The notes below the pieces were generated by a model that was given only the letters and a program-made list of their open reading frames with translations, was not told the origin of the DNA and ran no database searches. Positions 1-64,000 of a DNA stretch of 64,000 bases are shown in pieces (position 1 is the first letter of the stretch; each line of letters begins with the position of its first letter). The stretch is from an uncultured Cytophagales bacterium. Its GTDB lineage: Bacteria > Bacteroidota > Bacteroidia > Cytophagales > Thermonemataceae. The stretch spans positions 1 to 64,000 of the forward strand of contig CALLAC010000004.1 in assembly GCA_938002655.1 (NCBI GenBank), written 5' to 3'. The position numbers and the translations under genes were made by a program.

Positions 1-200
1 CAATGATTTTATCGCCGTCTCTATCAGGACAACCTTGGAATTCAGCTGTACCAGCTTCATCAGGGCAAGCATCATCACCATCGGCAATGCCGTCGTTATC
101 TCTATCAGGACAGCCACCCAACTCTTTTTTACCAGCCTCAGCAGGGCATTTATCTTTTCTATCAGGTACGCCATCGCCGTCGCTATCTTTGGGTTTACCG
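1..200 (-). repeat. TSP3 calcium-binding-type repeats (DxDxDGxxDxxDxCP)
   Basis: At least three Asp-rich units in the translated protein, with matching repeats of 'tctatcaggaca' type in DNA. Confidence 0.8.
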
Positions 201-763
201 AGTTTGAAAGTCAAACCGCCATTGTGCATCCAATACACTCTAGGACCTACACCACCAAAATCATTTTCTTTGGGAGCAAGAGGCATAGCATTGTAGGCTG
301 TTCTCAATGTGAGAGCAACACTCTCATTGAACCAGAAGTTCAAGCCTAAACCTCCTCCTACTTGTCCATAACTTAAATCATCCAATCTATGCAAACCACC
401 ACCAACAAAGAGGTATGGGTCAAACCAGAAATTTTCTTTATTTCCTAATGGATGAACTTGAAGATTTAGTGTTAAAAAATTTGAGAGTATTCCATTACCA
501 CTTCTTTCCGTTGAATCTATTTTATCAATTCTACTTAAAGTGTAGTTAGTTGTTAGGCTAATCAGAGGTACTATGCGATACCCTGCAGTAACTCCTATGC
601 CTTCGTTCCAGTTTTTAGTTTCAAAGGGCTTTTTCTCTTGGGCATAAGGAAGAATAAAATCCATTGCAGAATAATGGAAACCTATATTCCATTTATCCTG
701 AGCTTGCAAGTTGCCCACTACCAAACAAGCGAGCAAGAAAAAAAGTAGTTTGGTCTTTTTCAT
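1..763 (-). CDS. OmpA-family outer membrane protein with thrombospondin type 3 repeats (C-terminus outside window)
   Basis: Reverse-strand frame from ATG at 763: [32 protein letters not shown]...; signal peptide, beta-barrel-like region, then [37 protein letters not shown] repeats. Open to window edge, so absent from the ORF track. Confidence 0.85.
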
Positions 764-952
764 AAGGTTTAACATTGTTTACTACATTTAAGGTTTTGAG
801 GTTGCTAAACTTCTTGGTGCAAAGTTGCACAAAAGAATAAAAAATCAAAACAAAAAAATATTTTTTTTCAAAAATCTGTTGCAAATCTTTTGGATTTTTT
901 TGTAAAAAGCAAGAAATTGCCACAAAAACTAAAAAATTTATCTTGGCTTAAT

Positions 953-1804
953 ATGCAAAAAAGAATTGTAAAAGTAGGGAATATCGCTTGTGGTAGCGAA
1001 AAATTATTTCTGATATCAGGCCCTTGTGTGATTGAGGACGAACTAACTATGATGAAAACTGCTGAAACACTTAGAAAGGTATCCGAAAGGCTTCATATTC
1101 CTGTAATATTTAAGTCCTCTTATCAGAAAGATAACCGCAGTTCTTTGGAATATTATATCGGTCCTCGTATTGAAAAAGGGCTGGAAATGCTTGCCAAAAT
1201 TAAAAAGGAATTTGGTTTTCCTCTGCTTTCTGATGTGCATTATCCCGAACAAGTGCCTCTGGCTGCAGAAGTGCTTGATATTTTGCAGATACCCGCCTAT
1301 TTGTGCATGCAAACCGATTTGCTTGTAGCCGTTGCCCAAACCCAGAAAGTCATCAATATCAAACACGGGCAATTTCTTGCTCCCGAAAATATGGCAAAGC
1401 CTGTTCAAAAAGCTATCGATAGCGGCAACGAACAAATCATTCTTACCGAAAGAGGATATACCTTTGGCTATAACGATTTAGTAGTAGACCCTCGCAGTTT
1501 TTATCATCTCAATCAGATTGGATTTCCTGTGGTATTTGATATTACTCACTCTATTCGCAAATATGGCATACCCAGTGCCGACCCCAAAGGCGGAGCAAGA
1601 GAATTTCTTCCGACCATCGCACGAGCAGGAGTTGCGGCAGGAGTTGATGGCGTATTCATAGAAACACACCCCGAACCCGCCAAAGCCCTTTGCGATGCCG
1701 CCAGCCAAATGTGTGTGTATGATTTAGAAGAGTTTTTAAAGCCGCTCATTGAAATTCACGAGCTTGAAGTAAAATATCGTGAAAAAACTTTGGCTTTGGC
1801 TTGA
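953..1804 (+). CDS. kdsA: 3-deoxy-8-phosphooctulonate synthase
   Basis: MQKRIVKVGNIACGSEKLFLISGPCVIEDE...; FKSSYQKDNRSS, LTERGYTFGYNDLVVDPRS, FDITHSIR; the ORF-track start at 890 is likely too far upstream. Confidence 0.93.
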   Translation: MQKRIVKVGNIACGSEKLFLISGPCVIEDELTMMKTAETLRKVSERLHIPVIFKSSYQKDNRSSLEYYIGPRIEKGLEMLAKIKKEFGFPLLSDVHYPEQVPLAAEVLDILQIPAYLCMQTDLLVAVAQTQKVINIKHGQFLAPENMAKPVQKAIDSGNEQIILTERGYTFGYNDLVVDPRSFYHLNQIGFPVVFDITHSIRKYGIPSADPKGGAREFLPTIARAGVAAGVDGVFIETHPEPAKALCDAASQMCVYDLEEFLKPLIEIHELEVKYREKTLALA

Positions 1805-1849
1805 TTTTTGAGAATTTTTATTTAATTTAGCACTCAAATAGCAAAAAAC

Positions 1850-1987
1850 ATGAAAAAATCGAAATTCTTTTTAGCCTTTATAGCAATAGTAGCCTTGATA
1901 GCTATATCTGCTTGCAATCGCCGTTATACTTGCCCTACATATTTGAAGCAAGAAAACAAAACAGAAAAGCAAGATATTCGTGGATAA
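1850..1987 (+). CDS. small lipoprotein (45 aa)
   Basis: ATG at 1850: MKKSKFFLAFIAIVALIAISACNRRYTCPTYLKQENKTEKQDIRG*; signal peptide plus lipobox ISAC. Below the ORF-track length cutoff. Confidence 0.65.
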   Translation: MKKSKFFLAFIAIVALIAISACNRRYTCPTYLKQENKTEKQDIRG

Positions 1988-2025
1988 TTCCGTTTTCTAT
2001 TAAATAATACCAAACCTATAATACC

Positions 2026-2059
2026 AAACCTATGAGGTTTTTAAAAACCTCATAGGTTT
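2026..2059. terminator. 34-bp perfect palindrome between convergent genes; probable bidirectional terminator or dispersed palindromic repeat
   Basis: AAACCTATGAGGTTTTT/AAAAACCTCATAGGTTT with no loop, preceded by a partial direct copy (ataccaaacctat). Confidence 0.7.
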
Positions 2060-2078
2060 TTATAGGCAAGCAGTTTTA

Positions 2079-4193
2079 TTAGTTGAGCTTTTTTATTCCC
2101 ATATTCCATAGCGTGAAAGCCCAAATATCTGTCCATTCATCAATCTGCTTACTGATAGGCTTTCCTGCTCCGTGTCCTGCATCTACATCTATGCGTATAA
2201 GTGTGGGCTTTGGGCCTTTTTGATTCTCTTGCAAAGTAGCAATAAACTTAAAAGAATGAGCAGGTACTACTCTATCATCTTTATCAGCAGTATAAACCAG
2301 CGTTGCAGGGTATGAAGCAGGTTTGATGTTGTGTAAAGGTGAATACTTGTAAAGATTTTGAAAATCTTCTTTACTCTGCTCTGCCGAGCCGTATTCAGGT
2401 ACCCAAGCCCAGCCTATGGTAAATTTATGAAAACGAAGCATATCCATCACGCCTACACCCGGCAAAGCTACAGCAAAGAGTTCAGGACGCTGTACCATAC
2501 ACGCTCCTACTAACAAACCACCATTGCTACGCCCCGAAATGGCTAACTTTTCGGCAGATGTATATTTTTCTCGGATTAGAAACTCAGCAGCGGCAATAAA
2601 ATCATCAAAAACATTTTGCTTTTTCAGTCTTGCTCCGTCTAAATGCCACTCTTCTCCGTATTCACCTCCTCCACGCAAATTCGCTACTACATACACCCCG
2701 CCTACCTCTAAAAAAGGAATTATACGCATATCAAAGCTTGGATTGATACTAATATTGAAACCGCCATACCCATACAGATATGTCGGATTTTTACCGTTAC
2801 GTTTCAAACCCTTTTTATGCGTAATAAACATATGTACTCTCTTGCCATCTTTGCTTAGATAAAACACCTCTTTGGTTTCGTAATTTTCAGCTTTGAAAGA
2901 AATTTTAGGGCTAAAATACAAAGTAGATGTATGAGTAGCGAAATCGTACTTGTAGATAGTACCTCCCTGCAAAAATGAACTAAATGTATAGTAAGTAAAT
3001 GTCGCTTCCTCTTTTCCTGTAAAGCCTGCTACTGTACCCAAAGCGGGTAGTTTCAGTTCTGTATGTTTTTTGCCTTGTTTATCATAAAGCCAAACTCTAT
3101 GACTAGCATCTTGCATATAAACTGCTACTAAATAGCCTCCCATATAACGCACACTTGTCAGTACGTGTTCGCTTTCAGGAATAAGAGTTTTCCAATTCTC
3201 TACTGCGGGATTTTCCAAAGGAATAGCAACTACACGATACCGAGATGCTTGGTAATTGGTGCGTACAATTGCGTGGTTATCTAGTGTAGTGATAAGTTGG
3301 TTTTCTGCATCCTGATGAGCTATGAGAGGCTTGAAATCGGCATACGAAGTAAGTTTTTTGTACAGAATAGCTGTTCCTGCTGTTCCTTTGGGCAGAAGCA
3401 AATAAAGCAAATCGTTTTTTTCACTTACCAAAGCCGAAACATTCTGTAAAGGATTGTTTCTATCCATAAATATGAGTTCATCTTGGCTCTGGGGCGTGCC
3501 AATTTTGTGATAATAGAGTTTGTGGAACTCGTTTTTGGCTTCGTACTCTTTACCTACTTTGGGAGCATCGTAACGGCTGTAAAAAAAGCCATTTTTGTAC
3601 CAAGCAATACCCGAAAATTTTACCCAATCTAGTTTGTCGGAAAGCTTCTGTTTAGTTTGCAAATCTAGAATTTCAATCGTGTTCCAATCGGAGCCACCTT
3701 TTGCCCAAGCATAGGCAAAATAACGCTTATCTTCTGAAACAGCCCAAGAATTGATAGCAACAGTTCCCTCTGCCGACATTGTGTTCGGATCTAAGAGAAG
3801 TTCTTCGCTGTTGCCTTTTTTGAGATAAAACACAAATTGATTTTGCAAGCCATCGTTTTTTTGGATAATTTCAAAATCGCCATAACTCACAGGTACTCCC
3901 ATTTTCGGATAGTTCCAAACCTCCTGCAAACGCTTGCGGATTTGGTTGCGATAGGGTATTTGCGAAAGATAATCAGAAGTTAGGGTATTTTGAGCCTTTA
4001 TCCATTCCTTCACAGCTGCCGAATCCGAAACTTCCAGCCAGCGATAGGGGTCGGCTACTTTTACTCCAAAATATTCATCAACCTGATTAATTTTTGCTGT
4101 TTGCGGATAAGATATTTTTTGAGCAAACATTGGTGAAACCGAAACCAAAAAGATTGAAATGTAATAACGCAACATAGACAAAGCTTTTAGCAA
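2079..4193 (-). CDS. prolyl oligopeptidase family serine peptidase (S9)
   Basis: QKISYPQTAKINQVDEYFGVKVADPYRWLE, GGFNISINPSF, ISGRSNGGLLVGACMVQRPELF, GHGAGKP. Confidence 0.93.
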   Translation of the reverse strand: MLKALSMLRYYISIFLVSVSPMFAQKISYPQTAKINQVDEYFGVKVADPYRWLEVSDSAAVKEWIKAQNTLTSDYLSQIPYRNQIRKRLQEVWNYPKMGVPVSYGDFEIIQKNDGLQNQFVFYLKKGNSEELLLDPNTMSAEGTVAINSWAVSEDKRYFAYAWAKGGSDWNTIEILDLQTKQKLSDKLDWVKFSGIAWYKNGFFYSRYDAPKVGKEYEAKNEFHKLYYHKIGTPQSQDELIFMDRNNPLQNVSALVSEKNDLLYLLLPKGTAGTAILYKKLTSYADFKPLIAHQDAENQLITTLDNHAIVRTNYQASRYRVVAIPLENPAVENWKTLIPESEHVLTSVRYMGGYLVAVYMQDASHRVWLYDKQGKKHTELKLPALGTVAGFTGKEEATFTYYTFSSFLQGGTIYKYDFATHTSTLYFSPKISFKAENYETKEVFYLSKDGKRVHMFITHKKGLKRNGKNPTYLYGYGGFNISINPSFDMRIIPFLEVGGVYVVANLRGGGEYGEEWHLDGARLKKQNVFDDFIAAAEFLIREKYTSAEKLAISGRSNGGLLVGACMVQRPELFAVALPGVGVMDMLRFHKFTIGWAWVPEYGSAEQSKEDFQNLYKYSPLHNIKPASYPATLVYTADKDDRVVPAHSFKFIATLQENQKGPKPTLIRIDVDAGHGAGKPISKQIDEWTDIWAFTLWNMGIKKLN

Positions 4194-4246
4194 TATAACG
4201 AAAACTTTGTCTGAATGTTGCGTGGTAGGATAAAGCTATTTTCTTG

Positions 4247-4540
4247 CTAAAAAATAAAATCCACAACTATCAAGCCCGCAGGTACTGCCCAAGAGAGAAT
4301 ACCCTTACTCATAGCTTTGCTGTAATCTAAATCGGAAAAACCTTTCCAAGCCTGTAAAATAGCAGGTATTGCTACTGCTACGTAAATTATCAGACTACCA
4401 AACGTAGTGATTTTTCCCCAAGTACTATTCCAACTTTGAGCGATATTCATGATGAAATTGATGACAAAAAAGATACTCAAACCTGCAAATAGTAAAGTGT
4501 TGATAGCAAGATTTTGCCGAGCTTTTTTGTGCTTTTCCAT
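4247..4540 (-). CDS. small integral membrane protein of unknown function (97 aa)
   Basis: Full ORF with several hydrophobic helices, non-overlapping with neighbours. Confidence 0.6.
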   Translation of the reverse strand: MEKHKKARQNLAINTLLFAGLSIFFVINFIMNIAQSWNSTWGKITTFGSLIIYVAVAIPAILQAWKGFSDLDYSKAMSKGILSWAVPAGLIVVDFIF

Positions 4541-4749
4541 AAATAAATAGTGTTAAAGGTGTAATGCTCAATAGCACCCAATCTATCAGGTTAAAAAACG
4601 CTTAGGTTCTTTGGGTCTGACTTGTCGGATACTATCTAAATATCATTTTGAAATTCGGTCTTAAAGCTACCAAAAAAATCAATCAAATAAAAGTTGGTTT
4701 GTTTGCTTTTTCTTTGTAAATTTAACGAAAATCTTAATATATCCTTGCT

Positions 4750-6195
4750 ATGGAAGACGAAAAAATTATCAGCACAAGGCAAAAAGCCTTGAAAATCAAT
4801 TTAGATACAAGCATTTATGGCTCATTTGCCGAAATAGGTGCAGGACAAGAAACCGCCGCTATTTTTTTCAAAGCAGGTGGAGCCTCGGGTACTATTGCCA
4901 AAACAATTTCGGCTTACGATATGACTTTCAGCGATGCTATTTACGGCAAAGAAGAAAGCGGCAGGTACGTATGTGAACCTCGCCTTATGAAAATGCTAGA
5001 CAAAGAATTCAGACTTTTAGAATTGCGTTTGGGTGAAAAAAGAGGCGAAACCACCAAGTTTTTTGCTTTCGCCAATACTGTTACTACTATCAATTATACA
5101 CGTACCGTACAAGGGCACGGCTGGCTGGGGGTTCGCTTTCAACTCAGGCCGCAGTCGCTACCCAATGATGTGGTAATACACGTCAGAATGAACGATAAAG
5201 ACGCTATTCTGCAACAACAAGCCTACGGTATTTTGGGAGTAAATCTTATTTATGCCTGCTTTTTCTACTACCAAGACCCCAAAGCCTTTTTGCTTTCGCT
5301 TATGGATAACCTTTCACGCGAACGCATAGAAATCGACATGATACGCTTTGAGGGTCCTGATTTCAAAAGCATTGATAATCGCCTCATTACACTCAAATTG
5401 GTACTATTTGGCTTGGCAGATGCGGCTATGTTCAACCCCAAAGCTGAAATGTTACAACCTGCCGATGCTCTTTATAAAAAAAATGTACTTATCTTGCGAG
5501 GACGCTTCCGCCCTGTCACGCATGTCAATATGGATATGTTTCGTAAGGCTAAAAGGCAGTTTCTCACAGATTTACCACCCGAAGAACACGACAAGACCGT
5601 CGTTCTAGCCGAACTTACCTTGCAAGACCTTAAAGGCTCTAATGCAGACATTGATATACAGGATTTCCTTGACCGAGTAGATATTCTCTGCACACTTGGG
5701 CAAAATGTAATGATTTCTAACTTTCAAGAACATTCTAGACTTATTTCCTACATTTCTCAACTTACTAAAAAGAAAATCGCTATTGTCATTGGCAGACTTA
5801 TTCTCGAACAGCTTTGCGACCCTAAACGCTACGCTAATTTGCGAGGCGGTTTGCTAGAAGCATTCAGTAAATTGTTTATCAATGATTTGCACGTGTATGT
5901 ATACCCATATTTGAAAGATGGCGTTCCACAAACCTTTGAAAACCTAGAAGTCAATCCTACATTACAACCACTCATCGAATACCTACGTATCAATGGTAAA
6001 ATTACCGATATCATAGATTACGACGAAGAAGTGCTCAACATTTATTCTGAAAAAGTCTTAGAAATGATACGTACCAACCAAGAAGGCTGGGAAGAAATGG
6101 TTCCCGAAGCCGTAGCCCGAAAAATTAAAGAAAATTGCCTTTTTGGTTTTCCTTGTGTGGTAGTAGGCGAAAAAAGAAGATTTGTAGAGACATAG
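4750..6195 (+). CDS. conserved protein of unknown function (481 aa; FAEIGAGQETA...GGASGTIAKTISAYDM family)
   Basis: Long ORF with a distinctive conserved N-terminus that I recall from bacterial proteins carrying inconsistent annotations. Confidence 0.75.
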   Translation: MEDEKIISTRQKALKINLDTSIYGSFAEIGAGQETAAIFFKAGGASGTIAKTISAYDMTFSDAIYGKEESGRYVCEPRLMKMLDKEFRLLELRLGEKRGETTKFFAFANTVTTINYTRTVQGHGWLGVRFQLRPQSLPNDVVIHVRMNDKDAILQQQAYGILGVNLIYACFFYYQDPKAFLLSLMDNLSRERIEIDMIRFEGPDFKSIDNRLITLKLVLFGLADAAMFNPKAEMLQPADALYKKNVLILRGRFRPVTHVNMDMFRKAKRQFLTDLPPEEHDKTVVLAELTLQDLKGSNADIDIQDFLDRVDILCTLGQNVMISNFQEHSRLISYISQLTKKKIAIVIGRLILEQLCDPKRYANLRGGLLEAFSKLFINDLHVYVYPYLKDGVPQTFENLEVNPTLQPLIEYLRINGKITDIIDYDEEVLNIYSEKVLEMIRTNQEGWEEMVPEAVARKIKENCLFGFPCVVVGEKRRFVET

Positions 6196-6239
6196 ATTTA
6201 CAGATAAGGTCTTCAAGAAATGAAGCCCTTATTTATGGA

Positions 6240-8489
6240 TTATCTTTCTGTACGGCGAGGTTTTACATTCCGTAAAATGTCCAAAGCGATGTTTTGCTGT
6301 GAGATTAACTCACGGAAAGCATCATCTTGCAATAGCTCCTGATAGTCGCCAATGCGATGAATGGTTCGGTCTTTAAGAAAAATTATTTTGGGAATACGTG
6401 CCAAAATAGAAATATCATTAGAAACCATTATGAGAGTCCAAGGATTTTCTTCATTCATTAAAAATTCAATAATTTTATTACGCTCCACTACCGAAAAATC
6501 TTTCAAAAAGTCGTTGATAATAAGCAGTTTTGGTCTTGCCGCCACGCAACGAGCTAAAATGAGTTTTCTTCTTTCTACGGAAGAAAGTTCTTTGCCACCT
6601 GCGGTAAGTTCGGTATGCAAACCTTCGGGCAAAGCATTGATTTTTTCGTATAAACCAACATTTTCCAAAGCCCAAACTACATCCTGATACTTCACTTGGC
6701 TACGCCCCATAGAAACATTGTCTAGAATAGTTCCTGAAAAAATTTCATCTTCGGAAAAATTATCTTCCGTGACAGCACGATAGCTGAAAAGATTTATATC
6801 TCGCAAAGAGCAATTAGAAACCGTAGCTACCCCATCAAAATCATCAAAGTTGCCTAAAATCATTTTCACCAAACTACTTTTTCCTGCCCCATCGGCCCCT
6901 GCAATGCAAACACGCTCATTAGAATGAATATCCAAGTTTATATTTTTGAGCAAATATTTAGGTCCATAATGTATGGAAAGATTTTTGAAATGTAGCGAAA
7001 GCCCCCCTTCTACTTTGCTCAAATCAATCTTGATACCATGTTCTTTGTTAAGAGGAATATCTGTAACATTACCAATTTTTTCAGCCGAAGTGAGCAAATC
7101 ATAAATAATATCCATACTTACCACCAATTTTTCTGCTGATGCCACCACCAGAATAATCACCACTTCCGAAGCCACAAACTGCCCCAAAGTGATTTGCCCA
7201 TCTACCACCAAAAGCGTGCCCACAATCAAAAGACCCGCAGTAATGGCTATTTTGAAAATAGTTATGCTCAAAAAATGTCCAATAAGCACTTTGAAATGCT
7301 TTTTACGATAGTAGAGATAGTTATTTACGTAATTGTCCATTTTTTCAAGAGGCAAGTTTGAGGTACTTGCCAAACGGAACGACTCAAGAGTACGAGCAAC
7401 TTCTTCAAGCCAATGAGCAATTTTATACTTATATTTTGACTCCATCAAACTGGCTTCTAAGCCCTTCGGACCTGTAAAATAAAAAGTAGCTATCAATACA
7501 CCTACGGTCACAATAGAAAAAGCTAAAAATGAAGGGTGATAAAATGACAAAAGTAGCAAACCTGCAATCATCTGGATAACTGCCCCCAAAATATCAATCA
7601 AGAGTTTGGGCATACCTTTCTGAATAGTAAGAATATCAAAAAAGCGGTTCATTAGTTCGGGGGGATAGTATTCTGAAAGTTTTTCAGGCTTCATACGAGG
7701 CAAACGATAAATAAACTCAAAGGCTGTTTTGGCGAAAATTCTTTGTTGTAAAATCTCCACTACTGTCATTTGCATAATTTGCAACCCCCCTGTAATCATT
7801 ACTCCTGCAATAATAATTACCATCAATACAATGGTAGAACTAATTACCGAACCTGCCGAAATAAGTGTGATAATAGCTTGAATACCTAAGGGCAAAGTGA
7901 GCGAAAGCAAACCAATGACAATAGAATAAACGTAAATGTAGCCTATATCTTTACGTTCGGCACGTAGAATACGAAACACTCTTTCCAATGGTGTAGGCTT
8001 ATTGCCTTTCTTGTAATAGTCATCTTCCAAATACTCCATCGGAAAGCACGTAACAACCATTATTTGCCCGTTCAAATCGGTATTAGGGTGATTTTCATAG
8101 ACAAGCAAATCTTTGGCACTCAGCCCTGTATCTTCCCAAAAAGTTTCTTTTCCTGTTTTCAAATCATATACTACGCTACGTCCTTTTTTATTCTTTTTCA
8201 CAAGAATAGGCTCAACGGTATAGTCATCTCCTTTGTCTACAAAAAAGAGCATGGCAAAATCGGCTTGCTCTATGAACATTTCTAAATCTTGAGGGTAGAT
8301 GTTGTTTTTCAGGATATTCAGATTGATTTTACGAGCCTTATCCGCCAAATCGTCTATGAATTTTAAGACATCAGATTTGGCATACTCTTTTTTTTCTAGA
8401 TAACTCTCTTTGAGGTCAAAAGCGTTGAAAGTCAAATCAACAGATTTAGCAAACTGCTTGACAATCACATCTATCTGATAGGTATTCAT
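6240..8489 (-). CDS. ABC transporter, exporter-type fused TMD-NBD, degenerate NBD
   Basis: TM segments plus GADGAGKSS Walker A; signature region ELSSVERRK; Walker B region LLIINDFLKD. Confidence 0.85.
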   Translation of the reverse strand: MNTYQIDVIVKQFAKSVDLTFNAFDLKESYLEKKEYAKSDVLKFIDDLADKARKINLNILKNNIYPQDLEMFIEQADFAMLFFVDKGDDYTVEPILVKKNKKGRSVVYDLKTGKETFWEDTGLSAKDLLVYENHPNTDLNGQIMVVTCFPMEYLEDDYYKKGNKPTPLERVFRILRAERKDIGYIYVYSIVIGLLSLTLPLGIQAIITLISAGSVISSTIVLMVIIIAGVMITGGLQIMQMTVVEILQQRIFAKTAFEFIYRLPRMKPEKLSEYYPPELMNRFFDILTIQKGMPKLLIDILGAVIQMIAGLLLLSFYHPSFLAFSIVTVGVLIATFYFTGPKGLEASLMESKYKYKIAHWLEEVARTLESFRLASTSNLPLEKMDNYVNNYLYYRKKHFKVLIGHFLSITIFKIAITAGLLIVGTLLVVDGQITLGQFVASEVVIILVVASAEKLVVSMDIIYDLLTSAEKIGNVTDIPLNKEHGIKIDLSKVEGGLSLHFKNLSIHYGPKYLLKNINLDIHSNERVCIAGADGAGKSSLVKMILGNFDDFDGVATVSNCSLRDINLFSYRAVTEDNFSEDEIFSGTILDNVSMGRSQVKYQDVVWALENVGLYEKINALPEGLHTELTAGGKELSSVERRKLILARCVAARPKLLIINDFLKDFSVVERNKIIEFLMNEENPWTLIMVSNDISILARIPKIIFLKDRTIHRIGDYQELLQDDAFRELISQQNIALDILRNVKPRRTER

Positions 8490-8598
8490 CAGTAAAAAGA
8501 TTTAATTTTTTTAGCAATATAGCAAAAACATTAGCAAAATTGCAAATATTTTTGTTTTTTACAGCCGAAAAGTGCCTTTTGCATTAACAAAGAAATTG

Positions 8599-8606
8599 TA
8601 AGTTTG
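8599..8606 (+). promoter_or_regulatory. Bacteroidota -7 promoter element TAAGTTTG (TTTTG about 17 nt upstream)
   Basis: TTTTG at 8577-8581, TAAGTTTG at 8599-8606, ATG at 8623; matches TTTG/TAnnTTTG consensus. Confidence 0.55.
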
Positions 8607-8622
8607 CAAAAATAATTAGCCA

Positions 8623-9564
8623 ATGAAAAGAGTTTTAATTACAGGTGCGGCAGGCTTTTTAGGCTCTCATCTCTGCGACCGCTTTATCAAAGAAGGTTAT
8701 CAGGTAGTAGGAATGGATAACCTGATTACAGGCAATTTAGAAAATATTCAGCATCTTTTCAAACTCAAAGAGTTTGAATTTTATCATCACGATGTTTCTA
8801 AATTTGTTCATGTACCTGGTCCTCTGGACTACATCTTGCATTTTGCCTCTCCTGCCAGCCCCATAGATTATCTAAAAATTCCTATTCAAACCCTCAAAGT
8901 AGGTTCTTTGGGAACACATAATTTATTAGGACTTGCCAAAAGCAAAAAAGCAAGAATTTTAGTAGCTTCTACTTCCGAAGTTTATGGCGACCCTTTGGTT
9001 CATCCACAAAATGAAGACTATTGGGGCAATGTGAATCCTATTGGACCACGCGGCGTGTATGATGAAGCCAAACGATTCCAAGAAGCTATTACTATGGCAT
9101 ATCATACGTATCACGGATTAGAAACACGTATTGTGAGAATTTTCAATACCTTCGGACCGCGTATGCGTTTAGATGATGGCAGAGCTTTGCCTGCTTTTAT
9201 GAGCCAGGCTCTTAAAGGCGAAGATATCACCGTATTCGGCGACGGCTCGCAAACACGCTCTTTCTGCTATGTTGATGATTTGATCGAGGGAATTTATCGG
9301 TTGCTACTAAGCGATTATCCCTACCCTGTAAATATTGGTAATCCCGATGAAATTACACTTTTAGAGTTTGCAAGAGAAATTCAAGAACTCACGGGCAGTC
9401 AGTCTAAAATTGTCTTTAAACCTCTTCCCAAAGATGACCCCAAACAACGACGACCCGATATTACACGTGCCAAAGAAATCCTGGGCTGGGAGCCTCGTTT
9501 CTCTCGCAAAGAAGGATTAAAGAGTACTTTGGAGTATTTTAAAGAAAAAGTAAGCCAAGGCTAA
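8623..9564 (+). CDS. NAD-dependent epimerase, UDP-glucuronate decarboxylase (UDP-xylose synthase) type
   Basis: [70 protein letters not shown]. Confidence 0.88.
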
Positions 9565-9644
9565 TTTCAACTCAAACCCTTTTTTAGGTGAAAGAGCTCA
9601 AAAAGTTGAAACGTTCAAAAACTCTAAATCGCTAACTTAATTAA

Positions 9645-10811
9645 ATGAAATACACCGAAAGAGGCGTTTCCGCCAAAAAAGAGGACATTCATCAAGCCAT
9701 TGCCAATGTGGATAAAGGCATTTTTCCGAAGGCTTTTTGTAAAATTGTACCCGACTATCTGGGGGGCGATGAAAATTTCTGCAACATCATGCACGCTGAT
9801 GGGGCTGGTACCAAATCTTCGCTCGCTTATGTGTATTGGAAAGAAACTGCCGACCTTTCTGTATGGAAAGGCATAGCACAAGATGCCATAGTAATGAATA
9901 TTGATGACCTGCTTTGTGTAGGTGTGTATGACAATTTCCTGCTTTCTTCTACAATTGGCAGAAATAAAAAACTCATTCCCAGAGAGGTAATTGCTGAAAT
10001 TATCAATGGCACAGAAGAGTTTTGTAGCCAAATGCGAAAATATGGCATCAATATCTACACCACAGGCGGTGAAACTGCCGATATCGGCGATTTGGTAAGA
10101 ACTATTGTAGTAGATAGCACTGTTACGGCTCGTGCCAAACGCTCGGATATTATTTCTAACCATACCATTCAAGCAGGTGATTACATCGTAGGACTTGCCT
10201 CTTTTGGCAAAGCCTCTTATGAAAACTTCTACAACAGCGGAATAGGAAGCAACGGACTCACCTCTGCCCGCCACGATATCTTTTCCAAAATACTTGCCGA
10301 AAAGTATTCTGAAAGCTATGATAATACTTTGGATAGCAAAGTAGTTTATACAGGCAAGTACAACTTAACCGATACCCTTGAAGTTGAAGGTGAAATCTTG
10401 ACAATGGGCAAATTTGTACTATCCCCTACTCGTACCTACGCCCCTATTATGAAGGTTATTTTAGAGCAGTTTCGTTCGTATATTCACGGATTGGTGCATT
10501 GTAGCGGTGGCGGACAGACCAAAGTTTTACACTTTATTGAAAACCTACATATCCTCAAAGATAATCTTTTCGAAACGCCTCTCCTGTTTGAGCTTATTCA
10601 AAAATTCAGCCATACTGCTTGGCAAGAAATGTATCAAGTGTTTAATATGGGACATCGTCTGGAAATTTACCTCTCGGATTTGAAGATTGCAGAGGAGATT
10701 ATTAAGATTAGCGAAAATTTTGGAGTAAAAGCTCAAATTGTTGGCAGAGTGGAAGCAAGTAATGAAAAAAAACTAACTATTCAGAGCAAATACGGCGTAT
10801 TTGAGTATTAA
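9645..10811 (+). CDS. purM: phosphoribosylformylglycinamidine cyclo-ligase (AIR synthase)
   Basis: MKYTERGVSAKKEDIHQAI, HADGAGTKSSLAY, TGGETADIGDLVRT, FVLSPTRTYAP. Confidence 0.92.
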   Translation: MKYTERGVSAKKEDIHQAIANVDKGIFPKAFCKIVPDYLGGDENFCNIMHADGAGTKSSLAYVYWKETADLSVWKGIAQDAIVMNIDDLLCVGVYDNFLLSSTIGRNKKLIPREVIAEIINGTEEFCSQMRKYGINIYTTGGETADIGDLVRTIVVDSTVTARAKRSDIISNHTIQAGDYIVGLASFGKASYENFYNSGIGSNGLTSARHDIFSKILAEKYSESYDNTLDSKVVYTGKYNLTDTLEVEGEILTMGKFVLSPTRTYAPIMKVILEQFRSYIHGLVHCSGGGQTKVLHFIENLHILKDNLFETPLLFELIQKFSHTAWQEMYQVFNMGHRLEIYLSDLKIAEEIIKISENFGVKAQIVGRVEASNEKKLTIQSKYGVFEY

Positions 10812-10814
10812 AAA

Positions 10815-10841
10815 ACCTCTGATAGTAATAGTATCAGAGGT
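10815..10841. terminator. hairpin between convergent genes
   Basis: ACCTCTGATA-gtaatag-TATCAGAGGT perfect 10-bp arms immediately after the purM stop. Confidence 0.7.
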
Positions 10842-10850
10842 AAGGAAAAT

Positions 10851-11366
10851 TTATTCAATGAGTACGCCTGCACTACAACCGCCTGTTGTTCCTTTGGCAC
10901 AATTGCATTTATGCCCTTGGAAAGGTCTTATATCCGATATTGAGCAAGGGCAATCTAAACTAGAACAAGTATGCGTACATCTTTGCTCGGGCAATACCAA
11001 AAAATCACCCTTTTTTTCAAGCAAAATAGCGATGCTTACAAAACTATTATCACTCCGTTGGCTCAAAATTTCTAAAAAATAATGACGAGATACTTCATCA
11101 AAGGAAATTTTCATATCTTGCAACTTCAAAGTAAAATTTGCATCAGGTTGGTTAATTTTGTAACTTTTTTCAACTTCTGAAAAAGTGTTTTTTACTAAAT
11201 TATCCAATTCGAGGTTTTTTGCAAGAACAAAATTACCTTCTTTTGAGATTGCAATCGCATTTTTAGGCTTGAAATCTTGGGAAAGTTCTTTTTCTTTCTG
11301 GCAAGAAAAAAGCACTATCAAAATAAAAAGTGCTAATAAGAGCTGAAAAACAAAAAAATTTTTCAT
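10851..11366 (-). CDS. putative lipoprotein with Cys-rich C-terminus
   Basis: MKNFFVFQLLLALFILIVLFSCQKEKE...; C-terminus CTHTCSSLDCPCSISDIRPFQGHKCNCAKGTTGGCSAG. Confidence 0.75.
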   Translation of the reverse strand: MKNFFVFQLLLALFILIVLFSCQKEKELSQDFKPKNAIAISKEGNFVLAKNLELDNLVKNTFSEVEKSYKINQPDANFTLKLQDMKISFDEVSRHYFLEILSQRSDNSFVSIAILLEKKGDFLVLPEQRCTHTCSSLDCPCSISDIRPFQGHKCNCAKGTTGGCSAGVLIE

Positions 11367-11476
11367 AAAACTTTCATTTTAGCATTTGAACAAAACCGCC
11401 AAATTTTAATTTGGTTAAACAAAACTAAAAAAAAAAATCAAAAAAACAAATTTTCCGTTTATTTTTTGAAGTCTTT

Positions 11477-12334
11477 ATGCAAAAAATTTTATTTTCGTTC
11501 ATATTATCGAGAGTGTTATTTTTACAAATTGCTTGGGCTCAGCAAACCAATGAGCTACTTTCAAAAGCCCAAAAAGCCCTTGATGAAAATAGAATTCAAG
11601 AGGCAATACAAATCGCTACGCAAGTCATTGAGCAAGAGCCCCAGAATGCTCAGGCTTACTATTTACGCGGGCTGGCAAAATATGCTTTTTCAGACTTTTC
11701 AGCTTCTATTTCAGATTACTCGCAAGCTATTTTGCTACAACCTAACCATAAAGAGGCTTTCTATAGTCGTGGGGTAAGTTATTTTTGGCTAAACCAAAAC
11801 GAAAAAGCTGAAAATGATTTCCTGAAAGCCTTGCAAATAGATAGCACCGATGCCCGCACCTACACGGCACTGGGTTCGCTGTATAGCAGAATGGCAGAAA
11901 CTGAAACTAATCGAAAAAAACAAAAAGAATTTTTCCAAAAAGCTGAAAAATTTTATCAAAAAGCCTTACAACACAACGCAAACTACGCTCCTGCTTGCTA
12001 TAATTACGCCCTTTTGATAAGTGAAAATCAGCCAAAAAAATCTTTGGAACTTAGCGAGAAATACATTTTGCTCAAACCAGCAGATGCACAAGGTTACTTT
12101 TTGAAAGGACTATTGCTCAAAAACCAAAGACAGCCCCAAAAAGCTCTTCAAAACTTTCTGCAAAGTGCAAAACTCAATGCCCACAATGCCGAAGCTTGGT
12201 TAGAAATCGGTAATATGTATTTTGTGCAAAAAAACACATCGGAAGCCTGTACAGCTTGGCAAAAAGCAGAAAAACTCGGAAGCATTGAAGCCCAAAGACT
12301 TCTACAAAAATACTGCAAAGAATTCAAAAACTGA
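11477..12334 (+). CDS. TPR-repeat protein
   Basis: Signal peptide; tandem TPRs (AYYLRGLAKYAFSDFSASISDYSQAILLQPNHKEAFYSRGVSYF). Confidence 0.85.
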   Translation: MQKILFSFILSRVLFLQIAWAQQTNELLSKAQKALDENRIQEAIQIATQVIEQEPQNAQAYYLRGLAKYAFSDFSASISDYSQAILLQPNHKEAFYSRGVSYFWLNQNEKAENDFLKALQIDSTDARTYTALGSLYSRMAETETNRKKQKEFFQKAEKFYQKALQHNANYAPACYNYALLISENQPKKSLELSEKYILLKPADAQGYFLKGLLLKNQRQPQKALQNFLQSAKLNAHNAEAWLEIGNMYFVQKNTSEACTAWQKAEKLGSIEAQRLLQKYCKEFKN

Positions 12335-13970
12335 AATCTTCTGTAATTTCCCAATTTTCACGCAATGGAATAGGTTTTGGCAAAAAAATCACTTTTTCAG
12401 GTAAAATTCCTTTTTCATAATCGCCCTTATCCCAACGTCCATTTTTGTTTTTGTCTATAATTGCTCTTACCAAATAAGTTCCTGCGGGCAAATAATCCCA
12501 AACAATTACATTTTCAGAGATTTTTTCTTGGGTGATGCTACGCAATACCTGTCTTTTTTCATCTAAAAGTTCTAAAATAAAATTAGGCTCTTGCGTTCTG
12601 ATGTTGAGTTTTAGTATTGCAAAACGATTGGCTTGTTTAAGCATAAAATTTTCTTTGGTAGCCTTGCTTCGGTCTTTTTCGCAACTTTCAAAAGCGGCAC
12701 TATCCAAGTACAAATGCAATTTTTCTTGAAATTCAATTTTCTTGCGTATGCTCAAAACATTTTTGTATTCGTTCCACTCGTAATCTTTGGAAAGAAGTGA
12801 TATTTTTTGCAGGCTATCGCTATCTTTGTAAAAATAAATTTTCGTAGTATCTATTTGCAAAATAGGTTTATTGAAAGCGAACTCTAAATGAAAATTAGGC
12901 AAAATACCCTCGCCTTGCGAAGCATTTTTAATTTGCAATTTCAAAGGCTCTTTTTTACTTTTACCACTACGCAGTTCTTTCAGAAAAAATATTTTAGCTG
13001 TGGTGTCCAGAACATTTCCGAGCGAATCGGTAGCTTGTAAATTTACTTGTAAAGTATCGTAAATTTGTGCCACGTTGAAAAGTACTACTTCTTTACCTCC
13101 TTCGGCAATTTGGTAAGCAATTGGCTGTAAGCTCTGTAAGCTGATTTTTGAAAGAGGCTTACTAAAATCCAAAGTAGTTTTATCGGTTTGCGTATTAGAA
13201 GGTCTTGCTTTCAGAAAACGAGGTGGTTTTTTATCAGATAAAGCCAGCTCAATATTCAGAGAATCTACGTTTTTTTCTTGCAAAAGAATATTTTTTTCTA
13301 AAAATCCGACTGCTTCTTGCTCAGGATTTAAGCGGTTGTTGTTGTTTTTATCACTAAATACAAATAGCTGATACGTACCAGCTTTAAGATTTTGCAATCG
13401 GAAAAAGCCTTCTTTATCCGTTTTGCCCAAGTAATAGGGCAAATGCTTTTCTACTTTCAAGGTATCTTCGGCAGGAGCCAACCATACAACACATTCGGCG
13501 GCAGGTGTGCCTGAAAGCAGATAAGTAGCTTTTCCACGAATTTCAAGAGAATCTAATTTATCACCTGTACTGAAAACTATCTGTAGGTTTGGGGGAGTAT
13601 TTCCTTCGTTGAGGTCTTGAATACCTTTACGGAAATTGAGCGTGTAGGTTGTATTTGGCTCAAAAGGCTCTTGAAATTCTAAAACTGCCGCTTTTTTGAA
13701 CTCACGCACCTTGAAAGTTCCTTTAATAGAAGGCGTAATGAGTAGCTCTTGTTGTAAATTATTTGTTTTTATTCTTTCATCAAACTCTAAAATAATGACT
13801 TTGCTATTGAAGTTAGTCGTTTTATTGAGTGGTATTTGTTTGATGATTTTGGGTGGAATGGTATCTTTGGCTCCTCCTGTAATAGGACGCGGATTGGCAC
13901 AAGCCCCGAAAATAAATGATATACAAATCCAGCAGATATATTTTCCTAAAACAAAAAAAATCAATCGCAT
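12324..13970 (-). CDS. SbsA-type Ig-like domain-containing lipoprotein (548 aa)
   Basis: FGACANPRPITGGAKDTIPPKIIKQIPLNKTTNFNSKVIILEFDERI; DKNKNGRWDKGDYEKGI. Confidence 0.8.
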   Translation of the reverse strand: MRLIFFVLGKYICWICISFIFGACANPRPITGGAKDTIPPKIIKQIPLNKTTNFNSKVIILEFDERIKTNNLQQELLITPSIKGTFKVREFKKAAVLEFQEPFEPNTTYTLNFRKGIQDLNEGNTPPNLQIVFSTGDKLDSLEIRGKATYLLSGTPAAECVVWLAPAEDTLKVEKHLPYYLGKTDKEGFFRLQNLKAGTYQLFVFSDKNNNNRLNPEQEAVGFLEKNILLQEKNVDSLNIELALSDKKPPRFLKARPSNTQTDKTTLDFSKPLSKISLQSLQPIAYQIAEGGKEVVLFNVAQIYDTLQVNLQATDSLGNVLDTTAKIFFLKELRSGKSKKEPLKLQIKNASQGEGILPNFHLEFAFNKPILQIDTTKIYFYKDSDSLQKISLLSKDYEWNEYKNVLSIRKKIEFQEKLHLYLDSAAFESCEKDRSKATKENFMLKQANRFAILKLNIRTQEPNFILELLDEKRQVLRSITQEKISENVIVWDYLPAGTYLVRAIIDKNKNGRWDKGDYEKGILPEKVIFLPKPIPLRENWEITEDFSF

Positions 13971-13997
13971 TTATTAGGTAAATTTTTGTAACAGGCT

Positions 13998-14726
13998 TTA
14001 TTTATTTGCAAGCACCCAAATGATTCGTGGCTTGCTTTCGTCGTAAGGTTCTAGCAGGTAATTGCCGTATATTTGTATAGGCACCAAGCCCAACTGCTGA
14101 AAGTAAATCCTGAAATCTTGCAAGGTAATTGCCATTACACGCTCTTGGAAGCAATAGCTTTCGCCTTTATCTTCAAAACGAATAGTTTTTGTGATAAATT
14201 TGCCTTGCAATTCTTTTTTGATAAAAAACGTAATACCTTGTGCTACTTTTTGCTCTTGAAGGGGCAAAGTTTGTACAATTTTTTCTGTGTTGAAGAAATC
14301 TATGATGAGCTTTCCATTTTCATTCAAATTATTTGCAAGGGCTTGCAAGCAAGCGATATTTTCGGCTTCTGTTTCAAAGTAGCCAAAACTTGTGAAAAAA
14401 TTCAACACATAATCATAATAGCCTTCTCGGAAAGGCACACGCATATCGTGTAGAAAAAACTCTAAATTGGGTAAATCTTTATAATTTTCTTTAGCATAAG
14501 CTATGCTTTCGGGAGAAAGGTCTATGCCAGTGACGTGATAGCCATTTTGGGCTAAATATGCCGAATGTCTTCCTCTACCACAAGGAACATCTAATATTTT
14601 AGTATTTTTTTGAAGAGGCACCTTTGTGCAAAGCTTATCCAAAAATATACGAGCTTCTTGCTCGTTTCGATGCTGATAGAGTATAGGGTAATAAGGTGAG
14701 TTGAACCAATCTTTGTACCAAACCAT
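13998..14726 (-). CDS. class I SAM-dependent methyltransferase
   Basis: ILDVPCGRGRHSAYLAQNGYHVTGIDLSPESI. Confidence 0.85.
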   Translation of the reverse strand: MVWYKDWFNSPYYPILYQHRNEQEARIFLDKLCTKVPLQKNTKILDVPCGRGRHSAYLAQNGYHVTGIDLSPESIAYAKENYKDLPNLEFFLHDMRVPFREGYYDYVLNFFTSFGYFETEAENIACLQALANNLNENGKLIIDFFNTEKIVQTLPLQEQKVAQGITFFIKKELQGKFITKTIRFEDKGESYCFQERVMAITLQDFRIYFQQLGLVPIQIYGNYLLEPYDESKPRIIWVLANK

Positions 14727-14743
14727 TGTAGAAATTTATTTTT

Positions 14744-15346
14744 TTAGAGTAGATGTTTTAGTTTTTCTGCATATTTTTGTATAACACGTGGCGTAATAAA
14801 GGCTTCTTTTTCAATATACAACAAGTCTTTGTAACCCGAATGATGCAGAATAATTCGTTCGCTTTCAGGATTTCTTATACCATTGAAAATCAAGCCTTTG
14901 ACTTTCAGGTGACGTCTTTGTAACTCTTTTACTGAAAGCAACGTATGATTGATACAACCCAAATACAAATTTACTACCAAAATAATCTCTAAATCAAATT
15001 TTTGAGCAATATCAATGATGAAGTCTTTGTCGTTGAGTGGCACCAAAATTCCTCCTGCTCCTTCTACAACAAGAGGCTTATCAGTAGCGGGCAGTAGAAT
15101 TTTTTCAAGCTCAATAGTTTGATTTTCTGCCTTGGCAGAGTCGTGTGGAGAAGCAGGTTTTACAAATTCGTACGCAGAGGGGAATATTTTTACAGGAAAA
15201 CTCACTAAATCAGCTACTGCATCGCTATCTCTTGGGAAACCTGACTGCACAGGCTTCCAATAATCGGCTTTTAAAGCCTCTACTAAAATAGCACTTACAA
15301 GGGTTTTTCCTGAATCTGTGCCAATTGCTGTAACAAAATAGTTCAT
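14744..15346 (-). CDS. bioD: dethiobiotin synthase
   Basis: MNYFVTAIGTDSGKTLVSAILVEALKADYWKPVQSG; VVEGAGGILVPLN. Confidence 0.92.
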   Translation of the reverse strand: MNYFVTAIGTDSGKTLVSAILVEALKADYWKPVQSGFPRDSDAVADLVSFPVKIFPSAYEFVKPASPHDSAKAENQTIELEKILLPATDKPLVVEGAGGILVPLNDKDFIIDIAQKFDLEIILVVNLYLGCINHTLLSVKELQRRHLKVKGLIFNGIRNPESERIILHHSGYKDLLYIEKEAFITPRVIQKYAEKLKHLL

Positions 15347-16302
15347 TGTGTATGGGTTATTTGTATGCTTGTTGCTACTTCATAATACTTTTTTTTGTAC
15401 TCTTGCCATTGCTCTTGGGGTGTTTTTTGAGAAAAAATCAGTTTTTTTAATTCAATGAGGCGGTCAAGTGTAGCAAATTTCAGTTCTTCAAACGAAGCAT
15501 AGCCTAAGGTAACCAGAGCAAGGCTGATATCATCTGCGGCTTTTGCCTCAAAAGCCCATAAAAGTGCTTCTTGCCATAGCTCTAAGGTACAAATTCGGGG
15601 ATGATGCAGAGTTGCTAGCAAATAATATTCAAAATGCAAAGGTGTAGGCAAATACCCAAAACAGCCATCGGTAGCAGTAATAAGAACAATAGGCTCCTGA
15701 AAAATAATCTTTTGCTTACAAAGTTGGAAATCGCCTTCGGCACTGATGCAATTGGCAATAGGAGCATCTTGCAAAAGATTTTCGAAGGCATCTAAGTCTT
15801 CGATTAGGTTATCTTGTGAAATTTGTTGTAAGCCTGTTTTTCTGAGTACATATACTCGTGAATCTCCTGCCCAAAAGGCTTCTACACGATAAACGTTTTC
15901 TGCTATTATTTTTCCTTCTTGTATTCGAAACACAAGCCCTGCTATGGTAGTGGGTAGTCGTTTGATGAGCCGTGTACGCAATTTGGAACGTTTATCGTCT
16001 AATTGAGCTATTTTTAGCTGAAAAGATTTCTTGAGATTATTTTCCAGAGTTTCGGTAAAGTTTTCTAGATTAGGATTTTGCTCAACAAAAGTTTGCTCTG
16101 CAATTTGAATGGCAAGCCTAGAAGCCAAATAAGCTCCTGAAAATATTTTTTCACCTATTTGGTAAGGTGTACTGCCTGCTCCTCCCAAGCCATCTGCTAC
16201 TGCTATTATACCTGTACCATTTTCTTCATCAACGAGCGAAGCAGGGAAGGCATCTTCTCCTTTACCCTCTATTTTTTCACTCCATAAAGCTAGTAGCATC
16301 AT
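15343..16302 (-). CDS. PP2C-type protein phosphatase
   Basis: GIIAVADGLGGAGS, AFWAGDSRVYVLR, ITATDGCFGY, DDISLALVTLG; overlaps the bioD start by 4 nt. Confidence 0.8.
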   Translation of the reverse strand: MMLLALWSEKIEGKGEDAFPASLVDEENGTGIIAVADGLGGAGSTPYQIGEKIFSGAYLASRLAIQIAEQTFVEQNPNLENFTETLENNLKKSFQLKIAQLDDKRSKLRTRLIKRLPTTIAGLVFRIQEGKIIAENVYRVEAFWAGDSRVYVLRKTGLQQISQDNLIEDLDAFENLLQDAPIANCISAEGDFQLCKQKIIFQEPIVLITATDGCFGYLPTPLHFEYYLLATLHHPRICTLELWQEALLWAFEAKAADDISLALVTLGYASFEELKFATLDRLIELKKLIFSQKTPQEQWQEYKKKYYEVATSIQITHTQ

Positions 16303-16319
16303 AGTAGAAAACTTTCATT

Positions 16320-17669
16320 TTAATTTAAGTCCAAAATATTACAAGGAGCATATTCTTTATCAATTTCAATAAAAACATCATTTTTGGCTTTTTGTAGCCA
16401 TTCCATAAGTTTTTTGTTGCGTTTAGCTTCCAAGGCTTCTTGCTGAATTTTAGGATAATCCAGATTGAAATCAGCTACGTGTGCGGGGTGTTTGGCACGG
16501 AAAAGAATAATACGCAAAGCCCTTTTGCCATCATAAGTTCTAAATGTATGTGGTTTGCTAATCTCACCCACTTGCATATCATCAAGCAAGTCTGAAAGGA
16601 AGCTATCCATCTGATTGATAGGAATACGATAAGAAAAATCTTGCGACATAATTCTACCCCCATTCGGAGCAGTATTCATTGAGCCCAAGCCTTTGTCGTC
16701 AGAATAAAGTAAAGCGGCTTTTTCAAAAGAAATGCTATCTTGCATAATTCGTGTGCGAAGGCTATCCAGAAATCTTTCAGCTTCGCGAGTATCTACTTGC
16801 TCCCAATCGGGCATCATCAAGATATGTTTGGCATGAAATTCATCGCCTCGCCTATCTACCAGTTTTACAATATGATAACCAAAACGACTCTCAAAAGGCT
16901 TGGAAATTTCGCCGGGTTTGAGTTTGAATACTACGGCTTCAAATTCGGGCACCATACTGCCACGTTTACTCCAATCCAAATCGCCGCCTTGGTCGCGTGA
17001 GCCATCTTCGCTATAAATTTTTGCCATCTCTTCAAAGCTCTGATTTTCTTCTACAATTCGCTTATACACTTGCTCCATACGCGAGCGTAATCGCTCTTTT
17101 TCAGCTTTCAGCAAAGGCGGATTTTTTACGATTTGAGCTACTTCTAACTCCGTAACATAGACAGGCAAACTATCTTTGGGTATACTGTTAAAATATTTAC
17201 GAACTTCGGAAGGAGTGATTTTTACGTTTTTGGTAATATGCGAACGCATTTTCTCAACAGTCATTTTTTCTTTGAGCTGCATTCGCAAATCACTCTTGAA
17301 AGCCTCTATGTTGTGCAAGTCCAGCAGTTCTTTGAGTTCTTCGTCTGTTTTTCCTTGTGAAATTTGTTGCCAACGCAAATTGAATTCTTCATCAAGCAGT
17401 TCATTATCTACCATTACTGAATCAATTTCGGCTTTGGCAACCAAAATTTTACCGATAATCATACTACGCAAAATTTCACAACGCAATTCTTGCTTATTAG
17501 ACAAACGGGGGTTTTGTTGCAAAATTTGCATTGTTGCAAGCTCTACATCAGAAAGTAGAATGATTTGGTTATCTACTTTAGCTATGATTTTATCTAAAAT
17601 TTCTTTGTTTTGAGCCAAGATACTCAAAGGAAAAAACAAAACCGCAATACACTTAAAAATTTTTTTCAT
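16320..17669 (-). CDS. surA: SurA-like periplasmic peptidylprolyl isomerase (two parvulin-type regions)
   Basis: Signal peptide; IAKVDNQIILLSDVE; YSEDGSRDQGGDLDWSKRGSMVPEFEAVVFKLKPGEISKPFESRFGYHIVKLVDRR; HAKHILM. Confidence 0.88.
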   Translation of the reverse strand: MKKIFKCIAVLFFPLSILAQNKEILDKIIAKVDNQIILLSDVELATMQILQQNPRLSNKQELRCEILRSMIIGKILVAKAEIDSVMVDNELLDEEFNLRWQQISQGKTDEELKELLDLHNIEAFKSDLRMQLKEKMTVEKMRSHITKNVKITPSEVRKYFNSIPKDSLPVYVTELEVAQIVKNPPLLKAEKERLRSRMEQVYKRIVEENQSFEEMAKIYSEDGSRDQGGDLDWSKRGSMVPEFEAVVFKLKPGEISKPFESRFGYHIVKLVDRRGDEFHAKHILMMPDWEQVDTREAERFLDSLRTRIMQDSISFEKAALLYSDDKGLGSMNTAPNGGRIMSQDFSYRIPINQMDSFLSDLLDDMQVGEISKPHTFRTYDGKRALRIILFRAKHPAHVADFNLDYPKIQQEALEAKRNKKLMEWLQKAKNDVFIEIDKEYAPCNILDLN

Positions 17670-17925
17670 AGTAATTCAAAAATTTCAGAACGCAAACTTA
17701 ATAAATGCAATTATTCTTTGCAAAACATAAGGAAAATTTCAGTTTTAGGAAGAATTTTTAGTGCAAATACTTGGATTTTGTTTCAAGAAACTGCATTTTT
17801 ATACCAAGATTAAAATGCTTTGTAGAGTTTGGAGAATTTTACTTTTTGATTTTCAGCAATTTGTAAAAATTACTAAACTCTCTTTTTTTCTGGTATAAAA
17901 ACATTTTTTTTCAAAACACATTGCT

Positions 17926-19188
17926 ATGAAGCCCAACTATAAAACTAAAGATTTTTTCTTTCCTATTTTCAGCATTCTGAAAGAAGCAAACAAGCCTCTC
18001 AAACCTTCTGAGGTAGCCCAAAAAATCATTCAAAATTTGCCTTTGGATAGAAAATCGGAATTTTGGGCGATAGTAAGGCTCAAACTCAAAAATCGCATAC
18101 GCAGTGCGGCAAACCATCTGGCAGAAGCAGGCATCATCTATACTACCAAAAAAAATCCTTATCAGAAAAAAGGCTGGTTCTTGACTGAATATGGCAAACA
18201 ATTGCAAGTAGACGAACCTGAGCTTATTCGCGAAGCCAAACGAAATATTCGTAGAAAAAGCATCCAAAACCTTGAAACAAACACCAAACTCTTTCTACCC
18301 AAAGTAGTTTCTCGCAAAAAACGAGAGCAAACTATCAGCTTTAGCAAAAATACCATTCTCTACGGACCACCCGCTACGGGCAAAACCTCCAAAGCCATTG
18401 AAATGGCTATCGGTATTTTAGGTTTGGATAAACTTAAAAGCCATGATGCCAAAAAAGCCTTACGAGATTTGCAGGGAAGTCAGTTTGAAATGATTTCTCT
18501 ACATCCCAACTATCGCTACGAGCATTTTCTGGAAGATATTGATTCCCTAGGAAAAATTAAAGATGGTATTTTGAAAAAAATTGCTATCAGGGCACGCAGA
18601 GAATACGAAAGAAATCCTGAAAATCCGTCTAACTTTGTGCTTATCATTGATGAAATGCATCGTAGCGAACCTGCTGAAATTTTCGGCGAAGCTATCAGTT
18701 TACTCGGAGCAGATAAAAGGCTTGGGCAAGAGAATGAAATTCAGGTAGCACTTGCCTATTCAGGAGAAACTTTTACCCTTACACCTAATCTCTATCTCAT
18801 TGGCACTATCAATATTGCCGAAATTGACTACCAAACCGATAGCAGTTTCTTACAGCATTTTGAAATGATACCCGTGTATCCTCGCTACGACCACATCAAT
18901 TTAGCTTATGCCGATTTTCTCAAAGAACTAAACCGCAAGATTTCCTATTACAAAGGCAGCGATTTTATGTTCGGACACGGCTATTTTATGCAAAACGCTG
19001 AAAGTTTAGATTTCTTACGTATTCTCAATCATCAGGTTATTCCTACGTTACGTTTTTATTTTGAACCCAAAGAATTAGTGCAAGAAATTTTACAAACAGC
19101 CCTCGAAGAAGCCGAAAGCACCAGAGGCAAATTTGAAGTACTTGAAAATGAACGCTTGCACCTAGAAGTTATTCGGGTGAGTTGGTAA
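17926..19188 (+). CDS. McrB-like AAA+ ATPase/GTPase with N-terminal Mrr_N-like winged helix; orphan (no McrC)
   Basis: N-terminal ILKEANKPLKPSEVAQKI...AGIIYTT...GWFLTEYGKQL; ILYGPPATGKT; LIIDEMHRSEPAEIFGE; LIGTINIAEID; TDSSFLQHF in place of LDxALRRRF. Confidence 0.78.
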   Translation: MKPNYKTKDFFFPIFSILKEANKPLKPSEVAQKIIQNLPLDRKSEFWAIVRLKLKNRIRSAANHLAEAGIIYTTKKNPYQKKGWFLTEYGKQLQVDEPELIREAKRNIRRKSIQNLETNTKLFLPKVVSRKKREQTISFSKNTILYGPPATGKTSKAIEMAIGILGLDKLKSHDAKKALRDLQGSQFEMISLHPNYRYEHFLEDIDSLGKIKDGILKKIAIRARREYERNPENPSNFVLIIDEMHRSEPAEIFGEAISLLGADKRLGQENEIQVALAYSGETFTLTPNLYLIGTINIAEIDYQTDSSFLQHFEMIPVYPRYDHINLAYADFLKELNRKISYYKGSDFMFGHGYFMQNAESLDFLRILNHQVIPTLRFYFEPKELVQEILQTALEEAESTRGKFEVLENERLHLEVIRVSW

Positions 19189-19317
19189 GTCTGCAAAAAC
19201 TTAATATATTTACAACAATTTTGTAATTTTGGTAAGATTAGAAGCAGGAAGCAATGTAAAACGCCAAATCCCTCAAGCCCCTAAATCTCTTTTTTGCAGT
19301 GTAACAAAATCAAATAA

Positions 19318-19880
19318 ATGCAAACAATTAAATGCAAACAATCTCTGCTGAACCCAAATCTTTCGCCCGAAGAGTATTTAGCTCAAGAGCGTCTTGCCCT
19401 TTTACGAAAGCGAATAATCAAGGGAAAATTTTTGCTACGGCAGAGACAAATTTTAAGCATAATGAAATTACTCATTTAAAAGTAAGCTAACAGGTGGAAA
19501 TTGTCGTCCTTACCCTAGCCATTTGCGAGTGTATATTCCTGAAAAAACATTTTACACCTATCCCGACATAAGCCTAATTTGTGGAGAACCTGAATTTACT
19601 GATAATAAATTTGATAGCATTACCAACCCTACGCTCATAGTAGTAGAAGTGCTTTCGCCGAGCACTGCCGATTATGATAGAGGGGCAAAATTCCGATTTT
19701 ATTAGCAAATCCCAACACTCTACTTCTTGTTAGCTTTTGGGCATGTAATGTAGAGGTTTTATCTGAAAAAAACGATAGTCTTTGGGAACTGCAAATCTAT
19801 CAAGATATAAACCCAAATTGCTACATTTCCCATTGGCATATACATTTCCTATGCAAGAAATTTACGAAAATATCAAGTGA
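19318..19880 (+). pseudogene. Uma2-family (PD-(D/E)XK-type) endonuclease remnant
   Basis: Fragments in different frames: SPEEYLAQERLA; FATAETNFKHNEITH; RVYIPEKTFYTYPDISLICGEPEFTDNKFDSITNPTLIVVEVLSPSTADYDRGAKFRFY*; then, shifted, VEVLSEKNDSLWELQIYQDINPNCYIS; MQEIYENIK*. Confidence 0.78.
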
Positions 19881-19967
19881 GACATTTCGACAAAGTTTTG
19901 AAAAAATACTTGCTTTTTTGCTTACCTTTTTGTTTTTTTGTGTATAAAAAGTAGAAAATATCTTACT

Positions 19968-22900
19968 ATGAAACGTGTTGCTATTGCTTTTGCTATTTTC
20001 TTGCTTTACTATGTAGCTTATGCTCAGCCTTATGGCAATGAATGGATAAATCCTGCTCAAACTTATTTCAAAATTCCTGTAACGCAAAAAGGAATTTATC
20101 GTATAACGCAACCACAGCTTGTATCGGCGGGTTTTCCTGCAAGCATCAATCCGCAATTTATTCAGATTTTTCACAGAGGGCAAGAGCAAGCCATTTTTGT
20201 TGCAGGAGAAAGTGATGGTGTCTTTGATGCTAGCGACTATGTTGAGTTTTATGGTAAAGGCAATGATGGTACTCTCGACCAACAGCTCTATTATCCTTTC
20301 CCTGCCAACCAAGTCAATCCGTATTACAATCTTCATTCCGATACTACAGCATATTTTATTACTTGGCAAAATGGTGTAGCAGGCAAACGTATGTCTTTTG
20401 TAAATTTACCTGATTTAGGTTACACTCCTGAAAGTTATCTTTTAGAAGAACGTATTAGCGTGCTTGCTGAACAACTTTCCCCTGGCAAAAATAATTTCGC
20501 TACTACAACCTTTTGCTTCATATCCAGCTACGACAGAGGTGAAGGCTTCACCAGTGCCCCTATCTACAGTGGTAGTCGCAATTTCCTTATACCTGTGCAA
20601 AATGCTGTAAATTTTGGACAAAATCCCTATCTAGAAATTCGCTATGTGAGCAGACGTGTAGCTTCTGTTTCTATTATTTTTCAAGTAGGCAGTTCTTTGA
20701 GTTCATTGCGTACCATTGCAACTCCCAACATAGCCGACTACAACCAAAACGTTTTAACCTCGCCACTCAATTTTACTGATTTGCCTACAAGTGGTAATCT
20801 GATTGTACGTGCTACTCACAATGGCGGTAACGGTTGGTTTTCAGTTACTTCCATTCGTTTGGTATATTCCCAAAGTCCCAATGCCAACAATCTGAATGAA
20901 AAAGAATTTCTTTTACCTACAAATGCTGGAGGCACTTCGCTCATCAATGTAAGCAATGTACCCAATGGCTCACTCTTGTACGATATTACTGATGAAAATA
21001 ATATCAGACGAATTACTACCACAGGTGTAGGTACAGTTTCAGCAATTATTGATGGCACTACTAGCAACAAACGCATTTTCTTTTGTAATAATTTCAGAAG
21101 TGTCATTGGCATTCGTTCTGTGAGCTTTTTCAATTTCAATCCTGCACAAGTAGATTACCTGATTGTTACACATCCTAATCTTATGCAAGCGGCAGGCGGA
21201 TACAGTAATGTTATTCAAGCCTATGCTGATTATCGAGCTTCCGTAGCAGGAGGTAGCTACAAGCCACTGATTGCCAATATTCTACAACTATATGACCAAT
21301 TTAGTTACGGTGAATACACACCGCTTGCTATTCGTAATTTTGCAAGATATTGCTATTTTAATGGCAATCCCAAACATCTATTTCTCATAGGCTATGCCAT
21401 AACTTTACGCCCTTTTGATGCCCAATTTGGCTCTATTTACTTTACAAATCACGATATTCGCTCTAATCCTTTGCATTGGGCGATGAATTTGGTGCCTACT
21501 TGGGGCTTTCCGGGTAGCGATTTGCCCTTTACAGCAGGTTTTGATATGTATAACTACGCTCCTGCTATTCCCACAGGCAGACTCATTGCCCGTACCCCCC
21601 AACAAGTTGCTAATTATCTTGACAAGGTAAAAGAACACGAAGAAAGTTTCGGAAAAGGCGATACTTGGCGAAAAAACCTTCTGCATTTAAGTGGTGGCGT
21701 AGGGGCAGGTGAGCAAGCTACTTTACTCTTCTACTTAAATATTTATAAAAGCATTGCCGAAGCCGATTTTTTAGCAGGGATTGTAAAAACCGTCCGTAAA
21801 ACCACAAGTGCCAATGTAGAATATATCAATGTAGCTGATGAAATCAACAAAGGAGTAGCTCTGATGACTTTCTTTGGGCATTCGGGGCAAAACATCACTG
21901 ATATTGAAATTGGCTTTGCCTCCGATGATACCCAAGGCTACCGAAACAAAGGAAAATACCCTACACTTTTGGGCAATGGATGTAGCCTGGGCGATGTGTA
22001 TTCGGCAAAGCCTACCCAAGCCGAAGATTGGCTCTTTACTGCCGCAAGAGGCTGTATCGCATGGTTAGCCAATACTTCCTTAGGCTTTGCCGCTAACTTA
22101 AATAATTATTCTATCCGCTTTTACTCTACTGCTTTTGCAAATGCAAGCTTCTTTGGCAAATCATTAGGAGAAATTACTCAACAGATAGTTCGTACCTTCG
22201 GTCCGAGTTTTAGCCCTTCTAGTAATTTTATGGATTTGGCACACGTACAACAAATGGCTCTGCAAGGAGACCCCGCTATACGCCTCATAGGTGGCAATGC
22301 CCCCGACCTTTTCACCCAAAACGCTTGGCTTTCTCTGGAAGGTTTCAACAATGCCCCTGTAATTGCCCGTGCTGATTCTTTGCGTCTGAAAGTAAAACTC
22401 GCCAACCTTTCTAAAACTTTCAATACACAATTTGAAATTTCTGTTAAGCAAACTTTGCCCAATGGCTCAATCCTTGACCATACCCCCGAAATTCGCTACA
22501 ACGATCCTCGACGCACCGATAGCGTCTATATTACTATCCGTCGCCCCGTAGGTGTGAGTTTTTTCGGCAACAATCGCTTCGAAGTACATCTAGATTGGAA
22601 AGATGAAGTAAACGAAGTTTTTGAAAACAACAACACTGCCTTCATCGAGGTTTTCATTCCCGATTATGGTGCAAGAGCTTTGTTCCCTCCTGAATACAGC
22701 ATCGTGAGCAATCAACCTGTAAAGTTGATGGCACAAGCGGCTAACTTACAATTTGAAGCCCGCGATTTTATTTTTGAAATTGATACAACTAACAAATTCA
22801 ATAGCCCTATCAAACGCTCGCAGATTGTGCCCGCAGGAAGCATAGCAACCTGGGAAACTACTTTACTCACCGATATTTTGCCTTCGGATAGCTTGGTGTA

Positions 22901-25007
22901 TTATTGGCGTGTCAATTTTGCAGATGCCGTAAATAATCCTAATATTTTATGGGACGAAAGCAGTTTCATTTACATCAAAAATAGCCCCCCTGGTTGGTCG
23001 CAAAGCCACTTTTTTCAATTTTCAAAAAGTACCGATGTAGGAATAGTAAAAAACGAACTACAACGTAAATGGGAGTTTCAACAAGTACAAAATCGTATAC
23101 GCGTACGCACATTCGGAAAAGATAGCCCAAATGCAGGAGTAAATTTCAGTAATACGAACTGCTTTCTAAACGATTTGCCCCTTATTACCCCCAACGATAG
23201 CGACCCCTGCTATGCAAATACACTCTTAATGGTTGTATTTGAGAAGGAAAGTAAGCAACCTTTCCAAGTACTTGGCGGAAGTAATACAGGTGTTCCTATT
23301 TGTGGTAGAAGACCCTCGGTCGTGTATTATTTCAGCAACTCTGCTATTATCAATGGTGCTTTGCAAAGTGCTTTTTTACAAATACCCACAGGAAGCTACA
23401 TTTTGGTATTCAACAAAGGCAATATAACCAATGCGGCTTGGGCGGCGGCATTGCCTACTTTGCAAGCTATGGGCGGTTCGCCTGCGGCACTAGCAACTTT
23501 GAACGAAGGCGAACCATACATACTATTTGCTCAAAAAGGTGGGGTAAGATTGCAGGAAATCATAGCTACTTCAATAACAAGCCCAACGACAGAAACTATC
23601 TCAATGGACTATGAACTTGGAGGTGGTTTTACCAAAGGTACTGTTACCTCTACTCGCATTGGACCGGCAACAGCTTGGGGTACGCTTTACAAAAAAATCT
23701 TACCTTCTGAACCTATCAATAGCCCTGATGTATGGCGTTTGAGTATCATTGGCGAAAACTTAGCAGGTCAGCAGGTAGTTCTCAATAGCAATGTTCCGCA
23801 AAATCAGTATGCTTTTGCTCTCAATAGTATTGATGCCACACAATATCCTTATCTGCGTCTGCAACTTTACACCCAAGATAGCATTAACTTCACCCCTACG
23901 CAACTGAAGCGTTGGCAAGTAATCTATGATGGTGTTCCCGAAGGGTTTTTGAATACAGAGCGAATAGGTTTGGAAAAATATAAAATTTCTCCCAAACAAG
24001 AAGGCGAGCCATTTAGCATTCCTTTTGCTTTTGAAAATATTTCAAACAAAGATTTTTCAACTGACTCGCTGCTTGTTGAGTGTACCTTTACCAACCCCAG
24101 TAAAGGCACACAACAAGTTCGCACAATGCGTATCAAAGCTCCCAAACCTCAAGAGTATACGCTCTTTGAAGTGCCCGTACAAACACTCGGTAGCGATGGT
24201 GAAAATATCTTACGCGTATATGTAAATCCGAAACAAGTATTAGAACAATACTATGACAACAACATTTTGGAAATAAAATATGAAATTCTGCGAGATAACA
24301 AAAATCCTATCCTGGATGTAACCTTTGACGGTGTACGAATCTTAGACGGTGATATTGTTTCTCCCAATCCTCTTATACGCATACGCCTACGCGACGATAA
24401 CCCATTTCTACAAAAACAAGATACCACAGGCTTAGATATTCGCCTCAGGCGTCCTTGCGAAAATTGTACTTTTGAGCGTATCCCTTTCAGTAGCAACGAC
24501 CTGCGTTGGAGAAGTGAAGGCAGAAATATTGACATAGAGTTTACCCCTAAAAACTTATCTGATGGTATCTATACTTTGCGAGTAAATGGAGAAGATGCCA
24601 GCGGCAACCGAGCAGGAATTGAACCATATCAAGTAAGTTTTGAAGTTATCAATGAGGCGAGTATCACAAATGTTCTGCCTTATCCTAATCCTTTTTCAGG
24701 CTCTACACGTTTCGTTTTTACACTTACAGGCTCGGAAGTGCCCCAAGAAATGAAAATTCAAATACTTACAGTTTCAGGAAAAGTAGTCCGAGAAATTACC
24801 CAAGATGAACTCGGACCTGTTCGTATTGGAAATAACATCTCTCAGTATGCGTGGAATGGCACTGATGAGTTTGGCGATAAGTTAGCCAATGGCGTGTATT
24901 TATATCGCGTAATAACGAAACTAAATGGTCAAGAAATTAAACACCGAACCACTAAAGCTGACAAAGCCTTCAAAAAAGGTTATGGAAAGTTGTATATTTT
25001 AAGATAA
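19968..25007 (+). CDS. C25 gingipain-like peptidase, type IX secretion sortase PorU2-like
   Basis: Signal peptide MKRVAIAFAIFLLYYVAYAQ; MTFFGHSGQNITDIEIG; TLLGNGCSLGDVY; C-terminal YPNPFSGSTRFVFTLTG...FGDKLANGVYLYRV...GKLYILR. Confidence 0.82.
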   Translation: MKRVAIAFAIFLLYYVAYAQPYGNEWINPAQTYFKIPVTQKGIYRITQPQLVSAGFPASINPQFIQIFHRGQEQAIFVAGESDGVFDASDYVEFYGKGNDGTLDQQLYYPFPANQVNPYYNLHSDTTAYFITWQNGVAGKRMSFVNLPDLGYTPESYLLEERISVLAEQLSPGKNNFATTTFCFISSYDRGEGFTSAPIYSGSRNFLIPVQNAVNFGQNPYLEIRYVSRRVASVSIIFQVGSSLSSLRTIATPNIADYNQNVLTSPLNFTDLPTSGNLIVRATHNGGNGWFSVTSIRLVYSQSPNANNLNEKEFLLPTNAGGTSLINVSNVPNGSLLYDITDENNIRRITTTGVGTVSAIIDGTTSNKRIFFCNNFRSVIGIRSVSFFNFNPAQVDYLIVTHPNLMQAAGGYSNVIQAYADYRASVAGGSYKPLIANILQLYDQFSYGEYTPLAIRNFARYCYFNGNPKHLFLIGYAITLRPFDAQFGSIYFTNHDIRSNPLHWAMNLVPTWGFPGSDLPFTAGFDMYNYAPAIPTGRLIARTPQQVANYLDKVKEHEESFGKGDTWRKNLLHLSGGVGAGEQATLLFYLNIYKSIAEADFLAGIVKTVRKTTSANVEYINVADEINKGVALMTFFGHSGQNITDIEIGFASDDTQGYRNKGKYPTLLGNGCSLGDVYSAKPTQAEDWLFTAARGCIAWLANTSLGFAANLNNYSIRFYSTAFANASFFGKSLGEITQQIVRTFGPSFSPSSNFMDLAHVQQMALQGDPAIRLIGGNAPDLFTQNAWLSLEGFNNAPVIARADSLRLKVKLANLSKTFNTQFEISVKQTLPNGSILDHTPEIRYNDPRRTDSVYITIRRPVGVSFFGNNRFEVHLDWKDEVNEVFENNNTAFIEVFIPDYGARALFPPEYSIVSNQPVKLMAQAANLQFEARDFIFEIDTTNKFNSPIKRSQIVPAGSIATWETTLLTDILPSDSLVYYWRVNFADAVNNPNILWDESSFIYIKNSPPGWSQSHFFQFSKSTDVGIVKNELQRKWEFQQVQNRIRVRTFGKDSPNAGVNFSNTNCFLNDLPLITPNDSDPCYANTLLMVVFEKESKQPFQVLGGSNTGVPICGRRPSVVYYFSNSAIINGALQSAFLQIPTGSYILVFNKGNITNAAWAAALPTLQAMGGSPAALATLNEGEPYILFAQKGGVRLQEIIATSITSPTTETISMDYELGGGFTKGTVTSTRIGPATAWGTLYKKILPSEPINSPDVWRLSIIGENLAGQQVVLNSNVPQNQYAFALNSIDATQYPYLRLQLYTQDSINFTPTQLKRWQVIYDGVPEGFLNTERIGLEKYKISPKQEGEPFSIPFAFENISNKDFSTDSLLVECTFTNPSKGTQQVRTMRIKAPKPQEYTLFEVPVQTLGSDGENILRVYVNPKQVLEQYYDNNILEIKYEILRDNKNPILDVTFDGVRILDGDIVSPNPLIRIRLRDDNPFLQKQDTTGLDIRLRRPCENCTFERIPFSSNDLRWRSEGRNIDIEFTPKNLSDGIYTLRVNGEDASGNRAGIEPYQVSFEVINEASITNVLPYPNPFSGSTRFVFTLTGSEVPQEMKIQILTVSGKVVREITQDELGPVRIGNNISQYAWNGTDEFGDKLANGVYLYRVITKLNGQEIKHRTTKADKAFKKGYGKLYILR

Positions 25008-25095
25008 TTTCATTTCTTTGAAAGTCAAAAATTTACGTTTCTGAAAACCAATATTTCACAATTTTTCGTATATTTACGGAAATTGTATCAGCGAT

Positions 25096-27534
25096 TTGTT
25101 TGAACAATCAATTATGGCTCAATACCTTACCGAAGAAGAACATTTCAGAAAGCTTTTGCAAACTGATAACACAGATAGCGGCGAAAGTCCTTTGGAAGCC
25201 ATAGACTTTGCCAAGATTTTTTACATACTTCGTAAAAATTGGTACTGGCTGATTGTTCTTCCTTTTCTTTCTGTTTTAGTAGCTTATTTATACCTACGCT
25301 ATACCAAGCCTGTTTTTCAAAGTACTGCTAATCTTAAAATGGAATTCAAAGATGAAGAAGTAGGTTTTCGTATAGGTTTTAACCAAGACAGCCCGGTAGA
25401 TAATATTGCAGGCGAGTTGGAAGTGATTCGCTCGCCGCTTATCTACGAAGAAGTATTAAATAATATCAAGCTTTCGGTAGAATACTACGCCGAAGGTAGA
25501 ATTTTAGATAATGAAATATATGGATTTTCGCCCATTGAAGTGCAAGCCCTAGTACTCAATGAAACCCTTTACAATCAAAAGTTTTATATTGAAAGCCAAG
25601 ATGACCAAACCTACAAAATAGAAGTAAAAAATAACAATAATACCACCGCCGAATATCAAGGAAAGTTTGATGAATGGCTCAAAAATAAAGACATAGAGCT
25701 GTTTATCTCGCTAAAAAAAAGCCTTTCCAATTACAACGAAAGGATCTACTTTGTGCTAAATAGCAAGGGCAAATCAATGAATTATTTAGCCAGCAATTTG
25801 GAAGCCTTTATTCTCAATCCCCAAGCTAAAATTATCTCTATCACTTTTAAAGATTACAACGCCAACAAAGCTCGCGACATACTTAAAACAATTAGTGAAG
25901 TGTATCGCGTAAAAAGTGTGGAAATTAAAAATAGAGCAAATAGACAAAAGAAAGAATATCTAGACAATCAGATTGAAAAAACAGAAAAAGAACTCAATAC
26001 CTACGAGGTTGAAATAGAAAAGTTTATTATTCAAAATAAAACCAATAATATTGAAGGAAAAATTGGTGAGTTGGTCAATAAAATTCAACAACTGACTGAA
26101 GAGCGTTACAGAATAAATACCAAACTGCAAAATATCATTGAACTTGAAATATTTGTCAATCAGCGTTTTGTGGATGCCAAGAACATACCACTCATACCTG
26201 ATATTGATGGGGCAATTTTGCAACAAATCTCTGAACTCAACCGCCTGCGTCAGATTCGCCAACAACAAGAGCTTTCAGAAACATCTTCTACCTACTCTTA
26301 CCAAGCTTTAGATTTAAAAATTACCAATGCTCAAAGAAATATCAACGAAACTATTGACCGCTACAAGAAAAAAATCTTAAAAGAACTTGCTGAAATTACA
26401 CAAAAACTTACTGAAATTGAAGCTAGCTTTTTAAGGCTTCCTTCCAAAATTACAGACTTTAATAAACTCAAAAAGAAATACGAAACCGTACAAAATTATT
26501 ACAACAACCTTATTCAGCAAAAAATACAAATTGGTTTGGCAGAAGCAGGTACTGTGCCAAACTTTGAAATTATTTCTCCTGCCTCCATGCCGTCTGTACC
26601 TATTTCACCTAAAAAAATGCTTATTTATGGCGTAGCAGGAGGTATCGGGGTATTATTGAGCTTACTTCTTATTGTAGGAAAATATCTGCTCAAAGATACC
26701 ATCAGTTCACAAGAAGAGCTAGAAAAGTTAGTTTCTATGCCTGTGGTAGGAGCTATTCCTAAGTACAGAAAGTATAAAACGGAACTCTCCAAACTTATCG
26801 TTCATCAAAATCCTAAATCAGCTATTAGTGAGTCGTTTAGAAACATACGAACCAATTTGGATTTTATGTTTCCTCATTCTAAAAAAGAACTAAATCAAAA
26901 AGTAGTTTCTATAACATCTACTGTCAGTGGCGAAGGAAAAACCTTTGTAACTATCAATTTAGGGGGTATTATCGCAATGTCGGGGTTACGAGTAGTAATT
27001 GTAGACTTAGATATGCGAAAACCTAAAGTACATTTAGGGCTAAATGGTTCTAATGAAAAGGGTGTTAGCACTATTCTCATTGGCAGGCACTCTTTGGAAG
27101 AATGTTTGCGAACTACTGAAATTGAAAACCTATCTTATGTTTCGGCAGGTCCAGTTCCGCCAAACCCTTCGGAACTTATTTTAAGAAATGAATTCAAAGA
27201 ACTTATTAAAGCACTCAAAGAGTTGTACGATGTAGTACTAATAGATACACCTCCCGTAGGTTTAGTAACTGACGCTATGCTGATTATGTCGCAGGTAGAT
27301 GTTCGCTTTTTTGTACTTCGAGCTAATTACTCTCGTAGAGGTTTCGCTAAAAATATTCAAAAAATTACTTCTTTACAACAAATTCGCTCGGTTGGTGTCA
27401 TTCTTAATGCTGTTGAAGAACAGAGTAAGTATGGATATGGATATGGATATGGATATTACGAAGAAAAAAATAATCAAAAGCTTGTAAACTGGCTTAATCA
27501 AATAAAAAACAAACTTTTATTTTGGAAAAAATAA
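25096..27534 (+). CDS. polysaccharide biosynthesis tyrosine autokinase (Wzc-like)
   Basis: Wzz domain, coiled coil, VSITSTVSGEGKTFVTINLGGIIAMSGLRVVIVDLDMRKP, VVLIDTPPVGLVTDA, C-terminal YGYGYGYGYY. Start may be ATG at 25114. Confidence 0.9.
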   Translation: MFEQSIMAQYLTEEEHFRKLLQTDNTDSGESPLEAIDFAKIFYILRKNWYWLIVLPFLSVLVAYLYLRYTKPVFQSTANLKMEFKDEEVGFRIGFNQDSPVDNIAGELEVIRSPLIYEEVLNNIKLSVEYYAEGRILDNEIYGFSPIEVQALVLNETLYNQKFYIESQDDQTYKIEVKNNNNTTAEYQGKFDEWLKNKDIELFISLKKSLSNYNERIYFVLNSKGKSMNYLASNLEAFILNPQAKIISITFKDYNANKARDILKTISEVYRVKSVEIKNRANRQKKEYLDNQIEKTEKELNTYEVEIEKFIIQNKTNNIEGKIGELVNKIQQLTEERYRINTKLQNIIELEIFVNQRFVDAKNIPLIPDIDGAILQQISELNRLRQIRQQQELSETSSTYSYQALDLKITNAQRNINETIDRYKKKILKELAEITQKLTEIEASFLRLPSKITDFNKLKKKYETVQNYYNNLIQQKIQIGLAEAGTVPNFEIISPASMPSVPISPKKMLIYGVAGGIGVLLSLLLIVGKYLLKDTISSQEELEKLVSMPVVGAIPKYRKYKTELSKLIVHQNPKSAISESFRNIRTNLDFMFPHSKKELNQKVVSITSTVSGEGKTFVTINLGGIIAMSGLRVVIVDLDMRKPKVHLGLNGSNEKGVSTILIGRHSLEECLRTTEIENLSYVSAGPVPPNPSELILRNEFKELIKALKELYDVVLIDTPPVGLVTDAMLIMSQVDVRFFVLRANYSRRGFAKNIQKITSLQQIRSVGVILNAVEEQSKYGYGYGYGYYEEKNNQKLVNWLNQIKNKLLFWKK
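27430..27456 (+). repeat. hexanucleotide microsatellite (TATGGA)x4.5 encoding the Tyr-Gly tail
   Basis: tatggatatggatatggatatggatat read directly. Confidence 0.9.
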
Positions 27535-28277
27535 TGCTAAAACTTTTTGCACGCAAAAAAGATACTCCTAGCACGCTACTCTTTGATTTTCTCAAAGTTG
27601 ATTTACACTCTCATTTACTTGCTGGAATTGACGATGGCGTACAAACAGAAGCCCAAGCCCTTGAAATCATCGAGCAATTTCTAAGTTATGGCTTTCAAAA
27701 AATTATCACTACGCCTCATATTTTGTGGGATTTCTACAAAAATACCCCCGAAATTATTCACAAAAAATTAGAAAAACTGCGTCTTTTCTTGCAAGAAAAC
27801 CAAATTCATATCCCTATTGAAGCCGCCGCAGAATACTACTTAGATGAACATTTTTTACAAATGCTCCAAAAAAATGAAAAATTGCTCTCCTTTGGCGAAA
27901 AAAACTATCTGCTTTTTGAAACCGGACTTTTGAATATATCTGCGTTTTGGGAAGAAGCTGTTTTTCTTATGAAAGCCAACGGCTATCAGCCAATTCTTGC
28001 ACATCCCGAAAGATACATTTATATACAAAACAATTTCAACTTTCTAGAAAAAATGCTGAATCTGGGAGTTCTTTTGCAAATAAATATTCTCTCATTGGTG
28101 GGGTATTATTCAGTAGAGGTACAAAAAACTGCTGAAAAAATCATAGATGCACGCTTACCTCACTTCTTAGCAAGCGATTGCCACCACCTTCGCCAAGCCC
28201 AAAGTCTGCAAAATCTTGTTCAAAGTTTTTTTTTCAAGAAAATTCAAAATTATAATTGGCTGAATAATACGCTTTGA
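27534..28277 (+). CDS. CpsB/CapC-family tyrosine-protein phosphatase (PHP fold)
   Basis: VDLHSHLLAGIDDGVQTEAQALEII, ITTPHI, ILAHPERY, LASDCHHL; TAATG overlap with the kinase gene. Confidence 0.88.
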   Translation: MLKLFARKKDTPSTLLFDFLKVDLHSHLLAGIDDGVQTEAQALEIIEQFLSYGFQKIITTPHILWDFYKNTPEIIHKKLEKLRLFLQENQIHIPIEAAAEYYLDEHFLQMLQKNEKLLSFGEKNYLLFETGLLNISAFWEEAVFLMKANGYQPILAHPERYIYIQNNFNFLEKMLNLGVLLQINILSLVGYYSVEVQKTAEKIIDARLPHFLASDCHHLRQAQSLQNLVQSFFFKKIQNYNWLNNTL

Positions 28278-28294
28278 GTTTGCAAAGTTTTTTT

Positions 28295-28302
28295 TATATT
28301 TG
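28295..28302 (+). promoter_or_regulatory. -7 promoter element TATATTTG upstream of feoA
   Basis: TTTG at 28273-28276, 18-nt spacer, TATATTTG, ATG at 28331. Confidence 0.6.
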
Positions 28303-28330
28303 CAAGCTTATTTAGATTTAATTTAATTAA

Positions 28331-28555
28331 ATGCGTCTTCATCAAGTACCTATTGGCCAAAAAGTAAAAATCTTAGAATTTCAACATAGAGGCATTTTCC
28401 TTAAACTTTTGGAAATGGGCTTACTCCCTGATACAATTATTGAAGTATTGGGCAAAGCTCCTCTTGGCGACCCTATATATATCGCAGTACATCAAACATT
28501 CGTTGCTTTGCGTAAAAGCGAAGCCCAAAATATTGTAGTTCAGATTATTGTATAA
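28331..28555 (+). CDS. feoA: ferrous iron transport protein A
   Basis: MRLHQVPIGQKVKILEF...LKLLEMGLLPDTIIEVLGKAPLGDPIYI; adjacent to feoB. Confidence 0.85.
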   Translation: MRLHQVPIGQKVKILEFQHRGIFLKLLEMGLLPDTIIEVLGKAPLGDPIYIAVHQTFVALRKSEAQNIVVQIIV

Positions 28556-28567
28556 AATATTACTCAC

Positions 28568-30670
28568 GTGAAACTCGCTCTTATTGGAAATCCTAATGCA
28601 GGGAAAAGTTCGCTATTCAACCAGCTCACAGGTTTGAACCAAAAAGTAGCCAATTTTACAGGCGTAACCGTAGAGAAAAAAACAGGTACTTTCTCGCTTC
28701 CTAACCAAAGTAAAGCATACATTACTGATTTGCCTGGCACGTATAGCCTCTATCCCAAGTCGGCTGATGAGCAGGTAGTTCTGGATTTTCTGCTCAATCC
28801 TCAAAATCCTGAAAAGCCTGATGCTATTTTGGTTGTAATTGATGCTTCCAATCTGCAAAGAAACTTGCTTCTTTTTTCAGAAGTACAAAGTTTAGGTTTT
28901 CCGACTATTCTGGTGCTGAATATGATTGATATAGCCCAAAAAAGTGGTTGGGAAATTGATACGCAAAAACTTGCAGAACGCCTGCAAAGCCCTGTGGTTT
29001 GTACCAATTCCAGAAGTGGTGAAGGTATTGAAAAACTCAAAGAAAAAATCCTTGATTTAGAAAAAAACCAACCTAACATACCTCATACTATTCTGCAAAC
29101 TTATGCTCCTTTTGAAAATATTTTACAAGAAATTGCCCAAAAATATCAATTGCCTAACACTTATTGGGCAAATTTGTATCTGCATCATTATGAAAAACTA
29201 TATTTCCTCACAGAAAGCGATAAGCAGTTTTTTCAAAAATTAGAACTAAAAAATAATTTTCAAGCTCTTCCTCTACAAACAGACGAAACTTTGGAGCGTT
29301 TTAGAAAAATAGAGAAAATTATTGCCGAAACCACTCAAAAGCACGAAAAAGCCTACAATCCGCAGAGCATTACTCGCAAAATTGATAAAATACTACTTCA
29401 CCCACTTTACGGATATAGTTCTTTTTTAATGGTACTACTACTGATTTTCACAGCAATTTTTCGGTGGGCAGAAATTCCTATGGAATGGATAGAAAAAGGC
29501 ACAGCCATCTTGCAAACATTTTTCCGAGAAAATTTACCCAATCATTTTCTTACAAATCTTTGGACAGAGGGTATTTTGGCAGGCATTGGCTCCGTAGTTA
29601 CTTTTGTGCCGCAGATAGCTTTACTCTTTGGTTTTATTGCGGTTTTGGAAGAAACAGGCTACATGACACGCGTAATGATAATGATGGACAAGATTATGCG
29701 AAAATTTGGCTTAAATGGCAAAAGTGTAGTCCCCCTGATTTCAGGAGCGGCTTGTGCTATTCCTGCCATTATGGCTACCCGCAATATTGATAACCCCAAA
29801 GAAAGACTTATTACTACTTTGGTAGTGCCTCTGATTAGCTGTTCGGCTCGTTTGCCTATTTACACTGTAATGATTGCCCTGGTGATACCCGATAAAATGC
29901 TATGGGGCTTTTTGCATTATCAGGCTCTTGCTCTGCTAGTAATGTATCTTTTAGGCTTACTTACGGCTATGCTTGCCGCAAAGGTGTTGAGCCGCTTTTT
30001 ACCTTTTTTGGGCAATGATTATTTTATCGTGGAAATGCCTACCTACAAGATGCCTCGTTGGAAAAATGTACTCATTACCATTTACGAAAAAGTAAAAACT
30101 TTTGTGTTTGATGCAGGAAAAGTGATTGTCGTGATTTCACTAATTCTATGGGCTTTGGCTTCTTATGGCTGGGGCGATAGCTTGGAAAAGGCAGAAAATT
30201 CCATCAAAAAAAGCTATCCTACACTTTCAGAAGAAGAGCTTGCCCCTCTGATTAGCTCTGCAAAATTAGAAGCCTCCTTTGCAGGTAATTTAGGAAAAGC
30301 CCTCGAACCTATCATTCAACCTTTGGGTTTCGATTGGAAAATAGGTATTTCACTTATTACTTCTTTTGCCGCTCGTGAAGTTTTTGTAGCTACCATGTCT
30401 GTTATTTATGGTTTGGGAAACGAAGGAAACGAACAAAGTGTGAGGCAAAAAATGGCTTCTGAAATCAATCCTCAAACCGGTAAACCAGTGTACTCAACAG
30501 CCGTAGGCTTTTCGTTGATGGTTTTTTATGCTTTTGCAATGCAATGTATGAGCACCTTTGCCATAGTATGGAAAGAAACGCGGTCGTGGAAGTATCCTTT
30601 GGGGCAACTTGTTTTTTTCAATCTTTTAGCTTATCTTGCCTCTTACATAACTTATACAATACTCAAATGA
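28568..30670 (+). CDS. feoB: ferrous iron transport protein B
   Basis: KLALIGNPNAGKSSLFNQLTGLNQKVANFTGVTVEKKTG, DLPGTYSL, NMID; GTG start. Confidence 0.95.
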   Translation: MKLALIGNPNAGKSSLFNQLTGLNQKVANFTGVTVEKKTGTFSLPNQSKAYITDLPGTYSLYPKSADEQVVLDFLLNPQNPEKPDAILVVIDASNLQRNLLLFSEVQSLGFPTILVLNMIDIAQKSGWEIDTQKLAERLQSPVVCTNSRSGEGIEKLKEKILDLEKNQPNIPHTILQTYAPFENILQEIAQKYQLPNTYWANLYLHHYEKLYFLTESDKQFFQKLELKNNFQALPLQTDETLERFRKIEKIIAETTQKHEKAYNPQSITRKIDKILLHPLYGYSSFLMVLLLIFTAIFRWAEIPMEWIEKGTAILQTFFRENLPNHFLTNLWTEGILAGIGSVVTFVPQIALLFGFIAVLEETGYMTRVMIMMDKIMRKFGLNGKSVVPLISGAACAIPAIMATRNIDNPKERLITTLVVPLISCSARLPIYTVMIALVIPDKMLWGFLHYQALALLVMYLLGLLTAMLAAKVLSRFLPFLGNDYFIVEMPTYKMPRWKNVLITIYEKVKTFVFDAGKVIVVISLILWALASYGWGDSLEKAENSIKKSYPTLSEEELAPLISSAKLEASFAGNLGKALEPIIQPLGFDWKIGISLITSFAAREVFVATMSVIYGLGNEGNEQSVRQKMASEINPQTGKPVYSTAVGFSLMVFYAFAMQCMSTFAIVWKETRSWKYPLGQLVFFNLLAYLASYITYTILK

Positions 30671-31080
30671 ATCACCAAATCGAAAGCCTTTATTTAGGAG
30701 AATTACGCACCGAAGCTATCCATATAGCTTCACAAAGCAAAATCATCACCGATGCCCCCACAGATAACAACGGCAAAGGAGAGGCATTTTCGCCTACTGA
30801 TTTAGTCTGTACTGCTTTAGGTAGTTGTATGATGACAATTATGGGCATTGTAGCTCAAAGGGATAAAGTAAATTTGCAAGGAGTTACGTGGAAAACTACC
30901 AAAATAATGGCATCTAACCCTCGTAGAATTGCTGAAATTCATATCCATTTTTACTTCCCAAGCAATTTGCATTTAGAAAGTAGCCGAAAACAGAAGTTAG
31001 AAAATGCGGCTCGTACTTGCCCTGTGGCTTTAAGTTTAGCACCAGAAATTAAACAAGAAGTATTTTTTCACTATACATAA
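30667..31080 (+). CDS. OsmC-family protein
   Basis: MNHQIESLYLGELRTEAIH...FSPTDLVCTALGSCMMTIMGIVAQ...ARTCPVALSL; ATGA overlap with feoB. Confidence 0.88.
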   Translation: MNHQIESLYLGELRTEAIHIASQSKIITDAPTDNNGKGEAFSPTDLVCTALGSCMMTIMGIVAQRDKVNLQGVTWKTTKIMASNPRRIAEIHIHFYFPSNLHLESSRKQKLENAARTCPVALSLAPEIKQEVFFHYT

Positions 31081-31170
31081 AGATTTTTTTGTTTTTTTAG
31101 AAAACCGTCTTAGCAATTACTTCGTAAGTTTTGTAAAAATTTTTCAAAAAGAACCTAAAATAAAAATGTT

Positions 31171-32313
31171 ATGGCAACTTCTATTGCACCTAAAGCCGAA
31201 AAATTGAGTTTCACTAAGTCTGTTATCAGTATTGCCTCTTTGGAAGCGGCAATTACAATTGGCTGGCTAGCTTACGAAAAATATCAGCCACAACTACTCT
31301 TAAAGTTTAGTTTTGTAGAATTTGCAGGATTATTACTTGTAGCCCAAGGAATTTTAGGAGCTATTTTTCATCCACTTTCAGGCAAATGGGCAGACAAAGC
31401 GTTTCATGAAAAAGGTACTAAATTTCCTATCATTATATCGGGGGCGGCATTTGCGGCAATTATTTTCGTAGCTGTAAGCATTGCTCTCAATACCAATCCT
31501 GCAAGCCCATTAAAATGGATTTTGCCCGTGTTGGTTATTTTGTGGCTTGCCGCTATGGCTACCTTTCATAGCCCTGCCATCTCTCTTGTTGAAAGTTTTA
31601 CCCCTGTACATAAATTTCCACGAGTTGCGGCAATTCTTACAATGGTTTTCGGACTGATTTACACTATTGAGCCTTTTCTTATTCAAATTCTCGATACACT
31701 CGGTCTGACACCTACTTTTATATTGGGTGGCTTACTTGTAATTTCCACAGCATATTCCATTAAAACCATAAGTATTAGCCCTCCCACAGAAGAAGATAAA
31801 AAAATAATGGCAAAAGAAGAGTTAGGTGTAGATAGTAAAAAAGATTTGTTTTTGACTGGCTTTTTTGTAGGAATTTTCAAAATGCTTATGCTCTTTTTCG
31901 TACCTGCTATTTGGGTAAAGTACAAGTTTTTTGGAGAAACTGAAAAAATCTTTTTCTCCGACCCCGACTACTTGCAATCGGCTATGCTCATGTTTTCCGC
32001 TTTGCTTGCTATTCCTGCAAGTAAATTTGTAGAAAAACAAGGTTCCTACAAGAGTTTGGTTTGGGGCTGTATAGCGGCTTTTGTAGTAATTTTGCCCGCT
32101 TTATTCATCAAAGGACAAACCTTTTCTATCATTATGCTTTTGCTTATGGGCTTGGTATATAGCTTGCTTTCAGTAGCTTCTTTGCCTTATATTCTCAATA
32201 GAGCCAAAACAGGACAAACAGGATATAGCATAGGCTTGTACTACGGAGGCACTGCCCTTGCTACTGCAATAGTACTGCTTGTTTTGCTCAATATGGGAAT
32301 AAGCGTAAACTAA
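31171..32313 (+). CDS. MFS-type transporter
   Basis: About 12 hydrophobic segments, MFS-like loop HPLSGKWADKAFHEKG. Confidence 0.75.
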   Translation: MATSIAPKAEKLSFTKSVISIASLEAAITIGWLAYEKYQPQLLLKFSFVEFAGLLLVAQGILGAIFHPLSGKWADKAFHEKGTKFPIIISGAAFAAIIFVAVSIALNTNPASPLKWILPVLVILWLAAMATFHSPAISLVESFTPVHKFPRVAAILTMVFGLIYTIEPFLIQILDTLGLTPTFILGGLLVISTAYSIKTISISPPTEEDKKIMAKEELGVDSKKDLFLTGFFVGIFKMLMLFFVPAIWVKYKFFGETEKIFFSDPDYLQSAMLMFSALLAIPASKFVEKQGSYKSLVWGCIAAFVVILPALFIKGQTFSIIMLLLMGLVYSLLSVASLPYILNRAKTGQTGYSIGLYYGGTALATAIVLLVLLNMGISVN

Positions 32314-32345
32314 TATCAGATCTTTTTGTTTTCTAAAATCATTCG

Positions 32346-32385
32346 ATGAGGATTTGCCTCAGAGAGCTATGAAGCAAATCCTCAT
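32346..32385. terminator. bidirectional hairpin between convergent genes
   Basis: ATGAGGATTTGC...GCAAATCCTCAT, 12-bp perfect arms. Confidence 0.65.
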
Positions 32386-32397
32386 TCTTAGTAATAG

Positions 32398-34497
32398 TCA
32401 AAAACTCACAAAAATCCCTGGTCCTATCAAAAAAAACCAAGCCCTCGCACTCAAAAAATAACCCATTCCTGCAAAAAGTGGGAAAGAAAGTTTTACATCT
32501 CGCCGAGTAGGATACAAACTTCCCAAAAGTACCACACCTATATCACGATTGGTAGCATTTGGGTTAAAGTTAAAAGCATTGTTGGCAAGCACTCCAATAC
32601 CCACTTTGTAAGGCTGAAAACGATTGATTTTATTGGGAGTGTAGAAACTCAATTGCTGGATAATTGCCAAGCTAATTCCTCCAAAAGGACTGAAATTTTC
32701 TTGGTCAGCACGTTTGATAAGTAAGCCCCCAGGAAAAGTTACCTCGGTATCAAAACGCAATTTTCTTTGTAAAATAATTTCAATTTTTTTATTAAAGCCC
32801 TCTCCACCGTATTTATCTTTATCGTGGCTGATGCTAATTTCTATTCTACTCCATGCATCTAAATCAAAAGTTTTTCTTCCTAAAATTTTATTGAAACTGA
32901 TAAGTTCTTTATTGCATTGCTTATCGCTATAAAAAGAAAACCTTGGTGAATTTTCACCCGGACAAACCATAATATTGGGAATACGCTTCAAATCTACCAA
33001 ATCGCCACGTGCATTGAAAATCGTAATATCAATACTTAGAAATTGCTTACCGAAGAGTTTGTTTTCGTCAATTTTATCATAATCAAAAGAAACTTCAATA
33101 TCTTTGATAGTATAGGGGTAAAGAATAGTTTGGGGTAGTTCGCTTAGTATTTGCCTACCTGCACCATAGTTTATTCTTACGAAATTGAGTTGATGTGGCC
33201 TTTGATACTCAATTATAGGAATGATGCGTCCAATTTTTTCATTCCGATTAAAAATTTCTATTTCTTTTTTGCTGATATTCATCGGCACTTGTAAGCGAAA
33301 AGTTTGCACATTCTCAGTACGAATGAGTGAGTCGGAAGAAAGCACAATCAAACCATCAAAACGAAATTCTGCTTTATGCAAAGCAAGCCCTTCTATGCGT
33401 ACATCAACGATTTCGCCAGGGTAAAACACATTCTCTCGCCGATTGCCCTCATGGAAAATAATGATATTGTTGATGATAGTTTTGGGGGTAACATTAAAAT
33501 TCGTAATGCAAACAGGCTCATCACCATTTTTGATATAAAGATAACTTTCAGAAGTGCGATGTTGCCCATAAGGCCGCAAAACGCATAAAAATTTACCATT
33601 GCTAAGCAAACTTTTGATAAAAATTTCTGCCACTAGCATTCCTCCTGCTTTTTCCTGGTTTTCTATACGATATGTTTTCCCTATACTCAAATAGCGATTG
33701 TAGTCTAATTGAATTTCTACGCCTTCTTTTTGAGTGACTTCCTCTATGGTAATTTCTTTTATATCAATATTCAAGAAAGCTAATCGGCTTCCCTTGACAC
33801 GAAACTTATACTTAAGAGTTGGAAGTTGGTAATTTATGCGTCCCTTTTCATCAATGTAAGGAATAAAAGTGCTCAAATCTAAACTAAAATCAACTTCACC
33901 AATTTTAGAAGGTAATACATACAAACGAAGTTGCTTATTCACATATTCCGTGCGATAGTCAATATCTTTGCTACTAGTAGGAATAGGATTGGTTCGGATA
34001 TTTTCAGGATTATTGGATACCAGCTCAAACATACGCTCTTCACCCACATACAGCTCGTCATCTTTGGGTGCAAAGGCTACTTTAGTATGAAAATATGGCA
34101 ACAAACGCAATTCGCAAGGAATTTCTTTCAGTGGAATCTGATGAATGATAAAATTAAACGAAAGAAACTGCGTTTGGGTAAGATTGTTAAATTTTACTTT
34201 GAAACGAAAATAATCCTGACTGCGAAAAATAGAATCTATCAGCTGAAAATCTTGTGAATATATCAGCTCTATTTTTTGAATATTTTCCATACTTTGCGGG
34301 AACAAACGCACCTCACAAGTAGGGCTTTCAGTAAAATATTCAAAAGCCAAAAACTTTTCCCCTTTGAATTGAATTTGATTTTTCGTTTGTGTAAAACGAA
34401 GCGTATCAATCAGAATAGCTACTTCTTTGAAGCAATTTTGGGAAAAAGCTATATGAGCAAACATCAGAAATACAGAACTGTACAGAATTTTTTTCAT
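32398..34497 (-). CDS. secreted protein of unknown function (699 aa)
   Basis: Signal peptide MKKILYSSVFLMFAHIAFSQ; long uninterrupted ORF. Confidence 0.75.
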   Translation of the reverse strand: MKKILYSSVFLMFAHIAFSQNCFKEVAILIDTLRFTQTKNQIQFKGEKFLAFEYFTESPTCEVRLFPQSMENIQKIELIYSQDFQLIDSIFRSQDYFRFKVKFNNLTQTQFLSFNFIIHQIPLKEIPCELRLLPYFHTKVAFAPKDDELYVGEERMFELVSNNPENIRTNPIPTSSKDIDYRTEYVNKQLRLYVLPSKIGEVDFSLDLSTFIPYIDEKGRINYQLPTLKYKFRVKGSRLAFLNIDIKEITIEEVTQKEGVEIQLDYNRYLSIGKTYRIENQEKAGGMLVAEIFIKSLLSNGKFLCVLRPYGQHRTSESYLYIKNGDEPVCITNFNVTPKTIINNIIIFHEGNRRENVFYPGEIVDVRIEGLALHKAEFRFDGLIVLSSDSLIRTENVQTFRLQVPMNISKKEIEIFNRNEKIGRIIPIIEYQRPHQLNFVRINYGAGRQILSELPQTILYPYTIKDIEVSFDYDKIDENKLFGKQFLSIDITIFNARGDLVDLKRIPNIMVCPGENSPRFSFYSDKQCNKELISFNKILGRKTFDLDAWSRIEISISHDKDKYGGEGFNKKIEIILQRKLRFDTEVTFPGGLLIKRADQENFSPFGGISLAIIQQLSFYTPNKINRFQPYKVGIGVLANNAFNFNPNATNRDIGVVLLGSLYPTRRDVKLSFPLFAGMGYFLSARAWFFLIGPGIFVSF

Positions 34498-34644
34498 TGA
34501 TACACAAGTTTACATTAAGTGAAAAGAGCAGATTACTTGGAAAAATTTTTGCAAAAGTAGAAAGTTTTATCCAAAGGTTCAAAGCAATAAAATCTGTGTA
34601 ATAAAATATTGCATAGTTTTTGCTAAATTTTAGAAAGGCTTTTG

Positions 34645-34652
34645 TATATTTG
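34645..34652 (+). promoter_or_regulatory. -7 promoter element TATATTTG
   Basis: TTTTTG at 34617-34622, 22-nt spacer, TATATTTG, upstream of the Lys-rich lipoprotein gene. Confidence 0.5.
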
Positions 34653-34682
34653 CAAATAAAAGGCTTAACTAAAACGCTTGTT

Positions 34683-35108
34683 TTGAAACATTTATTGTAC
34701 ATAGCTTTCATTTGGCTCATATTTGCTTGCAATCGTAAACCTTCGACTTGTGCGGCGTATCAGGAAATAGGCACCGTAGCTATTCCCGAAGATGACTATG
34801 TACCTACCAATTTTATCATTACTGAAAGGCAAAGCAAAACAGGACTAATAAAAAAAGTGGGAAATGTGAAGAAAAAAAAGCATACTACAAGAGCTCAGCA
34901 AAGTAAAATTTTCAGAAAAGAAAAAAAATTCATTAAAGATAAAGAACTCTTCCCCGATACCAATAGCAAAGCAGGTAGAAAGAAAAAACCTAAAAAAGCT
35001 AAAAAAGCCAAAAATATCAACGAAATAGAACAAGAACAACCTGAAGAAGATAAATCCAATCCTATTTTACCCGAAGAAAAACAAGAACCCCAAAAGAACA
35101 GCAACTAA
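34683..35108 (+). CDS. Lys/Glu-rich putative lipoprotein
   Basis: LKHLLYIAFIWLIFACNRKPSTCAAYQEIG... lipobox; charged tail GRKKKPKKAKKAKNINEIEQEQPEEDK. Start (TTG 34683 or further upstream) uncertain. Confidence 0.6.
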   Translation: MKHLLYIAFIWLIFACNRKPSTCAAYQEIGTVAIPEDDYVPTNFIITERQSKTGLIKKVGNVKKKKHTTRAQQSKIFRKEKKFIKDKELFPDTNSKAGRKKKPKKAKKAKNINEIEQEQPEEDKSNPILPEEKQEPQKNSN

Positions 35109-35119
35109 AAAATATTTGC

Positions 35120-36151
35120 TTGAAAACCCGATTGATACATATCATATTTTTAAGTTTGATTTTCTTGGCTTGTAGCGAAGTTTTTGCTCAACGCAAAGAC
35201 AATACCGCCTCCAAAAAACCTGTTCTTACTAACAAATATCGTCTGAAAAAGCGTGTAACTCCAAGTGAGGGCATAAAATCCAGAGGCTCGGAAAAAATTC
35301 CTAAATCGCAAATCGTACGATTAGGGTATTATGCAGGGCAAAAAAAATATGTAGAATCGCCACAAGTACTAGGACAAAGCCAATTCCGAGGCTCCGAACC
35401 GCTATTCCCCCGAGAGCTTATGAAAGGCTTTGCTACGTTCAAATCTAAATCCAAATTTTTGCCTCATCAGTACAGACGTGGTTACGATAAGTTCATATCT
35501 CGTTATGCTTTTCTGCCTACCAAGAAAAAATTTGGATACGATAAGTTTATTTCAAATTACAAATTTCGCCCATACGAATACAGACGCGGATATGACGAAT
35601 TTACAGGGAAAGCAATAAAATATAACTTTCTTGATAGACGCCGAAAGGCTATTATCCATAATACTCGCAAAATGCAGAATTATAGCGGTACGGTGCGTTA
35701 TGTAGATTGGAAAAAAGTACGTATGAAACGCTCTCATCGTATGGCAACTTCGCTAGGACCTTTGAAAATTAAATATTCTTTGCGTAAGTCTAAATTATCT
35801 AAGCGTCAGTTACAAAAATACCGCTCCAAGCCCTACGACGTACGTTATTTGCGTAAAGGTAAATTTATGTGGAAAAAAGATATGCCTCGTTATCAAAAAT
35901 TTCCCGAAAAATCGCCTCGTTATAACCCTACTGAAAGACAAGGAGCAGTAGTAAGTAACGGAAAAGGCGAGGTTTTATACCCTAATCGTGGCGAGATTTG
36001 GATAAATGGTAAGCCCATGAAAAGAGTTATTTCTGGTACATCTGCGGCAAATCCTTTGCCGCTCAACGCACCCTCACGAGCCAAAGAACTCAAGCAAATG
36101 CAAAAAGAAAACAAAGCCAAAACAGCAGAGCAAGAACCTAAACAAGATTAA
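35120..36151 (+). CDS. highly basic secreted/lipo-protein of unknown function with internal 18-aa repeats
   Basis: MKTRLIHIIFLSLIFLACSEVFAQ signal; Lys/Arg/Tyr-rich; TTG start 12 nt after the preceding gene. Confidence 0.75.
   Translation: MKTRLIHIIFLSLIFLACSEVFAQRKDNTASKKPVLTNKYRLKKRVTPSEGIKSRGSEKIPKSQIVRLGYYAGQKKYVESPQVLGQSQFRGSEPLFPRELMKGFATFKSKSKFLPHQYRRGYDKFISRYAFLPTKKKFGYDKFISNYKFRPYEYRRGYDEFTGKAIKYNFLDRRRKAIIHNTRKMQNYSGTVRYVDWKKVRMKRSHRMATSLGPLKIKYSLRKSKLSKRQLQKYRSKPYDVRYLRKGKFMWKKDMPRYQKFPEKSPRYNPTERQGAVVSNGKGEVLYPNRGEIWINGKPMKRVISGTSAANPLPLNAPSRAKELKQMQKENKAKTAEQEPKQD
35456..35617 (+). repeat. three tandem 54-bp (18-aa) coding repeats
   Basis: FLPHQYRRGYDKFISRYA / FLPTKKKFGYDKFISNYK / FRPYEYRRGYDEFTGKAI. 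Confidence 0.85.
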
Positions 36152-36160
36152 AAGCAATTT

Positions 36161-36907
36161 CTACTTTAAAGATACATTAAGGATTTGCAAAGCTTTTTCG
36201 GCGGCGGCTTGTTCAGCTTTTTTCTTATTTTGTCCCATTCCTTGCGAAATGCTTTTACCATTCAAACGAACTTCCACAGTGAAAGTGGTAGTATTCCGAT
36301 AATTTTTCTCTTCTACAAGTACAAACTCTACGTTTTTACCATTCTTTTGGGCATATTCAATCAGTAAACTTTTGTAATTGAGATTGGTTTGTATAATTTT
36401 GTCTAAATCCAGATGAGCTTGCAAAAGACGTTTCAGTACAAAAATTTTGCAAAAGGCAAAGCCCTTATCCAAATACACGGCTCCAATGAACGCTTCCATC
36501 GCATCACCTGCAATAGACTGATTGGCACGAACTTGAATAGAGGCTTCGTGCTCTATGAGTTCTGTTAAGCCTATTTTACGGGCCAGTTGGTTCAAACTTT
36601 CACGGTTGACAATCCGAGAGCGAATTTCTGTAAGAAAGCCCTCATCTTTGTAAGGAAATTTCTTGTAAAGATATTCTGCTACAATCAAGCTCAAAACTGC
36701 ATCGCCTAAATACTCTAAGCGTTCATTGGAGAGGCGAAAATTTTGATTGGGTGTTTGTATAGCTACCGAACTATGTATCAGAGCCAATCGGTACAAGGAT
36801 AAGTTCAAAGGCTTACTTCCTGTGATGTTTTTCACAAAAGAAATAAGCCTTTGTTCTTGTGGTGAATACTTTCTAAAAAATGTTTGAAGGTGCCTAATCC
36901 AAAGCAT
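36161..36907 (-). CDS. rnc: ribonuclease III
   Basis: NERLEYLGDAVLSLIVAEYLY, GDAMEAFIGAVYLD, dsRBD GKSISQGMGQNKKKAEQAAAEKAL. Confidence 0.92.
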   Translation of the reverse strand: MLWIRHLQTFFRKYSPQEQRLISFVKNITGSKPLNLSLYRLALIHSSVAIQTPNQNFRLSNERLEYLGDAVLSLIVAEYLYKKFPYKDEGFLTEIRSRIVNRESLNQLARKIGLTELIEHEASIQVRANQSIAGDAMEAFIGAVYLDKGFAFCKIFVLKRLLQAHLDLDKIIQTNLNYKSLLIEYAQKNGKNVEFVLVEEKNYRNTTTFTVEVRLNGKSISQGMGQNKKKAEQAAAEKALQILNVSLK

Positions 36908-36915
36908 TGAGGCAG

Positions 36916-38172
36916 TTATTCTTCAAATTTCTTGAAAATAATCGTAGTATTGTGCCCACCGAAGCCAAAATCATTGCTTAAAGCGTAAGTAATTTTGCGT
37001 TCTTGGGCTTTGTTAGGCGTAAAGTTGAGCCTTTTGTCTAGTACCTCATCTATTTCAAAGAGATTGATAGTAGGCGGTACTAACTGATGTTGTATGGCTA
37101 AGATACAAGCCACAGCTTCTACTGCACCTGTGGCACCGAGCAAATGCCCTGTCATTGATTTGGTAGAGCTAATGTTGAGCTTGTAGGCATGCTCGCCAAA
37201 AACTTCCTGAATTGCTTTAATTTCTTGTGGGTCGCCAATGGGTGTAGAAGTACCGTGCGTATTGATATAGTCAATTTTATCAGGAGTAATACCTGCATCG
37301 TCGAGGGCATCTTGCATGCAATAAATTACGCCCAGACCTTCGGGGTGTGGAGCAGTAATATGATAAGCATCGGAGGAAAAACCAGCCCCTACTACTTCGG
37401 CATAGATTTTAGCACCACGCTTCTTGGCGTGTTCGTACTCTTCTAGAATGAGGCAAGCTCCTCCTTCGCCAAGCACAAAGCCATCTCTATCTTTATCGTA
37501 AGGGCGAGAGGCGGTTTGGGGGCTATCATTGCGTTCGGAAAGAGCTTTATTGGCATTGAACCCACCGATACCTGCTTCGGTAACAGCGGCTTCGGAACCA
37601 CCTGTAAGAATAACCTTCGCTTTTCCCCAACGAATATAATTGAAGGCATCAATAATGGCATTGTTGGCAGAAGCACAAGCCGAAACAGTGGTATAGTTCG
37701 GTCCTAGAAAGCCATACTTGATAGAAATATGCCCGGGAGCAAGGTCGGCAATCATTTTAGGAATAAAAAATGGATTGAAGCGAGGGGTACCATCGCCTTT
37801 GGCAAAATCAATTATTTCCATTTGTAAAGAACGCAATCCCCCTATTCCTGAGCCCCATATGACACCCACGCGGCGTTTGTCGAGGCTTTGTAAATCAAAG
37901 CCTGCATCTTGGATGGCTTGTTCAGCAACGGCAATAGCATAGTGCTGAAACAAGTCCATTTTACGAGCTTCTTTGTGTTCTATATAAAGTTTGACATCAA
38001 AATTTTTTACTTCACAAGCAAAGCGAGTTTTAAATTTGGAGGCATCAAAACGGGTAATGGGAGCGGCACCGCTCACACCTTTGGAAAGACACTCCCAATA
38101 TTCGGCAACTGTATTTCCAATGGGCGTTACTGCTCCCAACCCTGTAACTACCACTCTTTTTGGGTTCATCAA
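36916..38172 (-). CDS. fabF: beta-ketoacyl-ACP synthase II
   Basis: RVVVTGLGAVTPIGNTVAEYWE, TTVSACASANNAI, NTHGTSTPIGD, STKSMTGHLLGATGAVEA. Confidence 0.94.
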   Translation of the reverse strand: MMNPKRVVVTGLGAVTPIGNTVAEYWECLSKGVSGAAPITRFDASKFKTRFACEVKNFDVKLYIEHKEARKMDLFQHYAIAVAEQAIQDAGFDLQSLDKRRVGVIWGSGIGGLRSLQMEIIDFAKGDGTPRFNPFFIPKMIADLAPGHISIKYGFLGPNYTTVSACASANNAIIDAFNYIRWGKAKVILTGGSEAAVTEAGIGGFNANKALSERNDSPQTASRPYDKDRDGFVLGEGGACLILEEYEHAKKRGAKIYAEVVGAGFSSDAYHITAPHPEGLGVIYCMQDALDDAGITPDKIDYINTHGTSTPIGDPQEIKAIQEVFGEHAYKLNISSTKSMTGHLLGATGAVEAVACILAIQHQLVPPTINLFEIDEVLDKRLNFTPNKAQERKITYALSNDFGFGGHNTTIIFKKFEE

Positions 38173-38185
38173 GTTGGAGTTTTGG

Positions 38186-38428
38186 TTAGATGTTTTTTAC
38201 ATTTGCTTCTAAATAAGCAATCGCCTGCCCTACCGTACTGATAGTTTCGGCTTGGTCATCAGGAATAGAAACGTTAAACTCTTTTTCAAATTCCATAATA
38301 AGTTCTACTTGGTCAAGAGAATCAGCACCCAAGTCATTTGTAAAACTGGCTTCAGGGGTAACCTCGGAAGGTTCTACGCCCAATTTTTCTACAATAATAC
38401 TTTTTACTCTTTCTGCAATAGTAGACAT
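38186..38428 (-). CDS. acpP: acyl carrier protein
   Basis: [51 protein letters not shown]. Confidence 0.95.
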
Positions 38429-38554
38429 TTCTAATTGAGTTTTTGGTTTAACAGAACGCAAATAAATAGAATTTTCGAAAAATTTACCAAAAAAATTTAA
38501 AAAATTTTTGTATCTATGGCCCTTGAGAAGGGGAGATTTTTGCAATCTTATACA

Positions 38555-39805
38555 CTATTTAACTCTTCCGCCCTGCTTTCGGCGAAGCCAATCTATGAGT
38601 AAATTGGCAGTTAGCTGAATATTGACCATTCTATCGTTTCCTAACTGATACAATTTAGCCCAAGCACCTTTTTCATCTGCATAAGCAACCCAAATCGTAC
38701 CCACAGGTTTGGTAGCAGTAGCTCCTCCGGGTCCTGCTATGCCACTAGTTGCAATACCAATATCAGCATTCAATAAGTTACGAACATTCATAGCCATTTC
38801 TAGAACGGTTTGTTCGCTCACTGCTCCAAATTGCTCAATAGTTTCACTTTTTACGCCGAGAACTTTAATTTTAACTTCGTTGCTGTATGCAACCAAAGCT
38901 CCTTTCAAATATTCTGAACTACCTGCATGCTGTGTAAAACAATGCGTTAGATAGCCACCCGTACAACTTTCGGCTATTGCAAGTGTTTTTTTATTTTGTA
39001 GAAGTAATTTGCCCACAGCCATAGCCAAGTCATCGTCATCAAAACCATATACATACTTATCGATCAGTGGTAAAACTTTCTCTACTTCTTGCTCAATTTG
39101 TTTTTCTACAAGCTTTCTATCATTTCCAAAACCTGTAATTCTCAGCTTTACCATTCCAAAAGAAGGTAAATAAGCAAGTTTGAGATTTTCGGGAAGTTTA
39201 CTTTCCCAAGTTTCAATTTCGCGAGCCAGATAACTTTCGCCGATACCAACGGTTTTTATCATTTTATGTACTATACTCGGTGTTTGGAAAAATTTTTGCA
39301 GGTTTTCAAGCACATAGCTTTGCATAATAAACTGCATTTCGTGTGGTACGCCTGGCATCGAAACAAAGATTTTTCCATTTTTTTCAAACCACATTCCTGG
39401 AGCAGTTCCTTTCAGATTGGGGATATAAATAGCATTGGCAGGTAAATCGGCCTGTTGACGATTAACTTCGAGCATTTCTCTGCCTCGGCTTTCAAAAAAA
39501 TGCGTAACAGCACGTAAAGCCTCAGGGTGGCGTATTAGTTCTACTCCAAAAAATTTACAGAGAGTTTTTTTAGTGATATCATCTTTGGTAGGTCCTAGCC
39601 CACCTGTTATCAGAATTGCATCTGCACGCTTTTCAGCTTCTTGCAAACCTTCCAAGATAGCTTCTTCGGTATCGCTTACTACACTATGCCTGATTACCCG
39701 AATGCCAATTTTATCCAGTTCGCTACTTATCCATTGGGCATTGGTATTAGTGATTTGCCCATAGAGAATTTCATCTCCGATATTTAGAATTTCAGCACGT
39801 ATCAT
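38555..39805 (-). CDS. cinA: CinA-family protein (competence/damage-inducible)
   Basis: AEILNIGDEILYGQITNTNAQWIS, TGGLGPTKDDITK, AESCTGGYLTHCFT, SGIAGPGGATATKPVGTIW. Confidence 0.92.
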   Translation of the reverse strand: MIRAEILNIGDEILYGQITNTNAQWISSELDKIGIRVIRHSVVSDTEEAILEGLQEAEKRADAILITGGLGPTKDDITKKTLCKFFGVELIRHPEALRAVTHFFESRGREMLEVNRQQADLPANAIYIPNLKGTAPGMWFEKNGKIFVSMPGVPHEMQFIMQSYVLENLQKFFQTPSIVHKMIKTVGIGESYLAREIETWESKLPENLKLAYLPSFGMVKLRITGFGNDRKLVEKQIEQEVEKVLPLIDKYVYGFDDDDLAMAVGKLLLQNKKTLAIAESCTGGYLTHCFTQHAGSSEYLKGALVAYSNEVKIKVLGVKSETIEQFGAVSEQTVLEMAMNVRNLLNADIGIATSGIAGPGGATATKPVGTIWVAYADEKGAWAKLYQLGNDRMVNIQLTANLLIDWLRRKQGGRVK

Positions 39806-39835
39806 AAAGATAAAATTTTTGCAAAAATAAAAAAT

Positions 39836-39860
39836 AGAGACACAACAAGGTTATGTCTCT
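39836..39860 (-). terminator. rho-independent-like terminator downstream of the PorE-like gene
   Basis: AGAGACA...TGTCTCT arms, followed on the minus strand by ATTTTTTATTTTT. Confidence 0.65.
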
Positions 39861-39892
39861 AAAAAATCCGCCAAGGAATTTTATGAACCTTT

Positions 39893-42001
39893 TTATTGCA
39901 AAATGCGAATTTCGGTTCGGCGGTTGAGTTGGTGTAAAATATCTCGAATTTTTTTATCTTTGAACTTATTGATAAATGCCTCATCAAGCACATCACCTTC
40001 TTTCAAGAAGTCATATTGCTCGGCAAGTTCTTTGGTAACTACTCTCGGCACATACTCACCATAACCTTGTGGTATGATACGTTCTCTATCAAACCCCCCT
40101 TTGGTTACAATATATTCCACTGCCGATTCGGCTCTGCGTTTAGAGAGCAAGTCGTTATCATCAAAATTACCCACAGCATCTGTGTGTGAGCCTAATTCAA
40201 TTTTTACATTCGGATTATCTTTCAAGAATACGATGAGTTCATCAAGGATTTTTGCGGCGTCAGGGCGAATATTCCATTTATTGAAATCGTACAAAATATT
40301 AAGTGTAAACTTGGTTTTATCGTCATATTCTTGAAGTTTAAGTTCATAGACAAAGGTTGTATCAATCACGGGCTTGGCGGGGAGATATTTTTCAGGAATT
40401 TTTACGAGGGCAAAATCATTCCGAGCGGCCAGGAAAGGTTTTTTCTGGTGTGAAACATCAGCTACTACCTTAAAGGCCAGGCGGTCGTCTTTTACAGGAA
40501 TAACTTCTGTTTCTGCATTTTCGTTGGTATAATACTCGTGTAAAACACTATCTCTATCGTCTAATATTTTCACATGAGCATTGGCAAGCGGAATTTCTGT
40601 TTCATCTTTTTTCACACCGATAGTTTTGAACTTAACGAAATAATTCACCACTCGTTTGCCTGGGTTTTTATCAATGAAATAAAAAATATCGTCGTCGCCT
40701 TTTCCTTCTGGACGATTGGAGCTAAAATAGCCTTCTTTATCGTTGATAAACATAATGCCAAAATCGTCGAAAGGCGAATTGATAGGTTTGCCTAAGTTTT
40801 CAACAGTGATTTTTCCGTCTTTACGTTCGGCTACGAAAATATCCAAGCCACCAAAACCGGGGTGCCCATCGGAGGCAAAATACAATCTGCCGTCGTTGGC
40901 TACATACGGGAAGTATTCATCGGCTTCGGTATTGATTTCTTTGCCAAGATTACGAACATTTCCCCAAGTACCATCTTTTTTCTTTTCGGCAACGAAGATA
41001 TCGTGCCTACCTACACTTTTGTTTCCTTTGTCGTCGTATTCTCTATCTGAAACAAAGTACAAACGCTGTCCGTCAGCAGAAAGGAAAGGCTGAGCGTCCC
41101 ACACATAAGCTTTAGGAACCGATTTAGAGGTAGGTTTGCCATAATAACTTTCTTGGTCGGCACTGCTCACTCCTTCCAGGAGGCGGGGTTCGGTCCAGTT
41201 TCCGTCTTTATCGAGTTCGGAAATATACAATTTCATATTTTTAGGACCTTTTTTACGATTTATAGGAGCGGCACGAGCAAAAATCATGGTTTTACCGTCG
41301 CGGCTGAATGTGGGCGTACCTTCATTTACATTTTCTTTGTGGATATTGGGGTCAAAAACCTGTATTTTTACCTCTCCCGACTGCAAGCTTTGCAAAGGCA
41401 CATAATAAATACCGAGATTTTTTTGTCCGTTGATATCAGATTCGTGAGATTTATCACGCGAAGCACTCAAAACAAGTTTGTCTTGGTAAATCACAGGACC
41501 AAACTCTGCAAAGTTGGTATTAAGATTTTCCACTGGCTTTACTTCATAAAATGTTACAATTTTTTCCAATTCTTCACGCTTTTTGAGATTTTCTATCTCT
41601 CTTTTGGCACGTGCTACATACGCCTTATTTTTGCCTTTTTTAGCATAATTTTCATATTGTTTGAGAGCCTCTTCTACTTTGCCATTTTCTTCGAGTACTA
41701 CGGCATAATAGAATTTAGCATCGTCTTCGTGATCTTCGTGATGCATTTTAGGTATTTTTTTATTATACACTTTGGCGTAATAATCTTCGGCTTCACGCAG
41801 GCGGTTAGATTTGCGTAGCGACTGAGCCATATAAAAATTCACCAAAGGGTCATCGGGCTTTTTGGCGTGTAATTTTTTCAGTATTTCAATAGCATCTTGA
41901 TATTCCCCTTGCTCATAGTGCTTATAGGCTTTATTAAAGCCTCCACAAGAGAAAAGAATAAATGCCGAAAAAACAAATAGAAAGCGAATAATATTTTGCA
42001 T
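39893..42001 (-). CDS. TPR/PD40 beta-propeller/OmpA-C lipoprotein, PorE-like (type IX secretion)
   Basis: MQNIIRFLFVFSAFILFSCGG lipobox; TPRs; propeller motifs (YFVSDREYDDKGNKSVGRHDIFVAEK); C-terminal LGSHTDAVGNFDDNDLLSKRRAESAVEYI. Confidence 0.78.
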   Translation of the reverse strand: MQNIIRFLFVFSAFILFSCGGFNKAYKHYEQGEYQDAIEILKKLHAKKPDDPLVNFYMAQSLRKSNRLREAEDYYAKVYNKKIPKMHHEDHEDDAKFYYAVVLEENGKVEEALKQYENYAKKGKNKAYVARAKREIENLKKREELEKIVTFYEVKPVENLNTNFAEFGPVIYQDKLVLSASRDKSHESDINGQKNLGIYYVPLQSLQSGEVKIQVFDPNIHKENVNEGTPTFSRDGKTMIFARAAPINRKKGPKNMKLYISELDKDGNWTEPRLLEGVSSADQESYYGKPTSKSVPKAYVWDAQPFLSADGQRLYFVSDREYDDKGNKSVGRHDIFVAEKKKDGTWGNVRNLGKEINTEADEYFPYVANDGRLYFASDGHPGFGGLDIFVAERKDGKITVENLGKPINSPFDDFGIMFINDKEGYFSSNRPEGKGDDDIFYFIDKNPGKRVVNYFVKFKTIGVKKDETEIPLANAHVKILDDRDSVLHEYYTNENAETEVIPVKDDRLAFKVVADVSHQKKPFLAARNDFALVKIPEKYLPAKPVIDTTFVYELKLQEYDDKTKFTLNILYDFNKWNIRPDAAKILDELIVFLKDNPNVKIELGSHTDAVGNFDDNDLLSKRRAESAVEYIVTKGGFDRERIIPQGYGEYVPRVVTKELAEQYDFLKEGDVLDEAFINKFKDKKIRDILHQLNRRTEIRILQ

Positions 42002-42079
42002 ATCAAACAAAAATTTAACAAAACAACAAATTTCACCTTGCAATTTATATTTTTTTTTTGTTTTCACAAAAAAATCATT

Positions 42080-42418
42080 TTATTTTTCGCTCTCTTCTAT
42101 GATTAGGAAAACATCTTCATTTGGTTTTTGTAAAAGATGTTTTTCACGAGCAAATTTTTCAAAATTTTCTCTGTCATTAAAGTCTTTGATGCTTTGTTTA
42201 AGAGTATTTTGCAGTTCTAGATAATAGGCTTTTTCCTTCAAAAGTCGTTGGTATTTCTTTTGCCAACGATACTGGGTAATCAAGTCGTTGGTATCAAAGA
42301 AAAGCATCCAAATCAGAAAAATGCTACTTGCTACAAAGTAAAAGTTTTTCATAAATTTGGGGAAACGAAATTTTTTTACTTTTTTTACAACAGAAGCCAT
42401 CATTTTTTTCATCATCAA
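42080..42418 (-). CDS. septum formation initiator (FtsB/DivIC-like)
   Basis: Single TM, coiled coil, KFAREKHLLQKPNEDVFLI. Confidence 0.75.
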   Translation of the reverse strand: MMMKKMMASVVKKVKKFRFPKFMKNFYFVASSIFLIWMLFFDTNDLITQYRWQKKYQRLLKEKAYYLELQNTLKQSIKDFNDRENFEKFAREKHLLQKPNEDVFLIIEESEK

Positions 42419-42434
42419 AAATTCTTAAAAAGTA

Positions 42435-42944
42435 ATGGTCAAAATTAAATCAAATAATTCAAACTCACAAAAAGAATTTTTCATAGAAACCAAAGAAGGT
42501 ATATTTTTTTTGAATGAAAGCCCTTTTGTTTGGGATATTGTGCCTATCAATGAAAACACCTTTCATTGCCTTTATGAAAATAAATCTTTTGTGGCAGAAA
42601 TTGTAAAAGCAGATCACATCGAAAAATCATTTATACTGAAAATCAATGGGAAAAAATATGAATATACAGCACAAAGCGAAATGGATTTGCTTTTAGAAAA
42701 GCTCGGCATGCAAAGAAGCAGTCGTTTGAAGGTAGACCAACTCAAAGCCCCTATGCCCGGACTCATCGTAGATGTGCGAGTGAGCGAAGGTCAGAAAGTT
42801 ATGAAAGGTGATATTCTTGTTATTTTAGAAGCAATGAAAATGGAAAATGCTATTAAAGCCCCTGCTGAAGCTACTATTAAAACTATTTGCATCAAAAAAG
42901 GTGATAGTGTTGAAAAAAACAAATTGCTGATTGAGTTTGCATAA
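42435..42944 (+). CDS. biotin/lipoyl-attachment domain protein (biotin carboxyl carrier-like)
   Basis: APMPGLIVDVRVSEGQKVMKGDILVILEAMKMENAIKAPAEATI. Confidence 0.85.
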   Translation: MVKIKSNNSNSQKEFFIETKEGIFFLNESPFVWDIVPINENTFHCLYENKSFVAEIVKADHIEKSFILKINGKKYEYTAQSEMDLLLEKLGMQRSSRLKVDQLKAPMPGLIVDVRVSEGQKVMKGDILVILEAMKMENAIKAPAEATIKTICIKKGDSVEKNKLLIEFA

Positions 42945-42987
42945 TTTTTGATGCTAATTAAGAAAACTTACAGAACCCTGTGAACCT

Positions 42988-45870
42988 ATGCGATTTTCAG
43001 TATTTTTTTTACTTATTCCTTGCCTAGTTTTTGCCCAAGAAGCCAACTTATTAGAAAAATGGGGGGGCTATCAGCACGAAATTAGCGAACATTTTACGAA
43101 AGCTAATTACGCAGAAGCTATCCAACCATTGCTCCAAGCAAAAAACTGGTTCGAAACACAAAAATTCACTAATAGCCCCGAATATCTCAACTTACAAGCC
43201 ATTTTAGGCGAATGTTACTATCAGACTTACGAACTCAACAAAGCCGAAGAACAATACAGAAATTATATTACCCTTGCCCAAAACATTACTACAAAAAATA
43301 TTTTCGAAATTACTTACATAGCTTCGCATCTGGCTCATATTTATGTTCTGAAAGGCAACTTTCAAGTTGCCAAAGAAATTTTGGATAATTCTTACCGAAA
43401 AATCAGCCAAGTTCGGCAAGAAAATCTCAAAAAAAATATTATTCTAGATACGACTTGGATAGTTGCATCTATTTACAAAGTTTATGGCGATTTTTACTTT
43501 GCACAAAATTACTTAGCCGAAGCCGAAAAGTATTATCAAAAAGCTATTAAAGTTGCTGAAAAGGATACCCAGAGCGATTTTATTCGTTGGAATATTTACA
43601 GCTCTATTCTTTTAGCTCTTTCCGATATGTATGATTTGCAAGGACTGCCCGAAAAGCAACTTCAAACACTTGAAAAAATTATCATTTATTTTGAAAAACT
43701 TGCCAGCGAAATCGCTCTCAAGCAAAAAGAATATGTATTGGCTTTGAAAAAAACAGGTGAATGGTATGCCAAAAAAGTAATAGCTGAAAAAGACTCTGCC
43801 CAACAAAACGAGCTTAAAGAAAAAGCCGCAATGTATTTGCTCAAAGCTCTATCTGTGCAAAAAACCATCAGCGAAGAAAATGCCGTGTATGCCGATGTAA
43901 TGCTTGCTCTTGCTCGCTATATACTTTACACCAACCCCACTCAAACAGCACGAGCCTTTACTTTTGCCAAAGCATCTTATTATTTGTTTTACAAAAATTA
44001 CACCCAACCGCATATCAAACACATAGAATCAGCAAATCTTGCTGGATTTATTGCTCTATATCTGAAAAAATACAACGAAAGCGAAAAACTATTCAATCTT
44101 GCCCTTAAATCTAGCTCTGTGCTCAACGATACCTATCATATTTATTTTTTGCATCTTCACTTCAACGCAGGGCTTGCCTATATGTATCAAAATAAAAATG
44201 ACTTAGCTGCGGTCAGTTTTTTGAAAGGTTCTTGGGTTATAGAAGAGCAAATCAGACGCAATTTTGCACACCTTACCGAAAAAGAAAAAGAAGCCCTCTA
44301 CAAAACTTTCAACGAAAATATCTTATTGTATGCATATTTTGTTATAGAAAATTACTCGCAAATGCCAATGTTAGGCGAATTGCTTTTCAATTTGCTTTTG
44401 CATACCAAAGGATTTCTATTTAATCAAAACCGAGTTTTTGTAAAATCTATTTTGCAAAGTAAAGACGAAAACCTGAAAAAGAAGTTTCAGAAATGGCAAG
44501 CCCTTAAAACTGAACTTGCTAAAAATCAGCAATCTACCAACTTTTCTGAAAAAAATTACTACCAGAGCGGGAAATCTGTTTTAGAAGAAGAAATTGAAAA
44601 TTTGGAAAAAGAACTCGCTACACAAAATGCCGAATTTCAGCAAAAAATTGTAGATAAATCTAGGCAAAAACGTCTTAACTGGCTCGAAATCCAAAAAAAG
44701 CTCAAAGATGATGAAGCCCGTGTAGAAATTGTACGTACATACGCTTTCAAGAAAGAATTTCATCAAGATTCAGCTATTTATGCGGCACTTATCATTAAAC
44801 CCAAAAACAATTATGTAAAGCTCGTTAAGTTTGGAAATGGTTACGAAATGGAAAATGATAACTTGTATTTTTACCGAAATTGTATTCGCCTTCGCAAAAC
44901 AGATAGCGAGTCGTATGCTATTTATTGGCAAACCTTTGCCTCAGAATTGCAGGGTGTAAAGCGTGTGTATGTTTGCCCCGATGGAGTGTATCATCAAATC
45001 AATTTACGCACTTTGTTCAATCCTGCTACAAATAAATATGTATCCGATGAGATAGAAGTACAAATGCTGAGCCGTTCGGCAGATTTGATAGAAATAAAAA
45101 GCCAGAAAGCTCAAAAGAAAAATTTTGCTCAATATCAAATGTACCTTTTCGGCTATCCCGATTACAGCCGTATGCCTGGCTCGAAAAACACTAATTCTTC
45201 TTCTGCCGCTACTCTTGATTTTCGAAAACAGCGTTTTTTAGATATAAATACAGGAACTATTTTGAGCTTGCCTGGTACGAAAAAGGAAATAGAAACAATC
45301 GCCAATTTTGCCCAAAAAGCCTCAATAAAAGTAAAAGTTTTTCAGGAGCTAGATGCCAACGAAGAAAATCTCAAAAAACTGCAAAACCCTGATATTTTGC
45401 ATATCGCTACACACGGTTTTTTTAATGAAGAAAGTGAAGAAATGAAAAACCCTTTGCATCGTTCAGGATTGATTTTGGCAGGAGCAGAACTAGCTATCAA
45501 AAAGATGATACCCAATTCACAAGAAAACGGTATTCTTACTGCCCAAGAAGTACTGAGCTTGGATTTAGAAAATACAGAATTAGTAACTCTTTCGGCTTGT
45601 GAAACAGGCTTGGGCGAAATTAAAAACGGCGAAGGCGTATACGGATTGCAAAGAGCCTTCTTACAGGCAGGTGCAAAAAGCATTATAGTTAGTTTATGGA
45701 AAGTTGATGATGCCGCTACCCAAGAATTTATGAGCAGTTTCTATGAAAATTGGCTATTGCAAAAAATGCCTAAAAATCAAGCATTTACTCAAGCACAACA
45801 AAAAATTAAAAATACTCACAAATACAAACACCCATACTATTGGGGAGCATTTGTGATGGTGGGAGAGTAA
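42988..45870 (+). CDS. TPR-CHAT domain protein (caspase-like peptidase)
   Basis: N-terminal TPRs; C-terminal ILHIATHGFFNEE and LVTLSACETGLGEIKNGEGVYGLQRAFLQAGAKSIIVSLWKVDD. Confidence 0.88.
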   Translation: MRFSVFFLLIPCLVFAQEANLLEKWGGYQHEISEHFTKANYAEAIQPLLQAKNWFETQKFTNSPEYLNLQAILGECYYQTYELNKAEEQYRNYITLAQNITTKNIFEITYIASHLAHIYVLKGNFQVAKEILDNSYRKISQVRQENLKKNIILDTTWIVASIYKVYGDFYFAQNYLAEAEKYYQKAIKVAEKDTQSDFIRWNIYSSILLALSDMYDLQGLPEKQLQTLEKIIIYFEKLASEIALKQKEYVLALKKTGEWYAKKVIAEKDSAQQNELKEKAAMYLLKALSVQKTISEENAVYADVMLALARYILYTNPTQTARAFTFAKASYYLFYKNYTQPHIKHIESANLAGFIALYLKKYNESEKLFNLALKSSSVLNDTYHIYFLHLHFNAGLAYMYQNKNDLAAVSFLKGSWVIEEQIRRNFAHLTEKEKEALYKTFNENILLYAYFVIENYSQMPMLGELLFNLLLHTKGFLFNQNRVFVKSILQSKDENLKKKFQKWQALKTELAKNQQSTNFSEKNYYQSGKSVLEEEIENLEKELATQNAEFQQKIVDKSRQKRLNWLEIQKKLKDDEARVEIVRTYAFKKEFHQDSAIYAALIIKPKNNYVKLVKFGNGYEMENDNLYFYRNCIRLRKTDSESYAIYWQTFASELQGVKRVYVCPDGVYHQINLRTLFNPATNKYVSDEIEVQMLSRSADLIEIKSQKAQKKNFAQYQMYLFGYPDYSRMPGSKNTNSSSAATLDFRKQRFLDINTGTILSLPGTKKEIETIANFAQKASIKVKVFQELDANEENLKKLQNPDILHIATHGFFNEESEEMKNPLHRSGLILAGAELAIKKMIPNSQENGILTAQEVLSLDLENTELVTLSACETGLGEIKNGEGVYGLQRAFLQAGAKSIIVSLWKVDDAATQEFMSSFYENWLLQKMPKNQAFTQAQQKIKNTHKYKHPYYWGAFVMVGE

Positions 45871-45935
45871 AATTTTTGTAAAAACTCAACACTTTTCAAA
45901 CTTTAAAGGTTTTTGCATAAAGCAAAACCATACTT

Positions 45936-47957
45936 ATGTTTAAACTCATTAGCGATTTTCAGCCCACAGGCGACCAACCCCAAGCCATTGCCAAACTCGT
46001 AGCAGGCTTGCGTAACGGCGAAAAATATCAAACCTTGCTTGGTGTTACAGGTTCAGGCAAAACTTTTACCATTGCCAATGTCATTGCTCAAATTCAAAAG
46101 CCTACTTTGGTGTTAAGTCACAACAAAACTCTTGCCGCTCAACTTTATGGCGAATTTCAACAATTTTTCCCCAACAATGCCGTAGAATACTTTATTTCGT
46201 ATTACGACTATTACCAACCCGAATCTTATATTCCCAGTAGCGATACTTACATTGAAAAAGATTTGGCTATCAACGATGAAATTGAAAAACTGCGTTTGCG
46301 AGCTACATCGGCACTCCTTTCAGGAAGAAGAGATGTTATTGTAGTAGCTTCGGTTTCTTGCATTTACGGTATTGCCAATCCACAAGATTTTGGTAAAAAT
46401 GTACTGCACTTGAAAGTAGGACAACGGCTCACACGCAACCAACTCTTATATGCCCTCAACAATATCCTTTACAGTCGTACCGAAGCCGAATTTCAGCAAG
46501 GTACTTTTCGTGTAAAAGGCGATACAGTCGATATTTTCGTAGCCTATGCCGATTTTGCCTATCGTATTTTCTTTTTCGGTGATGAAATTGAGGCAATTCA
46601 AATCATCAATCCTGCCACAGGTAAAAAAGAGCAAGACGAAACACAAATCGCTATCTACCCTGCCAACCTTTTCGTAACAGGACAAGAAACTTTACACCGA
46701 GCCATTGAGCAAATCCAACAAGATTTAGCAGCACAAATTGCTCTTTTTGAAAGCGAAGGCAAATTTACCGAAGCACAACGCCTCAAAGAACGTACCGAAT
46801 TTGATTTGGAAATGATGCGAGAGCTAGGCTATTGTTCAGGTATTGAAAACTATTCTCGCTACTTTGACGGCAGAAAGCCCGGTGAAAGACCTTTCTGCCT
46901 TTTAGACTATTTCCCCAAAGATTTCCTTCTGGTAGTTGATGAAAGCCACGTGACTATTCCACAAATCAGGGCTATGTATGGTGGCGACCGCTCCCGTAAG
47001 GTCAATCTTGTAGAATACGGCTTTCGTTTGCCTTCAGCCTTAGATAACCGCCCCCTGAAATTTGAAGAATTTGAAGAGCTCATAAATCAGGTTATTTACG
47101 TAAGTGCTACTCCCCAAGCATATGAGCTCAAAAGTTCGGAAGGAGTTGTTGTAGAACAAATTATTCGCCCTACGGGGCTTTTAGACCCTGAAATCATCGT
47201 AAAACCCAGCCTTCACCAAATTGACGACTTGCTTGATGAAATCCAAAAAACCATTGAAAAAGGCGGTAGAGTACTAGTAACTACGCTTACCAAACGCATG
47301 GCTGAGGAACTCTCTAAATATTTAGAAAAAGTCGGTATCAAAGGCAGATACATTCATTCCGAAGTAAAAGCATTGGATAGGGTTGAAATTTTACGAGAAT
47401 TGCGTTTAGGTATTTTTGATGTACTTGTAGGCGTAAATCTTTTGCGAGAAGGTTTGGATTTGCCCGAAGTAGCCCTTGTAGCAATTATGGACGCAGATAA
47501 AGAAGGTTTTTTACGCGATGAACGCTCCTTGATACAAGTGATAGGCAGAGCCGCCCGCAATGCAGATGGCAGAGTAATTATGTATGCCGATATCATTACA
47601 CAATCTATGCAAAAAGCCATCAACGAAACACAAAGACGGCGTGCAATACAAATCAGCTACAACAAAGCTCACAATATTACACCTAAAACCATTTTCAAAA
47701 GCAAAGAAGCTATTTTAGAACAAACCAAAGTAGCCGATGCTAAAAAAACTGTCAAAAAGTATTATTTAGAGGCAGAAAATACTACTCCCTTGGCAGACCC
47801 CGTGATACAAGCAATGTCAAGAAACAATTTAGAAAAACTACTGAAAGAAACCCAAAAAGCTATGGAAAAAGCCGCCAAAGAGTTGGATTTTATCAGTGCC
47901 GCCCGCCTTCGCGATGAAATTATTGCTATCAAAGAGCAACTCAGAAAAGTAAAGTAG
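45936..47957 (+). CDS. uvrB: excinuclease ABC subunit B
   Basis: [54 protein letters not shown]-terminal UVR motif. Confidence 0.96.
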
Positions 47958-47980
47958 TTTTAAATTTCACTTTGATTTTC

Positions 47981-48489
47981 TCACAATAGATTTTTAGGCA
48001 AAAAACCTGTAAATTCTGTTGCAAACCAAATATCTTCGGTGCAATTTTTCCAGTTCTTCAATGCCCCCCGACCTTTTTCTCTCTGCCAAAAGATACGATT
48101 TCTAACCTTCATGTACTTTTTAATCACTTTATAGAGCACATGGCTATTTTTCCAATCTCCACAGATATAGAGTGAAGCATTGGGTTTAAGCAAACCTATT
48201 GTATTAGGAAACCAACTTTCAAGATAGTTTTCATACTCTTCATCTGTCATTTTACTGAATTTCAGTTCACCAAAATCTTTATCCAAGTTACAGGGCGGTC
48301 AATGATAGCTAAATCTACAAAAGCCGTAGGCAAAAATTGTAATATTTCCAAACTATTTCCTCAGATAGTCTTATTTAAGATTTCTTGATAGCCAATTGTT
48401 TTTTCTATCTGAATAAGTTTTGTTTCTAAGTAAGAAACCTCCTCATTATTCAAAGTAAGCGTTTTGTTTCTATCAGACTTGAATTTCAT
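47981..48489 (-). pseudogene. site-specific DNA methyltransferase remnant (beta-class DPPY type)
   Basis: Minus-strand reading from 48489: MKFKSDRNKTLTLNNEEVSYLETKLIQIEKTIGYQEILNKTI*GNSLEILQFLPTAFVDLAIIDRP(frameshift)CNLDKDFGELKF...LLKPNASLYICGDWKNS...RNRIFWQREKGRGALKNWKNCTEDIWFAT..., then early stop. Confidence 0.78.
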
Positions 48490-48628
48490 AAACTCAAAAT
48501 GTTAGCTTGCAAAAATACATTCTTTTTGGTAAAGTCTCATAAATGGGAAACTTTTTATTCTGAAACAATCAAGAAAATATTTTATGCAAAAAAGTTTTTT
48601 GTTTTCATAATTTTTCCTAAAAAATCTT

Positions 48629-48636
48629 TACTTTTG
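48629..48636 (+). promoter_or_regulatory. -7 promoter-like element TACTTTTG upstream of dxs
   Basis: Matches TAnnTTTG; upstream TTTG spacing is not ideal. Confidence 0.35.
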
Positions 48637-48707
48637 CATTGAGGTTTTCAAACATTTTTTGTTCAACTTCGTTAAAGCATTGTATACTTATCTAAATCAA
48701 AACTTTT

Positions 48708-50642
48708 ATGCTCATAGAACCGGGAAAGCTACTTGCTCAAATTGAAACCCCCGCAGATTTACGTAAATTAGCCCTTCACCAGCTACCACAAGTTGCACAA
48801 GAATTACGAGAATACATCATCGATGTAGTTTCGGTATATGGAGGGCATTTCGGAGCTAGTTTAGGTGTAGTAGAACTTACCATAGCTCTGCATTACGTTT
48901 TTAATACCCCTTACGACCAACTTGTTTGGGACGTAGGTCATCAGGCATATGGGCATAAAATTCTTACTGGAAGACGCAAGGTTTTTCATACCAATCGCAT
49001 CTATGGAGGAATTTCAGGCTTTCCCAAAAGAAAAGAAAGTATTTATGACACTTTTGGTGTAGGACACTCCTCTACTTCCATTTCTGCCGCTCTCGGAATG
49101 GCAATAGCTTCTAAATATAAAGGTGAAACCGACCGCCAACATATTGCTGTCATTGGCGATGGTGCCCTTACTGGCGGCATAGCCTTCGAAGGAATGAACA
49201 ATGCAGGTGCATCAGGAACCAATATCCTCATCATTCTTAACGATAACTGTATGTCCATAGACCCCAATGTGGGAGCTTTGAAAGATTACCTGACCGACAT
49301 TACTACTTCTTCTACCTACAACAAACTCAAAGATGAGATTTGGAAAATTTTGGGCAAAAATGCTTTGGGTAAATTTACCCGTGAAATGATTGCTAAAATA
49401 GAAAACGCACTAAAAGCAAGTTTACTCAAACAAAGCAACCTTTTTGAAGCTTTGGGCTTACGCTATTTTGGACCCATAGACGGACACGACCTTGACCACC
49501 TCTACCATGTTCTTTCTGATTTGAAAAAAATCCCTGGACCTAAAATACTGCATTGCATAACTATCAAGGGAAAAGGCTATGCTCCTGCCGAAAAAGACCA
49601 AATCAAATGGCATGCCCCAGGTACCTTTGACAAGGTAACAGGAGAAATTCATAAAAAAATTCATACTACGCCTCAACCTCCCAAATATCAAGATGTGTTC
49701 GGACATACAATTGTAGAACTTGCCAGAATGAACCCCAAAGTAATGGGAATTACACCTGCCATGCCCTCAGGTTCATCTATGAATATTATGATGAAAGAAA
49801 TGCCTGATAGAGCTTTCGATGTAGGCATTTGCGAGCAACACGCCGTAACTTTTTCAGCAGGATTAGCCACCCAAGGGCTTATCCCTTTCTGCAACATTTA
49901 CTCTACATTTATGCAGAGAGCCTACGACCAAGTTATTCACGATGTCTGCATACAAGAACTGCCCGTGATTTTCTGTATGGATAGAGCAGGATTTGCAGGT
50001 GCCGATGGACCTACGCATCACGGTGCCTACGATATTGCCTATATGCGTTGCATTCCAAATATGATTGTTTCTGCTCCAATGAATGAGCAAGAACTCCGCA
50101 ACCTAATGTATACAGCTATGCTGGATATGGAAGAAAACGGCAAAAGAGCCTTTTCTATTCGCTACCCAAGAGGCGAAGGAGTAATGCCTAATTGGCGTAC
50201 TCCATTAGAACGATTACCCATCGGTAAAGGACGAAAAATCCAAGAAGGAGAAGAACTCGCTATCTTGACTATCGGACACATCGGAAATTATGCCATAGAG
50301 GCTTGTAAAATGCTTGAAAAAGAAGGCCTCAATCCTGCACACTATGATATGCGTTTTGTCAAACCACTGGATAGCGAACTTTTACACGAAATTTGCCAAA
50401 AATTTGATAAAATCCTCACCGTAGAAGACGGCTGTTTGATGGGCGGCTTTGGCAGTGCTATTTTAGAATGGATAGCCGATAATGGCTATACACACATTCA
50501 AGTGAAACGCCTTGGTATGGCAGATAAAGTCTATGAACACGGCACACAGCTTGAATTGCACCGCGAAGCAGGTTTTGCCCCCGAACAAATTGCCCAAGAA
50601 GTGCAAAATATGATAAAAAGCACCGTGAAAATACGTTACTAA
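48708..50642 (+). CDS. dxs: 1-deoxy-D-xylulose-5-phosphate synthase
   Basis: VYGGHFGASLGVVELTIALHYVFNTPYDQLVWDVGHQAYGHKILTGR; GDGALTGGIAFEGMNNAG; DRAGFAGADGPTHHG. Confidence 0.95.
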   Translation: MLIEPGKLLAQIETPADLRKLALHQLPQVAQELREYIIDVVSVYGGHFGASLGVVELTIALHYVFNTPYDQLVWDVGHQAYGHKILTGRRKVFHTNRIYGGISGFPKRKESIYDTFGVGHSSTSISAALGMAIASKYKGETDRQHIAVIGDGALTGGIAFEGMNNAGASGTNILIILNDNCMSIDPNVGALKDYLTDITTSSTYNKLKDEIWKILGKNALGKFTREMIAKIENALKASLLKQSNLFEALGLRYFGPIDGHDLDHLYHVLSDLKKIPGPKILHCITIKGKGYAPAEKDQIKWHAPGTFDKVTGEIHKKIHTTPQPPKYQDVFGHTIVELARMNPKVMGITPAMPSGSSMNIMMKEMPDRAFDVGICEQHAVTFSAGLATQGLIPFCNIYSTFMQRAYDQVIHDVCIQELPVIFCMDRAGFAGADGPTHHGAYDIAYMRCIPNMIVSAPMNEQELRNLMYTAMLDMEENGKRAFSIRYPRGEGVMPNWRTPLERLPIGKGRKIQEGEELAILTIGHIGNYAIEACKMLEKEGLNPAHYDMRFVKPLDSELLHEICQKFDKILTVEDGCLMGGFGSAILEWIADNGYTHIQVKRLGMADKVYEHGTQLELHREAGFAPEQIAQEVQNMIKSTVKIRY

Positions 50643-50670
50643 AATTTCAATGTGTTTCAAATTTTTCGCA

Positions 50671-52149
50671 ATGCCAAACAAAAAAGTGATTGTTATTGGA
50701 GCAGGGTTCGCAGGACTTGCCGCCGCCACCACTCTGGCTCATCAAGGTTTTACAGTTACATTATTAGAAAAAAATGATAAAGCAGGAGGCAGAGCCAATA
50801 TTTTGCAGACAGAAGGTTTTACTTTTGATATGGGACCTAGCTGGTATTGGATGCCCGATGTTTTTGAACGATATTTCGCCCGATTTGGCAAAAAAGTAAG
50901 TGATTATTACACACTTAAACGCCTCGACCCCTCATACAGAGTATATTTCGGTGAGAATGATTACGTCAATGTGCCTGCTAATCTGAATGATTTGTACGAG
51001 CTCTTTGAAAGCTACGAAAAAGGTAGTAGCCAGAAATTGAAAGATTTTTTAAAGCAATCTGCTTACAAGTACGAAGTGGGTATCAATAATTTAGTCTACA
51101 AGCCTAGCCGTTCTATTTGGGAATTTGTTGATTTCCGCTTGCTTGTAGATATGATACGAATGAATATTTTCGAATCGTTTCATAAGCATATCCGTAGGTA
51201 TTTCTCGCACCCCAAACTGCTCAAACTTGTAGAGTTTCCTATTTTATTTTTGGGAGCCATTCCGCAAAACACCCCTGCCCTGTATAGCCTGATGAATTAT
51301 GCCGATATGGCACTAGGAACGTGGTATCCTATGGGCGGAATGTATGAAGTGGTAAAAGCAATGGTTTCACTAGCACAAGAGCAAGGTGTACAGATACTCT
51401 ACAACCAAGAAGTAAAAAAAATTGTCATTGAAAATGGAAAAGCCACTCGTATTATTACTAATCAAAGCTCTTTTGAAGCCGATGCTGTTGTAGCAGGAGC
51501 AGATTATCATCACATAGAGCAAGAAATTTTAGAAAAACCCTATCGCAATTATAGCGAAAGCTATTGGCAAAAACGCATTATGTCGCCTTCGTCTTTGCTG
51601 TATTATGTAGGTTTGAATAAAAAACTACAAAACATAGAACATCACGTTCTGTGTTTTGATGAAGAATTGGACCTACACGCCCATGAAATTTATACCCAAC
51701 CCCAATGGCCTTCTAAACCTCTTTTTTATCTTTCAGCTACTTCGCAAACAGACCCTTCCGTTGCTCCCGAAGGCAAAGAAAATTTAGTTTTGCTTATTCC
51801 CGTAGCAGTAGGCTTAGAAGATAAAGAAGAAACACGCGAGTATTACTATCATCTGATAATGAATCGTTTAGAAAGACTTACAGGGCAGAGCGTTTTGGAT
51901 GCAGTCATTTTCAAGAAAAGCTATGCTCACAAAGATTTCTTGAATGATTATCATTCTTTTCGAGGTAATGCTTACGGACTTGCCAATACACTCATGCAAA
52001 CTGCTATTTTTAAGCCTTCGCTGAAAAGCAAAAAAGTTAAAAATTTGTATTTTACGGGGCAACTTACCGTACCTGGTCCGGGTGTACCTCCTACTATTAT
52101 TTCTGGGCAAGTAGTAGCCAATGAACTGTTGAAAGAAATAAAAAGGTAG
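50671..52149 (+). CDS. crtI: phytoene desaturase family protein
   Basis: KKVIVIGAGFAGLAAATTLAHQGFTVTLLEKNDKAGGRA; YFTGQLTVPGPGVPPTIISGQVVANELL. Confidence 0.88.
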   Translation: MPNKKVIVIGAGFAGLAAATTLAHQGFTVTLLEKNDKAGGRANILQTEGFTFDMGPSWYWMPDVFERYFARFGKKVSDYYTLKRLDPSYRVYFGENDYVNVPANLNDLYELFESYEKGSSQKLKDFLKQSAYKYEVGINNLVYKPSRSIWEFVDFRLLVDMIRMNIFESFHKHIRRYFSHPKLLKLVEFPILFLGAIPQNTPALYSLMNYADMALGTWYPMGGMYEVVKAMVSLAQEQGVQILYNQEVKKIVIENGKATRIITNQSSFEADAVVAGADYHHIEQEILEKPYRNYSESYWQKRIMSPSSLLYYVGLNKKLQNIEHHVLCFDEELDLHAHEIYTQPQWPSKPLFYLSATSQTDPSVAPEGKENLVLLIPVAVGLEDKEETREYYYHLIMNRLERLTGQSVLDAVIFKKSYAHKDFLNDYHSFRGNAYGLANTLMQTAIFKPSLKSKKVKNLYFTGQLTVPGPGVPPTIISGQVVANELLKEIKR

Positions 52150-52250
52150 CACGAAAAGTTTTTCACTCCCTAGCTTCCAAACATTTCATGTTTCTGCTTT
52201 TCATTCATTCAAAAACTGTCTATATTTATGATTGATTTCTGTAAAAAACT

Positions 52251-53564
52251 ATGACTATTCAAGATTTGCTCATAGCTCCTATTTTTTTGCTCATTCTTTA
52301 TGGCATTGCGTATAGCCGTAAAGCCAAACTCACCAATCCACTTACTAAAAAATACTATTTCCGAGCTTTGCATTTACGTTTTTTTGGCTGTGTAGCTTTT
52401 GCTTGTGTGTATCAATTTTATTATGGAGGTGGAGACACCTTTAATTTTTTTCACGATAGTGCCATCATTTGGAATTCTTTTTGGGATAGATTTGATATTG
52501 GCTTGCAAATTATTTTAGACAAGCCAGGAACATTCAATCCCTCTACACAAAGCTACACACAATACTTATACTTTTATGTTGATAAACACTCTATGGTAGT
52601 GATAAAACTCTCTGCTCTTTTGGGCTTTCTAACTTACCATACATATTTAGCAAATGCTTTTATTTTCGCATTCATCGGCTTTACAGGAGTTTGGGCAATG
52701 TATAGGGCAATGGTGGATATGTATCCCTCACTTTACAAAAAGATTGCTTTTGCTTGTTTTATGATGCCTTCTGCATTTTTTTGGGGCTCAGGCTTGATGA
52801 AAGATACCCTCATTGTGAGTGCTTTAGGTTGGGCTTTTTACGCTTTTTACTTTGCTTTTATCAAAAGGCAAAAAATGCTTAAAAATATATTTATCCTAAT
52901 AGTAGCTCTTTGGCTAATGAAAGAAGTAAAGATTTATGTAGCTATGTGCTTTTTACCTGCGGCGGCAACTTGGCTACTTTTAGAGTATCGAAACAAAATC
53001 CGAATAGCCCTGATACGTATCCTGATTCTACCTATTGTACTGCTGGCTTCCGTGCCTGTGGGCTATATTGCCGTAAGCAAACTTACCGAAGGTACTCGTT
53101 TTTCTTTTGAGGAAATTGGTCAAACTACCAAAACCAACACTGAATGGAACGCTATATCGGGAAGTGCAAGCTACTCTTTGGGAGAATATGACGGCACCAT
53201 TGGCAGTGTGATTAGTAAATTTCCTGCGGCAGTTACAGTTTCGCTATTCCAGCCTTTTTTGTGGCAAGTCAGAAACCCCTTGATGTTGCTGGCAAGTTTG
53301 CAAGCTACTTTTATTCTTTTGCTTACTTTGCAAACATTCTTGAAGACAGGCTTTTTCAAATTTTTCAAAATTCTGTTCAGTAAGCCTTTTTTGGTTTTTT
53401 GCTTAATTTTCACGCTTATTCTTGCTTTCGGCACAGGTGTAGGCAGTGGAAATTACGGTTCATTAGACCGCTATCGCATTCCTTTCATTCCTTTTTATAT
53501 CATGCTACTTTTGGCTCTGCAATATTTTGCTAAAAATCAGAAACGAAAGGCTCAATTTGCTTAA
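52251..53564 (+). CDS. polytopic membrane protein of unknown function (437 aa)
   Basis: Many hydrophobic segments; FYYGGGDTFNFFHDS, WGSGLMKDT, SGNYGSLDRYRIPF. Confidence 0.7.
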   Translation: MTIQDLLIAPIFLLILYGIAYSRKAKLTNPLTKKYYFRALHLRFFGCVAFACVYQFYYGGGDTFNFFHDSAIIWNSFWDRFDIGLQIILDKPGTFNPSTQSYTQYLYFYVDKHSMVVIKLSALLGFLTYHTYLANAFIFAFIGFTGVWAMYRAMVDMYPSLYKKIAFACFMMPSAFFWGSGLMKDTLIVSALGWAFYAFYFAFIKRQKMLKNIFILIVALWLMKEVKIYVAMCFLPAAATWLLLEYRNKIRIALIRILILPIVLLASVPVGYIAVSKLTEGTRFSFEEIGQTTKTNTEWNAISGSASYSLGEYDGTIGSVISKFPAAVTVSLFQPFLWQVRNPLMLLASLQATFILLLTLQTFLKTGFFKFFKILFSKPFLVFCLIFTLILAFGTGVGSGNYGSLDRYRIPFIPFYIMLLLALQYFAKNQKRKAQFA

Positions 53565-53665
53565 TGTGTTGTCCAAAAATACAAGCATTATATTAGAAAA
53601 GTACAAAATTTTGACTTATCAAATAAAAAAAACAAAACTTTGACAGAAAAAGTGATAAAGTTCAC

Positions 53666-53706
53666 ATTTCAAAATGATACCTTTGCAGGTAAAATCATTT
53701 TGAAAT
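53666..53706. promoter_or_regulatory. 13-bp perfect inverted repeat surrounding a TACCTTTG element
   Basis: ATTTCAAAATGAT (53666-53678) / ATCATTTTGAAAT (53694-53706), 15-nt spacer, 4 nt before ATG at 53711. Confidence 0.6.
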
Positions 53707-53710
53707 AACT

Positions 53711-54820
53711 ATGGAGCAGTTGTATTGGTGGAGTTTGGTAACGCTCTTATGGTCGGGCTGGCAGTTATTTAGACAAATATTACGATTAGAAGCCCATAAA
53801 TTGGCTCAATTTAAGCGTATTGTTGCTTATCAGACTCTCTATTTTTTACGCAATGAATACAAGTTAAGCTTTGTTATTCTCATTTCTGCCTTGGTACTTT
53901 TGGCTACGGGCGGTACTGTCAGAGACAATGTTTTACAAACCTTTTTTTGGCTCAATGTTGCTTGGTGGTTTTTGCAAGTATTTGTAAAAGGACTCTTACA
54001 GTATAGCGTCTTATCTGAAAAAATCTATTTTTTCAATCTTTTTTGGGCAGGTTCACCTTTAAGTACTGCAGGAATAGCAGGAGCTTTACTACTCAATGCC
54101 TTTTTACTACATTTTTACCAAGGATTTTTTGGTAATGTAGTACTTCTACTGGCTTTGCTCTCGGCGGTATTTTTAGGCTTAGGAATTGTATTTTTAGCAT
54201 TTCGCTTTTGGCAGTACCGATTGGGCTTACATCCTGCTCCTCTTCAAAACCCACATATCAGCAACGAAAGGCTCGATTTGTGGATAGTAGTACTACTTAG
54301 TAGCATAATTCTTTCACAAATGTACGGAAATCGATGGGTTTTTACAATTTTACCTATACTAATTGCTTTCGTTACTATGTTGTCTAATATTTTTATGAAA
54401 CATCATAGTCGGTGGCAAATTGCTATTGTTTTTTTACAAATAGCTTTGATATTGTCAATTTCACATATTCTTTTGCCCAATTTTTGGCTAAAAAATGGTG
54501 TCAGCTACTACCGAAACGATTTGCTAATAACCCTTTTACTTTCCACCCTGATAGCTATTTTTTCAGATAAAATTATTTCGTTCTACAAGTTTTTGCAGGA
54601 AAAGTATACGTCTTTTTTTGTAGAAAAGCCTATTTTTCATCTTTGGTTTACTTATCTTTTGAGAGGTAGTATTACTTTCACAGTTACGGCACTAGTAGCT
54701 TGGGGAATTATTTTTGCTTATCAGAAAGTAGAACTTTACGGAATGAGTTTGGCTTTGCTTGTTATTCTTTCCAATATTCAAGCCAAAATCAGTTTTGACA
54801 TACCTGCGAAATGGCAATAA
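53711..54820 (+). CDS. polytopic membrane protein of unknown function (369 aa)
   Basis: ORF with multiple TM segments. Confidence 0.7.
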   Translation: MEQLYWWSLVTLLWSGWQLFRQILRLEAHKLAQFKRIVAYQTLYFLRNEYKLSFVILISALVLLATGGTVRDNVLQTFFWLNVAWWFLQVFVKGLLQYSVLSEKIYFFNLFWAGSPLSTAGIAGALLLNAFLLHFYQGFFGNVVLLLALLSAVFLGLGIVFLAFRFWQYRLGLHPAPLQNPHISNERLDLWIVVLLSSIILSQMYGNRWVFTILPILIAFVTMLSNIFMKHHSRWQIAIVFLQIALILSISHILLPNFWLKNGVSYYRNDLLITLLLSTLIAIFSDKIISFYKFLQEKYTSFFVEKPIFHLWFTYLLRGSITFTVTALVAWGIIFAYQKVELYGMSLALLVILSNIQAKISFDIPAKWQ

Positions 54821-54868
54821 TTTGAAAATTTTGCAGATATTTTTTAGTTTTACCCAAATTCTTTGATT

Positions 54869-55342
54869 ATGCTTTCAGAGTTTGGCAAAATTCTTATTTT
54901 CATAGTAGGTGCAATCTTATTTTTGCTCATTAGTTTGGGAATTGCGGCACTGTTGCGTCCTCAAAAGCCCAATCCTGAAAAATTGAGCACTTATGAGTGT
55001 GGCGAAACATCTATCGGCTCGGCTTGGCTCAACTTCCCCATTCGCTACTATGTAGTAGCTCTCATTTTTCTTATTTTTGATGTAGAAATTGTGTTTCTTT
55101 TTCCTTGGAGCGTAGTTTTTGGCAAAAAAGAGTATTTTGAAGCTACCCAAGGCTGTTGGACTTGGATGGCTTTGGGCGAAATGTTTGTTTTTATTGTAAT
55201 TTTAGCACTCGGACTGGCATATGTTTGGGTAAAAGGATATTTAGATTGGCAGAAGCCCAACCCCACACAGCCTCAAATCAATAACCCCCTACCCAATCAG
55301 ATTTACGAAGAATTTAATGAAAAGCAGTTTACAAGAAAATAA
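54869..55342 (+). CDS. nuoA: NADH-quinone oxidoreductase subunit A
   Basis: STYECGETSIGSAWLNFPIRYYVVALIFLIFDVEIVFLFPW. Confidence 0.93.
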   Translation: MLSEFGKILIFIVGAILFLLISLGIAALLRPQKPNPEKLSTYECGETSIGSAWLNFPIRYYVVALIFLIFDVEIVFLFPWSVVFGKKEYFEATQGCWTWMALGEMFVFIVILALGLAYVWVKGYLDWQKPNPTQPQINNPLPNQIYEEFNEKQFTRK

Positions 55343-55372
55343 AATAAATTTTGCATAAAGATAACATTTTTG

Positions 55373-55380
55373 TATCTTTG
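55373..55380 (+). promoter_or_regulatory. -7 promoter element TATCTTTG with TTTTG 19 nt upstream
   Basis: TTTTG 55349-55353, 19-nt spacer, TATCTTTG. Confidence 0.65.
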
Positions 55381-55464
55381 CATAACACATAATATTCGGT
55401 TTTTCGCCGAATTAAAGTTTTTCTAAAAAGTTTAATTCTATTCAACGAAAAAAACTTGTATATT

Positions 55465-55704
55465 ATGGAACGTCAAGTAATGGAAAATGCCTTGCGTGAG
55501 GCCATTCATCAATGTACCAACGAACTTGGCTGGGCAAATCTTGCAGAAATTGGAGCCATTTTACGCAAGAAAGGTATCAAATACGGCAAGCTTTCTACAT
55601 TTATCAGTAGCTTTCCGCATTTAGTAGAAACACGCATCGATAATTCGCTTACTCCACCAGTAGTGTATGCCCGCCTCAAACAGCAATATCAAGCCTCCGC
55701 CTAA
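55465..55704 (+). CDS. small winged-helix OST-HTH/LOTUS-like protein (79 aa)
   Basis: MERQVMENALREAIHQCTNELGWANLAEIGAILRKKGIKYGKLSTFISSFPHLVETRIDNSLTPPVVYARLK. Confidence 0.65.
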   Translation: MERQVMENALREAIHQCTNELGWANLAEIGAILRKKGIKYGKLSTFISSFPHLVETRIDNSLTPPVVYARLKQQYQASA

Positions 55705-55714
55705 AAGGAGGCTT
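55691..55714 (+). terminator. rho-independent terminator overlapping the stop codon
   Basis: AAGCCTCC-gcctaaaa-GGAGGCTT followed by TTTT. Confidence 0.8.
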
Positions 55715-55802
55715 TTTTATGAAATTATCCAAACATTTCTATCATAATTTTGCTAATTTTACGTTTCTCATTAAATTTGTACTTTCTAAAAACCTCAATA
55801 CA

Positions 55803-58016
55803 ATGAAATCTGTATCACTTTTACTGCTTGCTCTAATTGCTTATTTACCAAGTTTTTCACAAGTAATAGGCTCAAAATTTGAGCAGTTGGAATACTTGCT
55901 GCCAACGCCTAACAATTTCCGTACTGCCGATGGCTCGCCTGGGCACGAATACTGGCAACAAAAAGCCGACTACAAAATCAATGTAAGTCTTGATGATAGC
56001 AAGCAATGGATTAAAGGTTCTGAAACCATTACCTACTACAACAATTCGCCTAATGAATTGCGTTACCTTTGGCTACAATTAGACCAAAATATGTTTTCCA
56101 AAGAATCCAATACCTATAAAACCGACACTTACGACTTGGAAAACAATCCTCGCGGGCTAATGTCTTGGGTAACTAGTAGCAATTCGCCTCATGGTTTTAA
56201 TATCACTGCGGTAACCGATGCGGCAAACAAACCTTTGGCATATACCATCAATGCAACAATGATGAGAATAGATTTACCACGCCCACTTAAAAAAGGTGAT
56301 AAATTTACTTTCAACATAGATTGGAATTTTTATGTAATAGATGCTGAAAAAATGGGCGGAAGAGGTGGCTTCGAATATTTCCCCGAAGATGATAACTATT
56401 TATACGAAATTGCCCAATGGTTTCCCCGTATGTGCGTGTATAGTGATGTATATGGTTGGCAACACAAGCAATTTTTGGGCAGAGGTGAGTTTGCCTTAGT
56501 CTTTGGCGATTATGAAGTAAATATCGATGTACCCGCCGATCATATCGTTGCCGCCACAGGCGAATTACAAAACCCCAAAGAAGTACTTACCCCTACACAA
56601 CTACAACGATTAGAAAAAGCTAAAAATGCTCAAGCTCCTGTGCTCATTATTACCCCTGATGAAGCCATTAAAAACGAAAAAAGCCGCTCCCAAGCTCGTA
56701 AAGTATGGAAATTTAAAGCCGAAAATGTACGTGATTTTGCTTGGGCAAGTTCAAGAAAGTTTATTTGGGACGCATTCCAAGTGCCTAATGGCAACAAAAA
56801 AGTATGGGCTATGTCTTTTTATCCCAAAGAAGGGAACCCTCTATGGGGCGAAAAATCTACTTGGGTAGTAGCTCATACGCTCACCGTTTATTCTAAATAC
56901 ACTTTTGATTATCCCTACCCTGTGGCTATTTCGGTACATGGTCCTGTTTTTGGTATGGAGTATCCTATGATCTGCTTCAATGGCGGTAGACCTATTGCTC
57001 TACCTGCAAATGCCTCCAAAGAAGAAATAGAAAAAATAAAACAAGCCAATGAACGCATAAAATATTCAATGGTGTCGGTAATTATCCACGAAGTTGGTCA
57101 TAATTACTTCCCTATGATTGTCAATTCTGATGAGCGTCAGTGGTCTTGGATGGACGAAGGGCTGAACTCCTTCTTGCAGTTCCGTGCCGAGCAAGAATTG
57201 CCTGATGCCCCTTGGACCAAAGACCTCAAAAGAGACCCTTACCCCTCTCGTCGCGGTCCTGCCGCTAATATTGTCAGCTACATGAAATCTGCCCCTGATA
57301 CCCAAGTACCTATTATGACTAACTCCGAGCAAATCAAACAATTTGGTAATAACGCCTACGGTAAACCCGCTACTGCTCTCAATATTCTGAGAGAAACCAT
57401 TATGGGACCCGCTCTTTTCGATTTTGCTTTCAAGCAATACGCCCAAAAATGGAAATTCAAACACCCCGAACCTGCTGACTTTTTCCGCACTATGGAAGAT
57501 GCTTCGGGAGTAGATTTAGATTGGTTTTGGAGAGGCTGGTTCTATACGATTGATTTCTACGAACCAAGTATTGAAGCAGTTACGCTCTACAAAACAAAGT
57601 TTGCAAGCAATACTTCGTCTTCCAATCTTATTTTCCCCGCCAAAGAACTCAAAGCAGAAGAAATGCTCAAACGCATTGAGCAAATGGGCGTTCGCCTTAC
57701 CGATAAGGAAAAAGCCTCTATAAGTCCTGAAAAGAATTTCTATGTCTTGAAAATCAAAAATAATGGAGAGCTTGTGATGCCTTTGATTGTTGAAATGACT
57801 TTCAAAGATGGTTCTAAACAAATAGAAAAATTCCCTGCTGAAATTTGGCGTATGAACCACAAAGAAATCAGCAAACTCATTGTTACCGATAAAGAAGTAG
57901 TACAATTTCAGTTAGACCCCAAGTTGGAAACGGCAGATGTGGAAACCAATAACAATACCTTCCCACGCACCAATAATGCAAGCAATAGTTTTGATAAAAT
58001 GAAGTCGGATAAATAA
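55803..58016 (+). CDS. M1-family metallopeptidase
   Basis: Signal MKSVSLLLLALIAYLPSFSQ; IIHEVGHNYFPMIVNSDERQWSWMDEGLNSF. Confidence 0.9.
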   Translation: MKSVSLLLLALIAYLPSFSQVIGSKFEQLEYLLPTPNNFRTADGSPGHEYWQQKADYKINVSLDDSKQWIKGSETITYYNNSPNELRYLWLQLDQNMFSKESNTYKTDTYDLENNPRGLMSWVTSSNSPHGFNITAVTDAANKPLAYTINATMMRIDLPRPLKKGDKFTFNIDWNFYVIDAEKMGGRGGFEYFPEDDNYLYEIAQWFPRMCVYSDVYGWQHKQFLGRGEFALVFGDYEVNIDVPADHIVAATGELQNPKEVLTPTQLQRLEKAKNAQAPVLIITPDEAIKNEKSRSQARKVWKFKAENVRDFAWASSRKFIWDAFQVPNGNKKVWAMSFYPKEGNPLWGEKSTWVVAHTLTVYSKYTFDYPYPVAISVHGPVFGMEYPMICFNGGRPIALPANASKEEIEKIKQANERIKYSMVSVIIHEVGHNYFPMIVNSDERQWSWMDEGLNSFLQFRAEQELPDAPWTKDLKRDPYPSRRGPAANIVSYMKSAPDTQVPIMTNSEQIKQFGNNAYGKPATALNILRETIMGPALFDFAFKQYAQKWKFKHPEPADFFRTMEDASGVDLDWFWRGWFYTIDFYEPSIEAVTLYKTKFASNTSSSNLIFPAKELKAEEMLKRIEQMGVRLTDKEKASISPEKNFYVLKIKNNGELVMPLIVEMTFKDGSKQIEKFPAEIWRMNHKEISKLIVTDKEVVQFQLDPKLETADVETNNNTFPRTNNASNSFDKMKSDK

Positions 58017-58062
58017 AGTTTAGCGACAATGACTGCTATCAGCTAGATTGCCGCTTTCAACC

Positions 58063-58097
58063 AAAAAACTTTCACCCCAAAAGAGTGAAAGTTTTTT
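58063..58097 (+). terminator. hairpin terminator
   Basis: AAAAAACTTTCAC-cccaaaaga-GTGAAAGTTTTTT. Confidence 0.75.
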
Positions 58098-58180
58098 GAT
58101 TTTTCTTGAAGTTTTCTCAATATTATTTCAAAGTTTCTTGCTATTCTTCCCTGATAATTTGCTTCAATCGTTCATTTTCA

Positions 58181-59416
58181 TCAATACTCTGCCACTGCCT
58201 CTGCAATAATATCACAAGCCTCATTCATCTGATTTTCATTGATGATAAGCGGTGGGGCAAAACGAATTTTATCGCCATGTGTAGGCTTGGCAAGTAAGCC
58301 TTTATCTTTCATTGCAAGGCACAAATCCCAAGCCGTTTTGCCATTTTTTTCTTTAATATCTACTGCATTCAGAAGCCCTTTGCCACGTACCGCACTGATT
58401 TTTTCAGGATAGCATTGCATTAGTTTTTGCATACGCTTACGGAAAAGGATACCCATTTTTTCAGCATTTTCGGGGAGTTTTTCATCTTTGATTACCTGCA
58501 GAGCCGTCATTGCTATGGCACAAGCCAGCGGATTGCCTCCAAAAGTAGAGCCGTGCTCGCCTGGCTTTATACAAAGCATTACCTCATCATCAGCTAGTAC
58601 CGCAGAAATAGGATACGTACCTCCTGAAAGAGCCTTACCCAAGATAAGTATATCTGGATGCACGTTTTCGTGATGTGAAGCAAGCAATTTACCTGTTCTC
58701 CCCATACCTGTTTGCACTTCGTCCATCATCAACAATACATTGTATTTTTTGCAAAGCTCTGCGGATTTGGCAAGATAGCCTTCATCAGGAACAAAAACAC
58801 CTGCTTCGCCCTGAATAGGCTCAACCCAAAAACCACAAACATTCGGATTCTGAAGAGCTTTTTCTAAAGCCTGAATATCATTGTAAGGAATGATATGATA
58901 ACCAGGCATAAAAGGACCAAAATTGCTAGTAGCTGTTTTATCTGTAGATGCCGAAATGATTGCCAGCGTTCTGCCATGAAAGTTTCGCTGTACAGCTACA
59001 ATAACCGCCTGATTTGTGGGAATACCTTTTTTCTGATACCCCCATTTGCGAGCAAGTTTTAAGGCTGTTTCGTTGGCTTCTGCTCCCGAGTTCATCATTA
59101 GCACTTTATCGTAGCCAAAATATTCTGCCATATATTTTTCGCACAAGCCCAATTTATCATTGTAAAAAGCCCTTGAAGTAAGCGTAAGCGTTTGGGCTTG
59201 CTCTATAAGGGCCGATATGATACGGGGATGGCAATGCCCCTGATTGACAGCACTATAAGCAGAAAGAAAATCAAAATATTTCTTGCCCTCAACGTCCCAA
59301 AGAAAAATTCCTTCTCCTTTGGCAAGTACCACAGGAATAGGATGATAATTGTGAGCTCCGTAGCGTTCCTCTAATGCAATAGCTTCTTGTGTTGAAATGA
59401 AAGCAGTGGTTATCAT
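58181..59416 (-). CDS. rocD: ornithine--oxo-acid aminotransferase
   Basis: [79 protein letters not shown]. Confidence 0.93.
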
Positions 59417-59501
59417 AAAATAAACTTTTTAGTACTACATTGCGTTGAGTAGAAAAGTTTGAAAAGATTTTGCAAACATATCTGCAAAAATAATAAAAAT
59501 T

Positions 59502-59690
59502 ATGGAGTTTTCATATTTTATCAAGAAAAAAACAAATAGCTTGCCCGTTCTTGAAGAAGGCGACTACTACTACAACGAGCAAGGGCTTATGGTTTTTACG
59601 GAAAAATATCATCTCAAACGTGGCTATTGTTGCCAAAGTGGCTGTAAGCATTGCCCTTTTGGCTTCAAGAAGCAAAACGAAAAACCTTGA
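59502..59690 (+). CDS. DUF5522-like small Cys-containing protein
   Basis: YYYNEQGLMVFTEKYHLKRGYCCQSGCKHCPFGFKK. Confidence 0.75.
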   Translation: MEFSYFIKKKTNSLPVLEEGDYYYNEQGLMVFTEKYHLKRGYCCQSGCKHCPFGFKKQNEKP

Positions 59691-59722
59691 TGAAAATCAT
59701 TGATTTTTGGGGGCTTTTGTTG

Positions 59723-59730
59723 TAACTTTG
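59723..59730 (+). promoter_or_regulatory. -7 promoter element TAACTTTG
   Basis: TTG at 59700-59702, 20-nt spacer, TAACTTTG, ATG at 59754. Confidence 0.5.
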
Positions 59731-59753
59731 CGAAAAATTTAATCAAAAAAATA

Positions 59754-60005
59754 ATGAAAAAACATTTTTGGGCTATTCTATCCTCTTTCTTGCTTGTGGG
59801 TGGCAATCTTTTGGCCCAAAGCCAAGAAAATGCCGTTGAAGAGTTTTTCCGTACCGAAAGCAAATTTTATGTTGTAGTTGCGGTGCTTGCCATTGTAATG
59901 ATAGGACTTTTGGGGTATTTGATTTATTTGGATAGAAAAACAAAAAAATTGGAAAAGCAGATTTTCGGTGAAAAAAATCTTTTTTTTCAAGAAGACAAGA
60001 AATAA
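59754..60005 (+). CDS. CcmD-family-like small membrane protein
   Basis: Signal/TM protein with ESKFYVVVAVLAIVMIGLLGYLIYLDRKTKKLEKQI immediately upstream of ccmE. Confidence 0.7.
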   Translation: MKKHFWAILSSFLLVGGNLLAQSQENAVEEFFRTESKFYVVVAVLAIVMIGLLGYLIYLDRKTKKLEKQIFGEKNLFFQEDKK

Positions 60006-60037
60006 CCTTTTCTGTTAACATCTAAAATTTTACAAAG

Positions 60038-60451
60038 ATGAAACCTACACATGTTGTCGCTATTGTTGCCATTGCCATTGCTATTGGAGTGCTGATAACC
60101 TCCATGGGCAGTGTTACAGAATACGTTGATTTTTCTGTGGCTCAGGAAATGTACGCCAAAGGCAAAGATAAAGATGTGCATATTGTAGGCACGCTTCCTA
60201 AGGAGAAGTCGGGTAAAGTAGTAGGTATGCAGTATGAGCCTCGCCTCAATCCGAATTTATTTATTTTTGAAATGATTGATAACAAGGGCTATCGCGAAAA
60301 AATATACTACAACGATGCCAAACCCCAAGATTTTGAGCGTTCTGAACAAATTGTAATTGTTGGCTCTTACAACAAAGATAAGAAATTTATCGCCAAACAA
60401 ATCCTGATGAAATGCCCTTCTAAATACGAAGGTGAGCAGAAAAAAATATAG
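60038..60451 (+). CDS. ccmE: cytochrome c maturation protein CcmE
   Basis: MKPTHVVAIVAIAIAIGVLITSMGSVTEYVDFSVAQE...VHIVGTLPK...ERSEQIVIVGSYN. Confidence 0.8.
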   Translation: MKPTHVVAIVAIAIAIGVLITSMGSVTEYVDFSVAQEMYAKGKDKDVHIVGTLPKEKSGKVVGMQYEPRLNPNLFIFEMIDNKGYREKIYYNDAKPQDFERSEQIVIVGSYNKDKKFIAKQILMKCPSKYEGEQKKI

Positions 60452-60478
60452 AATTTCCTATCAAACAAGTTTTACCTA

Positions 60479-61132
60479 ATGAAGCATCTACTTATTCTTT
60501 TTATTTTTTTTCTACTTTTTTCCTTTACAAAAGCCCAAACTCACGAGTCGCAAATCCGAATGGATATTGCAGAAGAGTTGTGGACAGAACCAAAATCAAA
60601 TACACATTCACCAAAAGAAAACAATATTCAATCTATAAACGTTGTTCATAAAAGAATAGAAGTTCGTGAAAAAAGCAAATCCATACAAATTTATCCAATT
60701 TATCCAAGTATTTCGCATGCAAGGTTGAAAAGAAATCTTAAATTTGGGAAAGCCGTACAAGCTACTGATAGCTTGCCTACACACAAGTCTCTTTTTCAGC
60801 GTTTAGGCTGTTTTTTGAAAGAACCTTTGCAACTTATCTCTTTGGGCGTAGAACTTTTTGAGCTTACCAAACCACCCAAAAATACTTTTGCCCTAATCTT
60901 ATATGTTATTTACATTGTGCCTGTTTTTGCCATTATTACGGCTTTTATTTTGGGTGGAGTGATTGGGCTGGTTACTTTCATTTTTATCAGTGGAGCTATC
61001 AGTTTTCTGATTTATTGGGGGATTTTGGCACTATTGGGCATAGCTCTGACAGCTACATTTATCTTTTGGGGGCTTGTGGTGGCATTTTTAGTCGGATTGG
61101 TCGTGTATTTATTTTTAGTGCATTTATGTTAG
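60479..61132 (+). CDS. membrane protein of unknown function (217 aa)
   Basis: Signal peptide and C-terminal hydrophobic segments. Confidence 0.65.
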   Translation: MKHLLILFIFFLLFSFTKAQTHESQIRMDIAEELWTEPKSNTHSPKENNIQSINVVHKRIEVREKSKSIQIYPIYPSISHARLKRNLKFGKAVQATDSLPTHKSLFQRLGCFLKEPLQLISLGVELFELTKPPKNTFALILYVIYIVPVFAIITAFILGGVIGLVTFIFISGAISFLIYWGILALLGIALTATFIFWGLVVAFLVGLVVYLFLVHLC

Positions 61133-62007
61133 AAAATATCGAGGTCTGTCCTATCTGCGAAAATACTTCTTTTGAGCCTTTTCTTTCTTGTAAAGATTAC
61201 ACGGTAAGTGGTGAAATATTTACCTTACAAAAATGCTCTGCCTGTGATTTTGTACTTACTTCACCACGCCCTTTTCAGGCTTTTTTGGGAAATTACTACA
61301 AGTCTGAAAATTATATTTCACACTCCGACACCCAAAAAGGACTTGTCAATAAAATGTACCACTGGATAAGAAAAATTGCTTTGAAACGTAAATTACGCCT
61401 TATTGAAAGGCTCCATCATTTTCAGAAAGGTAAATTATTAGATTTTGGCTGTGGTACGGGCTATTTCCTGAAAACTGCACTGCAAGCAGGCTGGCAAGCC
61501 GAAGGCATCGAACCCGATGAAAATGCCCGTAAAATAGCTTCTGAAAATGCCAACAAACCTGTTTTTACCTCTTTACAAGAAATCAGAAAAGCTCAATTCG
61601 ATATTATCACCCTTTGGCATGTTTTAGAGCATATTCCTAAACTCAACGAAACTCTTTCAGAACTGAAATCTTTGCTAAAACCTACGGGCAAACTTGTAAT
61701 CGCTCTACCCAACCGAGAAAGTCAGGATGCTCAGGTTTTTGGTGCTTTTTGGGCGGCGTATGATGTGCCTCGTCATCTTTGGCATTTTAGCAAAAAAGAT
61801 ATACTTGCTCTTTCCCAAAAGCATTATTTACAAATTCAAGAAATTTTACCTATGCCTTTTGATGCCTACTACATTAGTTTGATGAGCACTCTTTATCAAA
61901 CAGGCAAAACACAATTTTTAAGAGCTTTTTGGCAAGGTTTTCTTTCCAATCTGAAAGCAGGCAAACAAAATACTTCCAGTTTGATTTATGTGTTGAAAAT
62001 AAACTAA
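61126..62007 (+). CDS. class I SAM-dependent methyltransferase with N-terminal zinc-ribbon-like Cys pairs
   Basis: CPICENTSFEPFLSCKDYTV...LQKCSACDF; LLDFGCGTGYFLKTALQAGWQAEGIEPDENA; LWHVLEHI. Confidence 0.85.
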   Translation: MLENIEVCPICENTSFEPFLSCKDYTVSGEIFTLQKCSACDFVLTSPRPFQAFLGNYYKSENYISHSDTQKGLVNKMYHWIRKIALKRKLRLIERLHHFQKGKLLDFGCGTGYFLKTALQAGWQAEGIEPDENARKIASENANKPVFTSLQEIRKAQFDIITLWHVLEHIPKLNETLSELKSLLKPTGKLVIALPNRESQDAQVFGAFWAAYDVPRHLWHFSKKDILALSQKHYLQIQEILPMPFDAYYISLMSTLYQTGKTQFLRAFWQGFLSNLKAGKQNTSSLIYVLKIN

Positions 62008-62252
62008 TTGTGGTTATTTAGGTATAGTTTGCAAAAAGAAAGTAAGAAACAAGATTTTTAGGGAGTTGATATCCGATACAAAAAATAAGTGGCAAAGTTC
62101 TTAAAGGCTTGAAAATCAGAGCTTTTTTAAGAATTTATTCCTTCTAAATCTTTGAAAAGCAAACTTGGTATAAAATTGTAATGAAAATCAGTAGTAGCGT
62201 TGATAAAAGTCAAGGCTTTGTTTTTCATAAATGTCTAAATTGCTCAAAAAAA

Positions 62253-63188
62253 ATGAAATTCTTTATGGTATCCTCACAAAATAAAACCTTTCAAGATGAA
62301 GTAGTAACTGCCTTTCAGCAATTGCAGACTGATATCTGTTCTGCCATAGAAAAAGCTGATGGCAAAGGTAGTTTTTCTAGAGACGAATGGCAAAGAGCCG
62401 AAGGTGGTGGCGGCTTAACAAGAATTCTGCAAAATGGAAGTGTTTTAGAAAAAGCAGGTGTCAATTTCTCCAAAGTATTCGGCACGCTTACCCCACAAAT
62501 GGCAAGTAAATTGCAAATGCCCGAAGGCGAATTTCTTGCCACAGGCGTTTCGATTGTAATGCACCCCGAAAGCCCTATGGTGCCTATTATTCATATGAAT
62601 ATACGTTATTTTGAAGTACAAACTGCCGATAACAAACTTATTTATTGGTTTGGTGGTGGTATTGACCTCACACCGCACTATATCGATAAAGAAGATGCTC
62701 GCTTTTTTCACCAAAAACTCAAAGAAGTTTGCGATAAATATCATCCCGAATTTTATCCAAAATTCAAACAATGGGCTGATGAATACTTCTTTATCAGACA
62801 TCGTAACGAAACGCGTGGCATTGGTGGCATTTTCTTTGACAGATTGCAAGAAAACGAAGAGATTAGTAAAGAAAAACTATTTGACTTTGTGCTTGATGTT
62901 GGCAAGAGCTTTGCTCCTATTTATAGCTATTTGATGAATAAAAACAAAAATCTGCCTTTCGGCGAAAAAGAAAAACGATGGCAGCTTATCCGCAGAGGTC
63001 GTTATGTAGAGTTTAACTTGGTGTATGATGTCGGTACAAAATTTGGGCTAGAAACCAATGGCAGAATAGAATCTATTTTGATGAGTTTGCCCAAACAAGC
63101 CGAATGGCATTATTGCTTTACCCCTGAACCAAACTCCAAAGAAGCCGAAACGCTTGCTTTGTTGCAAAAAGGTGTAAATTGGTTGTAA
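62253..63188 (+). CDS. hemF: oxygen-dependent coproporphyrinogen oxidase
   Basis: EGGGGLTRILQNGSVLEKAGVNFSKVFG; WFGGGIDLTPHYI; RHRNETRGIGGIFFD; RRGRYVEFNLVYDVGTKFGL. Confidence 0.94.
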   Translation: MKFFMVSSQNKTFQDEVVTAFQQLQTDICSAIEKADGKGSFSRDEWQRAEGGGGLTRILQNGSVLEKAGVNFSKVFGTLTPQMASKLQMPEGEFLATGVSIVMHPESPMVPIIHMNIRYFEVQTADNKLIYWFGGGIDLTPHYIDKEDARFFHQKLKEVCDKYHPEFYPKFKQWADEYFFIRHRNETRGIGGIFFDRLQENEEISKEKLFDFVLDVGKSFAPIYSYLMNKNKNLPFGEKEKRWQLIRRGRYVEFNLVYDVGTKFGLETNGRIESILMSLPKQAEWHYCFTPEPNSKEAETLALLQKGVNWL

Positions 63189-63206
63189 AATAGAGCATAT
63201 TTCGTA

Positions 63207-63241
63207 AAAAAGCCCTCTTTTAATTATGAAGAGGGCTTTTT
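63207..63241. terminator. bidirectional terminator between convergent hemF and HMGR genes
   Basis: AAAAAGCCCTCTT-ttaattatg-AAGAGGGCTTTTT. Confidence 0.85.
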
Positions 63242-63249
63242 GGGGCAAA

Positions 63250-64000
63250 TTATCTATTTCTGCCGTATTGTTCATGACTAGAAACCCAATCGGAAGAAGA
63301 AATCGCAGAAGCCAGCGAAATTTCTCCTGCCAGCACTACACCTGCTACAATTTCAGCAAACTTATTCACCGAGCCACGCCCTACACAGCCGAGCATACGC
63401 AAACATTCGTTTTGCGTAGCCAGTTTAATACCTCCTCCGTGCGTAGCAACAATCAGCGAAGGAATAGTAATATTCATATACAAGTCGCCTTCGGGAGTGA
63501 GTTCGGAGTACATAATACCTGCAGAAGATTCGGATACGTTGGCTACATCTTGCCCTGTGGCAATAAACATTGCCGTAATACCATTGGCAGAATGTAAGCC
63601 ATTGTTGTTAGCTCCTGAAAGAATAGCCCCTACATTGGCAACATGATAATGATACACCAGTTGTTCAGGTTCTACACGCATAATTTGCGTAAGCACCTCT
63701 CTTTTGATAGTACATTCAGCCACTACACGCTTGCCACGTGTACGCATTACATTGATTTGAGAGGCTTTCTTATCGGTGGCAAAGTTAGATTCTAAGTAAA
63801 AATTCTTGATTTTTCCTTGCGGATAAGCATCTAAAATCCAACTACAAGCGGCAAAAGTAGCACGCCCCACCATATTTTGCCCTGCCGCATCACCCGTAGA
63901 ATAATTGAAACGCAAATAAGCAAATTTATTGGAAAGGTAGCTATCTATGTACTGCAATTTGGCGACGCTGGAAGTAGCTTCTGCTTCTTCGGCAATTTTC
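63250..64000 (-). CDS. hydroxymethylglutaryl-CoA reductase, class I-like (5' end outside window)
   Basis: FNYSTGDAAGQNMVGRAT; GANNNGLHSANGITAMFIATGQDVANVSESSAG; ATHGGGIKLATQNECLRMLGC; C-terminal SSHEQYGRNR. Frame stays open to the window end (KIAEEAEATSSVAKLQYID...). Confidence 0.85.
   Translation of the reverse strand, partial: KIAEEAEATSSVAKLQYIDSYLSNKFAYLRFNYSTGDAAGQNMVGRATFAACSWILDAYPQGKIKNFYLESNFATDKKASQINVMRTRGKRVVAECTIKREVLTQIMRVEPEQLVYHYHVANVGAILSGANNNGLHSANGITAMFIATGQDVANVSESSAGIMYSELTPEGDLYMNITIPSLIVATHGGGIKLATQNECLRMLGCVGRGSVNKFAEIVAGVVLAGEISLASAISSSDWVSSHEQYGRNR

Follow-up and report, generated by a model that had tools for sequence, protein, structure and literature searches.

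An orphan McrB-type AAA+ protein with graded loss of catalytic residues is conserved across a small family of Cytophagales

The orphan gene and its domains

The window, a stretch of 64,000 nucleotides from an uncultured Cytophagales bacterium, carries an intact reading frame that begins with ATG and encodes a 420-residue protein, in which an Mrr_N-type winged helix is fused to a McrB-type AAA+ domain (Table 1). McrB is familiar as a ring that drives a nuclease, and the nearest solved structures found by phmmer for the window protein are the McrB proteins of T. gammatolerans (E=7e-28) and E. coli (2e-14). A profile of eight orthologous proteins matches McrB at 4e-46, and the same two McrB proteins make up the top 20 Foldseek matches of the AF2 model, which was computed from a six-sequence alignment (pLDDT 74, pTM 0.49); a model of the Thermonema protein reached a pLDDT of 64 and was set aside. 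Sequence and fold similarity thus place the protein in the McrB family of AAA+ proteins, as had been proposed in an earlier, sequence-only reading of this DNA. All of the motifs listed there, GPPATGKT, LIIDEMHR, GTIN (containing N296) and TDSSFLQHF, were confirmed.

The same reading had described the N-terminal domain as an Mrr_N-like winged helix. In the window protein alone the match to Mrr_N (PF14338) is weak (E=0.046, under the gathering score), but all eight orthologues match at E values of up to 0.1. The AF2 model predicts helices at residues 7-21, 27-36 and 47-67 and a strand at 84-86, mostly with high pLDDT, and three residues of the domain, R51, K55 and N56, are invariant across the family. 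Searched by itself against the PDB, the winged-helix profile gave no match. Downstream, the gene adjoins a broken Uma2-type gene, in agreement with the earlier description of the next locus as a Uma2 relic.

Table 1. Features of the orphan gene and of the adjoining locus, in positions of the window
Feature	Positions	Strand	Details and evidence
Orphan McrB-type AAA+ protein, single gene, 420 aa	17926..19188	+	Open reading frame; phmmer, profile, Foldseek; orthologues in 8/8 family genomes
N-terminal Mrr_N-like winged helix, aa 1-110	17926..18255	+	Pfam Mrr_N in 8/8 orthologues, best 5.3e-6; invariant residues; AF2 helices
Variable linker, probably disordered, aa 111-138	18256..18339	+	pLDDT < 50 at 115-136; highest dN/dS of the protein, 0.18-0.42
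Walker A GPPATGKT, aa 147-154, intact	18364..18387	+	K153 and T154 invariant in 8/8 orthologues; alignment
Walker B LIIDEMHR	18640..18663	+	D242 and E243 kept; E. coli N282 replaced by H245; alignment
GADKR	18706..18720	+	E. coli E298 (sensor-2 Arg partner) replaced by G261; K264 (Tg K378) and R265 kept; alignment; roles from PMC6624300, PMC7680126
Sensor-1 / arginine-finger segment GTINIAEIDYQTDSSFLQHF	18802..18861	+	N296 kept; NxxD changed to NxxE; R347-R348-R349 replaced by L309-Q310-H311; alignment; dN/dS 0.013-0.017
C-terminal region including lid helices, aa 321-420	18886..19185	+	Strong constraint, dN/dS 0.01-0.03; AF2
Broken Uma2-type gene	19523-19705	+	Flanks about 19330-19730; Pfam 1.2e-10, profile 60-118 of 172; frames interrupted

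Loss of the trans-acting residues within the family

The arginine finger of E. coli McrB is R349, and R348 serves as a sensor 2 acting in trans that is oriented by E298; D279 and E280 make up the Walker B pair, and N333 is sensor 1 (PMC6624300; see also PMC7680126). In the T. gammatolerans protein, the lysine of the DKR motif, K378, touches the alpha-phosphate in trans, and replacing R348, R349 or E298 in bona fide McrB compromises, to an extent that varies, both hydrolysis and assembly (PMC6624300, PMC7680126). In the window protein the positions of R349, R348 and E298 are occupied by H311, Q310 and Gly261, respectively, whereas Walker A, the Walker B pair (D242/E243) and the sensor asparagine (N296) are present; in other words, the trans-acting set has been lost and the cis-acting set kept. 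The tandem arginines of sensor 2 and finger are gone, with the phenylalanine that follows the triplet preserved as F312, and in the MNxxDR (NxxD) signature the asparagine is kept, the aspartate is changed to glutamate and the arginine to isoleucine. The loss of the arginine triplet, already noted from the sequence alone, stands, as better alignment did not recover an LRRRF. Misalignment of this motif is ruled out by the identity of the TDSSFLQHF segment in all four genomes of the genus Raineya and by the 30 McrB outgroups aligned from the order, all of which read RRRF at this column and keep E298 and every catalytic residue.

A protein search recovered the orthologue as a single copy, intact and without stops, in each of the eight genomes searched from the family, whose named members are Raineya and Thermonema. 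These draft genomes represent few family members and include R. orbicola SPSPC-11, Raineya sp. SKYG86, T. rossianum DSM 10300, a second genome of the latter's genus (G006) and two MAGs, here G004 and G005. Identity to the window protein is 88, 87 and 69% in the three other Raineya genomes, 35% in both Thermonema genomes and in G005, and 41-46% in G004, where it falls into two segments. The eight orthologues score 551-729 bits, as against at most 258 for the next best proteins. Relatives were sought in 391 genomes from the order and 395 from the class, and the lack of close relatives beyond the family applies to these sampled genomes and to two peptide patterns searched over 84,980 species.

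Across the family the loss is graded. The G004 orthologue (locus L045) resembles the window protein in belonging to the family clade, in its winged helix and in its orphan state; unlike it, it is 571 residues long, has all catalytic motifs intact and carries an internal McrB insertion of about 130 residues that is wholly or mostly absent from the other orthologues. We take it to approximate the ancestral state. In all four Raineya proteins R348, R349 and E298 are replaced, while Walker A and Walker B are still in place, as is the sensor asparagine. In Thermonema and G005 the Walker B glutamate (E280) and the sensor asparagine (N333) are gone too, and Thermonema still has an arginine at the R348 column. 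Throughout the family there is no variation in the Walker A pair K153 and T154 or in K264 and R265 of the DKR motif.

These losses bear on the possibility that the protein is a still-active McrB-type motor, its finger supplied by a different residue, such as the conserved basic one at R320, or by a partner, as LAP1 does for Torsin, within a defence or DNA-processing complex that has an unlinked effector. Partner rescue of the Torsin type is known (cited in PMC6624300), and PcdA, a degenerate McrB of Staphylococcus aureus, retains weak NTPase activity (PMC10602043). We nonetheless consider such a motor unlikely, given that R348, R349 and E298 are all replaced and that no neighbouring gene is conserved; moreover, since Thermonema and G005 have also lost the Walker B glutamate and the sensor asparagine, fast hydrolysis cannot be required for any function that the whole family shares.

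Partner genes, selection and descent

McrC is not adjacent to any of the eight orthologues, so that the earlier observation of no McrC-like gene following the orphan holds for all of them, and the routine pairing of homologues with McrC that had been named as a refutation was not found among these eight. In the window genome, which is 97.5% complete, neither PF10117 nor PF09823 has a match, and the same is true of six of the eight family genomes in all; PF10117 occurs only in the Raineya genome G002 and in G004, and PF09823 only in G002. A McrC partner encoded elsewhere was thus not found in the window genome, and the McrC genes of G002 and G004 do not lie beside the orphan, that of G004 being on a different contig. 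Besides the orphan, G002 encodes an ordinary McrB immediately followed by McrC (L058, G002:C1 about 577300-579900), some 28 kb away. In G004, the McrC-like (PF10117) gene of locus L091 (9251-12377, G004:C69) is preceded on the same strand by genes of 276 and 337 residues; as the latter starts like a MoxR ATPase and McrB was not detected at this locus, it is possibly an operon of the MoxR-McrC type.

Nor does the orphan have a conserved operon partner across the eight orthologues. Its neighbours vary between genera and include, in various genomes, surA-like, C25 peptidase, recJ, tilS and lepB genes and an IS-like gene, and its position is conserved neither between genera nor across all Raineya.

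Lack of McrC alone is not distinctive, since other lineages of solo McrB with intact motifs exist: the McrB relatives found in the order are either paired with McrC, as the more distant ones often are, or solo with intact motifs. Solo loci of the latter kind (L046-L048 and L165-L169 of family f5, L050 and L054 of f15, L049, L052, L053 and L170 of f11) adjoin core genes, among them ruvB, meaB and secA, and histidine kinase genes also occur among the neighbours; L052 is followed by a VWA gene of the CoxE type, an arrangement reminiscent of MoxR-VWA pairs. Such proteins (e.g. L046-L050, L053) resemble the orphan in having core genes alongside and no adjacent McrC, but unlike it they have retained RRRF and E298 together with Walker B and the sensor asparagine. 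The McrC-less state is therefore recurrent in Cytophagales, and it is the selected loss of catalytic residues that distinguishes this family.

Pairwise NG86 dN/dS among three Raineya genomes is 0.050-0.077 for the orphan and 0.044-0.086 for six neighbouring genes, and 0.027 for the Thermonema pair as compared with 0.055 for RecJ; dS is near or above 1, which makes the absolute ratios rough, and the comparison with neighbouring genes stands. The lowest values within the protein are those of the C-terminal region and of the degenerate sensor/finger segment, and the highest is that of the linker. The codons are thus under selection, as the intact reading frame had earlier been taken to indicate. 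That the gene is instead a decaying remnant of an McrBC defence system, one of the two alternatives offered in the sequence-only reading, would be in keeping with the lost catalytic motifs, the disappearance from most members of the insertion that G004 kept and the broken Uma2 gene next door, and yet can practically be discarded: ratios of 0.05-0.08, the very tight constraint on the degenerate segment and the presence of an intact gene in all eight genomes rule it out. The other alternative, a repurposed NTPase, is favoured as to repurposing. The term NTPase is probably too strong, because the loss of the trans-acting residues indicates impaired hydrolysis and relatives also lack the Walker B glutamate and the sensor asparagine.

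Within the genus, identity of the orphan tracks that of the adjacent SurA-like protein (87 and 87% in the Raineya genome G003, 69 and 66% in G002), as vertical descent would predict. The eight orthologues form one clade against all other McrB in an AAA+ domain tree (UFBoot 99), with G004 branching first (99); RecA, RpoB and SecA together give the species tree (Thermonema,(G004,(G005,Raineya))). This species topology is rejected by the AAA+ data when outgroups are included (AU p=0.006); with the whole protein and without outgroups, the species-tree quartet is not rejected (p=0.30). Because the branches are long, two histories are possible: a single decay of catalysis after the split of G004, which would involve misplacement or discordance of the gene tree, or two or more parallel decays.

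Among phage and plasmid records only distant McrB matches were found, none covering 80% of the 420-residue query, and the idea of a mobile gene carried by phage or plasmid was rejected on this ground. The same result weighs against an anti-phage protein of another kind, a sensor whose nucleotide-bound complex would signal through an unlinked effector. McrB ancestry and weak PADLOC matches to the AAA+ parts of the defence proteins IetA and REase_II point in this direction; however, defence genes are mobile and patchy, and this is a single family-wide gene, apparently vertically inherited, among core genes (surA-like, C25 peptidase, recJ, tilS, lepB), so that we regard a role of this kind as rather improbable.

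A candidate scaffold function and its known relatives

Taken together, a small family of warm-water bacteria has lost the partner and the energy-burning residues of this protein and yet keeps it under strong selection, which suggests a new job. The orphan is probably a vertically inherited McrB that was domesticated as a chromosomal single-gene factor, nucleotide-binding, poorly or non-hydrolysing and likely DNA-bound, in parallel to PcdA of Staphylococcus. The McrC nuclease would have been lost before or at the base of the family and the orphan McrB taken over as a chromosomal single-gene factor. The residues acting in trans on the neighbour's nucleotide (finger R349, sensor-2 R348 and E298, which positions it) are lost, and the P-loop and the lysine touching the neighbour's alpha-phosphate are retained. 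NTP may still be bound through Walker A, with slow or no hydrolysis, such that the nucleotide would be a structural or switch element rather than fuel. The simplest reading of lost trans residues, retained P-loop and strong constraint is that nucleotide serves shape or assembly and not fuelled translocation. The winged helix, through R51, K55 and N56, may tether the protein to DNA or to a partner, and it is from this domain that the DNA sensing proposed earlier would follow. The protein would accordingly act not like a restriction motor but like a nucleotide-loaded scaffold or regulator; Thermonema and G005 have moved further in this direction, likely to a pseudo-NTPase. The arginine at the R348 column in Thermonema and the lack of synteny of the orphan speak against the domestication reading. 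As R. orbicola and Thermonema species have been cultured, the protein is obtainable. Cells of R. orbicola take the form of long filaments and rods, with septa that were seldom observed to divide (PMC5982127); a role of the protein in division is at most conceivable.

Compared with McrB of the McrBC type IV restriction systems of E. coli and T. gammatolerans, in which GTP drives the cleavage of modified DNA, the orphan shares the AAA+ domain, the McrB-type Walker B and the sensor asparagine of NxxD; it differs in the missing McrC, in the loss of R347-R348-R349 and E298, in NxxE for NxxD and in its N-terminal Mrr_N winged helix. A parallel, and a precedent tested by experiment for such a protein in a non-defence job, is PcdA, a McrB-family protein coopted to cell division, where it binds FtsZ and DivIVA, that is McrC-less, lineage-restricted and degenerate with function retained, and that hydrolyses ATP and GTP weakly, an activity its authors judge necessary for function (PMC10602043). 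Like PcdA, the orphan is a degenerate McrB without McrC under purifying selection. PcdA has two EVE domains and a degraded Walker A, keeps the Walker B aspartate and has lost the C-terminal helical bundle, whereas the orphan has an intact GPPATGKT, the Mrr_N winged helix and its C-terminal region and has lost the arginine pair. The two come from different phyla, and a shared function would be speculative. Since PcdA hydrolyses weakly with a worse Walker A, "non-hydrolysing" is possibly an overstatement for Raineya, where Walker A, Walker B and the sensor asparagine all persist.

A family-wide, strongly selected McrB without nuclease or arginine fingers would show the repeated capture of McrB rings for core functions, and the graded series from the intact G004 protein through the loss of the trans arginines in Raineya to near-complete loss in Thermonema and G005 would represent natural steps from a motor to a non-hydrolysing scaffold. 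We tentatively propose that a restriction motor may here have become a housekeeping, nucleotide-clamped, DNA-bound scaffold by stepwise loss of catalysis, possibly more than once, with nucleotide binding kept, and that this might constitute a second, independent and mechanistically different domestication of McrB besides PcdA.
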